This document shows, piece after piece, positions 1 to 64,000 of a stretch of 64,000 bases of DNA. Below the pieces are notes generated by a model. The model was not told where the DNA came from. It did no database searches and was given only the letters and a program-made list of their open reading frames with translations. The stretch is from Novosphingobium sp. Lineage in GTDB: Bacteria > Pseudomonadota > Alphaproteobacteria > Sphingomonadales > Sphingomonadaceae. Positions within the stretch are counted from its first letter, which is position 1. Each line of letters starts with the position of its first letter. The stretch lies in contig JACKKX010000001.1 in NCBI GenBank assembly GCA_024236215.1, positions 1,094,727 through 1,158,726 of the forward strand. Direction: 5' to 3'. The position numbers were made by a program, and so were the translations under genes.

Positions 1-686
1 TAGATGGTGAAGCGCAGTGCATCGCGACCAGTTGTCGGCGATGCCGCTACGAGCCTAGCCATCAAGGCGGGGACTTCGGCATAGGGCATGGCCTTCAAGT
101 GCTCCGTCTTGGCGGTCTGGCGCGGCAAGCCCTTGCGAACCGACCGCAGCGAGGCTTCTTCCTCACACCATCCTTTGATATGCGCAAAATCCAACACCGA
201 ACCGATGCGTTGCAGAATGCGGCGTGCGGTTTCGGGAATTTCAAGCCAAATAGGTGTCAGCACTTCAACAACTAGGGCGCTATCGACCTGGTCCACCGGC
301 TTCGATCCGATCATTGGGAAGACGTGATTTTCGAAACTCGAAATCCAGTTGGCGTATCGGCGATTTTTCCAGCCCTCTTTCAGCGCTTCATAGCATTCCC
401 GTGTTGCACGCTCGAAGCTCGGCACAACCCTGCGCGATCTGCGCCGCTCGGCAACAGGATCGACGCCCAGGCGAACCTGGCGGCGCAAAGCTGTGGCCGC
501 CTCTCGTGCTTCGGCAAGGGATACGTCCAGAGCCGATCCTAGGCCATAATCACGCCGCCTGCCATTATGCTGCATTCTCAGCACCCATGTGCGAGCACCG
601 CTCTCCTTCACGTACAAGCAAAGACCTCGCCCATCGACATGCCTGCCGGGCTTCGCAATTTTCACCTTAAGTGCTGTAAGTGGCAT
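1..686 (-). CDS. Tyrosine-type site-specific integrase, N-terminal part (cut by window edge)
   Basis: The minus-strand frame from the ATG at 686 stays open to base 1, giving 228 codons without a stop. The N-terminus (MPLTALKVKIAKPG, then DGRGLCLYVKESGARTWVLR) is the DUF4102 arm-binding domain of P4-like integrases. LGSALDVSLAEAREAA and DPVAERR follow, then a SAM-like core-binding region (ENHVFPMIGSKPVDQVDS; ETARRILQRIGSVLDFA). The catalytic Arg/His/Tyr domain lies to the left of the window, so activity cannot be judged. AGGGA sits about 9 bases before the ATG. The family recombines element attachment sites, often into tRNA 3' ends. The protein closely resembles integrases I know from sphingomonad genomes. 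Confidence 0.9.
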   Translation of the reverse strand, partial: MPLTALKVKIAKPGRHVDGRGLCLYVKESGARTWVLRMQHNGRRRDYGLGSALDVSLAEAREAATALRRQVRLGVDPVAERRRSRRVVPSFERATRECYEALKEGWKNRRYANWISSFENHVFPMIGSKPVDQVDSALVVEVLTPIWLEIPETARRILQRIGSVLDFAHIKGWCEEEASLRSVRKGLPRQTAKTEHLKAMPYAEVPALMARLVAASPTTGRDALRFTI

Positions 687-1080
687 TGGTTCGAGTCCCT
701 GTCTGAATGATCCCACATTCGTTCCCACAAAGTGTTGGGATTTCAGGCAAACCGGAACGACCGACCGCGAATACACTACAAGACAAATCTTTGAATTTAC
801 AGTGTAGTTAGAGACGTTCCGGAATTGCTTGAGACAAAAGTTCTACGCCTCTTCTGGGCACCATTTTTCTAGAAATTACACCAACTTTCAAATTCTTAGC
901 GCGACTCCTGTTTTGAGCCGCGTCGTACCACACCCTAATTCTGCGCGAGGTGGTGAACCTTCATGCGTCGCTATTTGCGCGCTGCTCGTTCCTTCTCCTT
1001 GCGCTTGGGCGCAAAGCTATTGCCACAATTCCTCGATGGAATGCGCCAGCACCACATCCTATTGGGCGCAAAAGGGATGG
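687..1080. other. Spacer between integrase and dctD, with nested inverted repeats
   Basis: No convincing gene is seen in this 394-base stretch. It contains two nested inverted repeats (listed separately) and a short TTGCGC/GCGCAA dyad near 1000-1015. Composition is closer to neutral than the flanking coding DNA. It probably holds the integrase promoter and the junction between mobile and chromosomal DNA. I could not identify a clear attachment-site core. Confidence 0.5.
752..822. repeat. Nested inverted repeats upstream of the integrase
   Basis: The outer arms are CCGGAACG (752-759) and CGTTCCGG (815-822), a perfect 8-bp inverted pair. Inside them lie TACACT (772-777) and AGTGTA (801-806). 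The structure sits about 65-135 bases upstream of the integrase start. It could bind a recombination directionality factor or repressor, or form a cruciform. Function is inferred from position only. Confidence 0.45.
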
Positions 1081-2400
1081 TCAGCGGAAGGCAGCAGGCT
1101 TGAGGCCGTAGCGTGCCAGCTTGTCGTATATCGTCTTACGCGGGGTTTGCAGCGCGCCAGGCACGCTTGTCATGTCTCCGCGGGCGCAGCGAAGCGCGTC
1201 TTCAAGCACGCTGCGTTCGAAATCGGCTACGATCTGCTGCAAGCTGCGCTGCGCGGTTCCAGGCGCTAGCTGAGGGCCGAGATCCGACAGGCCCAGCACG
1301 AATGCCCGCGCGAACCCGCTCAGTTCGCGCAGGTTGCCGGGCCAATCGTGGGTCTGGATATGGTGCAGTTCTGCCTCGCCGATGGCGCGCGCCGGGGTTC
1401 CCAGCTCGTCCTGGTGGAGCCGCACGAAGTGGCGAAACAGCTCCACGATGTCCGCCCGCCGTTCAGTCAGGGCCGGGAGTGCGATCCGCACGGCCCCAAG
1501 CCGCTGCTCCAGCGGGACCCGGCCCCCGCCAGGTCCGCTATCCAGGGCGGGATTGCGAGCCAGGACGATCCGCAGGTTGAGCCTGCGCGGCCGATCGGCG
1601 CCGATCGGCAGGATCGAGCGGCTATCGAGCACAGCCAGCAAACGCGAGTGCATCTGATCGGAAACGAGCGCGAGTTCGTCCAGAAACAGCGTCCCGCCGT
1701 TGGCACGTTCGAGCAGCCCGGTGCGCGACAGCCCGGCGGCGGGATCGCGCCCAAACAGCAGCAGCTCTGCATCCTCGTGGGCAAGGATCCCGCCATCGAC
1801 TGTCACGAAGGGGCGGCCGGCCCGGGGGCTGAGATCGTGGACAAGACGCGCAGCATAGCTCTTGCCCGTGCCCACCGCGCCTTCGATCACGACATCGATC
1901 TCCGACCGCGCGACGGCATCGATCACCGAGCGAAGTTTTTCGGCAGCGTCCGATGATCCCGGAATCGACCGTTCCCAACGCCGACCAAGCTCATCGCGCA
2001 GCCGCCGGTTCTCCAGCACCAGTATTCGGTTTCCTGCCGACGCCCGGATCGCGCGGACCAGCGCGACCGAGGAGTAGGGCTTGGTGAGGAAATCGGCGGC
2101 GCCTTCCTTCATCGCCTCGACAGCCATCGATACATCGCCGTGGGCAGTTGTCAGGATCACCGGCAGGTCGGGATCGAGCCCACGCAGGCGAGCGAAGAAT
2201 TCGAGGCCATCCATCCCCGGCATGCGGACATCGCTGACAATCACCCCTGCAAACTCGCGAGAGACCGATCGCAGGGCTGCGGCAGCGTCTCCAAATGCCT
2301 GGACCTGCATGCCTTCGAGGGCGAGCGCTTGCGTTGTCGCCTCGAGCAGGGCGCCGTCATCCTCGACCAGGACGACCTCAATAGGAAGTGGCACGCTCAT
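1081..2400 (-). CDS. dctD: DctD-like response regulator lacking the sigma54 contact loop
   Basis: This 439-residue NtrC-family regulator is predicted to control C4-dicarboxylate uptake. The receiver domain (about 5-120) has phosphoacceptor D57 (VSDVRMPGMDG) and K107. The AAA+ domain has Walker A at 173-180 (EGAVGTGK) and Walker B at 236-242 (GTLFLDE). The C-terminus ends in a Fis-type helix-turn-helix (TPRKTIYDKLARYG). The stretch 212-228, where activators carry GAFTGA, reads ELLLFGRDPAAGLSRTG and has neither that motif nor the usual loop length. Such a protein is unlikely to open sigma54 promoters and may act with sigma70 or as a repressor. The start codon overlaps the dctB stop by ATGA, so the two genes are co-translated, dctB first. 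Confidence 0.9.
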   Translation of the reverse strand: MSVPLPIEVVLVEDDGALLEATTQALALEGMQVQAFGDAAAALRSVSREFAGVIVSDVRMPGMDGLEFFARLRGLDPDLPVILTTAHGDVSMAVEAMKEGAADFLTKPYSSVALVRAIRASAGNRILVLENRRLRDELGRRWERSIPGSSDAAEKLRSVIDAVARSEIDVVIEGAVGTGKSYAARLVHDLSPRAGRPFVTVDGGILAHEDAELLLFGRDPAAGLSRTGLLERANGGTLFLDELALVSDQMHSRLLAVLDSRSILPIGADRPRRLNLRIVLARNPALDSGPGGGRVPLEQRLGAVRIALPALTERRADIVELFRHFVRLHQDELGTPARAIGEAELHHIQTHDWPGNLRELSGFARAFVLGLSDLGPQLAPGTAQRSLQQIVADFERSVLEDALRCARGDMTSVPGALQTPRKTIYDKLARYGLKPAAFR

Positions 2401-4073
2401 GCCCGGGGAATGACCATGGTGAAGCGCGCGCCTGAGGCGGGGCTTTCGGCGCGCAGCTCACCGCCGATCCCGCGCATGATGTCCCTGGAGATCGCCAGGC
2501 CGAGGCCAAGTCCTTCCGTCTTGGTGGTGGTAAAGGGCTGAAACAGGGCCGCGCGAACGGCCGCGTCGATACCCGGGCCCTGATCGGCGACAGACAGCAG
2601 GCAGTGCTCGCCCTCAACTGCAACCTCGACCGCGATCTGCTGGTCCGCCCGCGACGCATCGAGAGCATTTTGCAACAGGTTGACCAACACCTGCTCGAGC
2701 CGGACATGCTCGGCCCTGACGACAGTCTCGGCCAGTCGGGGATCAGGGTGAACCACCTTTGCACCGTGGCGCGCGATCCTGTCACGCAAGAGCAGCAACG
2801 CGCCGTCGATGGCCTCACCCAGCGGCATCTTGCGCGGATCGCGGGCGCCGCGGCGGCTGAAACGCAGCAGCTCCTCGGTAATCTCACCGATCCTGGCGGT
2901 CAGACCGACAATCTTGCCGAAGTTTTCCGCGGCAGCGCTGCTCTGGCCGACGGCAAGCAGCCGCTCGCCGTTCTCCGCATAGACCCGCACCGCCGCGACC
3001 GGCTGGCGGATCTCGTGCCCGATCCCCGCAGTGACCTGTCCAAGGGTGGCCAGCCGGTTGGCCTGCAACAGCTGGTCGCGCAGCGTTGCTGTGCGCTCGG
3101 CCAGACGGGCTTCGATCCGCGCCTCGCGCCGACTGTTCCAGTAGAGCAGCCCACCGCCCACCGCCAAGGCGAAGACCAGGCCCAGCAGCACAATCAGACG
3201 CCCATTGGCAATCGCCGCAGAAAGCCTTGGCGTCGGATCGACCAGCAAGTGCAGCTGCCAGCCTCCGGGCGAGACCGGCTGGGCCTGCTCGACCAGCCTG
3301 TTCGGCGAGAGCGAGGCGTGGTCATTCGTCAGCGGGACCGTCTCGATCGAGGAAACCCCGAAACGAAGCTGATCCTGCTCGGGATCCCTTTGCCCCGCCA
3401 TCTCGGGTTGGGTGGTGTGAAACCGCCATTCGGGGTTGCTGGTGATCAGAACAACGCCGTCGGCATCGGTAACGAACACGCCGGCTTCCGCCTCGCGCCA
3501 GTTCTGCTCAAGCCTATCGAACTCTACCTTGACGGCGATCACGCCCAGGGTTCGCGCACCTGACTGTACCCGCTGGGCGATGTAGAGACCGGGGCGCCGA
3601 CTGACCGTGCCGAGGGCAAATTCGCTCGACGAGCCCTGCTCGATCGCGTCGGTGAAATAGCTGCGGAAACCGTAGTTCGATCCGACGAAACTGGTCGGCA
3701 GCGACCAGTTGCTTGCTGCCCGGGTCAATCCCTGGTTATCCATCAGATAGATAGCCGCAGCCCCGGTCTGCCCGGCCAGATCGGACAGTCGCCGGTTGAG
3801 CGCGTCCTGCCTCCGGGGGCTTCCGGAGAGAAGCGCCTGCACGTCGGGATCGGCGGCAAGCACACGGGGGACCAGGCTGAACTTGTCCAGCTCGCTCTCC
3901 AGCCCGGCGGCAAGGATTGCAACGCTTGCCTCGGCCGAGGCACGCGTTTCGCCAAGCGCCGCAGTGCGCATCGCTCGGTCGATTGCGACCAGTGCCAGCA
4001 AGCCGACCAGCAGGAAGGCGATCGCGGCCAGCCCCGGCAGATACCAGCGCCCTGTCTTGCTGCTTGATGGCAT
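2397..4073 (-). CDS. dctB: DctB-like sensor histidine kinase
   Basis: This 558-residue membrane sensor is the partner of the downstream dctD. An N-terminal membrane helix (YLPGLAAIAFLLVGLLALVA) precedes a periplasmic sensor region of roughly 250 residues, then a second helix near 290 (LIVLLGLVFALAVGGG). The dimerisation/phosphoacceptor box is GIGHEIRQP with H353. The ATPase domain has DQGPGID and EGLGLGLAIS. I chose the ATG at 4073 because GGAGGAG lies just upstream. An in-frame upstream ATG at 4142 lies inside an operator-like palindrome and has no ribosome site. DctB proteins sense C4-dicarboxylates such as succinate and often need the transporter DctA for correct signalling, which fits the divergent dctA. 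Confidence 0.9.
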   Translation of the reverse strand: MPSSSKTGRWYLPGLAAIAFLLVGLLALVAIDRAMRTAALGETRASAEASVAILAAGLESELDKFSLVPRVLAADPDVQALLSGSPRRQDALNRRLSDLAGQTGAAAIYLMDNQGLTRAASNWSLPTSFVGSNYGFRSYFTDAIEQGSSSEFALGTVSRRPGLYIAQRVQSGARTLGVIAVKVEFDRLEQNWREAEAGVFVTDADGVVLITSNPEWRFHTTQPEMAGQRDPEQDQLRFGVSSIETVPLTNDHASLSPNRLVEQAQPVSPGGWQLHLLVDPTPRLSAAIANGRLIVLLGLVFALAVGGGLLYWNSRREARIEARLAERTATLRDQLLQANRLATLGQVTAGIGHEIRQPVAAVRVYAENGERLLAVGQSSAAAENFGKIVGLTARIGEITEELLRFSRRGARDPRKMPLGEAIDGALLLLRDRIARHGAKVVHPDPRLAETVVRAEHVRLEQVLVNLLQNALDASRADQQIAVEVAVEGEHCLLSVADQGPGIDAAVRAALFQPFTTTKTEGLGLGLAISRDIMRGIGGELRAESPASGARFTMVIPRA

Positions 4074-4094
4074 CGCTCCTCCGCCTCCAGCCTT

Positions 4095-4142
4095 GTGCGG
4101 AATTTCGCACTGCTGTCCAGATCGGCGTGCGAAATTCCGCAC
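4095..4142. promoter_or_regulatory. Tandem operator-like sites between dctB and dctA
   Basis: GTGCGGAATTTCGCAC (4095-4110) and GTGCGAAATTCCGCAC (4127-4142) are exact reverse complements, and each is itself a near-perfect palindrome. Their centres are 32 bp apart, close to three helical turns, so dimers would sit on the same face. Paired DctD/NtrC-family sites are expected in dctA-dctB promoter regions. Binding by the DctD here is inferred. Confidence 0.7.
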
Positions 4143-4169
4143 GAATTGGCTAGAATCTCGATTTAGATC

Positions 4170-4185
4170 ATTGTTCTATAACAAT
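4170..4185. promoter_or_regulatory. AT-rich dyad in the dctA leader
   Basis: ATTGTT (4170-4175) and AACAAT (4180-4185) form a 6-bp inverted repeat around CTAT, about 92 bases before the dctA start. The region could include a -10 element (TATAAC). I find no GG-N10-GC sigma54 signature between 4143 and 4276. Confidence 0.35.
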
Positions 4186-4276
4186 AATAATTTCCAGCAG
4201 GCGACTTTTGCGGTCTCGCGGAACCGGACTAGGCTTGGTTCGCTGCCGCCAGAGAGCTGGCGTGAGGGGGGATTCG

Positions 4277-5662
4277 ATGGAGGCAAGACCAGGCACCGCG
4301 CAAGGGCCGGAGGCAACAGAACGAAGGCTGCCGCTGCACCGCCAGCTCTATGCCCAGGTGCTGACGGCGATCGTTGCCGGTGCACTGCTGGGCCATTTCT
4401 TTCCCGAGCTGGGTACGGCGCTCAAGCCGCTAGGCGATGGCTTCATCAAGCTGGTGAAGATGATCATTGCCCCGGTGATCTTCCTGACCGTGGCCAGCGG
4501 CATTGCCGGGATGAGCAACATGGGCAAGGTCGGGTCGGTTGCGGGCAAGGCGCTGGCTTACTTCCTGGTGCTTTCAACCCTGGCGCTGATCATCGGGCTT
4601 GCGGTAGGCAATCTGGTGCGGCCCGGCGCCGGACTGAACATCGATCCGGCGACGCTCGATGCCAAGTCAGTCGCGACCTACGCCCAGACCGCCCACCAGC
4701 AGAGCCTTACCGGTTTCGTCCTCGACATCATTCCCGAGACCCTGCTCAGCGCCATGACCGAAGGAAAGATCCTTCAGGTGCTGCTCGTTGCAATCCTGTC
4801 CGGTGCGGCCATGGCCATGACCCGCCCGCACAGCGATCTGGTGCTCGACATGCTGGGGTCGTTGAGCGAAATCGTGTTCAAGCTGGTGCACATGCTGATG
4901 AAGCTGGCGCCGATCGGGGCCTTCGGCGCGATCGCCTTTACCATCGGCCAGTTCGGCATCGCCTCGCTGACCAATCTCGCCGCGCTGGTTGCGACCTTCT
5001 ATCTCACCTCGCTGCTGTTCGTGCTGGTGGTGCTAGGGCTGGTCGGCCATTTCGCCGGATTCTCGATCTTCGCGCTGATCCGCTTCCTGCGCGAGGAGCT
5101 GTTGCTGGTGCTGGGCACGTCGTCGTCCGAAGCCGCCCTGCCCAGCCTGATGGAGAAGATGGAAATAGCCGGTTGCCGCAAGGCGGTGGTCGGCCTGGTG
5201 GTTCCCACCGGTTATTCTTTCAATCTTGACGGCACCAACATCTATATGACGCTGGCTTCGCTGTTCATCGCCCAGGCAGTGGGGATCGACCTGAGCTGGA
5301 GCGAGCAGTTGGCGCTCGTGCTGGTGGCGATGATCAGCTCGAAAGGGGCAGCCGGCGTAACCGGCGCGGGCTTCGTGATCCTGGCCGCGACGCTTTCGGT
5401 GGTGCCATCCGTGCCGGTTGCAGGCATGGCGCTGATCCTGGGCATCGATCGCTTTATGAGCGAGTGCCGCGCGCTTACCAATTTCATCGGCAATGCGGTC
5501 GCCACGGTGGTCGTCGCGCGCTGGGAGGGCGCCCTCGACAAGGCCCGGCTCGCCGCCGCAATGGCCGGAAATCCCATGCCCCTGCCCGAAGAAGATATCG
5601 AACGGCACGAACGCACCGGCCCTTCCGGCATCGCTGCCCACGGTGCGGGAGCCGCATCGTGA
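4277..5662 (+). CDS. dctA: C4-dicarboxylate:proton/cation symporter DctA
   Basis: This 461-residue inner-membrane transporter of the glutamate/aspartate:H+ symporter family imports succinate, fumarate and malate. Family signatures are visible: [19 protein letters not shown] (first re-entrant serine-rich loop), [22 protein letters not shown] (NMDGT-type motif), and [20 protein letters not shown] (second re-entrant loop). I chose ATG 4277 because GAGGGGGG precedes it and the family normally starts close to the first helix. The upstream in-frame ATG at 4208 would add 23 arginine-rich residues. The divergent dctB/dctD pair supports the assignment. The C-terminus overlaps the next gene by GTGA. 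Confidence 0.95.
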
Positions 5663-6606
5663 TCGCGCGGCGCTCTTTGCTGGCGCGCGCGGCTCTGCTC
5701 GGCGCCTGTAGCGGGCTGGGCGCCGCGCTGCCAATGACCAGCCTCGCCGCAGAGCTGGAGGAGATTCCGCTCTGGCCAGGCCATCCGCCGGGCAAGGGCG
5801 GCCCCAGCGGGAACGAGAAGGTTGGCGATGCTGGCGCCGGATTGGGGGCCGTTTCCAACATCTCGGCCCCGCGCATGCGGATCTATCGCCCCGCCCGCCC
5901 GAATGGCGCAGCCGTTGTGGTCTGCGGGGGCGGGGGTTACTTCCGAATCCAGCTGTGGAAGGAAAGCACGCCCGCCGCACGCTGGTTGCAGGACCATGGG
6001 TTTACCGTGTTCGAGCTGATCTACCGCCTGCCGGGTGATGGCTGGGAGGTCGGCGCACCCTTTGCCGATGCGCAGCGGGCAATGAAGATTGTCCGCACCC
6101 GGGCGGGTGAATTCGGGGTCAGGGCAGACCGGATCGGGATCATGGGCTTTTCGGCCGGCGGTCACCTTGCGGGCTTTACCGCGCTGGAGCCGCATCAGGC
6201 GTTCTATCAGGGCAGCGACCGTTACGAAAAGGCCGATGCCAGACCCGATTTCGCGGTGCTTCTGTTTCCGGTGGTGTCGCTGCGCAAACAGTTTGCCGAT
6301 ACCCGGACCCGCAAGCAGATCATCGGCGCCAACCCGTCCGCCGCCGCTCAGGAGCTCTGGTCGCTCGACAGTCACGCCCGCCAGGATGCTCCCCCGACGA
6401 TCATTTTTGCTGCGGCCGACGATACCACCGCGCCGCCCGGCCACGGCATCTCGCTGTTCCAGGCACTCAATTCCAAGGGCGCCCCGGCTGAATTGCATAT
6501 CTTTGCAGAGGGCGGCCACGGCTGGGGTCTGGGCACGGCGGACCAGCCGCTGAGCCAGTGGCCGACACTGTTCGCCAAGTGGTTCGAAGCACGTTTCAAG
6601 AGATGA
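5659..6606 (+). CDS. Exported alpha/beta hydrolase (BD-FAE / esterase-lipase type)
   Basis: This 315-residue protein starts at a GTG that overlaps the dctA stop (GTGA), implying coupled translation. The N-terminus ([15 protein letters not shown], then a hydrophobic stretch to SLAAE) looks like a twin-arginine or Sec signal. VVCGGGGY replaces the usual HGG oxyanion motif. The nucleophile motif is GFSAGGHLA with S165. The acid is probably D254 or D255 ([10 protein letters not shown]), and H287 (EGGHGWG) completes a triad. Family members cleave acetyl or other short esters from sugars and aromatic substrates. With a TonB receptor and a dicarboxylate carrier beside it, it may release acids from an imported ester in the periplasm; that role is inference. 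Confidence 0.85.
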
Positions 6607-6623
6607 TATCGGGAGGGAAGACA

Positions 6624-9600
6624 ATGAATCTGGGAACCATTCGCAAACTCGCCTTGCTGTCAGGCGGCAGCCTGCTCGCATCGTCCAGCGCAGCGCTCGC
6701 GCAGGACGCCGTGGCCACTCCGGAAAAGGACAGGGAGATTGTCGTCACCGGCACGCAGATCCAAGGCGCCCAGATCAACGATGTGCTGCCGGTGACGGTG
6801 CTGGATGAGGTTGCGATCGAGAATACCGGCGCATCGTCGGGCGACGAGCTATTCCGCGCGATCCCGCAGGCCGGTGCGGTCGCCTTCAACGAACAGAACT
6901 CATCGACCGTGAACAATGTCCGCGGCGATGTCGGCTCGATCAATCTGCGCGATCTCGGCACCGGCAACACGCTGCTGCTGATCAACGGGCGGCGCATGAC
7001 CCTGCATCCTGGATTCCAGACCGAGTTGCTGGTCCCGGTGGTATCGTCTGACACCAACGAGATCGCGCCGGGCAGCGTGCGCCGGATTGAAGTGCTGCGT
7101 GATGGCGCATCGGCGATCTACGGGGCCGATGCGGTGGCGGGCGTGATCAACACCCAGCTCAAGGGCGGGATGAAGGGCGGCTTCCTTGAGGGTGACTGGC
7201 GCGCCTCGGACGGGACCAGCCTCTACAGCTATCAGATTTCGGGTGGATACGGCTTCGATTTCGGGGGCGGCCGCGGCAACCTGACGCTTTATGGCGGCTA
7301 TTTCCATGAAAACGGGCTGTCCAACGCAGCGCGCGCCTATTCGGCGGATGACAACCGGCTGCCCCTGGTAGAGGGAACCGATTTCGCGGGCGATGCCTCG
7401 TTCAACAACCGCAACACCTTTGGTCCCTTCGGCCAGTTCGATATCCAGGGGTCCTCACCCGCGAGCAAAACCCCGATCGGCGATGACGATTTCTATCTCC
7501 AGCCCAGCACGTTTCCCGGCTGCAGGATGGACTTCGGCAACGGCATCTGCGCGCACGACGGCACCACGCCGACCACTGCGGTGCGCTACAACACGATCTA
7601 CGGCAACAGCCTGATCTCCAAGAAGAGCCGCTACAACGCGATGGCCCTGCTCAGCTACGAGCTGAGCGACAGCATCGAGGCCTATTTCGAGGGCAGCTTC
7701 TACCGCTCGGAAAATCGCCGCACGCTCGATGCCTCGGCGATCCTCAGCGCGGTACCGGTGGGCATCTCCAAAACCGCCTACTGGAATCCGTTCGGTCCGA
7801 CCGGCAGCCCCAACCGTCTGCCCGGCACGACCATCGCCGCCAGCGGGGTGGACGTGATCATGGAGCGCTATCGCTTCGTCGATGTCGGCAACCGCGATAT
7901 CGAGGTGAACAAGAACGTCTATCGTCTGGTCGGGGGGCTGCGCGGCAATATCGGCGCCTGGGATTTCGATACCGGGTTCGTCTATTCCGAGGCGAAGCTG
8001 ACCGACCTGACGCACAACCGCGTCTCGCTGACCCTGATGCAGCAGCAGATCAACAAGACCACACCGGACGCCTACAATCCTTTCAACGGCGGCTGCCTTG
8101 ACGATCCAGGCATTGGCGATTGCACGCCCAACCCGCAATCCTCGATCGATCCCTTCCGGATCGACGTCTATCGCAAGGGCGGGACCAGCCTGGCGCTGGC
8201 CGATTTCAAGATCAGCCGCGACGATCTGCTTTCCCTGCCCGGCGGCAACCTGGGGCTCGCCGCCGGGATCGAGTGGCGGCGCGAGACCTTCTTTGACGAT
8301 CGCGATCCGCGCCTCGACGGTACAATAACATTCACCGACAGCGTCACGGGCGTGTTCAACGGCAGCGATGTGGCGGGGACCAGCCCCTCACCCGACACCA
8401 GCGGCGCGCGCGAGGTCTATTCGGGCTTTGCCGAGCTGTTCGTCCCGCTGGTCGCCGAAGACATGAACATTCCGCTGATGCGCAATTTCAATGTTCAGCT
8501 GGCGGGGCGGATCGAGCATTTCACCGACATCAAGGAAACCGCGATCGTCCCGCGCGCTGCGGCATCGTGGACGGTCATTCCTGGCCTAACCCTGCGCGGT
8601 GCCTGGTCTGAAGGCTTCCGCGCGCCGAACCTGGTGCAGGTCAACGATGAAGGCACCACGCGCTCCAACACACGCGACGATTTCGTGATCTGCCAGGCGC
8701 GGGTGGAAAAAGGGACGCTTTCCAGCCTGGGTGCATGCCCCGGGGCGGGTGTGATCAGCTTCCGTTCGGGGACCGAAAACCTCAAGCCCGAGGACAGCGA
8801 AAGCATCAATCTGGGGATCGTGCTCGAGCCCGAATTCATCCCCGGGCTGACGATCACGGCGGACTATTGGCGGGTCAAGCAGAAGGGGCTGGTCGGCACC
8901 TTCGGCGATGACAATGCGATCGCGCTCGACCTGCTGCGCCGTCTCAACGGCAGCACCAACCCCAACGTGATCCGCGCGGCGCCCACCGCCGACGATATCG
9001 CGCTGTTTACCGGCACCAGCATGGCTCCGACCGGGGCGATCATCCAGGTGCTCGATCCCTATCTCAACCTCGATAGCCGCGTATCGAAGGGCTGGGATTT
9101 TGGGCTGTTCTATCGGGTTCCGGATTTCGGACTTGGCAAGTTCCGGCTCAGCGTCAATGCCGCCCGGCTTTCAAGCTTCGTCCAGTCGGCCGGTCCGGAC
9201 GGGCAGGAACTGCTTGATGCGATTGCCGATGGAGTCCTGCCGCTCGACGTTACTGTCGGCGGGCTGGGCCAGTTGCTTGAGATCGACGGCCGACCCAAGT
9301 GGCGGATCACCGGCTCGGTCAACTGGGAGAAGGGTCCGGTCGAGGTCGGGCTGTTCGGGCAGTACACCGGCAAGGTCTATGACACCGGCGTGATCCGTGA
9401 CATCCTAATCGTGTCCGATGATCCCAATGCCAACTTCTACCCGGTCAGCGATCAGTTCACCTTGAACTTCTCGATCGCCTATACGATCAAGAACAACACG
9501 CCGCTCAACGGAACGCGGATCCGCTTTGCGGTCAACAATGTGTTCGGCAAGGATCCGCCGCTCGCCGATGAGGACTATGGCTTCTACAGCGATCTCTACA

Positions 9601-9647
9601 CTGCACGCGGGCGCGTGTTCCATGTCGAGCTGCGCAAGAAGTTCTGA
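6624..9647 (+). CDS. TonB-dependent outer-membrane receptor
   Basis: This 1007-residue protein has a signal peptide (LALLSGGSLLASSSAALAQ) followed by a TonB-box-like REIVVTGTQI. A plug domain follows (INDVLPVTVLDE; DELFRAIPQAG; VRGDVGSINLRDLG; RDGASAIYGADAVAGVIN), and then a large beta-barrel ending in the outer-membrane signature HVELRKKF with terminal Phe. ATG 6624 was chosen because GGGAGGG lies 6-10 bases upstream; a longer frame would overlap the hydrolase. Length and the RDG-ASAIYGADAVAG plug match the large sphingomonad/Xanthomonas receptors for carbohydrates, peptides or aromatic compounds rather than classical siderophore receptors. The substrate is unknown, and the neighbours suggest an organic ester or peptide. 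Confidence 0.93.
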   Translation: MNLGTIRKLALLSGGSLLASSSAALAQDAVATPEKDREIVVTGTQIQGAQINDVLPVTVLDEVAIENTGASSGDELFRAIPQAGAVAFNEQNSSTVNNVRGDVGSINLRDLGTGNTLLLINGRRMTLHPGFQTELLVPVVSSDTNEIAPGSVRRIEVLRDGASAIYGADAVAGVINTQLKGGMKGGFLEGDWRASDGTSLYSYQISGGYGFDFGGGRGNLTLYGGYFHENGLSNAARAYSADDNRLPLVEGTDFAGDASFNNRNTFGPFGQFDIQGSSPASKTPIGDDDFYLQPSTFPGCRMDFGNGICAHDGTTPTTAVRYNTIYGNSLISKKSRYNAMALLSYELSDSIEAYFEGSFYRSENRRTLDASAILSAVPVGISKTAYWNPFGPTGSPNRLPGTTIAASGVDVIMERYRFVDVGNRDIEVNKNVYRLVGGLRGNIGAWDFDTGFVYSEAKLTDLTHNRVSLTLMQQQINKTTPDAYNPFNGGCLDDPGIGDCTPNPQSSIDPFRIDVYRKGGTSLALADFKISRDDLLSLPGGNLGLAAGIEWRRETFFDDRDPRLDGTITFTDSVTGVFNGSDVAGTSPSPDTSGAREVYSGFAELFVPLVAEDMNIPLMRNFNVQLAGRIEHFTDIKETAIVPRAAASWTVIPGLTLRGAWSEGFRAPNLVQVNDEGTTRSNTRDDFVICQARVEKGTLSSLGACPGAGVISFRSGTENLKPEDSESINLGIVLEPEFIPGLTITADYWRVKQKGLVGTFGDDNAIALDLLRRLNGSTNPNVIRAAPTADDIALFTGTSMAPTGAIIQVLDPYLNLDSRVSKGWDFGLFYRVPDFGLGKFRLSVNAARLSSFVQSAGPDGQELLDAIADGVLPLDVTVGGLGQLLEIDGRPKWRITGSVNWEKGPVEVGLFGQYTGKVYDTGVIRDILIVSDDPNANFYPVSDQFTLNFSIAYTIKNNTPLNGTRIRFAVNNVFGKDPPLADEDYGFYSDLYTARGRVFHVELRKKF

Positions 9648-10920
9648 GGAAGGCAGCAAGCGCCGGTGGCGGCTCCGAACGATCGGAGCCGCCCTGGCGC
9701 TGGTGGCGGTTGGCGGCGGACTTTCTGCCGCGCCGCCTCCGGCAGTGCAGGATTCGGCTCCTGCTGCGGCGGCGTGCCGTACCAAGAGTGTTGCAATCAC
9801 CTTCGATTTCGAGGGTGCTTCACCGGCCCGCTGTGTCATCCACGGCGAGCGCGAGTTTACGCTCGTCATTACGCCCGAGCACGGCCTGCCGATCAACCCC
9901 AGCCCGTGGTATGCCTTTCGCTATCGGGCCGAGCCGGGCGAGGAGCCGGTCATCCACCTGAGCTACCTTGGCGCCCGGCACCGCTACGCGCCCAAATGGT
10001 CCGACGGTAAACAGAGCCGCGAGCTTGCGGTCCAGACCAGCGAAGACGGCACCCGCGCAACCTTTCGCCTGCCTGCGGGATGGGCAATTGTCAGCGCCCA
10101 GGAGATCGTCGATGCCGGTGCCTATCGCCGGATGATCGCGCGCTGGTCGCGGGGTCGCCATGGCACCCGGCTGATTTTGGGACGCACACTCGACCGAAGG
10201 CCGATCGAGGCCGTGCTTCTGGGACGAGCCGATGCGCCCCGGCTGGTGCTGCTGATCGGGCGTCAGCACCCCCCCGAAGTGACTGGCGCGGTGGCGATGG
10301 AAGCTTTCGTCGACCGGATTGCCGGGCTGCTGGCCGCCGATCACAAGCTGGCGGATCGCTACCAGTTTCTGGTCGTGCCGCTGCTCAATCCCGATGGCGT
10401 TGCGCTGGGCCATTGGCGCGCGAACCGCGGCGGCAAGGATCTCAACCGCGATTGGGGTGCCTTCACCCAGCCTGAGACCGCTGCGGTGCGGCAATGGCTC
10501 GATCGACGCGCCAGCGCGGTCCATCCGGTGCTGATGATCGATTTCCACTCAACCCAGCGCAACCTGTTCTATGTCCAGGGCGAAGAAGCCGGGGCGGCGG
10601 GGGAGCGCTTCCTCGCCAGCTGGCTCGCGGGCAAGGAGCAGGCCCTGACCGGCTATCCCTTCACGATCGAGCGCCGCGATGCCAACCCCGGAGGCGGAAC
10701 CGCCAAGAACTGGTTTTACGCCGCCTATGGCGTCCCGGCCTACACCTATGAAGTAGCCGATACCGCCGATCGCGAAGCGACGCGCGCCGCCGCCCGGACC
10801 CTGGCGGCCGACTTGCTGGGCGCGCTGGACGGGGCCGAAAATAGCCTGGGGGTTCAGATGACGCCGCGCGCGGCCAGGTCGACCAGCCCCTCGCTGCCGA
10901 TCCCCAGCAACTCGCCATAG
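9622..10920 (+). CDS. Exported M14-family zinc metallopeptidase with altered C-terminus
   Basis: This 432-residue protein has a signal peptide (KRRWRLR followed by TIGAALALVAVGGGLSA). Its zinc-carboxypeptidase residues are H216 and E219 (RQHPPEVTG), H309 (IDFHSTQ) and catalytic E377 (YTYEVAD). An N-terminal beta-sandwich region precedes the catalytic domain. I used ATG 9622, which overlaps the receptor gene by 26 bases; no other in-frame ATG or GTG precedes the signal sequence, so the start is provisional. The last ~23 codons (from about 10852) are antisense to a CoA-transferase relic and look unrelated to a peptidase. The native stop was therefore probably lost in the rearrangement. It may trim peptides or amino-acid conjugates in the periplasm. 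Confidence 0.8.
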   Translation: MSSCARSSEEGSKRRWRLRTIGAALALVAVGGGLSAAPPPAVQDSAPAAAACRTKSVAITFDFEGASPARCVIHGEREFTLVITPEHGLPINPSPWYAFRYRAEPGEEPVIHLSYLGARHRYAPKWSDGKQSRELAVQTSEDGTRATFRLPAGWAIVSAQEIVDAGAYRRMIARWSRGRHGTRLILGRTLDRRPIEAVLLGRADAPRLVLLIGRQHPPEVTGAVAMEAFVDRIAGLLAADHKLADRYQFLVVPLLNPDGVALGHWRANRGGKDLNRDWGAFTQPETAAVRQWLDRRASAVHPVLMIDFHSTQRNLFYVQGEEAGAAGERFLASWLAGKEQALTGYPFTIERRDANPGGGTAKNWFYAAYGVPAYTYEVADTADREATRAAARTLAADLLGALDGAENSLGVQMTPRAARSTSPSLPIPSNSP

Positions 10921-10976
10921 ATCTCGGCATTGCGCTCGCCCACGCTCAGCGCTCCTTGCCCGGAAAGGTCCCGGCG
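10854..10976 (-). pseudogene. C-terminal remnant of a CaiB/BaiF-type CoA-transferase gene
   Basis: The last ~40 codons before a stop at 10854 read RRDLSGQGALSVGERNAEIY then GELLGIGSEGLVDLAARGVI. This is the standard end of class III CoA-transferases (GEHNAEIYGELLGLS..GVI). Nothing of the upstream ~350 residues is present. The frame breaks at about 10977-10992, where HMG-CoA lyase sequence begins in another frame. Non-functional. Confidence 0.75.
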
Positions 10977-10992
10977 CGAAGGGGCAGCCGCC

Positions 10993-11094
10993 CAGCTCGA
11001 ACTTGTCGGCGGTGGAAACCAGCCGCGCTTCGTTCTGCAGCCCGTCGCGCGGGCCGACCTCGACCAGTTCGATACTGAAGCGAGCGGTGTCCAT
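10993..11094 (-). pseudogene. N-terminal remnant of a hydroxymethylglutaryl-CoA lyase gene
   Basis: From the ATG at 11094 about 34 codons read MDTARFSIELVEVGPRDGLQ followed by NEARLVSTADKFEL. This is the start of HMG-CoA lyase, including the GPRDGLQNE active-site motif. The homology stops abruptly at about 10993 and CoA-transferase sequence begins in a different frame. Lyase and CoA-transferase genes of branched-chain amino-acid breakdown are often adjacent, so an internal deletion of about 2 kb between neighbours would explain the fusion. Confidence 0.75.
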
Positions 11095-11150
11095 GGTCCC
11101 GTCTTGGGCCAAGCTGCCGCCACGATCCAGCCCGGATGAAGCCGGATTGG

Positions 11151-11193
11151 AGAGTCCGGGGTTGCTGCACCTGCCGCCCGGTGAACGGACTCT
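11151..11193 (-). terminator. Possible terminator hairpin after the MGMT-like gene
   Basis: AGAGTCCG (11151-11158) and CGGACTCT (11186-11193) are perfect 8-bp arms that begin at the stop codon of the minus-strand gene ending at 11192. The loop is long (27 bases) and there is no T-run, so support is weak. Confidence 0.3.
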
Positions 11194-11593
11194 AGCAGCC
11201 TTCCTCGGCCCTGCGATCGCGGATGAACTGCATCCCGCACGCCAGCTTTCGCGCCAGGGGGCTGCCGGGATCGATCACCCGCCAGAATGGCGCGACATGG
11301 CGCTCCCCGGCGAGCAGGCGCTCATAGGCGTTTTCGGCGGCGATCCGGCTGAAGATCGCGGTGGTCATCGGGCAAGCGCCATCGGCACCCTGGAGGCGGG
11401 CGAGGTGCGCGCGCAATTGCGCCATGGAGCGGGTCTCGCCGCGCGGTACCGAACGGAAATAGGCGCTGATCTGCGCAGGGGTCGCAATCGCAATCGTCTG
11501 GCCGGGCAGCAGCCCGGCATAGGGCTTTTCGAGCACCTCGACCTTGGTCGGGTGACGATGATTGTCATGCTTGTCCTGCCAGCTGCGCGCCAT
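11192..11593 (-). CDS. MGMT-family (alkylguanine transferase fold) protein without a PCHR motif
   Basis: This 133-residue protein starts at ATG 11593 behind GGGGAG. The central part, YFRSVPRGETRSMAQLRAHL, resembles the PxGxTxTYxxLA helix-turn-helix of O6-methylguanine-DNA methyltransferases. The expected PCHR active-site segment is not present. Instead there is GACPMTTAIFSRIAAE, and later PFWRVIDPGSPLARKL. A group of short 'MGMT family' proteins shares the (T/A)CPMTTxIF and PxWR features; their activity is unknown to me. C in CPMTT could be a reactive cysteine. The N-terminus (KHDNHRHPTKVEVLEKPYAG) is shared with these relatives. DNA binding or alkylation response is inference. Confidence 0.6.
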   Translation of the reverse strand: MARSWQDKHDNHRHPTKVEVLEKPYAGLLPGQTIAIATPAQISAYFRSVPRGETRSMAQLRAHLARLQGADGACPMTTAIFSRIAAENAYERLLAGERHVAPFWRVIDPGSPLARKLACGMQFIRDRRAEEGC

Positions 11594-11845
11594 GTTCGAT
11601 TCTCCCCGGAGGAAAGCCGCCCGTCGGGCTGTTTTGTGCAAGGCATCGCCGCAGAGAGTGCACAAGGGGCACGCCTCTGAAGCGCGTTGATACAAACCGG
11701 CTCCGGATGGCCTGGGCTGGCAGGACTTCCGGAACCGGGACAATGCGGAAGGGCAAGGCGGCGACGCGCCTGTTCCGACCGTACTGCGCCAGCAGGTTTC
11801 GGCCAGCAAGAGACCGGAGGCAAGCGAAAATTGGTGCGATACGCA
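11594..11845. other. Spacer between MGMT-like gene and padR-type gene
   Basis: No gene is supported here. A GTGCG-ATA-CGCAC dyad at 11834-11846 touches the stop codon of the padR-type gene and may form its terminator. The rest presumably holds the promoter of the MGMT-like gene. Confidence 0.35.
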
Positions 11846-12382
11846 CTATTTTTCGATCAACGCCTTGCGCACCTGCTCAAGCCATTCGATCCGGCTCTCG
11901 AGCGAGAGCACCGCGTTGGCATAGATCAGAGCGCGATAGGGAGCGGTAACCGTGGCATCGTAGCGTTCGAGCTCGGCGCGCTTTTCGCGCAGCGCCGCCT
12001 GTGCCCGCGACACCCAGGCAAGGATCTCTGCCTCGTCCAGCACCTCAAAGGCCAGCATCTTGGTGCGCAGCGGGTCCTCGAGCAGGGTGTGGTGGTCGCG
12101 CACGTCCTGTGCCCAAAGCCGCAAGGCCGCCCGACCAAGTCCGGTCAGCGCGAGCTGTTCGGTGCCGCGCTTGTCCCCCGCCACACTCGATGCTTCGATC
12201 AGCCCGCGCTGGCGCAGCCGCCGGATAAGCGGATAGATCTGTCCCTTGCTCTTGTTGAAACGGCCAACCGGGGATCGTTCGTAGGCCCGCACCAGCTGAT
12301 AGGCTGTAACCGGCTGCTCGCGCATGATCTCGCATAGCAACGCGCCTTCGTTGTCGCTCAGGCTATCATTGCCCCCGTCCAT
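11846..12382 (-). CDS. PadR-family transcriptional regulator
   Basis: This 178-residue protein has an N-terminal winged helix: LLCEIMREQPVTAYQLVRAY, then SKGQIYPLIRRLRQRGLI with the PadR GQIYPxLxRLExxGLI recognition segment. A C-terminal VirR/Vinculin-like dimerisation region of charged helices follows (ILAWVSRAQAALREKRAELE; SLESRIEWLEQVRKAL). I chose ATG 12382 because AGGG precedes it; a longer frame to 12439 has no ribosome site. PadR repressors control detoxification or degradation genes in response to aromatic acids and other ligands. The divergent acyl-CoA dehydrogenase/synthetase pair, about 150 bases away, is the likely target. Confidence 0.88.
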   Translation of the reverse strand: MDGGNDSLSDNEGALLCEIMREQPVTAYQLVRAYERSPVGRFNKSKGQIYPLIRRLRQRGLIEASSVAGDKRGTEQLALTGLGRAALRLWAQDVRDHHTLLEDPLRTKMLAFEVLDEAEILAWVSRAQAALREKRAELERYDATVTAPYRALIYANAVLSLESRIEWLEQVRKALIEK

Positions 12383-12530
12383 TAATTGCCCTTTCGCTAT
12401 CGCTGGTTCTTCTTCGGGCCGGGCGGCAGGGCTTGGCAAGCACCAATGCGGCGGTCAGCCGATCACGCTGGTCAAATCGGCGCCAGCGTGCCTATCCTTG
12501 TGCCGAAGCAAAGAAACGGAGAGATGCCCG

Positions 12531-13691
12531 GTGCGCCAGTTCAACCAGGACCAGATCCTGTTCCGCGACGCCTATCGCAAGTTCCTTGAGGCCGAGATCG
12601 CTCCGCACATGGAAGCGTGGCGCGAAGCCGGGATCGTCGAGCGTAGCGCATTCAAGAAGGCCGGCGATCTGGGCTTCCTGATGATCTGGCCCGACGAGAA
12701 ATACGGCGGGCTGGGCGACGGCGATTTCCGCTATGAGCAGATCATCATCGAGGAGACCACCCGCGCCGGGTGCAAGCAATGGTTCAACACGCTGCATTCG
12801 CGGCTGGTCGGGCCCTATTTCCAGCGCTTCGGCAGCGAGGAACAGCGCATGCGCTTCCTGCCCGGCTGCGTTTCGGGCGAGACCATCCTGGCGATCGCGA
12901 TGACCGAAGCAGGCGCGGGATCGGATCTAGCCGGCATGCGCACCAGCGCGCAGGATAGGGGCGATCACTGGCTGCTCAACGGATCGAAGACCTATATCTC
13001 CAACGGGATCAACGCCGATCTGGTGATCGTCGCCGCCAAGGTGGCGGGCGCGGACAGGAAGCACGCGATGGTGTTGCTGGTGATCGAGCGGGGGATGGAG
13101 GGGTTCGAGCGCGGCCGCAATCTCAAGAAGATGGGCATGCCCGCGCAGGACACCGCCGAACTGTTTTTCAGCAACGTGAAAGTGCCCAAGGCCAACCAGC
13201 TGGGCGAGGCGGGCAAGGGCTTCTACTACCTGATGGAAGGGCTGGCGGAGGAACGGCTGATCTCGGCCTGCGGCTGCGCGGCCAATGCCCGCAAGGCCTT
13301 CGACATCACCCGCGACTATGTGATGCAGCGCCAACTGTTCGGCGCGCCGCTGGCCGATCAGCAGAACACCCAGTTCCGCATGGCCGAAATGGATACCGAG
13401 ATCGAGCTGGCGCAAGTCTATGTCGATCACTGCGTGGCCGAGCACAACGCCGGGCGGTTGAGCGGCAACATGGGCGCCAAGGCCAAGATGGTGGCGAGCG
13501 AGGTGGAATGGAAGATGCTCGATCTCGGGGTCCAGCTTCATGGCGGGGCCGGGTTCATGGACGAATACCCGATCAGCCGGATGTTCGCCGATGCGCGGAT
13601 CAACCGGATCCTCGCCGGATCGAGCGAGGTGATGCGCCTGATCATCGGGCGCGATGTCTTCTCGCAGAAATACCAGAGCCTGTTCGACTGA
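12531..13691 (+). CDS. Acyl-CoA dehydrogenase
   Basis: This 386-residue flavoenzyme catalyses alpha,beta-desaturation of an acyl-CoA with electrons passed to ETF. Features in order: an N-terminal helical domain, the FAD/substrate strand motif AIAMTEAGAGSDLAGMRT, a middle domain with GSKTYISNG and NVKVPKANQLG, and a C-terminal domain ending LHGGAGFMDEYPISRMFADA then GSSEVMRLIIGRDV. GTG 12531 was chosen because GGAGAG lies about 8 bases upstream; no in-frame ATG fits. It sits 96 bases before an acyl-CoA synthetase and divergent from a PadR regulator. Together these suggest activation and first oxidation of a carboxylic acid of unknown chain type. Confidence 0.93.
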   Translation: MRQFNQDQILFRDAYRKFLEAEIAPHMEAWREAGIVERSAFKKAGDLGFLMIWPDEKYGGLGDGDFRYEQIIIEETTRAGCKQWFNTLHSRLVGPYFQRFGSEEQRMRFLPGCVSGETILAIAMTEAGAGSDLAGMRTSAQDRGDHWLLNGSKTYISNGINADLVIVAAKVAGADRKHAMVLLVIERGMEGFERGRNLKKMGMPAQDTAELFFSNVKVPKANQLGEAGKGFYYLMEGLAEERLISACGCAANARKAFDITRDYVMQRQLFGAPLADQQNTQFRMAEMDTEIELAQVYVDHCVAEHNAGRLSGNMGAKAKMVASEVEWKMLDLGVQLHGGAGFMDEYPISRMFADARINRILAGSSEVMRLIIGRDVFSQKYQSLFD

Positions 13692-13787
13692 GTTTCTCAG
13701 ATGCTGGTTGCGAATCGGGACTGGTTTGCGCAAGGCTGCGCGGATTGAAGCCCGCGGCGTGACGGGCCGGGGAAGGATAGCACGGAT

Positions 13788-15524
13788 ATGGGCGAGGAAC
13801 TGATTCCCGGAGCGATCCCGCCCGGCTGGCCGGCAATGTCGATTGCCGAAGTCGAGCAGCGGCTCTGCGCGCCGGGCATGCCCTTCGAGATGGAGACGGT
13901 TCCGGTCCACGGGGTGCCGACCCGGGTGTGGAAGAATGCCCCGCCCAGCCTGGCCGCGCTGGCCAGGGCGGCGCGCGCGCATGGCGAGGCGACCTTCATC
14001 GTCTATGAGGACGAGCGCGTCAGCTTCGAGGCCTGGTTCCGCGCCGTCGCCGCGCTTGCCGCGCACCTGCAGGGGCTTGGCGTGACCAAGGGCGACCGAG
14101 TCGCGCTGGCGATGCGCAACCTGCCCGAATGGCCGGTGGCCTTTTTCGCCGCCGTTTCGATCGGCGCGGTCTGCGTGCCGCTCAACGCCTGGTGGACCGG
14201 GCAGGAGCTGGCCTATGGCCTCGCCAATTCAGGCGCCAAGGTGCTGATCTGCGACCACGAGCGGATGGAGCGGGTGCTGGCCCACCGCGAGGAACTGCCC
14301 GGGCTGGCGCAGATTCTGGTCAGCCGCGAGGAACACCTGCCCGCGGGCGTGAGTCGGCTTGAGGATGTGATCGGCAAATCCGCTGCCTGGGGAGCCCTGT
14401 CCGATGCCGATCTGCCCCAGGTGGCGATCATGCCCGACGACGAGGCGACAATCCTCTATACCTCGGGCACCACCGGCAATCCCAAGGGCGCGCTGGGCAC
14501 GCACCGCAACTTCGTCACCAACATTCTCTCCAGCGGTTATGGCGCGGCGCGCGCGGTGCTGCGCCGGGGCGAGCCGCTGCCCGCGCCGCAGCGCCGGGTC
14601 CTGCTGACGGTGATCCCGCTGTTCCACGCCACCGCCTGTTCGGCGACGCTGATGGGCGTGCTGGCCGCCGGGCACACGATGGTGCTGATGTACCGCTGGG
14701 ATCCGCTCAAGGCCTTCGCGATCATCGAGCGCGAAAAGGTCAACGCAACCGGCGGGGTGCCGACCATTGCCTGGCAGCTGATCGAGCATCCCGAGCGCGG
14801 CAACTTCGATCTCTCAAGCCTCGAATCGATCGGCTATGGCGGCGCGCCCTCCGCGCCCGAGCTGGTGAAGAAGATCTACGAGGAATTCGGCGCGCTGCCC
14901 GCCAACGGCTGGGGCATGACCGAGACCACCGCCACCGTCACCGGGCTTTCTGGCGAGGACTATCTCAACCGGCCGACCAGCTGCGGCCCGGCGGTGGCCA
15001 CCGCAGATCTGGAAATCCGCGCCGAAGACGGGGTCAGCGTGCTGGCGACCGGCGAGGTGGGCGAGCTGTGGGCGCGCGGACCGATGATCGTCAAGGAATA
15101 CTGGAACAATCCCGAGGCCAGCGCGGCGACCTTTGTGGAGGGCTGGGTGCGCACCGGCGATCTTGCCCGGCTCGACGCCGAAGGGTTCTGCTACATCGTC
15201 GACCGCGCCAAGGACATGGTGCTGCGCGGGGGCGAGAACATCTACTCCTCCGAGGTCGAAAACGTGCTTTACGAACACCCGGCGGTGATGGACGCGGCGC
15301 TGATCGGGATCCCGCACCACACCCTGGGCGAGGAACCGGCGGCGGTGGTCCACCTCGCGCCGGGGATGGAAGCGAGCGAGGGCGAGCTGCAGGATTGGGT
15401 GCGCCACCGCCTGGCCGCGTTCAAGGTGCCGGTCAGGGTGCTGTTCCTGCCCGAAACCCTGCCGCGAAACGCCAACGGCAAGATCCTCAAGAAGGATCTC
15501 AAGGCGCTGTTCGCGGCGGCTTAA
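13788..15524 (+). CDS. Acyl-CoA synthetase (class I adenylate-forming)
   Basis: This 578-residue AMP-forming ligase has the P-loop YTSGTTGNPKGALGTH, the A5 region GWGMTETTATVTGLS, the ADP-binding WVRTGDLARLDAEGFCYIVD, the hinge RAKDMVLRGGENIYSSEVE and the C-terminal catalytic lysine segment NANGKILKKDLK. It converts a carboxylic acid to its CoA thioester through an acyl-adenylate. Family resemblance is to long/medium-chain fatty acyl and bile-acid/steroid-like ligases, and the substrate cannot be fixed from sequence. It lies downstream of the acyl-CoA dehydrogenase in the same direction and is probably co-transcribed with it. Confidence 0.93.
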   Translation: MGEELIPGAIPPGWPAMSIAEVEQRLCAPGMPFEMETVPVHGVPTRVWKNAPPSLAALARAARAHGEATFIVYEDERVSFEAWFRAVAALAAHLQGLGVTKGDRVALAMRNLPEWPVAFFAAVSIGAVCVPLNAWWTGQELAYGLANSGAKVLICDHERMERVLAHREELPGLAQILVSREEHLPAGVSRLEDVIGKSAAWGALSDADLPQVAIMPDDEATILYTSGTTGNPKGALGTHRNFVTNILSSGYGAARAVLRRGEPLPAPQRRVLLTVIPLFHATACSATLMGVLAAGHTMVLMYRWDPLKAFAIIEREKVNATGGVPTIAWQLIEHPERGNFDLSSLESIGYGGAPSAPELVKKIYEEFGALPANGWGMTETTATVTGLSGEDYLNRPTSCGPAVATADLEIRAEDGVSVLATGEVGELWARGPMIVKEYWNNPEASAATFVEGWVRTGDLARLDAEGFCYIVDRAKDMVLRGGENIYSSEVENVLYEHPAVMDAALIGIPHHTLGEEPAAVVHLAPGMEASEGELQDWVRHRLAAFKVPVRVLFLPETLPRNANGKILKKDLKALFAAA

Positions 15525-15559
15525 CGCTTGGGTAAGTCCTTGGCGCGCATGGTGGCCTC

Positions 15560-15685
15560 ATGGCCAAAGCGATTGCCCTTGCCGCCACCCGTCTGCCCGC
15601 GTTCCGGCTGGAAGCGCTGCGGCCTGCGATCGTGTGCGGCTGCGCGCTGGCGCTGATCTGCGCGCGTCAGCCGCTGCCATTCTAG
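15560..15685 (+). CDS. Possible small hydrophobic protein (41 aa)
   Basis: An ATG at 15560 opens 41 codons: MAKAIALAATRLPAF, then a hydrophobic stretch IVCGCALALICARQPLPF before TAG. No clear ribosome site is visible. It lies between two convergent genes, where real but unannotated small proteins and chance frames are equally plausible. I do not recognise it. Confidence 0.25.
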   Translation: MAKAIALAATRLPAFRLEALRPAIVCGCALALICARQPLPF

Positions 15686-15686
15686 G

Positions 15687-16433
15687 TCAGGGCCCGACGA
15701 GCCGCCACAGCGCGGCGCAGGCCGAGATTCCCAGCACCAGTCCGGTGAAGATCCGCCAGGCGCGGTCGCTGATCTTGCCGAAGGCGAGGTGCCCCAGCCA
15801 GTTGCCCAGCAGCACCGTGGGAAACAGGATCGCCGCCAGCATCGGCTCGCGCCAGGTCGCCACGCCCAGTGCCAGCGCCGAACCCACCCCGGCGAGCGAG
15901 GTGACGAGGAAAATCGTCATCATCGAGGCGCGGGCAAGCTGCGGGGCGATCTCGCGGCGCAGGTAATAGGGCACCACCGGCGGACCGGGCATTCCGGCAA
16001 AGCCGGTCAGCACGCCGGAAACAAGCCCGGTCGCTCCGGTTTCGGCCAGGCCGGGAACATGGTGCGCGGGCTTCTTGGGCAGCAGCACCAGCAGAAACGA
16101 GCCAAGCGCGATCAGGGCAATCAGCATCCGCGCCAGCGCCGGATCGGTGATCGCCAGCAGCCAAACCCCCAAGGGAGTCGCCAGCACCGCCATGCCCGAG
16201 ATGGTGAAGGCGGTGCGCTCGCTCTGTCCAAGGATCTTCTTCAGCCCGACCAGCCCGATCAGCAGCCCCAGCCAGTTCGCCACCACCACCGCCTCGCGCG
16301 GGGGGACGGCCAGCCCCAGCACCGGGACCAGCATGATCGCCATCCCGAACCCCGCCAACCCGCGCACGAAGGCCGCCGCCAGGGTGGCAAGCAGCGCAAC
16401 GGCGAGTTGCGCGTAGGTCAGCCCTTCGATCAA
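15687..16433 (-). CDS. TauE/SafE-family transporter (sulfite/organosulfonate export type)
   Basis: This 248-residue protein has about eight hydrophobic segments. It carries the family repeat motif twice: FVRGLAGFGMAIMLVP near the N-terminus and VSGVLTGFAGMPGPPVVPYY in the middle. The translation start is TTG 16433, one base after the thrS stop, so it is probably co-transcribed with and coupled to thrS. Family members move sulfite, sulfoacetate, taurine or other anions. The neighbours give no substrate clue. Confidence 0.85.
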   Translation of the reverse strand: MIEGLTYAQLAVALLATLAAAFVRGLAGFGMAIMLVPVLGLAVPPREAVVVANWLGLLIGLVGLKKILGQSERTAFTISGMAVLATPLGVWLLAITDPALARMLIALIALGSFLLVLLPKKPAHHVPGLAETGATGLVSGVLTGFAGMPGPPVVPYYLRREIAPQLARASMMTIFLVTSLAGVGSALALGVATWREPMLAAILFPTVLLGNWLGHLAFGKISDRAWRIFTGLVLGISACAALWRLVGP

Positions 16434-16434
16434 G

Positions 16435-18435
16435 TCAGCGCAGGTCCGGCGGGGTGGCTTCGGCGCGGATCAGCGCGATCGCTTCGGCCAGCGGCATGAC
16501 CTTCTGGTGCTCGGCGCCCAGCGTGCGCAACGCGACAGTGCCTTCCTCGGCCTCGCGCTTGCCCACCACCAGCAGATGCGGAACCTTCTTGAGGCTGTGA
16601 TCGCGCACCTTGTAGTTGATCTTCTCGTTCCTGAGATCGGCCTCGACCCGCACCCCGGCCGCTTCAAGCTGCGCCGCGACCTCTCCGGCATAGCCATCGG
16701 CATCGGAAACGATCGTCGCCACCACTGCCTGGACCGGGGCCAGCCAGACCGGGAGCTTGCCAGCATAATGTTCGATCATGATGCCGATGAAGCGCTCGAA
16801 AGTGCCGAGGATCGCGCGGTGGAGCATCACCGGGCGGTGGCGCTCGCCATCCTCGCCGACATAGCTGGCATCGAGCCGCTCGGGCAGAACCGTGTCGGTC
16901 TGCAGGGTGCCGCACTGCCAGGTGCGCCCGATCGCGTCGGTCAGGTGAAACTCCAGCTTGGGGGCATAGAATGCGCCCTCGCCCGGCAGTTCTTCCCAGC
17001 CGTACTGCTCGGTCGCCCGCCCGGTCGCCCTGACCGCATCGCGCAGGCTGGCCTCGGACCAGTCCCACATTTCCTCGCTGCCGAAACGCTTTTCCGGGCG
17101 CAGCGCCAGCTTGATCGCATAGTCGGGGAAGCCGAGATCCTTGTAGACCGAATCGAGCAGATCGCAGAAGCGCTGCACTTCCTCGACCAGCTGGTCGGCG
17201 CGGCAGAAGATGTGGGCATCGTCCTGGGTGAACTGACGCACCCGCATGATCCCGTGGAGCGCGCCGTGGGCCTCGTTGCGGTGGCAGCAGCCGAACTCGG
17301 CCATCCTGAGCGGCAGGTCGCGGTAGCTTTTGATCCCCTGCTTGAAGATCAGGATGTGCGCCGGGCAGTTCATCGGCTTCAGAGCCATCCATTCGGCGGC
17401 ATCGGAAACCAGCGGGCCTTCGTCCTCGACGTTGGGCACTTCGTCGGGGATCACGAACATGTTCTCGCGGTACTTGCCCCAGTGGCCCGACTGCTCCCAC
17501 TGGCGCGCGTCCATCACCTGCGGGGTCTTGACCTCGACATAGCCCGCAGCATCGAGACGGCGACGCATATAGGCCTCAAGCGCGCGCCAGATCAGATAGC
17601 CCTTGGGGTGCCAGAATACGCTGCCATGCGCTTCCTGCTGAAGATGGAACAGGTCCATCTCCTGCCCCAGCTTGCGGTGATCGCGCTTGGCCGCTTCCTC
17701 AAGCCGGTGAAGATGCGCGTCGAGCTGCTTCTTGTTCAGCCAGCCGGTGCCGTAGATGCGGGTAAGCTGGGCGTTCTTCTGGTCGCCGCGCCAATAGGCC
17801 CCGGCGACCCGCATCAGCTTGAAAGCCGCGGGATCGAGCTTGCCGGTTGAGGGCAGGTGCGGCCCCCGGCACATGTCGAGCCAGTCGTCGCCCGACCAGT
17901 AGACCGTCAGCTCTTCGCCTTCGGGCAGTTCGGCGGCCCATTCGGCCTTGAAACGCTCGCCCTCGGCGCTCCACTTGTCGATCAGCGCCTGACGGCTCCA
18001 CGCTTCGCGGCGTAGGGGTTTGTCGGCGCGGATGATCTCGCGCATCTTTTCCTCGATCGCGGGCAGATCGTCCATGCTGAACGGTTCGCGGCCCGCAGGC
18101 GCCATCACGTCATAATAGAACCCGTCATCGGTCGCCGGACCAAAGGTGATCTGGGTGCCCGGCCACAGCGCCTGGACCGCTTCGGCGAGGACGTGGGCAA
18201 AATCGTGCCGCGCCAGCTCAAGCGCGTCGGCTTCATCGCGCGCGGTGACCAGCGCCAGGGCGCAATCGCCGCCGAACGGCCGGGACAGATCGACCAGCTC
18301 GCCATCCACGCGCGCGGCCAGCGCCGCCTTGGCCAGCCCCGGCCCGATCGCCGCGGCGACATCGGCCGGGGTCGATCCGGGCGGCATTTCGCGCACGGAA
18401 CCATCGGGAAGGCTGATCTTGAGCAGTTCGGACAT
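16435..18435 (-). CDS. thrS: Threonyl-tRNA synthetase
   Basis: This 666-residue class II synthetase charges tRNA-Thr. Domain order: TGS domain ([20 protein letters not shown]), second additional/editing domain with [12 protein letters not shown], catalytic core ([35 protein letters not shown]; motif 3 [19 protein letters not shown]) and the anticodon-binding domain ([39 protein letters not shown]). ATG 18435 is used, with GAGAG upstream; a frame extending to 18471 lacks support. The leader contains a possible threonine-rich attenuator (listed separately). Confidence 0.98.
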
Positions 18436-18440
18436 GCAAT

Positions 18441-18660
18441 CTCTCGTCTGGCTTGCCGGGCGCTTTGGCACAAGCCACGGCGCACCGGAAGGGGCGGCGT
18501 AAAGCGATGGTCAGGTTCGGGAGGAAACGCCAGCCGCCCGAACCGGGACGGCGGCGCGCTTTCGCCTAGGCGAAGACGGCCCGCCCCCGGTTACCCGGGG
18601 TGGTGGTAGTCATCGGCACAGGGGCACGAAGCAGCGTCATCGCCGCGCCTATAGGACGCG
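18441..18660 (-). promoter_or_regulatory. Putative threonine attenuator region upstream of thrS
   Basis: On the minus strand a candidate promoter (TTGCCT, 16-base spacer, CTATAG at 18654-18649) precedes a short frame rich in Thr codons (18640-18566). Downstream are three dyads: CCCCGG/CCGGGG (18585-18600, right at the Thr codons), the palindrome TTCGCCTAGGCGAA (18561-18574, containing the stop), and GGTTCGGG/CCCGAACC (18514-18521 with 18537-18544). Ribosome stalling on the Thr codons would disrupt the first hairpin and could control later folding. No T-run follows the last hairpin, so it might instead act on translation or through Rho. Confidence 0.5.
18566..18640 (-). CDS. Putative threonine leader peptide of thrS (24 aa)
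   Basis: The frame runs from ATG 18640 to TAG 18566-18568: MTLLRAPVPMTTTTPGNRG then RAVFA. Codons ACT ACC ACC ACC (18610-18599) form an uninterrupted Thr run directly against a GC-rich hairpin. The predicted start of transcription is within a few bases of the ATG, so it could be translated leaderless, as for several alphaproteobacterial leader peptides. Support is the conjunction of Thr run, hairpins and position before the Thr-tRNA ligase gene. Confidence 0.5.
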   Translation of the reverse strand: MTLLRAPVPMTTTTPGNRGRAVFA

Positions 18661-18711
18661 AGGCGTGAAGAGGCAATGAAGCAGTCGAACGGACGGGAAA
18701 GACAAGCACGC

Positions 18712-18771
18712 TTGACAATGGCGACTCGATATGACAAGGTCGCTTTACATCAAAGCAAGGAAACTTGACCT
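18712..18771 (+). promoter_or_regulatory. Promoter/operator region of the small XRE operon
   Basis: TTGACA (18712-18717) is a consensus -35 box. It is part of a directly repeated word: TGACAATGGCG (from 18713) and TGACAAGGTCG (from 18732), spaced about 19 bp. A candidate binding site for the XRE regulator encoded two genes downstream, giving autoregulation; that is inference. Confidence 0.45.
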
Positions 18772-18945
18772 ATGAGTGCAATTGCCAAGAGCCTGTGCTG
18801 GGCCGGCATGCTGATCGCGCTGGCCCTCGCCAACCATTTCGCCCTGATCGCGGACAAGGATGCGGCAACGCTATTCGCGATCATTCCGGCGCTGTGGGTG
18901 GCAAGCGGTGGTCTGGGCCGCACCGCACCGTGCAAGGCAGCCTAG
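18772..18945 (+). CDS. Small membrane protein (57 aa), first gene of XRE operon
   Basis: ATG 18772 opens 57 codons. The product has two hydrophobic segments, SLCWAGMLIALALANHFAL and LFAIIPALWVASGGLG, separated by a short charged loop (IADKDAA). AAGGAAA lies about 9 bases upstream. It precedes a four-helix membrane protein and an XRE regulator. Comparable small-membrane-protein plus HTH operons are common, but I do not know a function for this one. Confidence 0.6.
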   Translation: MSAIAKSLCWAGMLIALALANHFALIADKDAATLFAIIPALWVASGGLGRTAPCKAA

Positions 18946-18948
18946 ACG

Positions 18949-19380
18949 ATGGCCATCAAACCTTTCTCGCCCCGCCGCAACCCGGCCTATCGCCGCTACG
19001 CACTGCGCATGCTGGGGAGCGCGGGCGCCTATATCGCCGCGATCTTCGGCGCCTCGCGGGTGCTCCACAAACATGCCCCTGCAAGTCCGGAAGCCGTGCT
19101 GATCGCGCTGGTCCCGGGTCTGGCGGTGCTGGCGATGATCTGGGCGATCGGCCGTCTGCTGAGCGAACTCGACGACGAATATCTGCGCATGCTCGAGGTG
19201 CGCAAGGCGATCTTCGCCACCGGCATGACCCTCGCCGTGGCTTCGGTTTGGGGTCTGCTCGAGATCTTCACCGACGTGCCCAGTCTGCCCGTGTTCTGGA
19301 TCTTTCCGATCTGGTCGATGGGGCTTGGCGCGGGCGCGGTGTGGAACCGGCTGACCCTGGGCGATGCGGGCTGCGCATGA
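18949..19380 (+). CDS. Four-helix membrane protein of XRE operon
   Basis: This 143-residue protein starts three bases after the previous stop. It has a basic N-terminus (MAIKPFSPRRNPAYRRYALR) and four predicted membrane helices: AGAYIAAIFGASRVL, VLIALVPGLAVLAMIWAIG, IFATGMTLAVASVWGLLEIF and VFWIFPIWSMGLGAGAVW. A conserved-looking acidic stretch, LLSELDDEYLRMLEVRK, lies between helices 2 and 3. Its stop overlaps the XRE start (ATGA), so stoichiometric production is likely. Membrane proteins in such pairs may sequester or sense for the regulator; this is inference. Confidence 0.75.
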   Translation: MAIKPFSPRRNPAYRRYALRMLGSAGAYIAAIFGASRVLHKHAPASPEAVLIALVPGLAVLAMIWAIGRLLSELDDEYLRMLEVRKAIFATGMTLAVASVWGLLEIFTDVPSLPVFWIFPIWSMGLGAGAVWNRLTLGDAGCA

Positions 19381-19568
19381 AAAACCGCCTCAAGGTGCTG
19401 CGCGCCGAGCGCGACTGGAGCCAGCAGGATCTGGCCGAACGGCTGGGCGTCTCGCGCCAGAGCGTCAACGCGATCGAGACCGGCAAGTACGATCCCTCGT
19501 TGCCGCTGGCCTTTCGCATTGCCGATCTGTTCGCCCTGCCGATCGAGGCGATCTTCAGCCGCGATTGA
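19377..19568 (+). CDS. Short XRE-family regulator (63 aa)
   Basis: The product is a single HTH_3 domain: MKNRLKVLRAERDWSQQDLA, then ERLGVSRQSVNAIETGKYDP with the recognition helix SRQSVNAIE, ending LPIEAIFSRD. It belongs to the short YozG/XRE regulators that have only a DNA-binding domain and are usually co-encoded with small membrane proteins. It overlaps the upstream membrane gene by ATGA. Target is probably its own promoter, where TGACAA words repeat. Confidence 0.88.
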   Translation: MKNRLKVLRAERDWSQQDLAERLGVSRQSVNAIETGKYDPSLPLAFRIADLFALPIEAIFSRD

Positions 19569-19622
19569 GCGCTTGCCCCGGCGAGCGAGCGCGCGCACAG
19601 TCCGCGCCCGAGGAGAGGCGCG

Positions 19623-21053
19623 ATGATCGACGAATATCTGGAACTCGATGCCACCGGCATGGCCGAACTGGTTCGCACCGGCCAGATCTCGGCAGGCGAA
19701 CTGGCCGAATGCGCGATCGAAAGGATCGAGGCGCTCAACCCCCGGCTCAACGCGGTGATTCACACCTTCTACGAGCGCGGGCGCGGGCTGGCCGCCAAGG
19801 CTCCCGCAGGGCCGTTCGGCGGGGTGCCGTTCCTGCTCAAGGATATCCTGGGCGATCTGGCGGGCGAACCGACCCGGCAGGGTTCGCGGATCATGCCGCC
19901 GGTTCCCGCCGAGGTGAATGCCGAACTGACCGACCGTTTCCTGGCCGCCGGGCTGGTACCGCTGGGCAAGACCAACGTGCCCGAATTCGGACTGGTCGGC
20001 ACCACCGAGCCGGCGCTCTACGGCCCGGCGAAAAACCCCTGGAACACGGCGCATTCGACCGGTGGCTCTTCGGGCGGATCGGCCTGCGCGGTGGCGGCGG
20101 GGATGGTTCCCGTGGCCCATGCCAACGATGGCGGCGGATCGATCCGCATTCCGGCTTCGGCCTGCGGTCTGGTTGGCCTCAAGCCGACGCGGGCACGCAA
20201 CCCGCTGGGGCCGATGCTGGGTGATGTGATGGGCGGGCTGGTGATGGAACACGTGGTGTGCCATTCGGTGCGCGACGCGGCGCGGATGCTCGATTGCACT
20301 CACGGCCCCGGCCTTGGCGATCCCTATGCCGCGCCGCCCGACCCGGCCAGCTTTGCCGCCGCGCTCGAAGGCAAGGGCAAGCGGCTGCGAATCGGCTTTG
20401 CCAGGACCAAGCTCAACGGGCAACCGCTCCACGGCGAGTGCGTGGCCGCTGCCGAGGCCGCCGCCAGCCTGTGCGAAAGCCTGGGCCATCATGTCGAGGA
20501 AGCCAGCCCGCCGATCGACCAGGACCAGCTGATCGTCCCGTTCATGGCGCTGTGGACCGCAGGGCTGGCGATGCAGATCGACCATATCTGCCAGCTGACC
20601 GGCCAGACCCCCTCGCTGGGCAATCTCGAGGGGCTGACCTTCGGCCTGTATCACGCCGGACAGGCAGTGACCGGGGCGCAGGTCCTGGGCGCGCAGGCCG
20701 CGCTTCAGGCCTGCGGACGCGCGGTGGCGGCCTGGCACCAGACCTACGATGTGTGGATCACCCCGGTGCTGGGCACGCCGCCGATCCCCAACGGGCTGAT
20801 CGATTTCGGCAATGCCAACCCGGTCGAGGCCTTCGCGCCGATGATCGACTATGTCCCTTTCACCGCGCTGCAGAACGGTACCGGGCAGCCCGCGATCAGC
20901 CTGCCGCTGCACTGGAGCGCGGATGGTCTGCCGGTGGGGGTGCAGCTGGTCGGACGGGTCGGTGACGAAGCCGGGCTGCTGGCGCTCTCCGCCGAACTGG
21001 AAGCGGCCGCACCGTGGGAACCGCGCTGCCAGGCGATGCGCAAGGCATTGTGA
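19623..21053 (+). CDS. Amidase-signature family enzyme
   Basis: This 476-residue amidase has the Ser-cisSer-Lys machinery. The lysine is in [12 protein letters not shown], and the glycine-serine-rich signature is [16 protein letters not shown] followed by [16 protein letters not shown], which supplies the cis-Ser and nucleophilic Ser. The end, [20 protein letters not shown], is typical. The family hydrolyses aliphatic or aromatic amides, carbamates or aminoacyl amides; substrate here is unknown. A GAGGAGAGG ribosome site precedes ATG 19623. It heads a chain of four genes joined by 4-base overlaps. Confidence 0.92.
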
Positions 21054-21781
21054 GCGATCTGCGGTATCATCGGCTGCCCGATGGGCGGCGGATCGCCTTT
21101 CGCCATGCCGCCGGAACCGGGCCGGCACTGGTCTTCCTGCCCGGCTACATGTCCGACATGGCCGGCGGCAAGGCCACGGCGGTGTTCGACTGGGCGGCGG
21201 AGCAGGGACGCGAATGTCTGCTGCTTGACTATTCGGGCTGCGGGGAAAGCTCCGGCCAGTTCGGCGAAGGCACGCTCAGCCGCTGGCGCGACGAGGCGCT
21301 GGCGCTGATCGCGGCGCAGTGCACCGCTCCGGTGGTGTTGATCGGATCGTCGATGGGCGGATGGCTGATGCTGCTGATCGCGCTGGCCATTCCCGATCGG
21401 GTTGCCGCTCTGATGGGGATCGCCTCCGCCCCCGATTTCACCGAATGGGGCCGCTCCCAGGCAGACAAGGCGCGGCTGGTGGCGGGCGAAACGGTGTTCG
21501 ATCCCAACCCATACGGCCCCGAGCCGACCCCGATGCACACCGCATTCTGGGCCGATGGGCAGGCCAACCGGTTGCTGGAGGGCGAAATCGCAATCGACTG
21601 CCCGGTGCGTTTGCTCCACGGGCAGGCCGATCCCGATGTGCCGTGGGAGCTGTCGCTCCGGCTGGCCGGGGCGCTGCGTTCAGCCGATGTGCAGGTGACG
21701 CTGGTCAAGGACGGCGACCATCGCCTCAGCCGCGACAGCGATATCGCTTTGCTGCTGCGATCGATCGCGGAGTTGCCATGA
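21050..21781 (+). CDS. Alpha/beta hydrolase
   Basis: This 243-residue cytoplasmic hydrolase starts at a GTG overlapping the amidase stop (GTGA). Features: PALVFLPGYMSDM (HG-like oxyanion region), nucleophile elbow GSSMGGWL, late acid region LHGQADPDVPW, and His in VKDGDHRLS. Overall layout resembles ABHD10/palmitoyl-thioesterase-like and carboxylesterase hydrolases. The frame could start further upstream at 21014, but the coupled GTG is the more likely start. Substrate unknown; operon partners are an amidase and a flavin oxidoreductase. Confidence 0.85.
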   Translation: MSDLRYHRLPDGRRIAFRHAAGTGPALVFLPGYMSDMAGGKATAVFDWAAEQGRECLLLDYSGCGESSGQFGEGTLSRWRDEALALIAAQCTAPVVLIGSSMGGWLMLLIALAIPDRVAALMGIASAPDFTEWGRSQADKARLVAGETVFDPNPYGPEPTPMHTAFWADGQANRLLEGEIAIDCPVRLLHGQADPDVPWELSLRLAGALRSADVQVTLVKDGDHRLSRDSDIALLLRSIAELP

Positions 21782-22599
21782 TATTTTCCGTTCTTGTCCC
21801 CCTGCTCGCCCAGGTCGGCCCGGGCACGGCCTTGCCCCAGGCCCCGGTTGAAATCCATCATCGCCAGCAGCAATCCGCCCCTGAACCAACCCGCCTGGCG
21901 CGGTGTCTGGCCCAGGCGAAGAGCGATCCTGCAGGGGCTATCGACCTGGCACTGATCTGGCGCGCTTCGGAAACCGGGGCGCTGCGGGCCGAGGCGGAGC
22001 AATGCCTGGGCGTGGCCCAATCGCGAAAAGGACAGTGGAGCGAGGCCGAAGAGAGCTTCATCGCCGCGCGCGACGATACCCCGGTTTCGGAGCGTTCGCT
22101 GCGCGCAATGCGCGGAGCAATGGCCGGCAATGCCGCGCTGGCGGCGGATCGGGCCGCGGCCGCGCTGGCCTTGCTGGATGTCGCCCGCAGCGATGCGCTC
22201 GACGCCGCGGATCCGGCGCAAGCGGGGGAGATCGCGATTGACCGTGCCCGCGCGCTGGTCGAACTGGAGCGCCCGGCGGAGGCCGCCGCCGCGCTGGCCG
22301 AGGCGCGCGAAAAGTCCCCCGGCAATCCGCAGGCCTGGCTGCTTTCGGCCACGCTCGCGCGCCGCGAAGGCAGACTGGCCGAGGCCCAGTCGCAAATCGA
22401 ACGCGCCGCCGAAATCGATCCCCGCGATCCCGAGATCGGGCTGGAGGCGGGCGTGATCGCGGTGCTTTCCGGGCGCGAGGCGGCAGCGCGGCAAAGCTGG
22501 CAATCGGTGATCGCCGCCGCGCCCGGAAGCGAGGCGGCGAAAACCGCGCAAGGCTATCTTGACCAGCTGGGCCCTGCGGACGCACCATCGCCCCGGTGA
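21778..22599 (+). CDS. Tetratricopeptide-repeat protein
   Basis: This 273-residue protein has an N-terminal hydrophobic segment (MIFSVLVPLLAQVG) that could be a short signal or anchor, then helical TPR-like repeats. Examples are AEQCLGVAQSRKGQWSEAEE, IDRARALVELERPAEAAAAL, AWLLSATLARREGRLAEAQS and ERAAEIDPRDPEIGLEAGVI. It overlaps the upstream hydrolase by ATGA and the downstream oxidoreductase by GTGA. TPR proteins scaffold complexes; no specific partner is indicated. The alanine richness reflects high GC. Confidence 0.8.
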   Translation: MIFSVLVPLLAQVGPGTALPQAPVEIHHRQQQSAPEPTRLARCLAQAKSDPAGAIDLALIWRASETGALRAEAEQCLGVAQSRKGQWSEAEESFIAARDDTPVSERSLRAMRGAMAGNAALAADRAAAALALLDVARSDALDAADPAQAGEIAIDRARALVELERPAEAAAALAEAREKSPGNPQAWLLSATLARREGRLAEAQSQIERAAEIDPRDPEIGLEAGVIAVLSGREAAARQSWQSVIAAAPGSEAAKTAQGYLDQLGPADAPSPR

Positions 22600-23576
22600 T
22601 CGACCTTTCCGTTCTCGACCTTGTCCCGGTGCGCGAAGGCGGCAGCGTGGGCGAGGCGCTCAGCGAAGCCGCACTGCTCGCGGCCGCTGCCGAAAAGGCA
22701 GGATACAAGCGCTTCTGGGTGGCCGAACACCACGCCATGGAAGGGATCGCCGGCGGGGCGACCGCGGTGACGCTGGCCCATATCGGCCATGCCACCACCG
22801 CGATCCGGATCGGCGCGGGCGGGATCATGCTGCCCAACCACAACCCCTTCGTGATCGCCGAGCAGTTCGGCACGCTCGATGCGCTGTTTCCCGGGCGGGT
22901 CGATCTGGGGCTGGGCCGCGCCCCGGGCGCCGACCTGCGCATTGCCCAGGCGCTGCGCCGCGATCTGGCGCGGGTCTCGGAATATTTCCCGCAGGATGTG
23001 GTCGAGCTGCGCGCGCTGATTACCGGCGAGCCCGAGCTGGCGATACGCGCCACCCCCGGCTTCGGGGCAGCGATCGAGTTCTGGATGCTGGGATCGAGCC
23101 TGTTCGGCGCGCAGCTCGCCGCAGCGCTGGGCATGCCCTATGCCTTTGCCTCGCACTTCGCGCCCGATCATCTCGATCAGGCGCTGAGGGTCTACCGCGA
23201 GCGGTTCCAGCCCTCGCGCTGGCTCGAACAGCCGCGGGTGATGGCGGCGATGAACGTGATCTGCGCCGAAACCGATGCCGAGGCCGTGCTGCTTGCCTCA
23301 TCGATGGACCAGAGCTTCGTCGCGCTGCGCAGCGGCAATCCCGGCAAGCTCAGGCCCCCGGTGCCGGGCTACCGCGAAAGCCTGTCCCCCTCGCTGCTCG
23401 CCATGCTCGAACATGTCCGCCAGGCCAGCGCGATCGGAGCGCCGTCGAGCGTGCGTGAAGCCATCGCCCGCTTTGTCGAACGCACCGGGGCGGACGAGAT
23501 CATCGTCTCGGGCGCAACCTTCGATCCGGCCGCCCGGCGCCATTCGCTGGAATTAACAGTTGAAGTGCTGAGTTAA
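22596..23576 (+). CDS. LLM-class flavin-dependent oxidoreductase
   Basis: This 326-residue protein of the bacterial-luciferase-like family (YhbW/'MsnO8' type) has an N-terminal strand LSVLDLVPVREGGS, YKRFWVAEHHAMEGIAGGAT, the FMN/F420-pocket segment IRIGAGGIMLPNHNP, and FGTLDALFPGRVDLGLGRAPG. These are hallmarks of FMN-using alkanal-monooxygenase relatives. GTG 22596 overlaps the upstream stop (GTGA). It needs reduced flavin from a separate reductase, not encoded nearby. Substrate is unknown. Confidence 0.9.
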   Translation: MIDLSVLDLVPVREGGSVGEALSEAALLAAAAEKAGYKRFWVAEHHAMEGIAGGATAVTLAHIGHATTAIRIGAGGIMLPNHNPFVIAEQFGTLDALFPGRVDLGLGRAPGADLRIAQALRRDLARVSEYFPQDVVELRALITGEPELAIRATPGFGAAIEFWMLGSSLFGAQLAAALGMPYAFASHFAPDHLDQALRVYRERFQPSRWLEQPRVMAAMNVICAETDAEAVLLASSMDQSFVALRSGNPGKLRPPVPGYRESLSPSLLAMLEHVRQASAIGAPSSVREAIARFVERTGADEIIVSGATFDPAARRHSLELTVEVLS

Positions 23577-23709
23577 GCTCAATTCCCTAGGGGCAAACTG
23601 GTTGCAGTGGAGACTTGTTGAAAGTAAGATGCGCAAAATTGCTACGTAAGTTGGCAATAAAATAACAGGCAGGAAACGGGCGGCCCCGACCGCTCCAGGA
23701 GCACAGGCA

Positions 23710-26700
23710 ATGACGTCGAATTCCGCCCTTCGCGAGGCCCTTGCCCGGCGCCTGGCCGCCGACCTGCTGCCCGGCGATGCGCCCTTCGGTGCCGAGGGGC
23801 TAGCCGAGGCGGCCGCCTTCGTCCTCGCCGCCGCCGCAAGCCGCAAGCCGGGCGAACCGGCGCTGGCGATCGAGACGGTCTCTCCCGCATCGGGGCGGCG
23901 CTTCATGCGCATCGCGGTGATCAACGACGATATGCCGTTCCTGGTCGATTCGATCGCTACCACGGTGGCGGCCCAGGGCCTGGCGATCGACCGGCTGGTC
24001 CACCCGGTGCTGGCAGTGCGCCGCGACGCCAAGGGCGCGATCGAGGCCCTGCCCGAAGGCCAGGCCGCGGGCGAACGGCGCGAATCGATGGTCTATCTCG
24101 AAACCCAGCGCGGCGATGCACGCCAGCGCCGCGCGCTCGAGCAGGCACTCAAGGCCACGCTGGGCGATGTCCGCGCTGCCGTGGCCGACTGGCCCGCGAT
24201 GCAGACGGCGATGGCCGCCGACGCCGATGCCTGCCCCGATGGCGAGGGCGCGGCGCTGCTGCGCTGGTTCAAGGAAGGGATGCTGACCCAGCTGGGCCAT
24301 GTGGTGCGCCAGCGCGACGGCAGCCAGCACGGCGCCCTGGGGGTCTGCCGGGCCAGCACCAAGGCCCTGCTTGGCCCCGTTTCTTATGAACGCGCCTTCG
24401 CCTGGTTCGAAACCGGCGGGGCGCGGGTGCCCTTGGTGGTCAAATCCAATCAGTCGAGCCTGGTTCACCGCCATGCCCCGCTCGATCTGTTCATCCTGCC
24501 CCGCCGCGAAAACGGCCGGGTGGTGGCGCTTTCGGTCCACGCCGGGCTATGGACCAGCGCCGCGCTGGCCGCTCCCCCCGCGCAGGTTCCGCGGCTGCGC
24601 GCGCAGCTGGCCGATATGACGGCCCGCTTCGGCTATTCGGCCCAGGGTCACGCCGGCAAGGCGCTGGTTCACGCGCTGACCGCGCTGCCCAACGATATCC
24701 TGGCGTGCTTTTCGGACGCCGAGGTTGAGCGCATCGCCACCGCGACGATGAGCCTGATCGACCGCCCGCGCCCCAAGCTGGCGCTGGTTCCCGCGCCCTT
24801 GATGCGCCACCTGTTTGCCTTTGCCTGGGTTCCGCGCGACCTGATGTCGACCGGTACCCGCCTGCAGATCGCGCAGATGCTGGTCGATGCCGCTCATGCC
24901 CCGGTGCTTGACTGGGCAACCCAGATCGAGGGCAACCTGGCAGTGGTGCGCCTGGTGCTTGACCTGCCCGAGGTCGCCCGTCTGCCCGACGAGGCCGAGC
25001 TTGACGCGCGGCTGAAAGCGATGATGCGCGGCTGGAGCGAAGCGGTCGAGGCCGAGATCGCCTCCCACGAGGCCGATGCCGGGCGCGCGGCAGCGATCGC
25101 GGCGCGCTATGCCGAGGCATTCCCGCTCGAATACCGCAACGCCTATGGCGCCGCTGAGGCCGCGCGCGACATTGCCCGGCTGCGCGGCCTGGCCGGTGAG
25201 GGCGAGGCCGGTCCGCGCCGGGGCGCGCGGCTCCACGCGCTGTCCGGCGATGCAGCGGACACCTTGCGGCTGAAGCTCTATCAATTGGGCGGATCGCTCA
25301 CCCTGTCCGATGTGGTCCCGGCGCTGGAAAACTTCGGCTTCCGGGTGGTCGAGGACGATCCGACCAGCCTTGACCAGGGCCGGATCGGCACGATCCACGA
25401 TTTCCGCATCGCGCTGCCCGCCGGGCTTGACGGGGTGACCATGCTGACCCGCGCCGACGCGATCGAGGGCGCGATTGCCGATGTGCTCAACGGCGCGGCC
25501 GAAGACGATCCCTTCAACCGCCTGATTACCGCCGTATCGCTGTCCGCGCGCGGGGCCAACCTGCTGCGCGCCTGGTATCGCTATCTGCGCCAGGCCGGGC
25601 TCAACTATTCTGTGCCGACCGCGGTCGATGCGCTGCAGAACGCGCCCGAGGTTACCCGCGCGCTTCTGGCGTTGTTCGCCGCGCGCCACGATCCCGCATT
25701 CAAGGGCGATCGCGGCCAGGCCGAAACCGAAGCGCAGGACGCGATCCGCGATGGCCTGGCCAAGGTATCGGCAATCAACGACGACCGTCTGCTGCGCCAG
25801 TTCCGCGCGCTGGTCGAGGCGATGCTGCGCACCAACGCCTTTGCTCCGGCCGGGGCGGAGGCGCTGGCCTTCAAGCTCGATTCGCATCTGGTTCCGGGGC
25901 TGCCCAAGCCGCTGCCCTGGCGCGAGATTTTCGTCTATTCGCGCCGGGTTGAGGGCATCCACCTGCGCGCCGGGCCGGTGGCGCGCGGCGGGCTTCGCTG
26001 GTCCGACCGGCGCGACGATTTCCGCACCGAGGTGCTCGGGCTGATGAAGGCCCAGCGGGTCAAGAACGCGGTGATCGTGCCTACGGGCGCCAAGGGCGGG
26101 TTCTATCCCAAACAGCTTCCCGATCCCGCGCGGGATCGCGATGGCTGGCTGGCCGAGGGCAAGGAAAGCTACAAGCTGTTCATCCGCACCCTGCTTTCTA
26201 TTACCGACAATATCGTCAACGCAAAGGTGGTCCATCCGCCCAAGGTGACGATCCGCGACGGCGAGGACCCCTATTTCGTGGTCGCCGCAGACAAGGGCAC
26301 CGCAACCTTTTCCGACACCGCCAATGCCCTGGCCGAAGAACGCGATTTCTGGCTCGACGATGCCTTCGCCAGCGGCGGCTCCAAGGGCTATGACCACAAG
26401 GCGATGGGGATCACCGCCAAGGGCGCCTGGCTTTCGGTGCAGCGCCACTTCCTCGAAATGGGGATCGACGTTCAGAAAGACCCGGTGCGCGTGGCGGGCT
26501 GCGGCGACATGTCGGGCGACGTGTTCGGCAACGGCATGTTGTTGTCCAAGGCGATCAAGCTGGTCGCCGCCTTCGATCATCGCCACATCTTCCTCGACCC
26601 CGATCCCGATCCGGCGAAAAGTTGGGCCGAACGCGCGCGGATGTTCGCCCTGCCGCGTTCGAGCTGGGACGATTACGACAAGAAGCTGATCTCGAAGGGT

Positions 26701-28368
26701 GGCGGGGTCTTCGCCCGCAGCCTCAAGGAAATTCCGCTCAGCGAGCCGGTCCGGGCCATGCTGGGGATCGAAGCCGAAACGCTCGATCCCGACAGCCTGA
26801 TCACCGCGATCCTCAAGGCCGAGATCGACCTGTTGTGGTTCGGCGGGATCGGCACCTATGTGAAAGCCGCGCACGAAAACAACGTCGAGGTGGGCGATCC
26901 GGCCAACGATGCGCTGCGCATCGATGGCGCGGACCTGCGCGTCAAAGTGGTGGGCGAAGGCGCCAACCTGGGCTGCACCCAGGCGGGACGGATCGAGTTC
27001 GCGCTGAGCGGTGGGCGGATCAACACCGATTTCATCGACAATTCGGCCGGGGTCGATTGCAGCGACAACGAGGTCAACATCAAGATCGCGCTGGCCGGGG
27101 CCAAGCGCGCCGGGCGGCTGACCGAACCGGCGCGGGTCAAACTGCTGGCGGCGATGACCGACGAAGTCGGTGAAATCGTGCTCGAGGACAACCGGCTTCA
27201 GGCCCTGGCGCTGTCGATCGCCCAGGCCGGCGGGCCCCAGGCCAGCCCGTCGCATCTGCGCCTGATCGACATGCTTGAGGCTGGCGGCAATCTTGATCGC
27301 AAGACCGAAGGACTGGCCGCGGGCGATGTGCTGGCGCGCCGCGCCGCCGACGGGCACGGACTGACCCGGCCCGAGCTGGCGGTGCTGCTTTCCAGCACCA
27401 AGCTGGTGCTGCAGGAGGCGCTAGAGGCTTCCGATGTGGTGGACGATCCGGGGCTGGCCGACGAGCTTCTGGGCAAGTTCCCCGAACCGATGCGGGTCAA
27501 ATTCCGGCACGAGATTCTCGATCACCGGCTGCGGCGCGAGATCGTTGCCACCCGGCTTGCCAACCGGATGATCAACCGGCTCGGGCTGATCCACCCCTTC
27601 GAGCTGGCCGAAGAGGAAGGCGCCAGCCTGGCCCAGGTGACGGCGGCCTTTGTCGCGGTCGAGCGGCTGTTCGCCATGGACGCGGTGTGGAGCGCGCTCG
27701 AAACCGCAGCGATGCCCGAGGGCGCGCGGGTCTTGCTGTTCGCACGGGCGGCATCGGCGATGGCCGATCACATGGCCGACGTGCTGCGGATCGGCGGCGG
27801 TGCGACCGAGCCGACCCGGCTGGTCGCCGAGCTTGAAAGCGGGGTGAAGACCCTGACCGCCGAAGGTGCGGGCCTGCTGGCCGGCGAAGCTCTGGCCCAA
27901 TCGCAGCGCATGCTGGCCGAGCTCGAAGCAGCGGGCGCGCCAGAGGCCGGGGCGCTGATGGTGGCGCGGCTGTTCGATCTCGACGGCTCGGTCGGGATCG
28001 CCCGGCTGGCGCGCGAGAGCAAACGTTCGCCGCTGGCGATTACCCGCGCCTTTACCGCGCTTGGCACCGAGCTGGGTCTGGATTGGGCGCAAATGACTGC
28101 GGCGCGGATGAACCCCTCCGATCCGTGGGAGCGCTTGCTGGTCAACGGCCTCGCGCGCGATTTCCAGCACATGCGGCTCGATTTCCTGCGCCGCACCATG
28201 GGAGCCAAGGGCGAGCCGGAAAAGGCGGTCGAAACCTGGACCGGGGCGCATGGACCCACGATCGCCCAATTCCGCGCCACGGTCGCCCGCGCGCAGGGCG
28301 CGATGCCGGTCGCCCCGGCAATGCTCGCCCAGCTCGCCAGCCAGGCGCGCAACCTTCTAGGACGCTAG
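23710..28368 (+). CDS. gdhB: NAD-specific glutamate dehydrogenase, large (GDH2/180-kDa) type
   Basis: This 1552-residue enzyme catalyses reversible oxidative deamination of glutamate to 2-oxoglutarate with NAD+, linking amino-acid breakdown to the TCA cycle. Length matches the ~1600-residue bacterial class. The N-terminal half contains ACT-like regulatory regions ([20 protein letters not shown]). The catalytic domain has [37 protein letters not shown] with the conserved KGG, and the nucleotide-binding portion [21 protein letters not shown] helical C-terminal domain follows. A 133-base AT-richer gap before ATG 23710 holds the promoter, and GGAGCA lies upstream of the start. It stands as a single gene, convergent with queG, whose coding end overlaps it by 12 bases. 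Confidence 0.97.
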
Positions 28369-29427
28369 CTGATCCATGGCCCAGGCGGCGGCTTCGGCCA
28401 CCACCGGGTCGGGATCGGCCAGCAGCGCGCGCACCGCCGGGATCAGGCTGGCATCGCCGCTGTTACCGGCAGCGTAGAGGCAATTGCGTACCATCCGGTC
28501 GCGCCCGATCCGCTTGATCGGCGAACCGGAAAACAGCCGCCGGAAGCCTGCATCGTCGAGCGCCAGCAGCTCCGCCAGCCGCGGCGCAACCAGCTCGGCG
28601 CGGGGCAGGAAGGCGCGGTTGGCCGCCGCGGCATCGGCAAACTTGTTCCACGGGCAGACCGCCAGGCAATCGTCGCAGCCATAGATCCGGTTGCCCAGCG
28701 CCTTGCGCAACTCGGGCGGCACTGCGCCTTTGAGCTCGATCGTCAGATAGGAGATGCAGCGCCGTGCATCGAGCCGGTAGGGGGCGGGAAAGGCCTGGGT
28801 CGGGCAGGCGGTCTGGCAGGCATTGCAGGAACCGCAGTGGTCCTCGCCGGGCACACCGGGTTCAAGCGCCAGCGTGGTATAGATCGCACCGAGGAACAGC
28901 CATGAGCCGTGCCCGCGCGAAACCAGGTTGGTATGCTTGCCCTGCCAGCCCAGCCCGGCGGCCTGGCTCAGCGGCTTTTCCATCACCGGGGCGGTATCGA
29001 CGAAGACCTTGACCCCCACCTCGTCCAGCCCGCGCCGGGCGCTCTCCTCGACCAGCCAGCGGGCCAGCGCCTTGAGCGCCTTCTTGACCGTGTCGTGATA
29101 GTCCCGTCCCTGGGCATAGACCGAGATCTGCCCCCTTTGGGCAGCCTTGTGTGCCACTTGTGTACCATTTGAAGGTGCGTAGCTCATCCCCAGCGCGATC
29201 ACGCTGCGCGCCTCGGCCCACAGCCCCTCGGGGCTGCGGCGATGGTGCAAGCGATCGGCCATCCAGGCCATTTCGCCGTGGTTTCCCGCTTCAAGCCATT
29301 GCTCGAGCCGCCGCGCGGCCAGCGGGTCTTCGCCCGCCGGAGCAATCCCACAGGCCGCAAAGCCCAGCTCTTTCGCTTTTGCGGCAAGAGCTTGCTTGAT
29401 ATTCGCGGTTTCGGCTGCGTTAACCAA
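28357..29427 (-). CDS. queG: Epoxyqueuosine reductase QueG
   Basis: This 356-residue cobalamin- and iron-sulfur-dependent enzyme performs the last step of queuosine tRNA modification, reducing epoxyqueuosine. Its two [4Fe-4S] motifs are [12 protein letters not shown] near residues 196-207 and [10 protein letters not shown] near 250-259. The substrate/cobalamin domain includes [26 protein letters not shown], and [23 protein letters not shown]-terminal HEAT-like repeat ([20 protein letters not shown]) is normal for the family. It is convergent with gdhB. Confidence 0.96.
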
Positions 29428-29495
29428 ACTTCCTGTTGCTCCCGTTCACGCCCTCGGCATTATCGCCGCAAACCATGAAGCTAGGGGAATGGCAG

Positions 29496-30464
29496 ATGGG
29501 GAGCAACGCGGCCGTTGAAGCGGGCCGGCCCTTGGCGATCGAGGCGCGCGGGATTATCAAGCGTTTCGATGGCTTTACCGCCGTCGACGGGGTCGATCTG
29601 ATGGTCCCCGAAGGCGCGATCTACGGCATTCTCGGCCCCAACGGCGCGGGCAAGACCACCACGCTCAGGATGCTGCTGGGGATCATCGATCCCGACGCCG
29701 GGGTGCGCCGCGTTCTGGGCCATGACCGTCCGCACGAAGTAGCCCACGCAATCGGCTATCTGCCCGAGGAGCGCGGGCTCTACCCTTCGATGAAGGCCTA
29801 TGAGGCGATCGCCTTTCTGGGCGCCCTGCGGGGCTTGCCACTGAAGGAAGGGCGCGAACGCGGCCGTGCGCTGCTTGAGGAGCATGGTCTGGGCTATGCC
29901 ACCGATCGGCAAATTCGCCAGCTTTCCAAGGGCATGGCACAGCAAGTGCAGTTGCTCGGCACACTGGTCCACGAACCCAGGCTGGTGGTGTTCGACGAAC
30001 CCTTTTCCGGCCTCGACGCACTCAACCAGGGCAAGCTCGAGAGGATGATCCGCGCGCTTGCGGCCAAGGGCACCACGGTGATTTTCTCCACCCACGTCAT
30101 CGCCCACGCCGAGCGACTGTGCGACGAGGTGGCGATCATCGCCGGGGGCAAGGTGCCCTTCGCCGGGCCGGTTGACGTGGCGCGTGACCGGATCCGCCCG
30201 CAAGTGCGGCTCGAAACCCGCGCCGGTGACGGCCCGTGGCGCCAAGCCTTGCCCGCCGATGCCCGCCGCGAGGGCGCGTTCTGGTTCTTCTCACTGCCCG
30301 AAAGCGGGGTCGAACCGCTGCTGCGCGCGCTGATCGAAGGCGAAGCGGGAATCCTTTCGCTGTCGATCGAGCGCGCCGGACTGCACGACGCCTTTGTCGC
30401 CATCGCCGGTGAGGCCGCCGCCCGCGCACTGGAAGAATCCCCCGATGAGGAGGCCCGCCGATGA
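29496..30464 (+). CDS. ABC transporter ATP-binding protein (NatA-like exporter)
   Basis: This 322-residue ATPase has Walker A GPNGAGKTTT, signature LSKGMAQQVQ, Walker B RLVVFDEPFSGLD and the H-loop FSTHVIAHAE. A ~90-residue C-terminal extension after the nucleotide domain is typical of NatA/CcmA-like exporters. ATG 29496 follows AGGGGAATGG; in-frame upstream ATGs at 29436 and 29475 lack ribosome sites. It overlaps the permease gene by ATGA, so the two make one transporter. Related systems export Na+ or drugs; the cargo here is unknown. Confidence 0.93.
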   Translation: MGSNAAVEAGRPLAIEARGIIKRFDGFTAVDGVDLMVPEGAIYGILGPNGAGKTTTLRMLLGIIDPDAGVRRVLGHDRPHEVAHAIGYLPEERGLYPSMKAYEAIAFLGALRGLPLKEGRERGRALLEEHGLGYATDRQIRQLSKGMAQQVQLLGTLVHEPRLVVFDEPFSGLDALNQGKLERMIRALAAKGTTVIFSTHVIAHAERLCDEVAIIAGGKVPFAGPVDVARDRIRPQVRLETRAGDGPWRQALPADARREGAFWFFSLPESGVEPLLRALIEGEAGILSLSIERAGLHDAFVAIAGEAAARALEESPDEEARR

Positions 30465-31699
30465 CCCAGCCCGCCCGTTCCGGCCGGCTTTCCACCCTGG
30501 CCGCCGCCTTCATCATCGCCCGCCGCGATTTCACCGCGATCCTGTTTTCGCGCAGCTTCTTCTTCTTCCTGCTCGGCCCGCTGTTTCCGATTCTGGTCGG
30601 CGGGCTGGCGGGCGGAATTGGCCAGAAGGTGCAGGACAGCACCGACCGGCCCGAACTGGGCATCGCCATGTCCGCCCACGATGTCGCGGCAATGAAGGCG
30701 GCGCACCAGCGGCTATCCCCGCAGCTTGGCGCCTCCTTGCCGGTGCTGGTGGTGGTGCAGGAGCTGAAACCCGGCGAACCGTTCGACGCCGCCCAGGCGA
30801 TGAAGGCCGACCGCGCCAACCTGGCCGCGATCGTTACCGGCAGCCCCGATCATCCGGTCCTGACCGGCCCCGCAGAACGTATCGCCGGATGGCAGGGCCG
30901 GGTGGCGTTGCTGGCCGCAGAGGCTCGCAATTCCGCGCCTTCGGCCTATCCAGGGGTTACCCTGGCCGGGATCGCCGCCAGCACCGCGGCCGATCGGACC
31001 CACAGCCGCGTGGTCACCGCCCAGCTCGGCCAGACGGTGCTGTTCCTGCTGACCATGCTGCTCGCGGGCATGGTGCTGTCAAACCTGGTCGAGGAAAAGA
31101 GCAACAAGATCATCGAGGTGCTGGCCGCCGCGATCCCGATGGACGCGGTGTTCCTGGGCAAGCTGTTCGCCATGCTGGCGGTCAGCTGGGTGGGCATTTC
31201 GGTCTGGGGCATGATGGGGGGAGCAGTGTGGCTGACCGCCGGACACAGCCTGGCCGACTACCCGGCCCCGGCAGTGGGCTGGCCGGCCTTCTTCGGGCTG
31301 GGCGTGATCTATTTCTCGATGGGATACCTGTTGCTCGGCTCGATCTTCCTGGCGATCGGTTCGATGGCCAGCACCGTGCGCGAAGTGCAGACGCTGTCGA
31401 TGCCGGTGACCATGCTCCAGCTGCTCAACTTCTTCTTCGCCTCCTATGCCATGGCCCAGCCGGGCACCTGGGTGGAAACTGCGGCGATGGTGGTGCCGTT
31501 CTCGTCACCCTTCGCCATGCTGGCGCGCGCGGCGCAAAGCCCCAGCTTGACCCCGCACCTGTTGGCGATCGGCTGGCAGCTGGTTTGCGTGGCCGTGCTG
31601 GTGCGGGTCGGAGCAGCGCTGTTTAAGACGCGGGTGATGAAAAGCGGGCCCGCGCGCGGCGGAGCGAAACGCGGCTGGCTGCGGCGAGCCTCGGCCTGA
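30461..31699 (+). CDS. ABC transporter permease (NatB/ABC-2 type)
   Basis: This 412-residue membrane protein has an N-terminal helix (SRSFFFFLLGPLFPILVGGL) followed by a large external domain to about residue 180. A C-terminal cluster of about five helices begins with TVLFLLTMLLAGMVLSNLVE. The motif EEKSNKIIEVLAAAIPMDAV is the conserved cytoplasmic segment of ABC-2 'EEK' exporters such as NatB and YhaP. It starts within the stop of the ATPase gene. Its partner ATPase lies directly upstream. Confidence 0.92.
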   Translation: MTQPARSGRLSTLAAAFIIARRDFTAILFSRSFFFFLLGPLFPILVGGLAGGIGQKVQDSTDRPELGIAMSAHDVAAMKAAHQRLSPQLGASLPVLVVVQELKPGEPFDAAQAMKADRANLAAIVTGSPDHPVLTGPAERIAGWQGRVALLAAEARNSAPSAYPGVTLAGIAASTAADRTHSRVVTAQLGQTVLFLLTMLLAGMVLSNLVEEKSNKIIEVLAAAIPMDAVFLGKLFAMLAVSWVGISVWGMMGGAVWLTAGHSLADYPAPAVGWPAFFGLGVIYFSMGYLLLGSIFLAIGSMASTVREVQTLSMPVTMLQLLNFFFASYAMAQPGTWVETAAMVVPFSSPFAMLARAAQSPSLTPHLLAIGWQLVCVAVLVRVGAALFKTRVMKSGPARGGAKRGWLRRASA

Positions 31700-31730
31700 C
31701 TTGCTGGCGCCGCACCCCGCCGAGACGCTA

Positions 31731-31760
31731 TTGACATTTCGGTAAGTTCGACCGGATAAG
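31731..31760 (+). promoter_or_regulatory. Sigma70-type promoter before the P450 gene
   Basis: TTGACA (31731-31736), a 17-base spacer and GGATAA (31754-31759) lie about 50 bases before ATG 31810. With an 18-base spacer the -10 box would read GATAAG. The -35 box is a perfect consensus match, unusual in this GC-rich genome. Confidence 0.6.
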
Positions 31761-31809
31761 TCCCAAAGCGCAACGCACCGCCGTCAGAGTCCGTGCCGGA
31801 GAGAACCCC

Positions 31810-33144
31810 ATGGCCACCCAGCCGATTGCCGACCAGCCCTTTACCTATCGCAGCTCCCCCATCGCCAACGAGGCGTTCGAGGAATGGCTCAAGACTCACC
31901 AGCACGAGATGCCGACGCATAGCGATCCCTGGGACGTGTCGCGCTCGGACATCTATGTCGAAGACCGCTGGCAGCCGATCTTTGCCGAGATGCGAGCCAA
32001 GGCGCCGGTCAATTTCGTCAAGGATTCGCCCTACGGACCCTACTGGAACGTAACCACGATCAAGACGATCCAGCACGTCGAGGCGCTGCCCGAGCTGTTC
32101 TCATCGTCGTGGGAACATGGCGGAATCACGATCACCGAGCCACCGGTCGATGTAACGCCGGAGCAGATTGCCGAGCGCCGTCTGCCGATGTTCATCGCCA
32201 TGGACCGGCCCGAGCATACCGGCCAACGCCGCACTGTCGCACCGGCATTCACGCCCGCCGAGATCGAAAAGATGGCCGCCGAAGTGCGGATGCGCACCGC
32301 CGCCACGCTCGATTCGCTCCCCTGGGGCGAGCAGTTCGACTGGGTCGACAAGGTTTCGATCGAGCTGACTACGGGCATGTTGGCGATCCTGTTCGGGTTT
32401 CCCTGGGAGGACCGCCGCCTGCTGACCTTCTGGTCGGACTGGGCGGGCGATGTGGAATTGAGCTTCGCGCGCGAACTCAACGAGACGCGCTGGGAAATCC
32501 TTGGCGAGATGGCGCGCTATTTCCAGACGCTGTGGATGCAGCGGATGGGCGCAGCGCCCAGCCGCGATCTGATCTCGATGATGATCCATTCCGATGCGAT
32601 GAACCAGATGAGCCCGCAGGAATTCATGGGCAACCTGATCCTGCTGATCGTGGGCGGCAATGATACCACCCGCAACACCATGTCGGGCATCGTCCACGCG
32701 CTCGACAAGTTTCCCGACCAGCGCGCGATTTTCGAGGGCGACGCCTCGGTGATCCCCAACACGGTGCAGGAATGCATCCGCTATCAGACCCCGCTGGCCC
32801 ACATGCGCCGCACCGCGACAGCCGATGCCGACCTGTTCGGCAACCAGATCAGGAAAGGCGACAAGCTGATCCTGTGGTACATCTCGGCCAATCGCGACGA
32901 AGAGGTGTTCGAGGATGCCGACAAGCTGATCGTCACCCGCGAGAACGCCCGGCGGCACCTTTCCTTCGGCTATGGCATCCACCGCTGCGTGGGTGCGCGC
33001 CTCGCCGAACTGCAGCTCAAGATCCTGATGGAAGAGATGCACGCGCGGCGCATGCGGGTGAACGTCACCGGCGCGGTCGAGCGGGTGCGGGCTAACTTCG
33101 TCCACGGTTTCCGCAAGATGGAAGTCACCCTCAGCAAGTTCTAG
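31810..33144 (+). CDS. Cytochrome P450, CYP153 family (alkane / fatty-acid terminal hydroxylase)
   Basis: This 444-residue soluble P450 has the I-helix oxygen-binding motif GGNDTTRNT (282-290), the ExxR helix within VQECIRYQT, and the heme motif FGYGIHRCVG with axial C393. The N-terminal region (DPWDVSRSDIYVEDRWQPIF; DSPYGPYWNVTTIKTIQHVE) and NDTTRNTMSG closely match CYP153 enzymes, which hydroxylate terminal carbons of medium-chain alkanes or fatty acids. GGAGAG precedes ATG 31810. No ferredoxin or ferredoxin reductase gene is adjacent, so electron donors must be encoded elsewhere. Confidence 0.92.
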   Translation: MATQPIADQPFTYRSSPIANEAFEEWLKTHQHEMPTHSDPWDVSRSDIYVEDRWQPIFAEMRAKAPVNFVKDSPYGPYWNVTTIKTIQHVEALPELFSSSWEHGGITITEPPVDVTPEQIAERRLPMFIAMDRPEHTGQRRTVAPAFTPAEIEKMAAEVRMRTAATLDSLPWGEQFDWVDKVSIELTTGMLAILFGFPWEDRRLLTFWSDWAGDVELSFARELNETRWEILGEMARYFQTLWMQRMGAAPSRDLISMMIHSDAMNQMSPQEFMGNLILLIVGGNDTTRNTMSGIVHALDKFPDQRAIFEGDASVIPNTVQECIRYQTPLAHMRRTATADADLFGNQIRKGDKLILWYISANRDEEVFEDADKLIVTRENARRHLSFGYGIHRCVGARLAELQLKILMEEMHARRMRVNVTGAVERVRANFVHGFRKMEVTLSKF

Positions 33145-33171
33145 TAACCAGGCGGACAACCCGTCCGAATA

Positions 33172-33204
33172 GGCAAGGCGGGTCCGCAGGGATCCGCCTT
33201 TGCC
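33172..33204. terminator. Possible terminator between P450 and msrB
   Basis: GGCAAGGCGG (33172-33181) and CCGCCTTTGCC (33194-33204) form a hairpin with a one-base bulge. It ends shortly before the msrB ribosome site. No long T-run follows. Confidence 0.4.
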
Positions 33205-33224
33205 GTCTTGCCGGGAGAGTGCCG

Positions 33225-33722
33225 ATGAACGCTGACAATTCGCTCGACCGCCGAAACCTGCTGCGCTGGCTGGGCGCCGGTGCGGCGATGGGTGCGCTGG
33301 CCGCCTGCGGCAGCGGCACGGCCGAGGCCCATTCCTATCCGGTGAGCTTCAGCGACACCGAGTGGCGCAAGCGGCTGGGTCCGGCGGCGTTTCACATCCT
33401 GCGCGAGAAGGGCACCGAGCGGCCCTTTACCTCGCCGCTACTGAACGAACATCGCAAGGGCACCTTCATCTGCGCCGCCGACGGCAACCGGCTGTTCGCC
33501 TCGGAGACCAAGTACGACAGCGGCACTGGCTGGCCGAGCTTCTGGAAACCGTTTCCGGGTGCCGTGGCTACCTCGACCGATTTCGATATCGGCTATCCCC
33601 GCACCGAGGTCCATTGCACCCGCTGCGGCGGGCATCTTGGTCACGTATTTCGCGACGGGCCAAAACCCACAGGGCTGCGCTATTGCATGAACGGGCTGGC
33701 GCTGGCCTTCGTGCCGGGCTGA
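33225..33722 (+). CDS. msrB: Exported methionine-R-sulfoxide reductase (MsrB)
   Basis: This 165-residue protein has a twin-arginine-like start (DRRNLLRWLGAGAAMG) ending in a lipobox (LAAC), so it is probably an exported lipoprotein. The MsrB core includes the conserved ETKYDSGTGWPSFW, the HCTRCGGHLGHVF segment and the catalytic C154 (GLRYCMNG). Of the four structural zinc cysteines, C83, C131 and C134 are present, but the second position of the first pair is D86 (FICAADGN), so zinc binding is doubtful. ATG 33225 is spaced 6 bases from GGGAGAG. It would repair oxidised methionine R-isomers in envelope proteins. The 3' end overlaps the convergent gene by 43 bases. Confidence 0.9.
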   Translation: MNADNSLDRRNLLRWLGAGAAMGALAACGSGTAEAHSYPVSFSDTEWRKRLGPAAFHILREKGTERPFTSPLLNEHRKGTFICAADGNRLFASETKYDSGTGWPSFWKPFPGAVATSTDFDIGYPRTEVHCTRCGGHLGHVFRDGPKPTGLRYCMNGLALAFVPG

Positions 33723-35494
33723 GCTGGCGCGACTTCCCACAGCATCAGCCCCGAATTTCTGGGCAGCGCGACCGGGCGAAGCCAGGCGGGTGCCCGGTTT
33801 TCTATCAGCCGGGCCATCAGTCCATGCGGCGCGGCCTGGCGATAGTTGCCAACCTCAATCAGCCCCGGACAGATCAGCACGAAGCGTGCACCGTGCTTTT
33901 CGACATAGGTCCGCGCGGCCTCGGGATCGGCGATGAAGGCCGCGATCACATCGTGCAGTGCTTGCGGAGCGCGGTGGTGCGCGGTGGCAACCACCCGGTG
34001 ATGGGTTTGGGCGATCAGCACAGGGCCAATGTCGATCGGCGCGAATATCGTCGCGGCGGAATAGCGGTTGAGCGCGGGAGCGGCACCGGAGATGTCGCAG
34101 GCCAGTTGCGGCGGCGCGGGCTTGCTCGCTGCTGCCTCTCCGACAAACAGACCCCCAAGCAGCAGCATCGGCAACCCCGGCATCACCGCCAGCACCATTG
34201 CCGCAACCGCGCCGATCCGCGCCAGCGGACTGCGCAGGCGCTGCGCCTTGCGATACCATTCGCGCAGCAGCCAGCCCAGCGGCACCGCGGCAAAGGCACA
34301 GGCGAAGGCCGAAGCGCGCGCTACCAGCACCGCCAGGATCAGGGTTCCGGCCATGATCAGAACATATTCAAGCCAGAATTGCCGCAGCCATTCGCGCGAA
34401 CGCAGCATCAGCATGGCCGCCCCAATCAGCCCGAGCAGCGGCGGGACCACCATCTGCGCCAGCACCGGGGGCTTTTGCAGCCATACCGGCATGCCTTCAT
34501 GGACATTGTCGTACCAGAAGCTGTGCACCAGAGGATCAAGCGTGGCGAAGGGTCCGGCCTTGCAGGCAGGAGCGAGCCACAATAGCACTACCAGCCCTGC
34601 GAGCCCGGTGGCACCCAGCCCGGCGGCGATCGCATAGCGGTTGGCGGGTCGGGCCTTGGCAAGCAGCCCCGCTCCCACCGCAAATACGGCCAGCGCGGCC
34701 AGGTATGCGGGAGAAATGGCATCGCAATGCTGGGCAAGGTCAACAAGGCCGTGGGTGGCAAGAAAGCTTGCTGCGCTGACCAGCGCCAGCGCGAAAAGGA
34801 AATGGACCAACCCCGCAGCGCAGCGCGGGTCCCTCAGCCAGCGCAGTGCCAGGACACCGCCGAACAGCGCGGCCAGCGGCAGGATTTCGAGGCTGATCGA
34901 CATGCCAAGCGCCAGTGCGCCGCCGGTGGCCCACCCGGTCACGCGCGAATCGCGCGCGGCAAGACCGTTGAGCGCGGCGAGCGCGGCGACGATCTGCCAG
35001 CCGTGATGATCGATCCTGAGCGGCTGCATCTGCCCGGTCACCGGGGTCATCAGCGCAAGAACCAAACAGGCAAAGCCGATCAGTCCCGGATCGACCAGCC
35101 GCCAGGCGAGCCGCGAGACCAGCAGGATCGCCGCGCTCAGTGTGAGCAGCGGGACGATTACCAGCGCGGCGTGCTCGGCCAGCACCGGACCGAGCAGCGG
35201 GCGCAGCGCCAGTTGCACCCCGGCCAGCGGCAGATCGACCAGCCGCGACCAGTGCATGAGCACCCCTTGCGGCGGATCGACGCGGTATTGATGAAGGTCC
35301 CAGAAATGCTGCCCGGCAAGCAGATCGCGCACCTGGACCATGCGCAGGGTATCATCGGCATCGGGCAGCGCCATGGCGGCGATCCCCTGCCAACGGGTGA
35401 TCACGAAGATGACCGAGACCGCCAGCCAGATCAGCCCGGCGCGCACGACGAGGTCGCGCGTCATGGCCGGGCGGCGGCGCTCGCCCAGATTCAT
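33680..35494 (-). CDS. Multi-pass membrane protein, GT-C-glycosyltransferase-like
   Basis: This 604-residue protein has about eleven hydrophobic segments and a soluble C-terminal tail of roughly 130 residues. After the first helix it carries PDADDTLRMVQVRDLL and YRVDPPQGVLMHWSRLVDLP. The acidic D-A-D-D loop resembles the catalytic first external loop of GT-C enzymes (STT3/PMT-like). The gene starts at ATG 35494 inside the stop of the GtrA gene (ATGA). With GtrA and an FAD enzyme upstream, a role in transferring a polyprenyl-linked sugar at the outer face of the inner membrane is likely. Acceptor and sugar are unknown. Its end overlaps msrB on the other strand. Confidence 0.7.
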   Translation of the reverse strand: MNLGERRRPAMTRDLVVRAGLIWLAVSVIFVITRWQGIAAMALPDADDTLRMVQVRDLLAGQHFWDLHQYRVDPPQGVLMHWSRLVDLPLAGVQLALRPLLGPVLAEHAALVIVPLLTLSAAILLVSRLAWRLVDPGLIGFACLVLALMTPVTGQMQPLRIDHHGWQIVAALAALNGLAARDSRVTGWATGGALALGMSISLEILPLAALFGGVLALRWLRDPRCAAGLVHFLFALALVSAASFLATHGLVDLAQHCDAISPAYLAALAVFAVGAGLLAKARPANRYAIAAGLGATGLAGLVVLLWLAPACKAGPFATLDPLVHSFWYDNVHEGMPVWLQKPPVLAQMVVPPLLGLIGAAMLMLRSREWLRQFWLEYVLIMAGTLILAVLVARASAFACAFAAVPLGWLLREWYRKAQRLRSPLARIGAVAAMVLAVMPGLPMLLLGGLFVGEAAASKPAPPQLACDISGAAPALNRYSAATIFAPIDIGPVLIAQTHHRVVATAHHRAPQALHDVIAAFIADPEAARTYVEKHGARFVLICPGLIEVGNYRQAAPHGLMARLIENRAPAWLRPVALPRNSGLMLWEVAPAQPGTKASASPFMQ

Positions 35495-35904
35495 CGCGCC
35501 GACCGGGTTCGGAAGATCACCCGTTCGCGCAGCAACCAGGTGGCGGCGAAGCTGACGACAACCGCCACCAGTTTGGCGATCCGCGGATCGGTACCGAGCG
35601 TGCTGGCTGTGCCGACCACCACGGTGGTGATCGCGAGCCCGAACAATGCCGAGCCGACGAACATCGCCTTTTGCCAGGTCCGCTGCGGACCCGAGGCTGC
35701 GACGCCCTGGGAAAAGACTGCGCGGCTGGAAAGCAGCCAGTGGACCACGATCCCCAGCGAATAGCCCAGAGCGGCCGCTGCAGTGGCGGGAACAGCAAGC
35801 GCGATCAGTGCCAGGAAGGAGCCGAGATCGGCACCCAGGGCGATCGCGCTGGCCAGAAGGTAGCGCAGCAGGACCTTGTCGGCGAGGCGGCGAAGCTTGC
35901 CCAT
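35491..35904 (-). CDS. GtrA-family membrane protein
   Basis: This 137-residue protein has four helices: LLASAIALGADLGSFLALIA, AAALGYSLGIVVHWLLSSRA, AMFVGSALFGLAITTVVVG and LVAVVVSFAATWLLRERVIF. FxxxGxxxxxxD near the N-terminus and the final WxxRRxxxF-type ending fit the GtrA/DPMS3 family, thought to flip or assist transfer of polyprenyl-phosphate sugars. It lies 14 bases after the FAD-oxidoreductase gene and overlaps the GT-C-like gene by ATGA. Confidence 0.88.
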   Translation of the reverse strand: MGKLRRLADKVLLRYLLASAIALGADLGSFLALIALAVPATAAAALGYSLGIVVHWLLSSRAVFSQGVAASGPQRTWQKAMFVGSALFGLAITTVVVGTASTLGTDPRIAKLVAVVVSFAATWLLRERVIFRTRSAR

Positions 35905-35918
35905 TGCGCGCGCTCCGC

Positions 35919-37529
35919 TCAGGCCGCGTCGCGCTGCTTGGCGGCAGCGATGCGTTCGGGAACCTCACGCAGCGAGGCAAGCGCGGCGGCCTGGTCCTCG
36001 CTTGGCTGGATCCGCGCGGCGGGAAGCGAACCCTGCGCGCCCTCGTCGCCGGCTTCGTGGTATTCGGCGTCTTCGTTGACGCACCAGACATCGTAGCCGC
36101 GTGCACCGGCGATGATGTTTTCCACCGTCAGCATCGCGGTCATCATCGCGTGGTCCTGGTTGTTGTAACGGTGCATGCCGTTGCGCCCGACCAGATGCAG
36201 CGTTGGATGCGCTGCTTCAAGCTCCTGGCGCATCGCCGCGACATGCGCGGCATAGTCCTCATCATAGACCGGATAGGCCTTTTCCTGGCGCACCACCGCA
36301 CCGCCAATCACCTGCTCGGCCGAGACCAGCCCGAGGGTTGCCAGCTCGCGCGTGGCAAGATCGATCAGCTCGGCATCGTCCATCGACCACAGTCCGTCGC
36401 CCTCGAAACAGAAATATTCGAGGCCGACGCAGGCCACCGAGGGATCGGGCACCATTTCGGGCGACCACGAGCGGAAGTTCTGGATCCGCCCGACCTTGAC
36501 CTTGCTGTCATGGATATAGATCCAGTTGTCGGGGAACAGATCGTCGGCCCGGATCTTGAGCGCGACGGTCAGGAAATCGCGGTAGCGCAGCTGCTTGGCG
36601 TTGAACGCCGTCTGCGGCAGCGGGTGCAGCCGCGCCGCCAGTTCGCGCATCGGCGCCGAGCTGATCGCATGGGCCGCGCGGATCACCGTTTCGCCGCCGT
36701 CGTGGCTGGCGGTCAGGCGCCAGCCGCCCTGCCCGTCGCTGGCAAGCTGCTTGAGCGCATGGCCCATCAGCACCGCGCCCTTGCCGGTAGCCAGGATCTT
36801 GTCGCGTGCGGCGTCCCACATCATGCCGGGGCCAAGCCGTGGATAGCGAAAGGTTTCGAGCAGGGTCTTGGTCTGCATCCCGTCGTTGGGACGCTTGTTG
36901 AGGCCAAGGCTGCGCTTGAGGCCATCGACCACCGCGCTCCACAGCGAGAGGCCCTTGATCCGCTGCGCGGCCCAGTCGGCGCTCATCTCGTCGCAGGGCA
37001 TGCCCCAGACCTTCTCGGTATAGGTCTTGAAGAAGATCGAATAGAGCTTCCAGCCGAACTGGTTGACCGTCCAGTCCTCGAAGCTCTTGACCCGCTTGTT
37101 GGGCAGCAGCTTGGCCTTGGCGAAGCTGGCCATGCACAGCGCGGAACGCACGATGCCCAGGTTCCACAGCGCCTCGAACGCGCGCAGCGGATAGGAATAG
37201 AACCGGCCTTCGTAATAGATCCGGCTCATCCGCGGGCGCTGGATGAAATCGTCGGGAAGGATCTCGTTCCACAGGTCGACCACCTGCTGGCTCTTGGAAA
37301 AGAACCGGTGCCCGCCGATGTCGAAACGATAGCCCTCATGCTCGACCGTGCGGCTGATCCCGCCGACATAGTGCGGATCCTTTTCGATCACCGCCACGCT
37401 GAGCCCGGCCTTGGTCAGCAGGTAGGCGGCGGTCAGGCCGGCCGGACCGGCCCCGACGATCGCCACATCGACGCTTGTTTCATGGCTTGGCGCGCTTTTG
37501 TTCGCACCCGGTAGTCCTGCAACCGACAT
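35919..37529 (-). CDS. FAD-dependent oxidoreductase of the UDP-galactopyranose-mutase/amine-oxidase fold
   Basis: This 536-residue flavoprotein has the dinucleotide motif VAIVGAGPAGLTAAYLL (about 22-38), EKDPHYVGGISRTVEHEG and FDIGGHRFFSKS. These are typical of the UGM/protoporphyrinogen-oxidase-like group found in polysaccharide loci. Later segments FKTYTEKVWGMPCDEMSADW and YNNQDHAMMTAMLTVENI recur in this subgroup. It is first in an operon with GtrA and the GT-C-like protein, pointing to envelope glycan work such as sugar-ring rearrangement or lipid-sugar oxidation. The exact reaction is unknown. Confidence 0.85.
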   Translation of the reverse strand: MSVAGLPGANKSAPSHETSVDVAIVGAGPAGLTAAYLLTKAGLSVAVIEKDPHYVGGISRTVEHEGYRFDIGGHRFFSKSQQVVDLWNEILPDDFIQRPRMSRIYYEGRFYSYPLRAFEALWNLGIVRSALCMASFAKAKLLPNKRVKSFEDWTVNQFGWKLYSIFFKTYTEKVWGMPCDEMSADWAAQRIKGLSLWSAVVDGLKRSLGLNKRPNDGMQTKTLLETFRYPRLGPGMMWDAARDKILATGKGAVLMGHALKQLASDGQGGWRLTASHDGGETVIRAAHAISSAPMRELAARLHPLPQTAFNAKQLRYRDFLTVALKIRADDLFPDNWIYIHDSKVKVGRIQNFRSWSPEMVPDPSVACVGLEYFCFEGDGLWSMDDAELIDLATRELATLGLVSAEQVIGGAVVRQEKAYPVYDEDYAAHVAAMRQELEAAHPTLHLVGRNGMHRYNNQDHAMMTAMLTVENIIAGARGYDVWCVNEDAEYHEAGDEGAQGSLPAARIQPSEDQAAALASLREVPERIAAAKQRDAA

Positions 37530-37584
37530 TTTGCCCCCGCTTCAAAGGTTGCCGCAGGAGTGAAGGAAAATGCCTAACCAGTAG

Positions 37585-38250
37585 TTAACGCGGGAGCGGA
37601 TTCGCCCCGACGACGCCCGCTTTCGCACTGCCGGGCGCGCCAAGCTGCAAGCGGGCAACAAGCGCGGCGAGCTGATCGAGCCGGAAGGTCTCCTGCAGGA
37701 TCACCCCATGGGCCGCGCCGCGCCGCCAGCGTACCCGCCCGAACAGCCGCCCCAGCCCATCGGCCTCGACCCGCACCAGCTGGCGCAAGGCTAGCGGCGG
37801 ATCGCATTCGATCGCCACACCGTTGAGCGAAAGATCGACCAGCCGCCCAGCCCGGGCCAGCCCTCCGGCATGGACCAGAACGTCCAAAGCGGGGTTGACC
37901 TTCAGCCGGATCTGCCGCCGCGGGAAGTTCCCCCGTTCATCGACCAGTGCCTGGATATCGATCGGACCCTCAGCAAAGCGAAACCCGGCATGGCCCTCGC
38001 GTTGCCACACGGCCTCGACCGGATAGCGCTCCCCATTCCCAAGCTCGAGCTCGAAGCCATCGCCGGCCGGAAGATCGTGAAACAATTTGGCCTTGACCCC
38101 GGTTTCGGAGGCATCGCGCAGGATGCACAGGAATTCGCCGGTCGGCGCGATCAGCTTGCCCGCGCGCAGCATCAGCGCATAGCGCGGCGCGGCGCGCAGT
38201 TCGTCGTTCGCTGCCTCTTCGGCAGGCGTTGGCGAGGGCACCTGGGCCAT
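37585..38250 (-). CDS. PilZ-domain protein
   Basis: This 221-residue cytoplasmic protein seems to have two PilZ-like barrels. The first, APRYALMLRAGKLIAPTGEF then CILRDASETGVKAKL, is partly degenerate. The second has RRQIRLKVNPALDVL and GRLVDLSLNGVAIECDPP, matching the RxxxR and (D/N)xSxxG c-di-GMP-binding motifs. It is probably a c-di-GMP effector acting on motility or surface behaviour. No neighbour clarifies the output. GGAG lies upstream of ATG 38250. Confidence 0.85.
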   Translation of the reverse strand: MAQVPSPTPAEEAANDELRAAPRYALMLRAGKLIAPTGEFLCILRDASETGVKAKLFHDLPAGDGFELELGNGERYPVEAVWQREGHAGFRFAEGPIDIQALVDERGNFPRRQIRLKVNPALDVLVHAGGLARAGRLVDLSLNGVAIECDPPLALRQLVRVEADGLGRLFGRVRWRRGAAHGVILQETFRLDQLAALVARLQLGAPGSAKAGVVGANPLPR

Positions 38251-38358
38251 GGTCGGTCTCCATTCCGCCGCATGACGCTAAACGGAATAGACCGGCCATA
38301 GCCCGATATCGCTAAGCCAGTCTGAACGGCGAGTTAGGGATTTGTATGCAATTTTGGC

Positions 38359-38443
38359 TGGTGCGGACGGTGGGACTCGAACCCACACGAGCAAAGCTCA
38401 GGGGATTTTAAGTCCCCGGCGTCTACCATTCCGCCACGTCCGC
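38359..38443 (-). tRNA. tRNA-Leu(TAA)
   Basis: An 85-base cloverleaf on the minus strand. Acceptor arms are GCGGACG (5') and CGTCCGC (3'), discriminator A, then encoded CCA. The anticodon stem GGGGA/TCCCC encloses loop CTTAAAA, giving anticodon TAA. The long variable arm (TGAGCTTTGCTCGT) is typical of class II tRNA-Leu. The T-arm is GTGGG-TTCGAGT-CCCAC. Confidence 0.97.
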
Positions 38444-38559
38444 GCTGTTTCTGCCATACGGCAGTGCGGCGGGGGTATCCACCCCCGCCTTGCAACACCG
38501 GCCCGCTCTAGCGGCCCAACCACCCACAGGGTACCATGAGCGGGGTTGGGGCGCCTCGA

Positions 38560-38584
38560 CGAAAACGTCCCCCGGACGTTTTCG
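38560..38584. terminator. Perfect 11-bp hairpin between ihfB and tRNA-Leu
   Basis: CGAAAACGTCC (38560-38570), loop CCC, and GGACGTTTTCG (38574-38584). It lies 75 bases past the ihfB stop, and the TTTTCG end gives a short T-run on either strand. A bidirectional terminator protecting ihfB and the tRNA from read-through is likely. Confidence 0.65.
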
Positions 38585-38658
38585 CGATTTCGGGACACGG
38601 AAGCGGGCCTGCAAGATCAAGCTCGGGGCGGATGCCCAGAGCGCACCTTATGGGACTA

Positions 38659-38940
38659 TCAATCCGCGTTCAGCCGCGCGCGCATTTCCTTGCCGGGTTT
38701 GAAGTAGGGCACGCGCTTGCCGGGCACGGCCACTGCGGCGCCGGTGCGCGGGTTGCGGCCCTTGCGCGCCTCACGCGCGCGGGTGGAAAAAGCGCCAAAC
38801 CCGCGCAGTTCGACCCGCCCGCCATTGGCAAGGCGCTGGGCGATCTCGTCAAAAAAGACGCCAACCACCTTTTCAATTTCTTCCATGCGCAATTCGGGAT
38901 TTTCCCGCGCCAGCACGGCCAAGAGTTCGGATCTGATCAT
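38659..38940 (-). CDS. ihfB: Integration host factor beta subunit
   Basis: This 93-residue DNA-bending protein of the HU/IHF family begins [20 protein letters not shown]. It carries [20 protein letters not shown] and the DNA-minor-groove loop [20 protein letters not shown] then [10 protein letters not shown]. The tail RARLN and overall length fit IHF-beta (HimD) rather than HU. It pairs with an alpha subunit encoded elsewhere and supports recombination, including integrase reactions, and sigma54-type promoter looping. AAAGG lies before ATG 38940. Confidence 0.93.
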
Positions 38941-39097
38941 CGCACGCCTTTCACCGGGCCGCCCGACGGCCCGAACCTTGTTTTCGGCAAAAAAGCGCGG
39001 CGCAGCTTTCGACCCGGTGCAAGCAGCACTGCGGCATTTTGATTGCCAGACAATGGTCGTCGAAGCAACACATTATGCGGCAATCTTGCGCAAAGTT

Positions 39098-39439
39098 TCA
39101 CGCTTCGTTGAGCAGCTCCGCCGGGGAGATGCCCAGCCGTTCGATCCGCCGGGCGATCGCCGGCCATTCGCGGCGCAGGAACGTCTCACGCTCGCTGCGG
39201 CGCAGCTTCTCCGCCGCCCCGCGCGCGACGAACATGCCCACCCCGCGCTGCACCTCTACCAGCCCGTCGAGCTGGAACTGCTGGTACGCCTTGGCGACAG
39301 TCAGCGGGTTGGCACCCTGGTCCGCAGCAAAGGCCCGCACCGAGGGCAGCATGGCTCCATCGGGATAGACCCCTTCGATGATCGCGGCCGCGATCTTGTC
39401 GCGCAGCTTGAGATAGACGGGCTTGCTTTCGTTGGGCAT
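39098..39439 (-). CDS. GntR-family regulator, YtrA type
   Basis: This 113-residue protein has a winged helix: YLKLRDKIAAAIIEGVYPDG, then MLPSVRAFAADQGANPLTVA and KAYQQFQLDGLVEVQRGVGM. A short C-terminal helical extension follows (RREWPAIARRIERLGISPAE), which defines the YtrA subgroup. YtrA regulators often repress neighbouring ABC transporters. Here the divergent neighbour is a peptide transporter operon 183 bases away, whose leader has a 14-bp palindrome. Control of that operon is plausible. Confidence 0.88.
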   Translation of the reverse strand: MPNESKPVYLKLRDKIAAAIIEGVYPDGAMLPSVRAFAADQGANPLTVAKAYQQFQLDGLVEVQRGVGMFVARGAAEKLRRSERETFLRREWPAIARRIERLGISPAELLNEA

Positions 39440-39506
39440 GGTGCATCAGTGCCATAATACAGCGCTGCACGCAAGCGGAATGACCTGTGCCGTTTGTTGC
39501 GCCGGT

Positions 39507-39520
39507 GCGCAATATTGCGC
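39507..39520. promoter_or_regulatory. 14-bp palindrome in the GntR/transporter divergent promoter region
   Basis: GCGCAATATTGCGC is a perfect palindrome 103 bases before the transporter start and 68 bases before the GntR gene. It is followed by a CCTTT-N3-AAAGG dyad. Likely operator for GntR or another dimeric regulator. Confidence 0.5.
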
Positions 39521-39622
39521 TTTCCCCTTTGGAAAAGGCCGCTAGTCTCTCCCGATCATTCCGGTATCCGCGCGCGGGGCAGTCCGGATTTCACGACAGA
39601 TATTCTGGAGAGAAGCACCACC

Positions 39623-41659
39623 ATGAGCCAGACCATCGACGACGCGGCCGCCGAACCGGGCGCCGTTCCCGCCGACATCACCGCGATCAGCGCCGGGCCT
39701 TCGGGCGGCGGCCAATGGTTCGGCCATCCCCCGCAATTGAAGCGGCTGTTCACCACCGAGATGTGGGAACGCTTTGGCTATTACGGAATGCGCGCGATCC
39801 TGACGCTCTATCTGGCCAAGCACTTCCTTTTCAACGATGCCACCAGCACCGGACTCTATGGCGGTTTTACCGCACTGGTATACCTTACCCCGCTGATCGG
39901 CGGGCTGCTGGCGGACCGCTATCTCGGCTCCAAGCGTTCCGTGAAATTCGGCGCGATCCTGATGGCGATCGGTTATTTCACGCTCTGCTTTGGCGGCGAG
40001 GCGGCAAAGCCGTTCGCAACTGTCGAGGGGCAGCGATACGAAGTAACGATCACCGGCAAGGGCGAAAGCGAAGCACGCCATGTCACGATCGCCGGGCAGG
40101 ACCTGACGATCAGGGGCAACGAAGACAAGACCGTCTCGCTGCTTGGCACCGATGGAACCGAGATCAAGAAGCTCGCACCCGATCAATTCAAGTCCGATGG
40201 CGAACGCAACCCGGCGCTGGTGACGATCCTGCTGCTGGGTCTGGGGCTGGTGACGATCGGCAACGGCTTTTTCAAGCCGAACATCTCAACCATCGTCGGG
40301 TCGCTCTATGCCGACGGAGACCGCCGCCGCGACGCCGGTTTCACGATTTTCTACATGGGGATCAATCTTGGCTCGCTGATCTCGCAGTTCTTCTGCCCGA
40401 TCCTGGCGGATTCTGTGGGCTGGTGGGCCGGTTTCGGGCTCGCCGCGCTGGGCATGACCTGCTCCTGGCTGCTGTTCCAGTTCGATGGCGGGCGGCTTGA
40501 CGGCTATGGCGAACGCCCGGCTGGCGCCGACGCCAGCAAGGATTGGCTGATCTATGGCGGCGCGCTGCTCGCGCTGCCGCTGGTCTATTTCCTGTTTTCC
40601 AACCTGATGAACTACACCGCGCCCGAAGCCGGTTCGGGCGGCGGGGTGATCGCCTATTTCATGGGCCTGCCGATCATGGGCAAGCTGATGTTCGGGACCT
40701 TCCTGGTGGCGGTTCCCGCGATCCTGGTCTGGTCGTTCGCGGCCGGAACCAAGGTCGAATTCCAGATGATGCTGGCGGCGATGATCCTGATCGTTTTCAA
40801 CACCGTATTCTGGACCCTGTTCGAGCAGGCGGGATCTTCGCTGACGCTCTTCGCCGAGCGCAATACGGTGCTCGAGATCGGCTGGACCAGGCCCTTGTTC
40901 GCTATGTTCCGCGCAGCTCCCATAAGCTACTACTTGTTCTTCGCCGCGCTGATCGGCGGCACCGGCTGGCTGGCCTGGTGGTTCTTTTCCAATGGCGAGG
41001 ACTCCGAAGCGCGCCGCAAGATGGGGGTCGGCTTTGCTGCGGTCTCGCTTGCCGGGCTGGTCGGGATGCATGTCGCCCGGCTCAACGGGTTCGGTGGCTC
41101 GGACGTCTATGTGATGCCGGCCGGGCAAACCCAGATCTTCAACGCGCTGTTCATCGTCGCGCTGGCGCCGGTATTTTCGGCGCTCTGGAACGCGCTTGCC
41201 AAGCGCGGACTGGAGCCATCGATCCCGGTCAAGTTCGGGATCGCGCTGATGGGCGTCGGGCTTGGCTTTCTGCTGCTGGTCTGGGGTTCGCAATTCGCGG
41301 ATTCGAGCTTCAAGGTCGGGATGGTCTGGCTGGCCGGGCTCTACTTGATCCATTCGGTGGCCGAGCTGTGCATCTCACCGGTCGGTCTGTCGATGATCAC
41401 CAAGCTGTCGATCGCCCGGATCGTGGGCATGATGATGGGGGTCTGGTTCCTTTCCATCGCGGTGGCGCAGTATGTCGCAGGGATCGTTGCCGGTCAGGCG
41501 AGCGTTGAGACCGTCGGCGGTCAGGTTACCAACCTGGGTGTCAGCCTGCAGACCTATGTCGGGGTGTTCACCAAGATCAGCTATGTCTCGATCGGCCTGG
41601 GCATCCTGCTGCTGCTGCTTTCCTGGCCGCTCAAGAAACTGATGCACGGAGTGAAGTGA
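39623..41659 (+). CDS. POT/PTR-family proton-dependent peptide transporter with a soluble insertion
   Basis: This 678-residue major-facilitator transporter imports di/tripeptides. The start has FTTEMWERFGYYGMRAILTLYL (ExxER-type motif begins the POT family), then GGLLADRYLGSKRSV and NGFFKPNISTIVG (PTR signature). About fourteen hydrophobic helices follow. Residues ~133-195 are a hydrophilic insertion (QRYEVTITGKGESEARHVTI; TVSLLGTDGTEIKKLAPDQF) that looks like a small beta domain between two helices. Only some proteobacterial POTs have it. ATG 39623 follows GGAGAG. Two amidohydrolase genes overlap it in sequence, suggesting that imported peptides are hydrolysed by them. Confidence 0.9.
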   Translation: MSQTIDDAAAEPGAVPADITAISAGPSGGGQWFGHPPQLKRLFTTEMWERFGYYGMRAILTLYLAKHFLFNDATSTGLYGGFTALVYLTPLIGGLLADRYLGSKRSVKFGAILMAIGYFTLCFGGEAAKPFATVEGQRYEVTITGKGESEARHVTIAGQDLTIRGNEDKTVSLLGTDGTEIKKLAPDQFKSDGERNPALVTILLLGLGLVTIGNGFFKPNISTIVGSLYADGDRRRDAGFTIFYMGINLGSLISQFFCPILADSVGWWAGFGLAALGMTCSWLLFQFDGGRLDGYGERPAGADASKDWLIYGGALLALPLVYFLFSNLMNYTAPEAGSGGGVIAYFMGLPIMGKLMFGTFLVAVPAILVWSFAAGTKVEFQMMLAAMILIVFNTVFWTLFEQAGSSLTLFAERNTVLEIGWTRPLFAMFRAAPISYYLFFAALIGGTGWLAWWFFSNGEDSEARRKMGVGFAAVSLAGLVGMHVARLNGFGGSDVYVMPAGQTQIFNALFIVALAPVFSALWNALAKRGLEPSIPVKFGIALMGVGLGFLLLVWGSQFADSSFKVGMVWLAGLYLIHSVAELCISPVGLSMITKLSIARIVGMMMGVWFLSIAVAQYVAGIVAGQASVETVGGQVTNLGVSLQTYVGVFTKISYVSIGLGILLLLLSWPLKKLMHGVK

Positions 41660-41661
41660 CC

Positions 41662-43071
41662 ATGGGCAGAATGATCCGCTCAATCGCTGGCGCGGCAGCG
41701 CTCGTCACTACCCTTTGCGCCCCCGGCGCAATCCTCGCCAAGGACAAGAAAAAGGAAGACAGCGCGGCTGTGAAGGCCGCGCGGGACTTCGACAAGAACC
41801 CCTATCCTTCCACCTACAAGCCCTATCCCGGCGCCCCTACGGCGCTGGTCGGGGCGACCGTGTTCGATGGTGCGGGGGGCAGGATCGATGGCGGAACCGT
41901 GCTGTTCGCCGATGGAAAGGTGGTGGGCGTGGGCGGCGCCGATCTGGCGATCCCGGCGGGCTACACCCGCATCGACGGCCGCGGCAAGTTCGTCACCCCC
42001 GGCATCATCGATGCGCACAGCCACCTTGGTGTCTATGCCAGCCCCGCGGTCCAGGCGCAGTCCGACGGCAACGAGATGACCGATCCGACCACCCCCGAGG
42101 TCTGGGCCGAACATTCGGTCTGGCCGCAGGATCCGGGCTTTTCCCGCGCCATGGCCAATGGCGGGGTTACCGCGCTGCAGGTGCTGCCCGGATCGGGCAA
42201 TCTGATGGGCGGGCGCTCGGTCACCCTCAAGAACGTCTATGCCCGCACCATCCAGGGGATGAAGTTTCCCGGCGCACCCTATGGCCTGAAGATGGCCTGC
42301 GGCGAGAACCCCAAGCGGGTCTATGGCGCCAAGGGGCGAATGCCTTCCACCCGGATGGGCAATTTCGCGGTCAACCGCGAGATGTGGATCAAGGCCCAGG
42401 AATATCGCCGCAAGCGCGACGAGGGCAAGCTTGAGAGCCGCGATCTGGCGATGGAGACCCTGGCCGGGGTGCTCGACGGTGAGATCCTGATCCAGAATCA
42501 CTGCTACAAGGCCGAGGAAATGGCGCTGGTGATCGATATGGCCAGGGAGGCGGGGTACAAGGTCAGCATGTTCCACCACGCGGTCGAGGCCTACAAGATC
42601 GGCGATCTGCTCAAGGAAAACGACATCTGCAGCGCGGTCTGGGCCGACTGGTGGGGCTTCAAGATGGAAGCCTATGACGCGATCCCCGAGAATGCCGGAC
42701 TGCTCTACAAGGCCGGGGCCTGCGTGGTGATCCATTCCGACGACGAGAACGGAATCCAGCGGCTCAACCAGGAAGCGGCCAAGGCCCAGGGCGATGCCCG
42801 CCGGATCGGGATCGACGTTCCCGATGCCGAGGTGATCCGCTGGCTGACGCTCAATCCCGCCAAGGCGATCGGGATCGACAAGCTCACCGGCAGTCTGGCG
42901 GAAGGGAAGGCGGCGGACGTGGTGCTGTGGAACGGTAATCCGCTGTCGGTCTATTCGCGACCCGAAAAGGTCTGGGTCGATGGCGCGCTGCTGTTCGATG
43001 CGCAAAACCCCGGGCGGCGCCCGGTGAGCGATTTCGAGCTCGGCCAGAGCGGTGAAGGAGACGTGAAATGA
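41662..43071 (+). CDS. Exported metal-dependent amidohydrolase
   Basis: This 469-residue protein has a signal peptide (MIRSIAGAAALVTTLCAPGAILA). The imidazolonepropionase-like fold carries metal ligands in GIIDAHSHLG (HxH), QNHCYKAEEM, SMFHHAVEAYK and VIHSDDENG (final Asp). It is probably a periplasmic peptidase/dipeptidase-like or N-acyl-amino-acid hydrolase. ATG 41662 is spaced 10 bases from GGAG; a GTG at 41656 overlapping the transporter stop is a possible alternative. The next gene overlaps it by ATGA and encodes a paralogue lacking the metal ligands. Confidence 0.9.
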   Translation: MGRMIRSIAGAAALVTTLCAPGAILAKDKKKEDSAAVKAARDFDKNPYPSTYKPYPGAPTALVGATVFDGAGGRIDGGTVLFADGKVVGVGGADLAIPAGYTRIDGRGKFVTPGIIDAHSHLGVYASPAVQAQSDGNEMTDPTTPEVWAEHSVWPQDPGFSRAMANGGVTALQVLPGSGNLMGGRSVTLKNVYARTIQGMKFPGAPYGLKMACGENPKRVYGAKGRMPSTRMGNFAVNREMWIKAQEYRRKRDEGKLESRDLAMETLAGVLDGEILIQNHCYKAEEMALVIDMAREAGYKVSMFHHAVEAYKIGDLLKENDICSAVWADWWGFKMEAYDAIPENAGLLYKAGACVVIHSDDENGIQRLNQEAAKAQGDARRIGIDVPDAEVIRWLTLNPAKAIGIDKLTGSLAEGKAADVVLWNGNPLSVYSRPEKVWVDGALLFDAQNPGRRPVSDFELGQSGEGDVK

Positions 43072-44366
43072 TCGCGCCGCGCAGATTCGCCAGCGCGCTC
43101 GCCGCGCTACTGGCCGCAACCGTCGCGCCCGCCGTGGCGCAGGACATGGCGATCACCAACGCTCGCCTCGTGATCGGCGACGGCTCTGCCCCGATCGAGG
43201 GCGGAACCGTTGTGGTGCGCGGCGGCAAGGTCGTTGCCGCCGGAGCGGGCGTATCGGTGCCCGCCGGGGTCCCGGTTACCGACGCGGGCGGCAAATGGGT
43301 TACGCCTGGTCTTGTCGTCGCGGTAACCGATCTGGGGCTGATCGATGTCGGCGCGGTCGATGAAAGCAACGACGAGGAGGCGAAGAAGGCGCGCTTTTCC
43401 GCCGCGCTCGATATCGCTCCGGCGATCAATCCGCTGGCCCAGCCGATCGCGGTAAGCCGCGCGGGCGGGGTTACCCGCGCTGCCGTCGCCCCGCTTTCGA
43501 CCGCTTCGATCTTCGAGGGACAGGGCGCGGTGATCGATCTTGGCGCAGACCCCAACGCCGTCACCACTGCGCGCGCGTTCCAGTATGTCGAGCTTGGCGA
43601 AGGCGGGGCGGAGCTTTCGGGCGGCAGTCGCATCGCCGCCGTGGCCGAGCTGCGCAATGCCCTGGGCGAAGCGCGCGAACTGGCCGCCGCGCCCGCCGGA
43701 TCGCGGCGCGACGATGTGCTGCTGAACCGCAGCGATGCACAGGCGCTGGTGCCGGTCGTGACCGGCAGGCAGCCGCTTTTCGTCCATGTCGAACGCGCCG
43801 CCGATATCCGCATGGCGCTGGCGCTCAGGGCGGAATTTCCGCAGCTCCGGTTGGTAATCGTCGGTGCGACCGAAGGCTGGATGGTGGCGGGCGAGCTGGC
43901 CGCCGCCGGGGTTCCGGTGCTGGCGACCCCGCTCAACGATCTGCCCGCCCGTTTCGAGCAGCTGGGCGCTACCCAATCGAATGTCGGACGAATGGCAAAG
44001 GCGGGGGTCAAGGTCTCGCTCGGGGCCTTTTTCGATCAGCCACGCTATGCCCCGCAATATGCCGGCAATCTGGTAGCGCTGACCCGCGTGCCAGGAGCGA
44101 CCGGGCTGAGCTGGGACCAGGCCTTTGCCGCGATCTCATCCGGCCCGGCCGAAGCGATCGGCATGGGCGACCGGTTCGGCTCGCTCCGCCCCGGCCACGC
44201 GGGCGACGTGGTGATTTGGGACGGCGATCCGCTCGAGGTCACTTCAGGGGTACTCAAGGTCTACATAGACGGGGTGGAACAGCCACTCAGCAATCACCAG
44301 ACCAGGCTGAGGGACCGCTATGCCAAGCCGCTGACCAGCGATCTGCCCAAGGCCTACGACTGGTAG
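43068..44366 (+). CDS. Amidohydrolase paralogue without metal ligands (probable pseudoenzyme)
   Basis: This 432-residue exported protein (signal RRFASALAALLAATVAPAVAQ) shares the same fold and ends GSLRPGHAGDVVIWDGDPLE as amidohydrolases do. Where active members read PGLIDAHTH, this one reads PGLVVAVTDLG, so both HxH ligands are gone. The later segment KVSLGAFFDQPRYAPQ also lacks the metal-binding Asp. It overlaps its catalytic paralogue by ATGA. A structural or regulatory partner of that enzyme is likely, such as half of a heterodimer. Confidence 0.88.
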   Translation: MIAPRRFASALAALLAATVAPAVAQDMAITNARLVIGDGSAPIEGGTVVVRGGKVVAAGAGVSVPAGVPVTDAGGKWVTPGLVVAVTDLGLIDVGAVDESNDEEAKKARFSAALDIAPAINPLAQPIAVSRAGGVTRAAVAPLSTASIFEGQGAVIDLGADPNAVTTARAFQYVELGEGGAELSGGSRIAAVAELRNALGEARELAAAPAGSRRDDVLLNRSDAQALVPVVTGRQPLFVHVERAADIRMALALRAEFPQLRLVIVGATEGWMVAGELAAAGVPVLATPLNDLPARFEQLGATQSNVGRMAKAGVKVSLGAFFDQPRYAPQYAGNLVALTRVPGATGLSWDQAFAAISSGPAEAIGMGDRFGSLRPGHAGDVVIWDGDPLEVTSGVLKVYIDGVEQPLSNHQTRLRDRYAKPLTSDLPKAYDW

Positions 44367-44398
44367 GTCTGCCAGGCCCGAACGAGGAGGGTTTTGAT

Positions 44399-45085
44399 AT
44401 GGATGCCGCCCTGACCATGCTGGTTGCCGCTGCCGTCACGTTCGTCGGAACCCATTTCGCGCTCTCGCACCCCTTGCGGGGGGCGGTCACTCGGGCCGTG
44501 GGGGAGAAGGGCTTTCAGGCGGTCTATTCGCTGGTCGCGCTGGCAAGCTTCGGCTGGATGGCGCTGGCCTTTCGCGCCGCGCCCGGCCTTGCCGCGCCGC
44601 TGTGGGACGGGCAGGGCGAACCGGCCTGGACCATGGCCAGCGCGCTGACCCTGCTTGCCGGGGTGCTGCTGGTCGGATCGTTCCAGGGCAACCCCGCGCT
44701 ACCCACCCCCGATGCCGCTGCGCTGGCAGCCAAGGGGCCGCACGGGGTGTTCCATATCACCCGGCATCCGATGATGTGGGCGATGGCGCTGTGGGCCGCC
44801 GCCCATGTCCTGGTCGCCCCGACCCCGCGGGTGCTGGTGCTGACCGCCGCGATCGCGCTGCTCGCGCTGGCAGGATCGCACATGCAGGACCGCAAGAAGG
44901 AAGTGGCAATGGGCGAGGCCTGGGCCGGCTGGGAAGCAAAGACCGCGTTCTGGCCCCGGCTTGGCGGGCTGACTCAGGTGGGCGCGGTACCCTGGCTCGG
45001 CGGCGCGGCGCTGTGGCTAGCGGCGACCTGGGCGCATATCTGGCTGGCCTATTTGCCCGCAGGGATCTGGCGCTGGGTGGGATGA
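44399..45085 (+). CDS. NnrU-family membrane protein
   Basis: This 228-residue protein has about six helices, with HPLRGAVTRAVGEKGFQAVY, YSLVALASFGWMALAFRA and the family hallmark GPHGVFHITRHPMMWAMALWAAAH. The RHP motif is shared with isoprenylcysteine methyltransferase-like (PEMT/NnrU) proteins. NnrU was linked to nitric-oxide respiration, but no nor/nir genes are in the window, and its role here is open. GAGGAGG lies 8 bases before ATG 44399. It follows the amidohydrolase operon by 32 bases. Confidence 0.88.
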   Translation: MDAALTMLVAAAVTFVGTHFALSHPLRGAVTRAVGEKGFQAVYSLVALASFGWMALAFRAAPGLAAPLWDGQGEPAWTMASALTLLAGVLLVGSFQGNPALPTPDAAALAAKGPHGVFHITRHPMMWAMALWAAAHVLVAPTPRVLVLTAAIALLALAGSHMQDRKKEVAMGEAWAGWEAKTAFWPRLGGLTQVGAVPWLGGAALWLAATWAHIWLAYLPAGIWRWVG

Positions 45086-45142
45086 GGTTCTAGATAGCGA
45101 GCCATTCCGGGATGCCAAGGAGCTCACCCATGGCTTACTGAT

Positions 45143-47065
45143 TCAAGCCCGCGCTTCTTCCACCCCGGCTGAATTGTGCCGCAAAGCCTTCAACACGCAA
45201 TCGACGATGTGCGGGGCGTTGAGCCCGGCCGCGTCGTACTGCTTCTCGGGCGAATCCTGATCCTGGAACAGGTCGGGCAGACGCAGGGTGCGGATCTTTA
45301 GCCCCGCATCGGTCAGCCCCTCGTCGCTGGCCATGGTCAGGACATGGGCGCCAAGCCCGCCGATGCTGCCTTCCTCCACCGTCACCACCACCTGGTGGCT
45401 CGCCATCAGCTGGCGGATCAGTTCCTCGTCGAGCGGCTTGGCAAAGCGCAGGTCGGCAACGGTGGCCGAAAGCCCGCGCGCGTCGAGCTGGTCGGCGGCT
45501 TTCAGCGCCTCGGCCAGCCGCGTGCCAAGCGAGAGGATTGCAACCTTGTTGCCGTGGCGCACCACCCGGCCCTTGCCGATTTCCAGGCGCTGCGGCGTGG
45601 CCGGCAGTTCCACCCCGGTGCCGTTGCCGCGCGGATAGCGAAAGGCGATCGGGCCGCTGTCGTGGCAGGCGGCGGTATGGGTCATGTGGACCAGCTCGGC
45701 CTCGTCGGCGGCGGCCATCACCACCATGTTGGGCAGACTGGCCAGATAGGTGACGTCGAACGATCCGGCATGGGTCGCCCCATCGGCCCCGACCAGCCCG
45801 GCGCGGTCGATCGCGAAGCGCACCGGTAGGTTCTGGATCGCCACATCGTGCACCACCTGATCGTAGGCGCGCTGGAGGAAGGTGGAATAGATCGCGCAGA
45901 ACGGGCGCATCCCCTCGGCCGCCAGCCCGGCGGCGAAGGTCACCGCGTGCTGTTCGGCAATGCCGACATCGAAGCTGCGATCGGGAAAGGTCTCGGCAAA
46001 CTTGTCGAGCCCGGTGCCCGAGGGCATCGCGGCGGTGATCGCGCAGACGCTGGGGTCGCGCTGCGCCTCGGCGATCAGCGCATGAGCAAAGACATTGGTA
46101 TAGCTGGGCGGCCCGCCCGCGCTCTTCACCTGCTGTCCGGTGATGACGTCGAACTTCTGCACCCCGTGGTACTTGTCTTCGGCGGCCTCGGCCGGGGCAT
46201 AGCCCTTGCCCTTCTGCGTCACAACATGGATCAGGCACGGCCCTTCGGCGGCATCGCGCACGTTTTCGAGCACCGGGATAAGCTGGTCGAGGTTATGCCC
46301 GTCGACCGGACCGACATAGTAGAACCCCAGTTCCTCGAACAGGGTGCCTCCCATCGCCATGCCGCGCGCGAATTCGTCGGTCTTGCGGGCGGCGCGATGC
46401 AGCGGCTCGGGCAGCTTGCGCGACAGGCGCTTGGCCAGTTCGCGCAGCGAGAGGAACGGGCGCGAGGAAACCAGCCGCGCCAGATAGGCCGAAAGCCCGC
46501 CCACCGGCGGGGCGATCGACATATCGTTGTCATTGAGCACAACGATCAGGCGGTTTCCGGCCAGTTTGGCATTGTTCATCGCCTCATAGGCCATGCCCGC
46601 GCTCATCGCGCCGTCGCCGATCACCGCAATCCCGCGACCTGGCTTGCCCGCCAGCCTGTTCGCCACCGCAAAACCCAGTGCCGCCGAGATCGAGGTGGAG
46701 GAATGCGCCGTTCCGAACGGATCGTACTCACTCTCGCTGCGCTTGGTGAAACCCGAAAGCCCCCCGCCCTGGCGCAGAGTGCGGATCCGTTCGCGCCGCC
46801 CGGTGATGATCTTGTGCGGATAGGCCTGGTGGCCGACATCCCACACCAGCCGGTCTTCGGGGGTGTTGAACACATAGTGGATCGCCACGGTCAGCTCGAC
46901 CACCCCCAGCCCGGACCCCAGATGCCCGCCGGTCTGCCCCACTGCGGCGATGGTTTCGGCGCGCAGCTCATCGGCCAGCTGGCGCAACTGCCCGGCCGGA
47001 AGCTTGCGCAGGTCGGAGGGAACTTCGACGGTATCGAGCAGGGGGGTCGCCGGATTGTGGCTCAT
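45143..47065 (-). CDS. dxs: 1-deoxy-D-xylulose-5-phosphate synthase
   Basis: This 640-residue thiamine-diphosphate enzyme makes DXP from pyruvate and glyceraldehyde-3-phosphate, the entry to MEP-pathway isoprenoids and a precursor for thiamine and pyridoxal. Seen are [20 protein letters not shown], the TPP-binding [20 protein letters not shown] then NDNDMSI, and the transketolase Pyr domain [20 protein letters not shown] with catalytic Glu. [20 protein letters not shown] is also typical. Length matches the family. It probably shares no operon with the nearby zur-like gene, 48 bases upstream in the same direction, although co-transcription is possible. Confidence 0.97.
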
Positions 47066-47113
47066 GACCAGCGCCTTACACCGATGCGTCGCGGCTGTCG
47101 AATGCGCTGGCGA

Positions 47114-47575
47114 TCAGTTGCAATCGGCGCAAACACCGCGCAGCTCCACCACAGGGCGGATATCGGCAAAGCCGGCCTTTTTCGCGGCCTCGACCAGCGC
47201 GCCGGTCAGCCGGTCATCGTCAAGGTGGATCGCCTTGCCGCACGAATCGCAGATCAGGAAGATGCAGTCGTGGCGGCAGCCCGGGTGCGGGTTGGCGATA
47301 TAGGCATTGGCGCTTTCCACCCGCCGGGCAAGGTCGGTCTTCACGAACAGATCGAGGATGCGATAGACGCTGTTCGCCGCCACGCGCTTGCCGCGCAGCC
47401 GCGACACATCCTCGGCAATATCATAGGCCGAGGCCGGGCGGTCGCGCGCCACCAGTGCGTGGAACACCTCGCCGCGCATGTCGGTCCATTGTTCTCCGGC
47501 CTCGACCAGTTCGTGCCGCGCCGCATCGATCAGGCCCGCGCCCGAAGGTTCGTGGTGGTGGTGATGCCCTGCCAT
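47114..47575 (-). CDS. Fur-family regulator, Zur-like
   Basis: This 153-residue protein has an N-terminal His cluster (MAGHHHHHEPSG), the winged helix (RGEVFHALVARDRPASAYDI; RVAANSVYRILDLFVKTDLA) and a metal domain with GCRHDCIFLICDSCGKAIHL and CADCN at the end. The two CxxC pairs form the structural zinc site. The absence of the Fur HHDH iron motif and the His-rich start favour zinc sensing. It is read in the same direction as dxs. Targets such as znuABC are not in the window. Confidence 0.85.
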   Translation of the reverse strand: MAGHHHHHEPSGAGLIDAARHELVEAGEQWTDMRGEVFHALVARDRPASAYDIAEDVSRLRGKRVAANSVYRILDLFVKTDLARRVESANAYIANPHPGCRHDCIFLICDSCGKAIHLDDDRLTGALVEAAKKAGFADIRPVVELRGVCADCN

Positions 47576-47610
47576 GGACCCGATATAGGCCTGGCCGCGC
47601 GGCGGGGCAA

Positions 47611-48288
47611 TCAGCCGCGCGTGATTGCTTCCTGGTAGAGTGCGGGGAACAGCTTCTTGAGTGCCGCAACCTTCTGCACGTCCCAGGCCAGGATATAGGG
47701 ATAGCGCGGATTGCGGGCCATGAAATCCTGATGATAGGCCTCGGCCGGGTAAAAGCCGCTGTAGGGTTCGATCCGGGTCACTATCCTCGATTTCCACACC
47801 CCCGATTTGCCCATCTGCGCCAGATAGGCCGCGGCGACGGCTTGCTGTTCCTTGCCCAGCGGAACCAGTGCGGAACGGTATTGGGTGCCGCTGTCCGGCC
47901 CCTGGCGGTTGAGCGTGGTGGGATCGGCGATCACCGAAAAGAACACCTGCAACAGCTGATCGTAGCGCACCAGGCGGGGATCGTAGGTAACGCGGACCGA
48001 TTCGGCGTGGCCGGTATTGCCGTCCGAAACCCGCTCGTACTGCGAGGTGGCCGCCTTGCCACCGTGGTAGCCCGAGACCGCGCTGGTTACCCCTTTGACG
48101 TGGCTGAACACGCCCTCGACCCCCCAGAAGCACCCGCCCGAGAAGATCGCGACCTTGAGCCCCGCAGGTTCGCTCGCCACCCGCGCCGGAACCGGGGCAA
48201 GCACCGCGTTTTCACGCGCGGCAACCGGCGCCGCCTGGCATCCGGCAACAAGGGCCAGGCCGAAAAGAAGGGTGAGGCCCCGCTTCAG
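47611..48288 (-). CDS. msrA: Lipoprotein methionine-S-sulfoxide reductase (MsrA)
   Basis: The product is about 225 residues. The catalytic motif SGGCFWGVEGVFSHVKGV is followed by VSGYHGGKAATSQYERVSDG and YHQDFMARNPRYPYI. The N-terminus LKRGLTLLFGLALVAGC is a lipoprotein signal with lipobox VAGC, so the enzyme is anchored in the envelope, like the MsrB encoded 14 kb away. No ATG, GTG or TTG stands at the right place. The best start is CTG 48288, which overlaps the stop of the preceding small gene (CTGA), so translation may depend on coupling. The longer frame to 48465/48516 is out of keeping with a signal peptide. Confidence 0.85.
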   Translation of the reverse strand: MKRGLTLLFGLALVAGCQAAPVAARENAVLAPVPARVASEPAGLKVAIFSGGCFWGVEGVFSHVKGVTSAVSGYHGGKAATSQYERVSDGNTGHAESVRVTYDPRLVRYDQLLQVFFSVIADPTTLNRQGPDSGTQYRSALVPLGKEQQAVAAAYLAQMGKSGVWKSRIVTRIEPYSGFYPAEAYHQDFMARNPRYPYILAWDVQKVAALKKLFPALYQEAITRG

Positions 48289-48449
48289 CGGGTCTGATCG
48301 AGTGCGACCGGCGCCGCCTGGGCCGCCGGGATCACCTGATTGCCAAGCCCCTTGCCCGAAGTGGCGGCCAGGCTCGCCAGCAGCGCGGCGGTACCCAGCA
48401 CGAAGCCAAGCGCGAAGGAACGGAACAGATCGGGTTTGAACAGGCCCAT
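48285..48449 (-). CDS. Small single-helix membrane protein coupled to msrA (54 aa)
   Basis: ATG 48449 opens 54 codons: a short N-terminus MGLFKPDLFR, one hydrophobic helix SFALGFVLGTAALLASLAAT, and a tail SGKGLGNQVIPAAQAAP then VALDQTR. Its TGA overlaps the putative CTG start of msrA. High coding character and the overlap support it as real. I do not recognise a family; it may serve mainly to bring ribosomes to msrA or act as a small membrane partner. Confidence 0.6.
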   Translation of the reverse strand: MGLFKPDLFRSFALGFVLGTAALLASLAATSGKGLGNQVIPAAQAAPVALDQTR

Positions 48450-48597
48450 AAGGATTCGCTTGCATGAGTGGTCGATTCGATGGTTGGCGTCCTGCCGAAA
48501 TTCGTCTTACCGCCAAGTGAACGTTACAAGGCCATGCCCCGGATCGCGCCGAGGTGAAGGTTAACTGCGACGAATCGAGACCTACGGGTTATGCCGC

Positions 48598-50187
48598 TCA
48601 GTGCCGGAAATGGCGCATGCCCGTGAAGACCATCGCCAGCCCGGCCTCGTCGGCGGCCTTGATCACTTCGTCGTCGCGGATCGAGCCGCCCGGCTGGATC
48701 ACCACCGAGGCCCCGGCTTCAGCCGCGGCGAGCAGCCCGTCGGCAAAGGGGAAGAAGGCATCCGAGGCCACCGCGCTGCCCACGGTGCGGGGCTGGGCCC
48801 AGCCGAACTTTTCCGCCGCCTCGGCCGCCTTCATCGCCGCGATCCGGCTCGAATCGCGGCGGTTCATCTGCCCCGCGCCGATCCCGGCGGTGATCCCGTC
48901 CTTAGCATAGACGATCGCGTTGGACTTGACGTGGCGCGCCACGGTCCAGGCGAACAGACAGTCCTTGAGCTCCTGCTCGCTCGGCGCGCGGTGGGTCACC
49001 ACCTTGAGATCGGCGGGAGCAATCGCGCCATTGTCACGGCTCTGCACTAGCAGCCCACCGGTGATCTGCTTGACCATCAGCCCGCCCCGGCGCGGATCGG
49101 GCAGATCGCCGGTGAGCAGCAGCCGCAGGTTCTTCTTGCGCGCGAAGGCCGCGATCGCCGCTTCGTCGGCATCGGGGGCGACCACCACCTCGGTGAAGAT
49201 CTCGCAGATCGCTTCGGCGGTCGGCCCGTCGAGCACGGTGTTGACCGCGACGATCCCGCCAAAGGCCGAAACATCGTCGCAGGCCAGCGCGCCCTGCCAG
49301 GCTTCGAGCAGGCTTGCCCCCTGGGCGACACCGCAAGGGTTGGCGTGCTTGACGATCACCACCGCCGGATCCTGGCCGCGGAATTCGGCGGCGAGTTCGA
49401 GCGCGGCATCGGCATCGGCCAGATTGTTGTAGCTTAGCTCCTTGCCCTGGAGCTGGCGCGCCTGGGCGATCCCGCGCCCGTGCGGCCCCTTGGGCAGGTA
49501 GAGCACGGCGCGCTGGTGCGGATTTTCGCCATAGCGCAGCTCATGCGAGCGCGTTCCCATCACCGCCAGCGTTTCGGGGAACAGCTGCTGCTGGTCGGCA
49601 AAGGCGAACCACTGGCTGATCATCGCATCGTAGGCTGCGGTGGCGGCATAGGCGCGCGCGGCCATCAGGCGGCGGAAATCGTAGGAAGTGGCGCCATCCT
49701 TCGCCTCGAGTTGCGCCAGCAGACCGGCATAGTCGGCAGGATCGGTAACGATGGTGACATAGCGGTGGTTCTTGGCCGCCGATCGCACCATCGAGGGGCC
49801 GCCGATATCGATGTTCTCGATGATCTCGTCGCGGTCCGCACCCTTCATCACCGTCGCCTCGAAGGGATAGAGGTTGACCACCACCAGATCGATCGCGCCG
49901 ATCGCGTGGCTTTCCATCGCGGCGGCATGTTCGGGATTGTCGCGCACCGCGAGCAGGCCGCCGTGGACCTTGGGGTGGAGCGTCTTGACCCGTCCGTCCA
50001 TCATCTCGGGAAAGCCGGTCAGCTCGGAAATGTCCTTCACCGCCAGCCCGGCGTCGCGCAGCGACTTGGCCGTGCCGCCGGTCGAAACAAGCTCAACCCC
50101 GCGCGCGGCGAGGGCCCGGCCCAGATCGGCAAGCCCGGCCTTGTCGGACACCGAAAGCAGCGCCCGGCGGATCGTTACGTCAGTCAC
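48598..50187 (-). CDS. purH: Bifunctional AICAR formyltransferase / IMP cyclohydrolase
   Basis: This 529-residue enzyme performs the last two steps of purine synthesis. The N-terminal MGS-like cyclohydrolase domain has [36 protein letters not shown] and [16 protein letters not shown]. The formyltransferase domain has [14 protein letters not shown], the catalytic [15 protein letters not shown] and [19 protein letters not shown] then [14 protein letters not shown]. It lies 6 bases after a heparinase-like gene and downstream of rpe, apparently the third gene of that operon. Confidence 0.98.
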
Positions 50188-50193
50188 TTGAAG

Positions 50194-52083
50194 TTACCCC
50201 ATTTTCTTGAGCAGCCAGGCAAAGTTGCCGCCGCCGCGCGAAACCAGCCCCTGGACCACCAGTTGCTGGATCGGCTGCGGACGGCCCTGCCCGTCGGCCC
50301 AGATGCTTTCCTCGATCGAAACCTGCCCGCCGCCGCTGCGGAACTGCCAGTAGGAGCCGTCGGGCAGGGCCAGACCCGCGCCCTGTCCGTCCTCGCTCAA
50401 CCCCACCTCGATCCCCAAGCCAAGGTGAAAGCGGATCGCGAAACCGACCTTGCCATTCTTGCCCTTGCCGCCCGAGGGAACCAGCAGGTCCTCGCCGCGC
50501 AGCTCGGTGCCATCGTCGCGCAGGATCAGGATGCGGCGGTGGGTCAGGCCATAGCGGCTGGCATAGCCGTTGTGGCTGGCCTCGAGCCGGGTTGCGCCCG
50601 TGCCCTTCTCTCCGCCCAGGGTGCGCCGGTCTATCTCGACCTCGGACACCCCGCCGCCGATCCTGCCGCCCATCAGTACGGCGGTGGAATTGGCATCGTC
50701 GAGCACCAGGGTGCTGTGCGCCGCGGTGGCCCGAAGCCCCTGTTCGAGCCGCACCGGCACCAGCCCCCCCGCGCAGGCCGCGCCGCCGCAGTTGACCACG
50801 ATCCGCTGCCCGGCATGGCTCAGCTCGAAGGCCAGGGTCGAGGCGCAGCCAGTGCGGGCATGTTTGGCCAGCGGCGGCGGGGCGGCATCGAATTGCAGGA
50901 TCGACTTGTTCGCCACCACCCGCTGATAGCCCCACTGGCGCACATCGCGCAGCGGCCGGGTGCGCACGCCCGATGCGGCGATCAGGCCTGAAAGATCGGC
51001 GGCGTCGATCGCCCAGGCGCCCTGCCAAGAACCCAGCGAGCCATCACCGTGGGTCAGCGCTAGCAAGGGCGGGACCAGCAGTGCCAGGATCGCCTCCAGC
51101 GCCTGGGGCGGATCGCGCCGCACCGCGCCGTAGCAGGCCCGCAGCCGCACCAGCAGCGCGATCGCCTCGATCTGCTGCATCGGGCTGCGGGCCAGCACCC
51201 CGCCATCGTCACCGACCAGCTCGCCCAGCGCGCGGATCAGCCCGGCCTCGCCGAACAGGCGGCGCGGCTTGCCCTCGGGCAGCAGCAGCCCGGCGGCAAC
51301 GATCCCGCACCAGCCCGCGACTTCGGCGAGCAGATCTTCAGCCCGGCCGACATTCTTGTCGAGCCAGCGCGCGGTTTCGCTGAGCGCTGCCAACACCTTC
51401 GCCCGCAGCGCCTTGTCGCTTCCAGAAAGGATCAGCGGGGCATGAACCAGCCAGTTGAGTTCGCGTGTGCCGGCATTGGCGATGGACCAGGCCGGCCCCT
51501 TGCCCGGCCGCGTCGGCATTTTCGGATTGGCCGCCAGCCAGGCTGCCAGCACCCGTTCGGCCACCGGCGCGGCCTGTTCGCGCGGCGCGCTCGCCTCAAG
51601 GTCGGCCAGCCAGGCGAAGGAATGGACCACCCGTTCGAGCGGTGGGGTCATCCGCGCCGCGCCGGCAAAGTCGATCTGGGCAATCGGCGCCTTGACCCCG
51701 TGGACCAGGAAATGCCCGGCGCGCAGCGCTGTGCCCGCGACACGGCTGCCGGGCAGGGGATTGGCAACCGTTGCCAGCAGCCGCGGTTTGGCCGGCTTGC
51801 GGAATGGAGCGGTCAGGGTCGATCCGGAAATCCCCATCCGGTAGGCCAGCCGCAGCAGCCGCTCGCCCGCCCCGATAGCGGGAGGGGAAAAGTCGGCCAG
51901 AGCCAGCGCCCGCCCGGGCTCGACCAGCGCGCCGGGTTGCTCATAGGCAGGATAGCCCTCGGCCTCGCTCACTCCGGCTTCGGCGCCTTCGCCCAGCGGG
52001 ATCGCCATATCGCCACCTTCGCCCACGGCGGCCTCATCGCCCGCAGTCATCTGGCTACGAGAGGAGGCGAGTACATCGACCAT
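50194..52083 (-). CDS. Heparinase II/III-family protein
   Basis: This 629-residue protein has an alpha-helical N-terminal toroid (RLLRLAYRMGISGSTLTAPF; TRELNWLVHAPLILSGSDKA) and a C-terminal beta-sandwich. In the latter are LAFELSHAGQRIVVNCGGAA, AHSTLVLDDANSTAVLMGG, EASHNGYASRYGLTHRRILI and the ending with GNFAWLLKKMG. AHSTLxLD is the family's conserved motif. No signal peptide is evident. Such genes next to purH and rpe recur in sphingomonads; the substrate is probably an acidic polysaccharide, but that is uncertain. It sits three bases after rpe. Confidence 0.88.
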   Translation of the reverse strand: MVDVLASSRSQMTAGDEAAVGEGGDMAIPLGEGAEAGVSEAEGYPAYEQPGALVEPGRALALADFSPPAIGAGERLLRLAYRMGISGSTLTAPFRKPAKPRLLATVANPLPGSRVAGTALRAGHFLVHGVKAPIAQIDFAGAARMTPPLERVVHSFAWLADLEASAPREQAAPVAERVLAAWLAANPKMPTRPGKGPAWSIANAGTRELNWLVHAPLILSGSDKALRAKVLAALSETARWLDKNVGRAEDLLAEVAGWCGIVAAGLLLPEGKPRRLFGEAGLIRALGELVGDDGGVLARSPMQQIEAIALLVRLRACYGAVRRDPPQALEAILALLVPPLLALTHGDGSLGSWQGAWAIDAADLSGLIAASGVRTRPLRDVRQWGYQRVVANKSILQFDAAPPPLAKHARTGCASTLAFELSHAGQRIVVNCGGAACAGGLVPVRLEQGLRATAAHSTLVLDDANSTAVLMGGRIGGGVSEVEIDRRTLGGEKGTGATRLEASHNGYASRYGLTHRRILILRDDGTELRGEDLLVPSGGKGKNGKVGFAIRFHLGLGIEVGLSEDGQGAGLALPDGSYWQFRSGGGQVSIEESIWADGQGRPQPIQQLVVQGLVSRGGGNFAWLLKKMG

Positions 52084-52086
52084 CCC

Positions 52087-52749
52087 TCACCCCAGACCCT
52101 TGAGCGCGGCGATATTGGCGGCATAGCGCTCGCTGCCACCGCGGAAGGTCGCGGTTCCGGCAACCAGCACATCGGCTCCGGCAGCGACGCACAGCCGCGC
52201 GGTTTCGGCATCGACCCCGCCATCGACCTGAAGCCGGATTTCGCGCCCGGACTTGTCGATCGCCTTGCGGATCGCCTCGATCTTGCGCAGCTGGCTGGAA
52301 ATGAAGCTCTGCCCGCCGAAACCTGGGTTGACGCTCATCACCAGCACCAGATCGACCTCTTCGTAGAGGTAATCGAGCATCTTGGCGGGGGTTGCCGGAT
52401 TGAGCGAAACCCCGGCCTGCTTGCCCAGCGCCTTGATCGCCTGGACCGTGCGGTGGGAATGCGGCCCTGCCTCGGGATGAAAGGTGATGATATCGGCCCC
52501 CGCCTCGGCAAAGGCCTGGATGAAGGGATCGACCGGCTGGATCATCAGATGGACATCGAGCGGCAGGCTGGTGTGCGGGCGCAGCGCCTTCACCACCATC
52601 GGCCCGATGGTGAGGTTGGGAACGAAATGCCCGTCCATCACATCGACGTGGATCCAGTCCGCCCCTGCCGCCTCAAGCGCGCGCACTTCCTCGCCGAGCC
52701 GGGCAAAGTCGGCGGAAAGGATCGAAGGTGAAATCAGCGGGACGGGCAT
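52087..52749 (-). CDS. rpe: Ribulose-phosphate 3-epimerase
   Basis: This 220-residue TIM barrel interconverts ribulose-5-phosphate and xylulose-5-phosphate. The first strand is [18 protein letters not shown], and [20 protein letters not shown] supplies a metal-binding His/Asp pair. [35 protein letters not shown] and [20 protein letters not shown] then VLVAGTATF follow. I chose ATG 52749 because family members begin just before this strand; a GTG at 52791 would add 14 residues. First gene of an rpe-heparinase-purH unit, divergent from the RiPP locus. Confidence 0.96.
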
Positions 52750-52859
52750 GGCTGGTGCAACAAACTCCCTCGACCGGGCGTTACCTACCACATCTTGTGC
52801 TCACAACCGGACCAAAGGCGTTTTCCACACGGTTGCTCGGCCTCTTGCCGCTCCGCAAA

Positions 52860-52873
52860 GGCGGTTGACCGCC
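52860..52873. promoter_or_regulatory. Dyad upstream of the RiPP cluster
   Basis: GGCGGT-TG-ACCGCC is a 14-base inverted repeat ending 26 bases before the kinase-like gene start, in the 150-base divergent region shared with rpe. It may be an operator; nothing else supports this. Confidence 0.3.
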
Positions 52874-52899
52874 AGCAAGCCCCACGGCAAGGCAGGGCC

Positions 52900-53774
52900 A
52901 TGTCGAGTCCGGCACCGCTCCACCCCTCCCAGCAGATGTTGCTGCGCGAGACCAAGCTTGAGCACGGACCGGTCCCGGAAGAGCTTGACGGAGTGCCCGT
53001 GCCGCCGGGACAGCACCGCATGGCTGGCGGAGCCTTTCTGCTTCACGCTGAAAGCGGGGTCCGGTTTCTCTATCGGCGCGGCGCGGGGCATGTGCTTTGC
53101 GAGGCTGCGGACAGTATCGATCCCGCCGAGCTCGCACTTTGGCACAATGGCAGCGTCTATGCCGCCGTGGCGGCGCTCAACGGGCTGCGCCCGTTTCACG
53201 CCTCGGCGATCGCGCACGCCGGGCTGGCGATCGCGTTCACCGCGCCCGGCGGCGGCGGCAAATCGACCATCGCGGCGGCACTTGCGGCGCGCGGCTTTGC
53301 GCTTTTTGCCGATGACACCCTGGTGCTCGATCTGGGCGATCCCGATCATCCGGTCTGCCTGCCGGGCCACAAGCGGCTGAAGCTGACCGCTGAAGCGCTG
53401 GCCCTGACCGGGCTGGAAAGACAGGAACAGGTGGCACCGGACTATCCCAAGCACTATGCCCTGCCGCCCCGGGCAGAACCGCTCGGCGCCCCGCGCTGGC
53501 CGGGCTGGTCTTTCTGGAATATGCCGAGCAACCGGAGTTGATCGGGCTGTCCGGTGCGGAACGCTTCGCGCGTCTGCAGGATACCCACGATACCGACGCG
53601 TTCTGGCGCACGGCGCAAGGAGCTGACCGGGCTGGACTTTTCGCCGCGCAGGCGGGCCTGGCGCGGTCCACCGCGATGTGGCGTTTGCGGCGCCCGCGCA
53701 ATCTGGCGCAGTTCGGGGCCAGCCTCGATCTGGCAGAGAGCGTCGTTGACCAATTGACCGGAGCAGCAAGATGA
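52900..53774 (+). pseudogene. HPr-kinase-like RiPP kinase, frameshifted near 53496
   Basis: ATG 52900 (after AAGG) opens an HprK-related domain with Walker A TAPGGGGKST, K121, then FALFADDTLVLDLGDPDH. The first frame stops at 53541 after 213 residues, with an unrelated tail beginning WPGWSFWN. From about 53496 a second frame continues the family sequence: LAGLVFLEYAEQPELIGLSG, then MWRLRRPRNLAQFGASLDLA, to a TGA at 53772-53774. The two halves join if one base (a C before TGGCCGGG) is restored. In related lasso loci such kinases phosphorylate the precursor's C-terminal residue. The second frame ends in an ATGA overlap with the B1 gene, so it was once a complete gene. A sequencing error or programmed -1 shift is also possible. 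Confidence 0.75.
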
Positions 53775-54052
53775 CGCCACCTCTCACGGGACCGATTTCC
53801 AAACGTCACGACAGCTTCGTCGAGACAGCGATTGACGACGAAACGGTTATGATGAGCCTGCAGAGCGGGGATTTCTTCTCGCTCAGAGGCAGCGCGGCAG
53901 CGATCTGGGAGCTGCTTGACGGCACCCGCGATCGCGCCGCGATCTGTGCGCAGCTTGCGCTCGAGCACACGGCCCAGCCGGACGATATCGCGCGCGATGT
54001 CGATGCCTTTCTGAACGATCTCGTTTCTGCCGGGCTGATTGCGGCGGGCTGA
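53771..54052 (+). CDS. PqqD-like RiPP recognition protein (lasso B1)
   Basis: This 93-residue protein has the PqqD winged-helix pattern: FVETAIDDETVMMSLQSGDF, FSLRGSAAAIWELLDGTRDR and DVDAFLNDLVSAGLIAAG. B1 proteins bind the leader of the precursor peptide and bring it to the B2 protease and cyclase. ATG 53771 overlaps the stop of the kinase-like gene, and its own stop shares one base with the B2 start (TGATG). Strong context: B2, precursor, cyclase-like protein and exporter follow. Confidence 0.9.
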   Translation: MTPPLTGPISKRHDSFVETAIDDETVMMSLQSGDFFSLRGSAAAIWELLDGTRDRAAICAQLALEHTAQPDDIARDVDAFLNDLVSAGLIAAG

Positions 54053-54447
54053 TGCGCTGGCGCCTGTCCGTGCTGGAAGCGATCATCCTGCTGGTGATGG
54101 CCCGGCTGCTGATATCTGCCGCGATGCTGCGGCGCTGGCGCGGCACGCTGGGTCGGCCGGTCGGCCAGGCAAATAGGGCCACGGCCACCCAGGCCGATCG
54201 AACACTGGCGCGAAGCATCGAGCGTGCCGCCCAGCGCTTGCCCGGAACCAGCAAGTGCCTGCCCCGGGCGGTTGCGCTTCACTGGATGCTGCGGCGGCGC
54301 GGCCGCCCCAGCCAGCTGGTCATCGCCGCTCTGCCCGAGCAGGATCGCGGAACGATCGACGACCTGCATGCCTGGACCGAAATCGGTGACGAAATCCTGA
54401 TTGGCGCGCTTGCCGCCCCTTTCCGCCCGGTGGTGCGCTTCGGATAA
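54052..54447 (+). CDS. Lasso-type leader peptidase B2 (transglutaminase-like)
   Basis: This 131-residue protein begins with a hydrophobic helix (VLEAIILLVMARLLISAAML). The cysteine-protease core follows, with C69 in GTSKCLPRAVALHWMLRRRG, H106 in DDLHAWTEIGD and D113 as a likely triad. This is the 'lasso peptide biosynthesis B2' family, which removes the leader from the precursor. It overlaps B1 by one base. The length is normal for the split B2 form. Confidence 0.9.
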   Translation: MRWRLSVLEAIILLVMARLLISAAMLRRWRGTLGRPVGQANRATATQADRTLARSIERAAQRLPGTSKCLPRAVALHWMLRRRGRPSQLVIAALPEQDRGTIDDLHAWTEIGDEILIGALAAPFRPVVRFG

Positions 54448-54526
54448 GAAGCTGATTCTGGATATCCAATCGTTTAGATGGTATCGCAAGCGCCGGGCGG
54501 AATTAACAGTTCAAGGAATGGAATCG

Positions 54527-54655
54527 ATGGACAGCAAGACCGAAACCAAGGCCAAGGTGTGGCAGAAGCCTGAACTCACCAGACTTGGCAAGATGACCGA
54601 TGTCGGGCCGGGCAGCGCGACCAGCACGCGCCAGGGGGCGAACAACCGTACCTGA
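54527..54655 (+). CDS. RiPP precursor peptide (42 aa) with non-canonical core
   Basis: ATG 54527 (AAGGA about 9 bases upstream; an in-frame ATG at 54518 is too close) opens 42 codons. The leader MDSKTETKAK then VWQKPELTRLGKM matches the lasso leader pattern Y/W-x2-P-x-L-x3-G (W12, P15, L17, G21) that B1 proteins bind. The remainder is TDVGPGSATSTRQGANNRT. A lasso core needs Gly/Ala/Ser/Cys at position 1 and Asp/Glu at 7-9. After D25 there is no acidic residue, and no start position satisfies the rule. The Thr usually at leader position -2 is also misplaced. The last residue is Thr, a possible kinase target. It lies between B2 and the cyclase gene. Confidence 0.8.
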   Translation: MDSKTETKAKVWQKPELTRLGKMTDVGPGSATSTRQGANNRT

Positions 54656-54702
54656 GCCTTGCGGCCCGTCCGATCATGCACGCGCCTGATTGCTGAAGGG
54701 CC

Positions 54703-56619
54703 ATGATCGCGATTGAGTGGCTGCGCCGGGGCGAGGGTGCGCTTTCGCCGGGCGGCTTTGCGCAAGCGCTGGCGGCCGGAAGCGCGAAGGCTTCGGGCCA
54801 ATTTGCTGCGGAGCAGTTTCAGGCTGCCGAACTTCTGGCCTTCTCTGGGCGGCGCAGGGCGCTTGGCTGGCGCCCGGTCGAGGTCGGACCGCTGACGGTC
54901 CTGTTCAGCGGCCATCTCGACAATCCCCCGCTTGCCGAACTTGACGAGCTCGGCGCCGACTGGACCGATCCGCGCGTGCTTGCCCGGCTCTACGCCAAGT
55001 CCCGTCTGCGCTGGGGCGCCGCCACCGATCGCCGCCTGATCGGCGAATACGCCGTGATCGAACTTGACCGGTCGGCCCGGACCTTGCGTCTGGTGCGCTC
55101 GCCGCTGCGCGCACCGCCCCTGCAATACCACGCTGGCGAGGAGCGGGTGATCGCGGCCTCGGTGCCCCGCGCAATTCATGCCGCCGGCCTACCGGTGCGG
55201 CTCAACGAAGCCAAATTGGCGGATCACGGCCTGTTCAATTTTTCCGATCCGGTGGCGGGCTGGTTCGTCGGGATCGAACGGGTGCCGCTGGGAACCGAGG
55301 TGGTATTCACTCCCGGTGAAAGCGCCAGCCGACTGGTCTATGATCTGCGGGCCCTGCCCAAGGTGCGCATGCGCAGCGATAGCGAATACCTGGAAGCCGC
55401 GCACAGCTTGCTGTCCGAAGGCACCCGGGCCGCGCTGCATGGCTGTAAACGCCCTGGGGTGATGCTTTCGGGAGGGCTGGATTCGCCGATCGTCGCCGCC
55501 AAGGCGCTGGCCGAGCTGCCGCCAGATGGGACGCTGCGATCCTACACCTTTACGGTTGAACCCGAATGGGACGGATTCGAGTTTCCCGGCCAGTTCGGCA
55601 ACGAGCGCCCGCTGGTCGAGGCATTTGCCGCCATGTACCCGCGGCTCGAAGCGCGCTTCTTCGACAATGCCGGAAGCGGGTTCGACGCGGGGCTGGCCGA
55701 GATGCATTTCGCGACCGGATCGGGTGCGATCCACCAGACCAATTTCTCGCAATTCCATGCGCTCTGGCGCGCCGCACGCAGCGATGGCTGCGACCGCATC
55801 CTGATGGGCGATTTCGGCAACTACACCTTCAGCACCGAGGGCTATTGGGGGTTCGTTGAGTATTTCCTGACCGGGCGCTGGCGGCAGCTCTACCTCGCCC
55901 TGCGCGATGCCGGATTCGATGAGCGGCCGCTTTGGCGGCGTTTCATCACCAATGTCGTGATGCCGCTGCTGCCCGAGCCGCTGTTCCGCTGGCAGCGCGC
56001 GGTGCGCGGCATGCCCGATGTCTTCGCTCTGGCCAGCCCGCTCAATCCCGGATTTGCTCGCGAATCGGGCGCCCTGGAACGCGCAGCAAGGGCGGGGCTG
56101 CCGCGCCGCCGCTCCGCGCTTCGGGCCCGATGGGACGATTTCTGCGCCATGCAGGGCGAAGACATGGGCGAGCACAGCGACCTGATGCACGGGTTTGAGC
56201 AGATCTACGGCATCTCCCAGCGCGATCCGACCGCCTACCGGCCCTTTGCGGAGTTCTGCTTCGGCCTTCCCACCCCCATGTTCCTGCGCGATGGCCAGAC
56301 CCGCTGGCTGGCGCGCGAGATGGGCCGGGGGATCCTTCCCGAACCGCAGCGGATCAACCCCGCTCACGGGGTTCATAACGCCGATTGGCACGTCAAGCTG
56401 GGCCGCATGCGCAAGGACCTGCTGGGTGAAATCGATCGGCTTGCCGCAAGCGAGCGGCTGGCCTCGATCCTTGACTTCGACAAGGTTCGCGCCGCGCTGG
56501 AGGATTGGCCCGAGGACAGCAGTATCCCGCATGAGCGGCGCCTTCCGCTTGAGGCCGCGGCGACCCGGGCGGTGGCTTTGGCCCGCTATGTGAACTTTGT
56601 CGAAGGACGCAACGCATGA
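54703..56619 (+). CDS. Asparagine-synthetase-like protein (lasso cyclase C homologue)
   Basis: This 638-residue protein has an N-terminal glutaminase-like domain that lacks the catalytic Cys2 (it begins MIAIEW), as in lasso cyclases. The C-terminal synthetase domain has the pyrophosphate loop GVMLSGGLDSPIVAAKAL (S256-GGLD-S261). The later ATP/acyl region reads ILMGDFGNYTFSTEGYWGF. Family members adenylate an Asp/Glu side chain and close it onto the core's N-terminus. The local precursor has no such residue, so the adenylated group could be the C-terminus or an unusual position. It starts 47 bases after the precursor, and its stop overlaps the exporter start. Confidence 0.9.
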   Translation: MIAIEWLRRGEGALSPGGFAQALAAGSAKASGQFAAEQFQAAELLAFSGRRRALGWRPVEVGPLTVLFSGHLDNPPLAELDELGADWTDPRVLARLYAKSRLRWGAATDRRLIGEYAVIELDRSARTLRLVRSPLRAPPLQYHAGEERVIAASVPRAIHAAGLPVRLNEAKLADHGLFNFSDPVAGWFVGIERVPLGTEVVFTPGESASRLVYDLRALPKVRMRSDSEYLEAAHSLLSEGTRAALHGCKRPGVMLSGGLDSPIVAAKALAELPPDGTLRSYTFTVEPEWDGFEFPGQFGNERPLVEAFAAMYPRLEARFFDNAGSGFDAGLAEMHFATGSGAIHQTNFSQFHALWRAARSDGCDRILMGDFGNYTFSTEGYWGFVEYFLTGRWRQLYLALRDAGFDERPLWRRFITNVVMPLLPEPLFRWQRAVRGMPDVFALASPLNPGFARESGALERAARAGLPRRRSALRARWDDFCAMQGEDMGEHSDLMHGFEQIYGISQRDPTAYRPFAEFCFGLPTPMFLRDGQTRWLAREMGRGILPEPQRINPAHGVHNADWHVKLGRMRKDLLGEIDRLAASERLASILDFDKVRAALEDWPEDSSIPHERRLPLEAAATRAVALARYVNFVEGRNA

Positions 56620-58313
56620 CCCCTGCCGCCGCCAATCGGCCCCGGCTGTTCGAGCCCGCGCGCGACGGTCTGACCGCGCTGGGCGTGGGCGCGCTGATGC
56701 TGCTGAGCGCAATCAGCGAGGGAATCGGCGCCGTGCTGCTGGTGCCCCTGCTCGGCGCATTGGGAACGCCAGCCGGAGGTCGGATCGAACGGTTCTTCGC
56801 GGCGCTGGGGGTGCCGATTCGGCTCGAGGTACTGCTGATGCTGTTCGTCGCGCTGGTGGCAGCTCGCGCGCTGGTCGTCCAGGCGCGCACGCTGGCCGCA
56901 TTTCGGTTCGAGGCCCGGCTGGTGGATGGACTGCGTCAGCGCGCCTGGCGCGCGCTGATCGGCGCCGAGTGGCGCGCCCTGCTGAGCATGCGCCGTGCCG
57001 GGACCGTCAGTCTGCTTGGCGCGCGGCTCGACCAGGTGGGCGATCACGTCAACCAGTTGCTCCAGGCGGCTTCGGGCGCGGCAACCCTGGCCGGGCTGGG
57101 GCTGGCGGCACTGGCGATTTCGCCGCGGTTGGCCGGCGGGCTGGCGCTGTCCGGGGCTGCGGTGCTCTTGGGATATCATGCGATGCGTCGCCGGGCTGGC
57201 GAACTTGGCCAACGTTTCGGCGAGGCCCACGCCGGGGTTCACGGCCAGCTTGACGAAAGTCTTGGGGCGTTGCGCCTGATCAAGGGACTGGGCCGGGAAG
57301 ACAGGGCGATCGATGGATTGGCCGATCAGGTCGGCGCGATGCGCCGGGCGCAGCGCCGGTGGCTGATCGACGCCGGTAAGGGGCAGTTCGCGCTGCAAGC
57401 AGGGGGAGCGGCGCTGCTGGCCTTGCTGGTCTGGCTGGCGCTGGCCCGCTGGCACCTTGGCATGGTGCAGGTGCTGCCGATGGTGGCGATTGCCGCGCGC
57501 GCGCTACCGCTGCTCGGGGCACTTCAGCAAAACCTGCTCGGCGCCGCGCACAGCCGCCCGGCGCTCGATGCCGCGCTCGATCTGATCGCGCGTGCCGAAG
57601 CCGCGCGCGAAGGCGGCGATGATGAGGCAGTGGCGCCGGTGCTGAACCGGACGCTGCGCCTCGAAAGCGTAAGCGTGCGTTTTGCCGGGGCTTCTCACCC
57701 TTCGCTCGAGCGGGTAGACCTCGAGATTCCCGCGCGCGGCATCGTTGCGGTCATCGGCCCTTCGGGCGCGGGGAAGAGCACGCTGGCCGACCTGCTTGGC
57801 GGGCTGATCGAGCCCGATGCGGGCAAGGTCACGGTCGATGGCGCCGCGCTCGAAGGCGCGGTGCGCCGGGCCTGGCGCCAGCGCGTCGCCTATGTCCAGC
57901 AGGAGCCGGTACTGTTTGCGGCGAGCCTGCGCGAAAACCTGCTCTGGGCCTCGCCCGAGGCAAGCGAGGAGCGTCTGCACGCAGCGCTGCGCGATGCTTC
58001 GGCAGGGTTCGCCCTCGATCTGCCGCAAGGCCTCGATACTCCCATCGGCGATGGCGGACGCGCCCTGTCGGGCGGCGAGCGTCAGCGGCTGATGCTGGCC
58101 CGGGCCTTGCTGCGCGATCCGGCGCTGCTGGTGCTCGACGAGGCGACCAGCGCGCTCGATGCCGCCAGCGAAGCCCAGGTGGCCCAGGCCATCGCCGCGC
58201 TGCGGGGGCGCATGACCGTGGTGGTAATCGGCCACCGCGGCGCCCTGTTGGCGCTGGCCGACCAGGCGATCGAGCTTGACGCGGGGCGGATCGTGCCCAC
58301 GAAAGAGGCTTGA
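56616..58313 (+). CDS. ABC exporter of the RiPP cluster (fused membrane and ATPase domains)
   Basis: This 565-residue half-transporter has about six N-terminal helices (GVGALMLLSAISEGIGAVLL; LLMLFVALVAARALVVQA; ATLAGLGLAALAISPRLAGG) and a C-terminal ATPase. The ATPase has Walker A GPSGAGKSTLAD (G381-K387), Q-loop YVQQEPVLFAASLRENLLW, signature RALSGGERQRLMLARALL and Walker B LLVLDEATSALD. It overlaps the cyclase gene by ATGA. Lasso D proteins of this type export the product and give immunity. No peptidase C39 domain is present, which fits leader removal by B2. Confidence 0.92.
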   Translation: MTPAAANRPRLFEPARDGLTALGVGALMLLSAISEGIGAVLLVPLLGALGTPAGGRIERFFAALGVPIRLEVLLMLFVALVAARALVVQARTLAAFRFEARLVDGLRQRAWRALIGAEWRALLSMRRAGTVSLLGARLDQVGDHVNQLLQAASGAATLAGLGLAALAISPRLAGGLALSGAAVLLGYHAMRRRAGELGQRFGEAHAGVHGQLDESLGALRLIKGLGREDRAIDGLADQVGAMRRAQRRWLIDAGKGQFALQAGGAALLALLVWLALARWHLGMVQVLPMVAIAARALPLLGALQQNLLGAAHSRPALDAALDLIARAEAAREGGDDEAVAPVLNRTLRLESVSVRFAGASHPSLERVDLEIPARGIVAVIGPSGAGKSTLADLLGGLIEPDAGKVTVDGAALEGAVRRAWRQRVAYVQQEPVLFAASLRENLLWASPEASEERLHAALRDASAGFALDLPQGLDTPIGDGGRALSGGERQRLMLARALLRDPALLVLDEATSALDAASEAQVAQAIAALRGRMTVVVIGHRGALLALADQAIELDAGRIVPTKEA

Positions 58314-58429
58314 CCCAATTTCCGCCCAATTCAGTCAATATTCACCGCGCGAATCGCATTGGGCCGGTCAAGCCCTTGTGGCATCATGTTGAAATCGCGC
58401 CCACGGGCGCCAGACAGTTACAGGAAGCA

Positions 58430-58942
58430 ATGCCCATGTCTCTGCCCCGACGTTTCCGCGCCGCGGCCCGCTACCTTGCCCCGCTTGCAGCGGCTGGCGC
58501 GCTATTTTCTCTGGCCGGCAATGCCCCGGCACCGTCCGGCCCACCGGCGGGCTGCACCGGCCCGGCCAGCTCGACCTGGCTCAATGTCGTCGTCGAAGGC
58601 GTGCGCAACAGCAACGGGCTGGTTGCGGTCACGCTCTATGCCGATGATTCGAGCAAGTTCCTGATCAAGCACGGTTCGCTCTACGTCGGACGGGTCGATG
58701 CCCGGTCCGGAACCACGCGGGCCTGCATCTTCGTGCCCAAGCCGGGGGTCTATGCCCTCGCGCTCTATCACGACGAAAATTCGGACCGCTCGTTCGATCG
58801 CACCGGCGTGGGTCTGCCGGCGGAAGGCTACGGCTTTTCCAACAACCCGGCCACGCTTGCCGGGCTGCCGACGTTCAAGTCGGTGCGGATTGCCGTGCCC
58901 AAGCCTGGGCTGACCACCCGGGTGCAGATGAAATACCCCTGA
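58430..58942 (+). CDS. Exported DUF2141 protein
   Basis: This protein of about 170 residues has a signal (RRFRAAARYLAPLAAAGALF then SLAGNAPA). It has a DUF2141 beta-sandwich: WLNVVVEGVRNSNGLVAVTL, GVYALALYHDENSDRSFDRT and GVGLPAEGYGFSNNPATLAG. The DENxDxxFDxxxxGxPxEGYGFSNN pattern is diagnostic of the family. Function of DUF2141 is unknown; it is abundant in sphingomonads. AGGAAG precedes two candidate ATGs, 58430 and 58436. It lies about 117 bases after the exporter and could be a separate unit. Confidence 0.85.
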   Translation: MPMSLPRRFRAAARYLAPLAAAGALFSLAGNAPAPSGPPAGCTGPASSTWLNVVVEGVRNSNGLVAVTLYADDSSKFLIKHGSLYVGRVDARSGTTRACIFVPKPGVYALALYHDENSDRSFDRTGVGLPAEGYGFSNNPATLAGLPTFKSVRIAVPKPGLTTRVQMKYP

Positions 58943-58990
58943 CGGACCAGACTCGGGCGCGGTGAAGCGCCGTCTTCGCCGCCCCGGCCT

Positions 58991-59728
58991 TCAAGCTCCG
59001 TAGATTTCCGGCAACTCGGCTGGGGCCTGGGTTTCGGCCAGCGCATGGGCGCGCGGATCGTCGACATCGAGCCACCAGGCCTGGCCGACATCCATCGTCG
59101 CGGCCCGGCCCGCGTCGGCCAGCTTCTGCATGCCTTCCGACAGGCTTCCGGCCTTGCCCTCGGCGATCGCCGCGCGGATCGCGTCGGCCAGTTCCGGGGT
59201 AGCGAGGAATGCCCCGCAATCGACCGCGTCGTAAGGCGCGATGGTCTTGCCAATCGCGGCGATGAACCCGCGCCCGTCAAGCCGCACCCAGGTGGCATCG
59301 TCGGGATCGACCAGCGGATTGTCACAGCGCCGGTCGATCGCCAGGGTTACCCCGCGATCGGCCCCACCCTGGCGCGCCAGCCGGGTGAGGATCGAGCCCG
59401 AAAAGATGTGGTCGCTCATCATCAGCAGGTAATTGCCCGCGATGCGTTCGGCCCCGGCAATCACCGACCAGCCGTTGGGCTTGGACCAGTCGGCCACCCG
59501 CGCCGCGACCACCTCGATCCCGGCGCGCTGGGCCAGCGCGGGCAAGCCCGCCTCAAGCCGCTCGGCCTCGTGCCCGGTTACCACCACCACCTTTGCCGCG
59601 CCCGCCGCCCTGGCCTGGCGCACACCCAGTTCGAGCAAGGGAATGCCCGCAATCGGGGTCAGCGGCTTCGAATCCGAAATGTCGCGCAGACGGCTGCCAT
59701 AACCGGCGGCAATGATCAGGGCGTCCAA
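58991..59728 (-). CDS. Nucleotidyltransferase, probable inositol-1-phosphate cytidylyltransferase
   Basis: This 245-residue GT-A-fold enzyme has the N-terminal nucleotide motif ALIIAAGYGSRLRDISDSKP (G-x-G-x-R and catalytic Lys), VVVVTGHEAERLEAG, the metal-binding LLMMSDHIFSGSI and WWLDVDDPRAHALAE. It resembles the IPCT half of the archaeal/Thermotoga IPCT-DIPPS protein, which makes CDP-inositol from CTP and inositol-1-phosphate. TTG 59728 follows GGAGAGG by 8 bases and begins right at the first strand; a TTG at 59782 has a badly spaced site. An inositol-phosphate synthase gene lies 73 bases upstream in the same direction. Confidence 0.72.
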   Translation of the reverse strand: MDALIIAAGYGSRLRDISDSKPLTPIAGIPLLELGVRQARAAGAAKVVVVTGHEAERLEAGLPALAQRAGIEVVAARVADWSKPNGWSVIAGAERIAGNYLLMMSDHIFSGSILTRLARQGGADRGVTLAIDRRCDNPLVDPDDATWVRLDGRGFIAAIGKTIAPYDAVDCGAFLATPELADAIRAAIAEGKAGSLSEGMQKLADAGRAATMDVGQAWWLDVDDPRAHALAETQAPAELPEIYGA

Positions 59729-59801
59729 GGTCCTCGCCTCTCCAAACGGAAACGGCGCCGGGATTGCCCAGCGCCGCTCCAACTCCGAAATGCCGCCAGC
59801 C

Positions 59802-60902
59802 TTACTCGGCGGCGAGCGGGGCTTCGGTGATGTATTCGTCGACCATCTGGGCGGCCAGATCGTCGTTGAACTGCTGCGGCGGGTGCTTGCAGAAATAGGC
59901 CGAGGGGCCGATCAGTGCCCCGCCTTCACCGCGCTCGAGCGCAACCTTGGCGCAGCGGATCGCGTCCATCACGCAGGCCGCCGAATTGGGGCTGTCTTCC
60001 ACCGAGAGGCGCAGTTCCAGTTCCATCGGCACGTTGCCCCACTGCAGCCCTTCGAGGCGCAGGAAGCACAGCTTGTTGTCCTTCTGCCAGGGAACATAGT
60101 CCGACGGGCCGACGTGGATGTTTTCGTCTTCGAGACGCTGGGCGAGCATCGCCTGCACCGCCTCGGTCTTCGATTCCTTCTTGCTACCCAGCCGCTGGCG
60201 ATCGAGCATGTTCATGAAATCGGTGTTGCCGCCGGTGTTGAGCTGATAGGTCCGCTCCACGGTCACGCCGCGCGCGGCGAACAGGCTGGAGAGCACACGG
60301 TGGACGATCGTCGCGCCGACCTGCGCCTTGATATCGTCACCCACGATCGGAATGTTCTTTTCGCGGAAACGGGCTTCCCATTCGGGGCGGCTGGCGATGA
60401 ACACCGGCATGCAGTTGACCACTGCAACCCCGGCTTCAAGCGCGCAGTCCATGTAGAACTCGGTGGCCTCCTGCGAGCCCACGGGCAGGAAGTTGATCAG
60501 GACTTCGGCGCCCGAATCCTTGATCGCCTGGACGATGCGGGCCTTGTCGGCCTCGGGCTCGTCGGCAACGATGAAGCCTTTTTCGCCCACAGTGGTCATG
60601 TGCGCGGCCACGCCATCGGAAACCTTGCCCATGATAACCTTAGCGCCGGTGGCCGGGACATCGGCCTTGAACACCTTGGTGTTGTTGGGCGCGGCAAAGA
60701 TCGCCTCGGCGATGTCCTTGCCAACCTTGCGGGCATCGACATCGATGCCAAGAACGAAATCGACATCACCCGCGCCATAGCCACCGATCTTGTCGTGGAT
60801 CAGGCCCTGCGAGCTGTTGTTCTGACGATAGTAGGCGACGCCCTGCACCAGCGAGCTGGCGCAGTTGCCCACGCCAATCATGGCGACCTTGATAGGCTTC
60901 AT
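59802..60902 (-). CDS. ino1: myo-Inositol-phosphate synthase (actinobacterial-like)
   Basis: This 366-residue NAD-dependent enzyme converts glucose-6-phosphate to inositol phosphate. The start KPIKVAMIGVGNCASSLVQG is the NAD-binding motif, and VNCMPVFIASRPEW, PIVGDDIKAQVGATIVHRVL and YQLNTGGNTDFMNMLDRQRL carry the catalytic region. GNVPMELELRLSVEDSPNSA is also conserved. Length and sequence closely follow the compact Mycobacterium/archaeal Ino1 group rather than the long eukaryotic type. Together with the cytidylyltransferase it would feed CDP-inositol synthesis. The family is scarce in alphaproteobacteria, so horizontal origin is likely. Confidence 0.95.
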   Translation of the reverse strand: MKPIKVAMIGVGNCASSLVQGVAYYRQNNSSQGLIHDKIGGYGAGDVDFVLGIDVDARKVGKDIAEAIFAAPNNTKVFKADVPATGAKVIMGKVSDGVAAHMTTVGEKGFIVADEPEADKARIVQAIKDSGAEVLINFLPVGSQEATEFYMDCALEAGVAVVNCMPVFIASRPEWEARFREKNIPIVGDDIKAQVGATIVHRVLSSLFAARGVTVERTYQLNTGGNTDFMNMLDRQRLGSKKESKTEAVQAMLAQRLEDENIHVGPSDYVPWQKDNKLCFLRLEGLQWGNVPMELELRLSVEDSPNSAACVMDAIRCAKVALERGEGGALIGPSAYFCKHPPQQFNDDLAAQMVDEYITEAPLAAE

Positions 60903-61264
60903 TATCGTTATGTCCCTTCCGAACGTCGATGCGCGCCCCCGTCAAGGGAGCGCGGAAAACTAGAATCGCGCGCCAAAAGCAAGAATCTCGGCGCAGGTCA
61001 AGCCGAATGCCAATGCCGCACAAGGACCCGCTGGCCCCCATCCGTTCGGCGTCCGGTGCCGACTCTGGCGCGAATCCCCATCCGATTCGTGCTGCACGTC
61101 GGCAATGTGCCTGCGCAACGCAGGCTTACTAGCATAGCACCAAACCCGCCGCAGGCAAATCCAACCTGCCGGGTGGACAAAGCCGGGGTCCACCGCTTGC
61201 CACCCTTGTTTCCGATCGCACTTGCCTTCTAAGGAGTGGCCCACACAAGCAGGGGTGCCCCGCG
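60903..61264. other. Divergent spacer between ino1 and the CDP-alcohol transferase
   Basis: No gene is seen in these 362 bases. The region must contain promoters for both directions. Two in-frame stops in each direction and lack of protein similarity argue against a missed gene. CTAAGGAGTGG at about 61230 looks like a ribosome site but has no suitable frame behind it other than the TTG at 61265. Confidence 0.5.
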
Positions 61265-62173
61265 TTGAATCAGGCAAAACCGCAACCAGTCCGCCCCGGT
61301 CCGGCGCGCCCGCAGCGCCCGCGCGAGCTGCAGGATCCGCTCAACCATTACCTCTATCATCCTCTCGCCTGGCAGCTGGCCCGGGGGCTGGCGCGGACCC
61401 CGGTCACTCCGAACATGGTTTCGGTCTTCGGCGGTCTGATGGTGATCGCGGCGGGCATTTGCTACGCTTCGCTGGATTGGCCGATTTCCGCCGCGCTCGG
61501 CATGGCGCTGCACATGGGCTGGCACATTGTTGACGGCGCCGATGGCGATCTGGCGCGGATGACCGGCCGGGCCAGCCCGGTCGGCGAAATGGTCGATGGC
61601 CTCAGCGATTATCTCAGCCACGTGGTGCTCTACCTGATCCTCGGTTGGGTGCTGGCGCACCAGGGCGGGGTATTTGCGGGGTGGAAGGGCTGGGCGCTGA
61701 TCGTCTTTGCCGGGGTCAGTCACGCGGTCCAATCAAACCATGTCGAGGTTCAGCGGCGCCAGTACCAGTACTGGGTCTATGGCACGGCGTGGATCCGCTC
61801 GTCGCACGGCAAGGATGACTCGGCCACCTCGCGCAGCTGGGCTGCGGCGCTGGTATCGGCCTATATCGGCGTCGCCAACGGGATGACGCCCTTCGCTCTC
61901 AAGGTCGATGCCGCGATCGAGGCGGCGGGTGGGGATCGCGCCCGGCTGGATGCGATCGCCGCCGCAGTCCGCGACGAAGCGCCGCCGCTGCTTCTGATGT
62001 GCAAGATTCTGGGTCCAAACCCGCGCGCTCTGGTATTGGGACTGTCGATGTTCGCCGGCACGCCGCTGTGGTATATGCTCTATCAGTCAGTGGTGCTCAA
62101 CCTGCTGCTGGCACTTTCGGTGGCCATGCACAATGCTGCCGCAAAACGGATCGCTAGCCGGATTGGAGCTTGA
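61265..62173 (+). CDS. CDP-alcohol phosphatidyltransferase-family membrane enzyme
   Basis: This 302-residue protein has the full catalytic motif DGDLARMTGRASPVGEMVDG then LSD, that is D-G-x2-A-R-x8-G-x3-D-x3-D, in an early loop. About six helices are predicted (GLMVIAAGICYASLDWP; LILGWVLAHQGGVFAG; VLNLLLALSVAMHN). It transfers a phospho-alcohol from a CDP-linked donor. With the inositol-phosphate synthase and the cytidylyltransferase divergent beside it, the donor is probably CDP-inositol (as in DIPP synthase) or the acceptor is inositol phosphate with CDP-diacylglycerol. The start is TTG 61265 behind AGGGG. Six bases separate it from the next gene. Confidence 0.88.
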   Translation: MNQAKPQPVRPGPARPQRPRELQDPLNHYLYHPLAWQLARGLARTPVTPNMVSVFGGLMVIAAGICYASLDWPISAALGMALHMGWHIVDGADGDLARMTGRASPVGEMVDGLSDYLSHVVLYLILGWVLAHQGGVFAGWKGWALIVFAGVSHAVQSNHVEVQRRQYQYWVYGTAWIRSSHGKDDSATSRSWAAALVSAYIGVANGMTPFALKVDAAIEAAGGDRARLDAIAAAVRDEAPPLLLMCKILGPNPRALVLGLSMFAGTPLWYMLYQSVVLNLLLALSVAMHNAAAKRIASRIGA

Positions 62174-62179
62174 TCGTCT

Positions 62180-63394
62180 ATGTACAATCCATCGTTGCTC
62201 GATGATGCTCGCGCGATCGCGGGTGAGATCGTGGCGCTGCGCCGCGCAATCCATGCCGAACCCGAGCTGGGTCTCAACACCCCGCTGACCCGCGACAAGG
62301 TGCGCGGTGCGCTGGCCAACCTGCCGCTCGAATGGGCCGAAGGGCCTTCGACGACGGGGTTGGTAGCGACGCTGAAAGGCGGCGCGGGCGAGGGGCGCTG
62401 CGTGCTGCTGCGCGGTGATATGGACGCCCTGCCCATGCCCGAGGAGACCGGGCTCGACTTCGCCTCGACCATTCCCGGCACGATGCATGCCTGCGGCCAC
62501 GATGCCCACACCGCGATGCTGTTTGGCGCGGCGCGGCTGCTCTGCGCCCGGCGCGACCAGCTGAAGGGTGAGATACGCTTCATGTTTCAGCCGGGGGAAG
62601 AGGGCTTTCACGGCGCCAAGCTAATGCTCGAGGACGGGCTGCTGGGCGGGGGAAACGATCGCCCGCTGCCCGACGCGGCCTTTGCGCTCCATGTGATGCC
62701 CAATGCGCCGCACGGCATGGTTGCGGGCCGCGCGGGTCCGCTACTCGCCTCGGCCGACCAGTTCGACATCGTGGTTGAAGGCAGCGGCGGTCATGCGGCG
62801 ATGCCGCATCAGGCGATGGATCCGGTGCCTGTCGCCTGTGAGATCGTCTCGGCCTTCCAGACGCTGGTCACCCGCCAGTTCGACGCCCACGATCCGGTAG
62901 TGATCACCGTGGCGCGGATCGAAGCCGGGACCGCGCACAATATCATCGCCGACTTTGCCGCGCTCAAGGGCACGATCCGCACGCTCTCTCCGCGCCACCG
63001 CGTCAAGGCACACGAGGCAATCGCCCGCCTCGCCAGCGGGATCGCCCAGGCCCACGGGATGAGCGCCCGCGTCGAGATCACCGAGGGCTTTCCGGTCACG
63101 CTATGCGATCCGCGTGCGATCGATCTGGCCGAGAAGGTTTCAGGCGAACTTTTCGAAGGCCCGGCGTTCCGCCGGCTCGATCAGCCGATCATGGGCGCCG
63201 AGGACTTCTCCTACATGCTCGAAAAAGTGCCAGGGGCGATGTTCTTCCTCGGCGTGGCGCACCAAGGGACCGATTGGCACAAGGCCTGCGCGATCCATTC
63301 ACCGCGCATGGTAGTCGATGAGACCACCCTGCCACACGGCGCCGCGCTACTCGCCCGGCTGGCCGAGAGGTTCCTTGAACTCGGCTGGGGCTGA
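62180..63394 (+). CDS. M20-family amidohydrolase (hippurate/N-acyl-amino-acid hydrolase type)
   Basis: This 404-residue di-metal hydrolase begins LRRAIHAEPELGLNTP. Metal ligands are in LLRGDMDALPMPEETGL, GTMHACGHDAHTAMLFGAA, MFQPGEEGFHGAKLMLEDG and near the end IMGAEDFSYMLEKVPGAMFF then CAIHSPRM. The dimerisation domain holds VEGSGGHAAMPHQAMDPVPV. The family cleaves N-acyl or N-aminoacyl bonds (hippurate, indole-3-acetyl-amino acids). It is co-directional with and 6 bases after the CDP-alcohol transferase, but a shared pathway is not obvious. Confidence 0.92.
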   Translation: MYNPSLLDDARAIAGEIVALRRAIHAEPELGLNTPLTRDKVRGALANLPLEWAEGPSTTGLVATLKGGAGEGRCVLLRGDMDALPMPEETGLDFASTIPGTMHACGHDAHTAMLFGAARLLCARRDQLKGEIRFMFQPGEEGFHGAKLMLEDGLLGGGNDRPLPDAAFALHVMPNAPHGMVAGRAGPLLASADQFDIVVEGSGGHAAMPHQAMDPVPVACEIVSAFQTLVTRQFDAHDPVVITVARIEAGTAHNIIADFAALKGTIRTLSPRHRVKAHEAIARLASGIAQAHGMSARVEITEGFPVTLCDPRAIDLAEKVSGELFEGPAFRRLDQPIMGAEDFSYMLEKVPGAMFFLGVAHQGTDWHKACAIHSPRMVVDETTLPHGAALLARLAERFLELGWG

Positions 63395-63434
63395 GCGCAG
63401 ACTGGGCCCGGTTCATCGCCGATGCCGAAGTCGG

Positions 63435-63455
63435 CCCGCCGGCCTGGTCGGCGGG
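63435..63455. terminator. Hairpin after the M20 gene
   Basis: CCCGCCG (63435-63441) and CGGCGGG (63449-63455) flank a 7-base loop, 40 bases past the M20 stop. No T-run follows, so it is a possible Rho-assisted or weak terminator. Confidence 0.4.
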
Positions 63456-63708
63456 TTCACGGACGATTAAGGCGCCTTGGCGCGTGTGCTTGCTGCGGGG
63501 CGGCAAGGATCGTCAAAAAATGGAAAAGCCCGGCCATTCAAATGACAACATAAGCAGCCCGCGCCTGACGCTGGCACTCTGGTTGCTGACAATACCCGGA
63601 ATACCGCTCGATTGGGGCATTGGACCGCAGGCAAGTGTGGCGGCTGCCGACGCCGATTCGGTACCGCTAGCAGTCGATACCGACCTGACAGAACAAAATC
63701 ATCGAGAC
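63456..63708. other. Spacer before the tRNA-Arg fragment
   Basis: No gene can be supported. A frame from ATG 63520 (MEKPGHSNDNISS, then a hydrophobic LTLALWLLTIPGIPLDWGI) continues through the tRNA fragment, ending in the familiar artefact RTRQDSNLWPLPS. It is probably not translated. Confidence 0.4.
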
Positions 63709-63753
63709 TGGCGCACCCGACAGGATTCGAACCTGTGGCCTCTGCCTTCGGAG
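63709..63753 (-). other. 3' half of tRNA-Arg(CCG), probable island attachment site
   Basis: Read on the minus strand: anticodon loop CTCCGAA, 3' anticodon stem GGCAG, variable segment, T-arm ACAGG-TTCGAAT-CCTGT, acceptor CGGGTGC, discriminator G and CCA. The 5' half is missing: the bases before the loop (TACAG) do not pair with GGCAG, and no D-arm is present. Truncation exactly at the anticodon loop is where P4-type integrases recombine in tRNA genes. The DNA beyond 63753 is AT-rich, so this is best read as the far-end direct repeat of an island inserted at tRNA-Arg. Confidence 0.75.
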
Positions 63754-63886
63754 CTGTAAAAATGGTGCATTTTATTGCAACGCAGCAGAACGAAAATGAA
63801 CCATAAATAATTATTTTTATTGCCTTATTTCGGTATTACAAAGTTGCGAATCGTTCGCATTTGTTGCACTGCGTTTACCCCTCCTG

Positions 63887-63904
63887 CACTTACATTTCAC
63901 TTAC
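63887..63904 (+). repeat. Tandem CACTTAC repeat in the island end
   Basis: CACTTAC occurs at 63887-63893 and again at 63898-63904, an 11-bp period that places both on one face of the helix. Possible arm-type integrase or excisionase sites, or an operator for the following gene. Confidence 0.4.
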
Positions 63905-63939
63905 GGATTCGCTACTTTGTGATCGAAGGAAAGATCGCA

Positions 63940-64000
63940 ATGCATCCCGCGCTAAACAATTCTGTAGCATTAAAAGCAGCCGCAAGGGCGAAGCCTTATG
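63940..64000 (+). CDS. Start of an unidentified gene (cut by window end)
   Basis: GAAGGAAAG lies 6-7 bases before ATG 63940, a strong ribosome site. The first 20 codons read MHPALNNSVALKAAARAKPY and stay open to the window end. Too short to identify. It would be the first gene of the island. Confidence 0.45.
   Translation, partial: MHPALNNSVALKAAARAKPY

Follow-up and report, generated by a model that had tools for sequence, protein, structure and literature searches.

A sphingomonad lasso-type peptide cluster and its relatives appear to carry an amide in place of the ring-forming acid

We analysed a 64,000-nucleotide stretch of Novosphingobium sp. DNA (the window), part of which a first-pass annotation had read as a lasso-type RiPP cluster. 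Profile matches and the sequence bear this out, with B1, B2, precursor, cyclase and exporter genes all present (Table 1). The cyclase is asparagine-synthetase-like both by profile and by predicted fold, and the two residues named as those of the B2 protease are in place; aligned B2 proteins keep the Cys in 77 of 78 cases and the His in 76 of 78. The frames of B1 and B2 overlap by 1 base and those of C and D by 4, and the B1, B2, cyclase and exporter frames are open, as had been stated; the broken frame of the kinase was, however, missed. An Asp or Glu ring residue is what defines lasso peptides and what searches for them rely on. In the window, B1 (RRE) and B2 (peptidase) genes (PF05402, NF033537), an SGGxDS asparagine-synthetase-like cyclase and a Y/WxxPxLxxxG leader are found together, but the core has neither Asp nor Glu at positions 7–9 and the predicted leader position −2 is Val, not Thr.

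Table 1. Genes of the cluster at 52900–58313 and the flanking rpe gene, in window positions
Feature	Positions	Strand	Remarks
Ribulose-phosphate 3-epimerase (rpe), flanking gene	52087..52791	-	PF00834 E 1.9e-85; outside the pathway
HprK-like kinase, N-terminal part	52900..53541	+	HASA, GGGGKS and DD motifs present; HprK_rel_A TIGR04352 E 2.6e-9, below cut-off
Kinase C-terminal part, other reading frame	53508..53774	+	Frameshift or assembly error
B1, PqqD-like leader-binding (RRE) protein	53771..54052	+	PF05402 E 2.5e-19
B2, transglutaminase-like leader peptidase, Cys69 and His106	54052..54447	+	NCBIfam NF033537 lasso_biosyn_B2, 65.4 bits against a cut-off of 33
Precursor A, 42 aa	54527..54655	+	Leader end WQKPELTRLGKMTDVG; predicted core PGSATSTRQGANNRT, Gln9 as putative ring position (from sequence and relatives)
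C, asparagine-synthetase-like cyclase	54703..56619	+	SGGLDS; no Cys at position 2; His558; PF00733 E 4.8e-15
D, ABC exporter	56616..58313	+	PF00005 E 1.5e-31

The precursor has the W-x2-P-x-L-x3-G leader and contains no Asp or Glu downstream of D25, both as first read. In Sphingomonadales relatives the leader reads WxxPxLxxxGxxxD[VI]x, with [V/I] at the predicted −2 position in the Gln clade, so the Thr(−2) cited for lasso precursors is not a mark of this group. Aligning these precursors had been proposed as a check, and the homologues do not all carry Asp or Glu at the ring site. Among 69 distinct cores of the Gln clade, found with search patterns that were not conditioned on the residue at position 8/9, the acceptor at core position 8 or 9 is Gln in 60, Asn in 2, Glu in 5 and Asp in 2 (Q8 54, Q9 6, N9 2, E8 5, D8 2). 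It is thus Gln or Asn in 62 of the 69, and 42 cores are free of acid. After the C-terminal residue this is the most constrained site of the core, occupied by D, E, N or Q only. Position 8 is Gln in 54 of 69 cores against 31 of 1074 residues across the remaining positions (binomial tail 2.7e-69), and in 39 of 53 once near-copies are removed (1.6e-48), values that indicate scale only because the core rows are related. The two nearest relatives of the window cluster (cyclase identity 62 and 60%) share its P1...Q9GxNxRS core type. This composition, together with Gln9 in the nearest relatives, makes it appear that the ring-forming residue has been replaced by its amide across the clade.

The cluster family is widespread, and its Gln-type members also occur in named isolates of the genera Qipengyuania, Pontixanthobacter and Croceicoccus; the core is GPPVPFAQAAGNKRS in Qipengyuania nanhaisediminis and GRPVPVNQDSGNRKS in Pontixanthobacter luteolus. 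Core residue 1 is Pro in the window and Gly in most relatives. Some clade cores contain D7 or D9, and an acid occurs at positions 7–9 in 21 of 69 cores, 14 of which have it beside a Gln after the 7 acid acceptors are subtracted; among related cores D7 changes to N7 with Gln8 unchanged (L028/L076 compared with L044). Tails have a median of 7 residues with aromatics in 5 of 71, and a threaded knot is doubtful because they are so short and nearly aromatic-free. The C-terminal Ser is retained even in clusters without a detected kinase. The C-terminus or an Asn or Thr had been suggested as acceptor; the conserved site is instead Gln (position 9 in the window), although Asn9 does occur in two of the 69 cores. 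For those three candidates no conserved pattern was seen save the C-terminal Ser, which is also found in kinase-bearing Asp-type relatives. Among NCBIfam precursor families a single one matched, in 2 of 20 members, with a best E of 0.06.

The kinase is broken at about 53470–53507, where six aligned relatives carry a single frame and the window continues in another, to 53774. By dN/dS comparison with relatives the tail downstream of the break is still conserved, so the break either arose recently or is an artefact of assembly. C-terminal phosphorylation calls for an intact HprK-like kinase and a C-terminal Ser or Thr, and the window has the Thr beside a broken kinase frame. A kinase in trans was sought, and HprK-like matches turned up in 20 of 20 genomes, most of them distant and therefore of little informative value. 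The annotation had left a choice between an unusual product and a decaying cluster. Decay, with Gln9 as a lesion, fits the frameshifted kinase, and there it stops: the Gln site is not decay because clade relatives and the nearest relatives keep Gln, and simple decay of the window copy was rejected on this ground. The non-kinase frames are open, and the B2 and cyclase ATP-motif residues are present. For the B1, B2, C and D genes every comparison with an estimable dS has dN/dS below 1 (up to 0.85 for B1 in one pair; the precursor is too short to judge), and for cyclase C the value is 0.26–0.39 against three relatives, with dS near saturation. We therefore regard decay as scarcely credible and favour the other half of the choice, a working and unusual class, in line with the 69-core composition.

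The cyclase matches lass_lactam_cya (NF033535) with E 4.4e-25 and 88 bits, far under the 525-bit cut-off. Its AlphaFold2 model (pLDDT 92.2, pTM 0.93) has an asparagine-synthetase fold, and the nearest solved folds and sequences are the TsnB9 hydroxyamidotransferase (7ylz) and beta-lactam synthetase (1jgt), at 15–16% identity; neither the structure list nor the sequence list contained a chain bearing the name of a lasso cyclase. The ATP-motif residues D260 and S261 are present in 51 of 51 Gln/Asn-type clade cyclases. Class II glutaminases have Cys at position 2. The window cyclase and the consensus begin M-I-A, which differs from a glutamine-hydrolysing enzyme of the AsnB type.

Amide-type cyclases form one clade nested among Asp-type enzymes (SH-aLRT 99 and 100 in two trees, the first with 16 rows lacking a ring-residue label). 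The cyclase tree also gives a second, independent origin, the Gln8 pair L085/L086, and the amide-type clade includes a few Glu cores whose clusters have the kinase, B1 and B2. A set of 40 enzymes from outside the clade has 61 conserved columns, and column 558 is the sole one of these changed in both amide-type origins; the lists of changed columns hold 4 and 5 of the 61, with about 0.3 shared expected by chance, so such an overlap is not negligible. Among the rows listed, Gln558 is found with D8 cores in 13 of 13, D9 in 3 of 3, other Asp in 6 of 8 and Q8 in 0 of 55. It is kept, however, in 2 of the 6 Q9 rows listed, and the seven Glu8 rows listed have His (3), Pro, Glu, a gap and Gln (1 each). 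None of the compared columns separates Gln from Asp/Glu cyclases perfectly, 558 being the best, with these exceptions. Y512/P514 was dropped as a diagnostic because the Asp9 sister group has it too. The second tree omits six long-branch rows (L070, L074, L093, L102, L134 and L137), which the column counts retain; for 23 distant loci the ring residue was labelled by visual inspection, in 8 cases only as 'D' without a position.

The rpe gene adjoins 29 of 32 Gln/Asn-type and both Glu-type wide loci, compared with 0 of 43 others, and the cluster appears to have been inherited at one chromosomal site across the Sphingomonadales, with rpe marking that site. A DUF2141 protein (PF09912) follows the window exporter and is present at 17 of the 34 named clade loci, in some of them right behind the cyclase; we tentatively assign it to the opposite flank of the site and not to the pathway. 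Many Gln-clade clusters have no detected kinase or no detected B2. For 17 loci without a detected B2 in the cluster, a B2 was found elsewhere in 15 of 15 genomes tested. As proof of need for B2 in trans this is weakened, because 130 of the 298 family genomes encode a PF13471 protein, including several genomes that gave no cyclase match, and because in some genomes the outside B2 sits within another lasso-type cluster. The 28 largest neighbour clusters, of which not every one was identified, showed no recognisable cluster-encoded deamidase; they came from 10-kb stretches, mostly reaching ≤3 kb past the cyclase, and several are antisense frames or flanking genes.

The patterns missed the precursor of L171, which is in frame with a truncated B2 and has the Gln8 pattern, and that of L033/L107, with a variant leader and a Gln8-like core; those of L180 and L205, read by eye, are Gln8. 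Pattern-negative loci L029 and L181 lie at contig ends, and L204 and L207 begin inside the cyclase. No precursor was found by patterns at L004/L114, L125, L126, L185 or L187, all outside the Gln clade in the second tree, and many distant Asp-type or unlabelled loci gave no clear precursor.

Judged from sequence, the cluster on balance probably makes a lasso-type (lariat) RiPP ring-closed at Gln (Gln9 in the window, Gln8 in most relatives), with the cyclase using the Gln directly. B1 would bind the W-x2-P-x-L leader, and B2 would cleave after D-[V/I]-x, at a predicted cut site that may be off by one, freeing the core N-terminus. With ATP, the cyclase would activate the position 8/9 side chain for attack by that N-terminus, and exporter D would carry the product out. 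Because the ring residue is an amide, the bond may be one unseen in lasso peptides. The Gln carboxamide would be O-adenylated before the amine attacks; loss of AMP would then leave a macrocyclic amidine (encoded core −18.011 Da), and loss of ammonia the usual lactam (−17.027 Da). Calculated [M+H]+ values for the window core are 1517.7415 (linear), 1500.7150 (lactam) and 1499.7309 (amidine), or 1574.7630, 1557.7364 and 1556.7524 with the cut placed one residue earlier; in the same order they are 1496.7968, 1479.7703 and 1478.7862 for the Qipengyuania nanhaisediminis core and 1610.8357, 1593.8092 and 1592.8252 for that of Pontixanthobacter luteolus. Only tentatively do we suggest the amidine outcome, in which the N-terminus displaces AMP from the Gln or Asn carboxamide and so forms a macrocyclic amidine, which would be the first such closure in a ribosomal lariat. 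An asparagine-synthetase-like RiPP enzyme, the PesC nitrile synthetase of the nitrilobacillins, offers a precedent, the proposed path to its nitrile passing through adenylation of a peptide amide; in the available part of that paper it differs in targeting the C-terminus, using glutamine-derived ammonia and yielding a nitrile without a ring (PMC13060819).

A prior deamidation step, in which a housekeeping enzyme, B2 or the cyclase itself turns the Gln into Glu before an ordinary lasso lactam is formed, strikes us as rather unlikely. It would end in a known kind of bond, B2 is transglutaminase-like with its Cys and His present, and Glu8 recurs in several clade lineages with the same genes, cores that would equally suit a pathway ending in an ordinary lactam. 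Against this, 60 Gln to 5 Glu is unexpected if the two were equivalent, a cyclase that always met Glu would not need to lose Gln558, and the neighbour clusters described above gave no recognised deamidase. We also think it distinctly improbable that the cyclase has ceased to use this side chain, leaving a linear product or a bond elsewhere (C-terminal carboxylate, D7 or a side-chain amine). The short tails, the C-terminal Ser kept where no kinase was detected and the D7 or D9 of some cores would fit such a change, but position 8/9 is highly constrained, 42 of 69 cores offer no acid at all, and Gln8 stays constant while D7 varies to N7. Ammonia-dependent C-terminal amidation is itself unlikely because position 2 of the cyclase is Ile in the consensus, not Cys.

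Returning to closure at Gln, related systems are compared here on the available parts of the papers cited. Paeninodin, ThcoA, SyanA (Sphingobium) and pseudomycoidin resemble the window cluster in their HprK-like kinase, split B1/B2 and cyclase, but the review covering such kinase-associated peptides treats their ring as the usual macrolactam, in contrast to the Gln acceptor (Asn in 2 of 69) of the Gln clade; their C-terminal Ser is the phosphorylation site (PMC9266682), and the C-terminal Ser/Thr probably plays this part in relatives with an intact kinase. [V/I] at −2 has been reported for kinase-containing clusters, those of Sphingomonadales included, and Bradymonas BsfA and other Ile/Val(−2) precursors share with the Gln clade the [I/V](−2) leader, kinase and Gly1 core start, yet the BsfA ring was assigned as Gly1-Asp8 (PMC10368454). 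Sphingocin from Sphingomonas BPH likewise comes from a sphingomonad lasso operon, but its core (GPGFINND...) has Asp8, its leader is different, and its operon has no exporter and an isopeptidase neighbour (PMC11006600). No Gln or other amide acceptor in a lasso peptide is described in the available parts of the searchable papers, although the supplementary Sphingomonadales list of PMC10368454 could contain Gln-type members.

Search tools that require an acid would overlook or mis-predict the Gln clade. An amidine, if true, would be novel both as a linkage in lasso-type RiPPs and as chemistry for the asparagine-synthetase fold, and what an asparagine-synthetase-like enzyme can activate comes down to a single mass difference, −18.011 against −17.027 Da. 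For the bacteria themselves, inheritance at what appears to be one chromosomal site suggests a physiological role more than that of a mobile antibiotic.

In the window, a lasso-type gene set encodes an HprK-like kinase, the PqqD-like leader-binding protein B1, the leader peptidase B2, a precursor of 42 aa, a cyclase resembling asparagine synthetase and an exporter of the ABC type. All but the kinase had been listed in the first-pass annotation, and the short frame overlaps were confirmed: 1 base for B1/B2 and 4 bases each for kinase tail/B1 and cyclase/exporter. The cyclase has one match in its own genome. The kinase gene is frameshifted, with its C-terminal part in another frame, whereas aligned relatives keep one frame throughout. 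Since the tail beyond the break is still conserved, the break is either recent or an assembly error.

Features of the gene cluster and its downstream flank in the window
Feature	Position	Strand
Lasso-type gene cluster, kinase to exporter	52900-58313	+
HprK-like kinase gene	52900-53774	+
Kinase frame break	~53470-53507	+
DUF2141 protein (PF09912), just after exporter	58430-58942	

Within the family, 56/298 genomes hold relatives of the cyclase (cut-off E 1e-20; Asp-type enzymes counted too); the order-level search gave 70/396 and the class-level search 15/385 (cut-off E 1e-15), these genome samples overlapping. Upstream of many such cyclases lies a precursor with the leader WxxPxLxxxGxxx[DEN][VI]x. 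The core would start after the [V/I]-x, to within one residue: the window-type leaders match the Ile/Val(-2) leaders published for kinase-type lasso clusters (PMC10368454, as excerpted), and Asp-type relatives share the register (e.g. SIA/GNRHPPGD8 in locus L089). The Ile/Val(-2) types in that excerpt include a Bradymonas peptide with its ring assigned as Gly1-Asp8.

On this register the core in the window reads P1-G-S-A-T-S-T-R-Q9-G-A-N-N-R-T. Its counterparts beside the nearest cyclase relatives (62% and 60% identity) are PRPNPGTTQGVNSRS and PSPNPGAAQGINNRS, both with Pro1 and Gln9; the next (~50% identity) carry Glu8 (PGIPGATEGGSGKS and similar). Using a precursor pattern blind to ring position, but demanding a C-terminal Ser/Thr, we obtained 57 loci: core residue 8 was Gln in 46, and the others had Gln9 (3), Glu8 (3), Asp9 (3) or Asn9 (2). 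From 44 named loci, found with a peptide motif of the main Gln/Asn-type cyclase clade (YRP[LF]...) and thus enriched for that clade without selection on the precursor, a pattern without the C-terminal demand gave 36 precursors, all ending in Ser. Some named loci are from the same genomes as other loci, so totals use distinct sequences only: 72 leader/core pairs, or 69 with three Asp9 sister-group pairs dropped. The 69 comprise Gln8 54, Gln9 6, Glu8 5, Asp8 2 and Asn9 2; with near-copies removed (n=53), the counts are 39, 6, 4, 2 and 2. Two further Gln8 cores (L180, L205) were read by eye. Any Asp/Glu is absent from 42/69 cores, and an acid occurs at positions 7-9 in 21/69. This distribution at core residues 8/9 matches what would be expected of a ring-forming position. 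The first-pass annotation had set decay against a working, unusual product class, and the comparison makes the latter the more likely: the Gln is shared with the nearest relatives and found in 60/69 cores, with an acid acceptor in only 7/69.

Individual precursors also varied. Locus L053 has two tandem precursors upstream of the cyclase, both Gln8; in L171, just upstream of the cyclase, leader and core continue the reading frame of a truncated B2, a pattern that a fusing deletion could have produced; and the L011, L023, L077, L078 and L191 cores have Cys pairs, for which a disulfide across ring or tail is possible.

A tree of 96 cyclases placed all Gln/Asn-type enzymes except one pair in a single 56-row clade (SH-aLRT 99; 51 Gln/Asn, 3 Glu, 2 without a known precursor). 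The excepted Gln8 pair, L085 and L086, was placed inside an Asp8 group and represents an independent second origin of the Gln8 core. A 109-row tree with the named relatives agreed: the clade had 73 rows (SH-aLRT 100; 61 amide, 7 acid, 5 unlabelled), among them the Asp8 loci L178 and L183, poorly placed near its base. All 51 Gln/Asn-type cyclases in the clade keep D260 and S261 of the SGGLDS motif, so adenylation presumably persists. The folds closest to the structure model of the cyclase (pLDDT 92.2, pTM 0.93) are those of TsnB9 and beta-lactam synthetase. The cyclase begins with M-I-A, and glutamine-fed amidation is unlikely because position 2 is not Cys.

Across 40 cyclases from outside the clade, 61 columns are conserved; of these, 4 are changed in at least 80% of Gln/Asn-type rows and 5 in L085/L086, column 558 alone being in both lists (chance overlap, ~0.3 expected). 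Gln558 is replaced mostly by His in the clade, as in the window, else by Trp, Thr or Pro, and by Asp in L085/L086. By ring residue, with labels of distant rows partly set by eye, Gln558 occurs in D8 13/13, D9 3/3 and other Asp 6/8, and in Q8 0/55, Q9 2/6 and N9 0/2. The seven Glu8 rows run counter to this, with Gln in only one and otherwise His (3), Pro, Glu and a gap (1 each). Given the chance overlap and the by-eye labels, this is support, not proof, that the change goes with an amide ring residue. In an alignment below significance, column 558 is placed next to the beta-lactam synthetase loop holding the catalytic lysine.

Canonical lasso cyclases activate a carboxylate. For a Gln acceptor, (a) the amide could be adenylated to give an amidine (-18.011 Da); (b) the Gln amide could act as acyl donor with loss of ammonia (-17.027 Da); or (c) deamidation could precede the usual lactam (-17.027 Da). 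We have no firm preference among these routes. For PesC, which shares the fold of the window-type cyclase, adenylation of a peptide amide has been proposed (PMC13060819, as excerpted). The preferred reading is that the cyclase uses Gln directly, because the ATP motif is conserved, Gln is commoner than Glu (60 vs 5), one conserved residue of the cyclase has changed together with the acceptor, and no extra gene tracking with Gln was recognised. Threading of the tail through the ring is unsure, since tails are short (median 7 residues) and an aromatic residue occurs in 5/71.

Of 32 Gln/Asn wide loci, 15 have a detected B2 and 14 a detected kinase, so many clade clusters seem to consist only of B1, precursor, cyclase and exporter. 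For the 17 loci without detected B2, a check of 15 genomes showed B2 elsewhere in every one: ~6 and ~9 kb away on the same contig in two, and within another lasso-type cluster in some (e.g. genome G096). In L163 and L164, B2 (~4950-5420) lies beside an acyl-CoA dehydrogenase gene (Pfam, L164), away from the B2-less peptide cluster. Cys and His were kept in the 15 B2 proteins aligned from 17 regions fetched. That an outside B2 serves such clusters is suggestive only, because a PF13471 protein occurs in 130/298 family genomes, cyclase-less genomes included.

Among the literature matches listed, taken from the top where many matched, none is a Gln/Asn-closed lasso peptide; Gln-type precursors may have been listed earlier without comment, for instance in the supplementary precursor list of PMC10368454. 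The excerpted text of a June 2026 review (PMC13352647) has 0 hits for 'glutamine' and 'amidine'. The 'unprecedented ring' of metanodin has its Asn at position 1 and not as the acceptor (PMC12670498, abstract). Lasso clusters were already predicted in Erythrobacter by a genome paper (PMC9723273, in excerpt).

A DUF2141 protein is also encoded downstream in 17/34 named loci of the clade, sometimes immediately behind the cyclase, and its gene is probably the other flank of the chromosomal site. Genes for a heparinase II/III-like protein and for ribulose-phosphate 3-epimerase (Pfam) flank 0/2 Asp9 loci and 0/41 other loci (these including L085/L086 and L107, which belongs to the clade but has no standard precursor), 29/32 Gln/Asn wide loci and 2/2 Glu wide loci. 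As these genes are common to Gln/Asn and Glu loci, the cluster has probably been passed on vertically at one chromosomal site.
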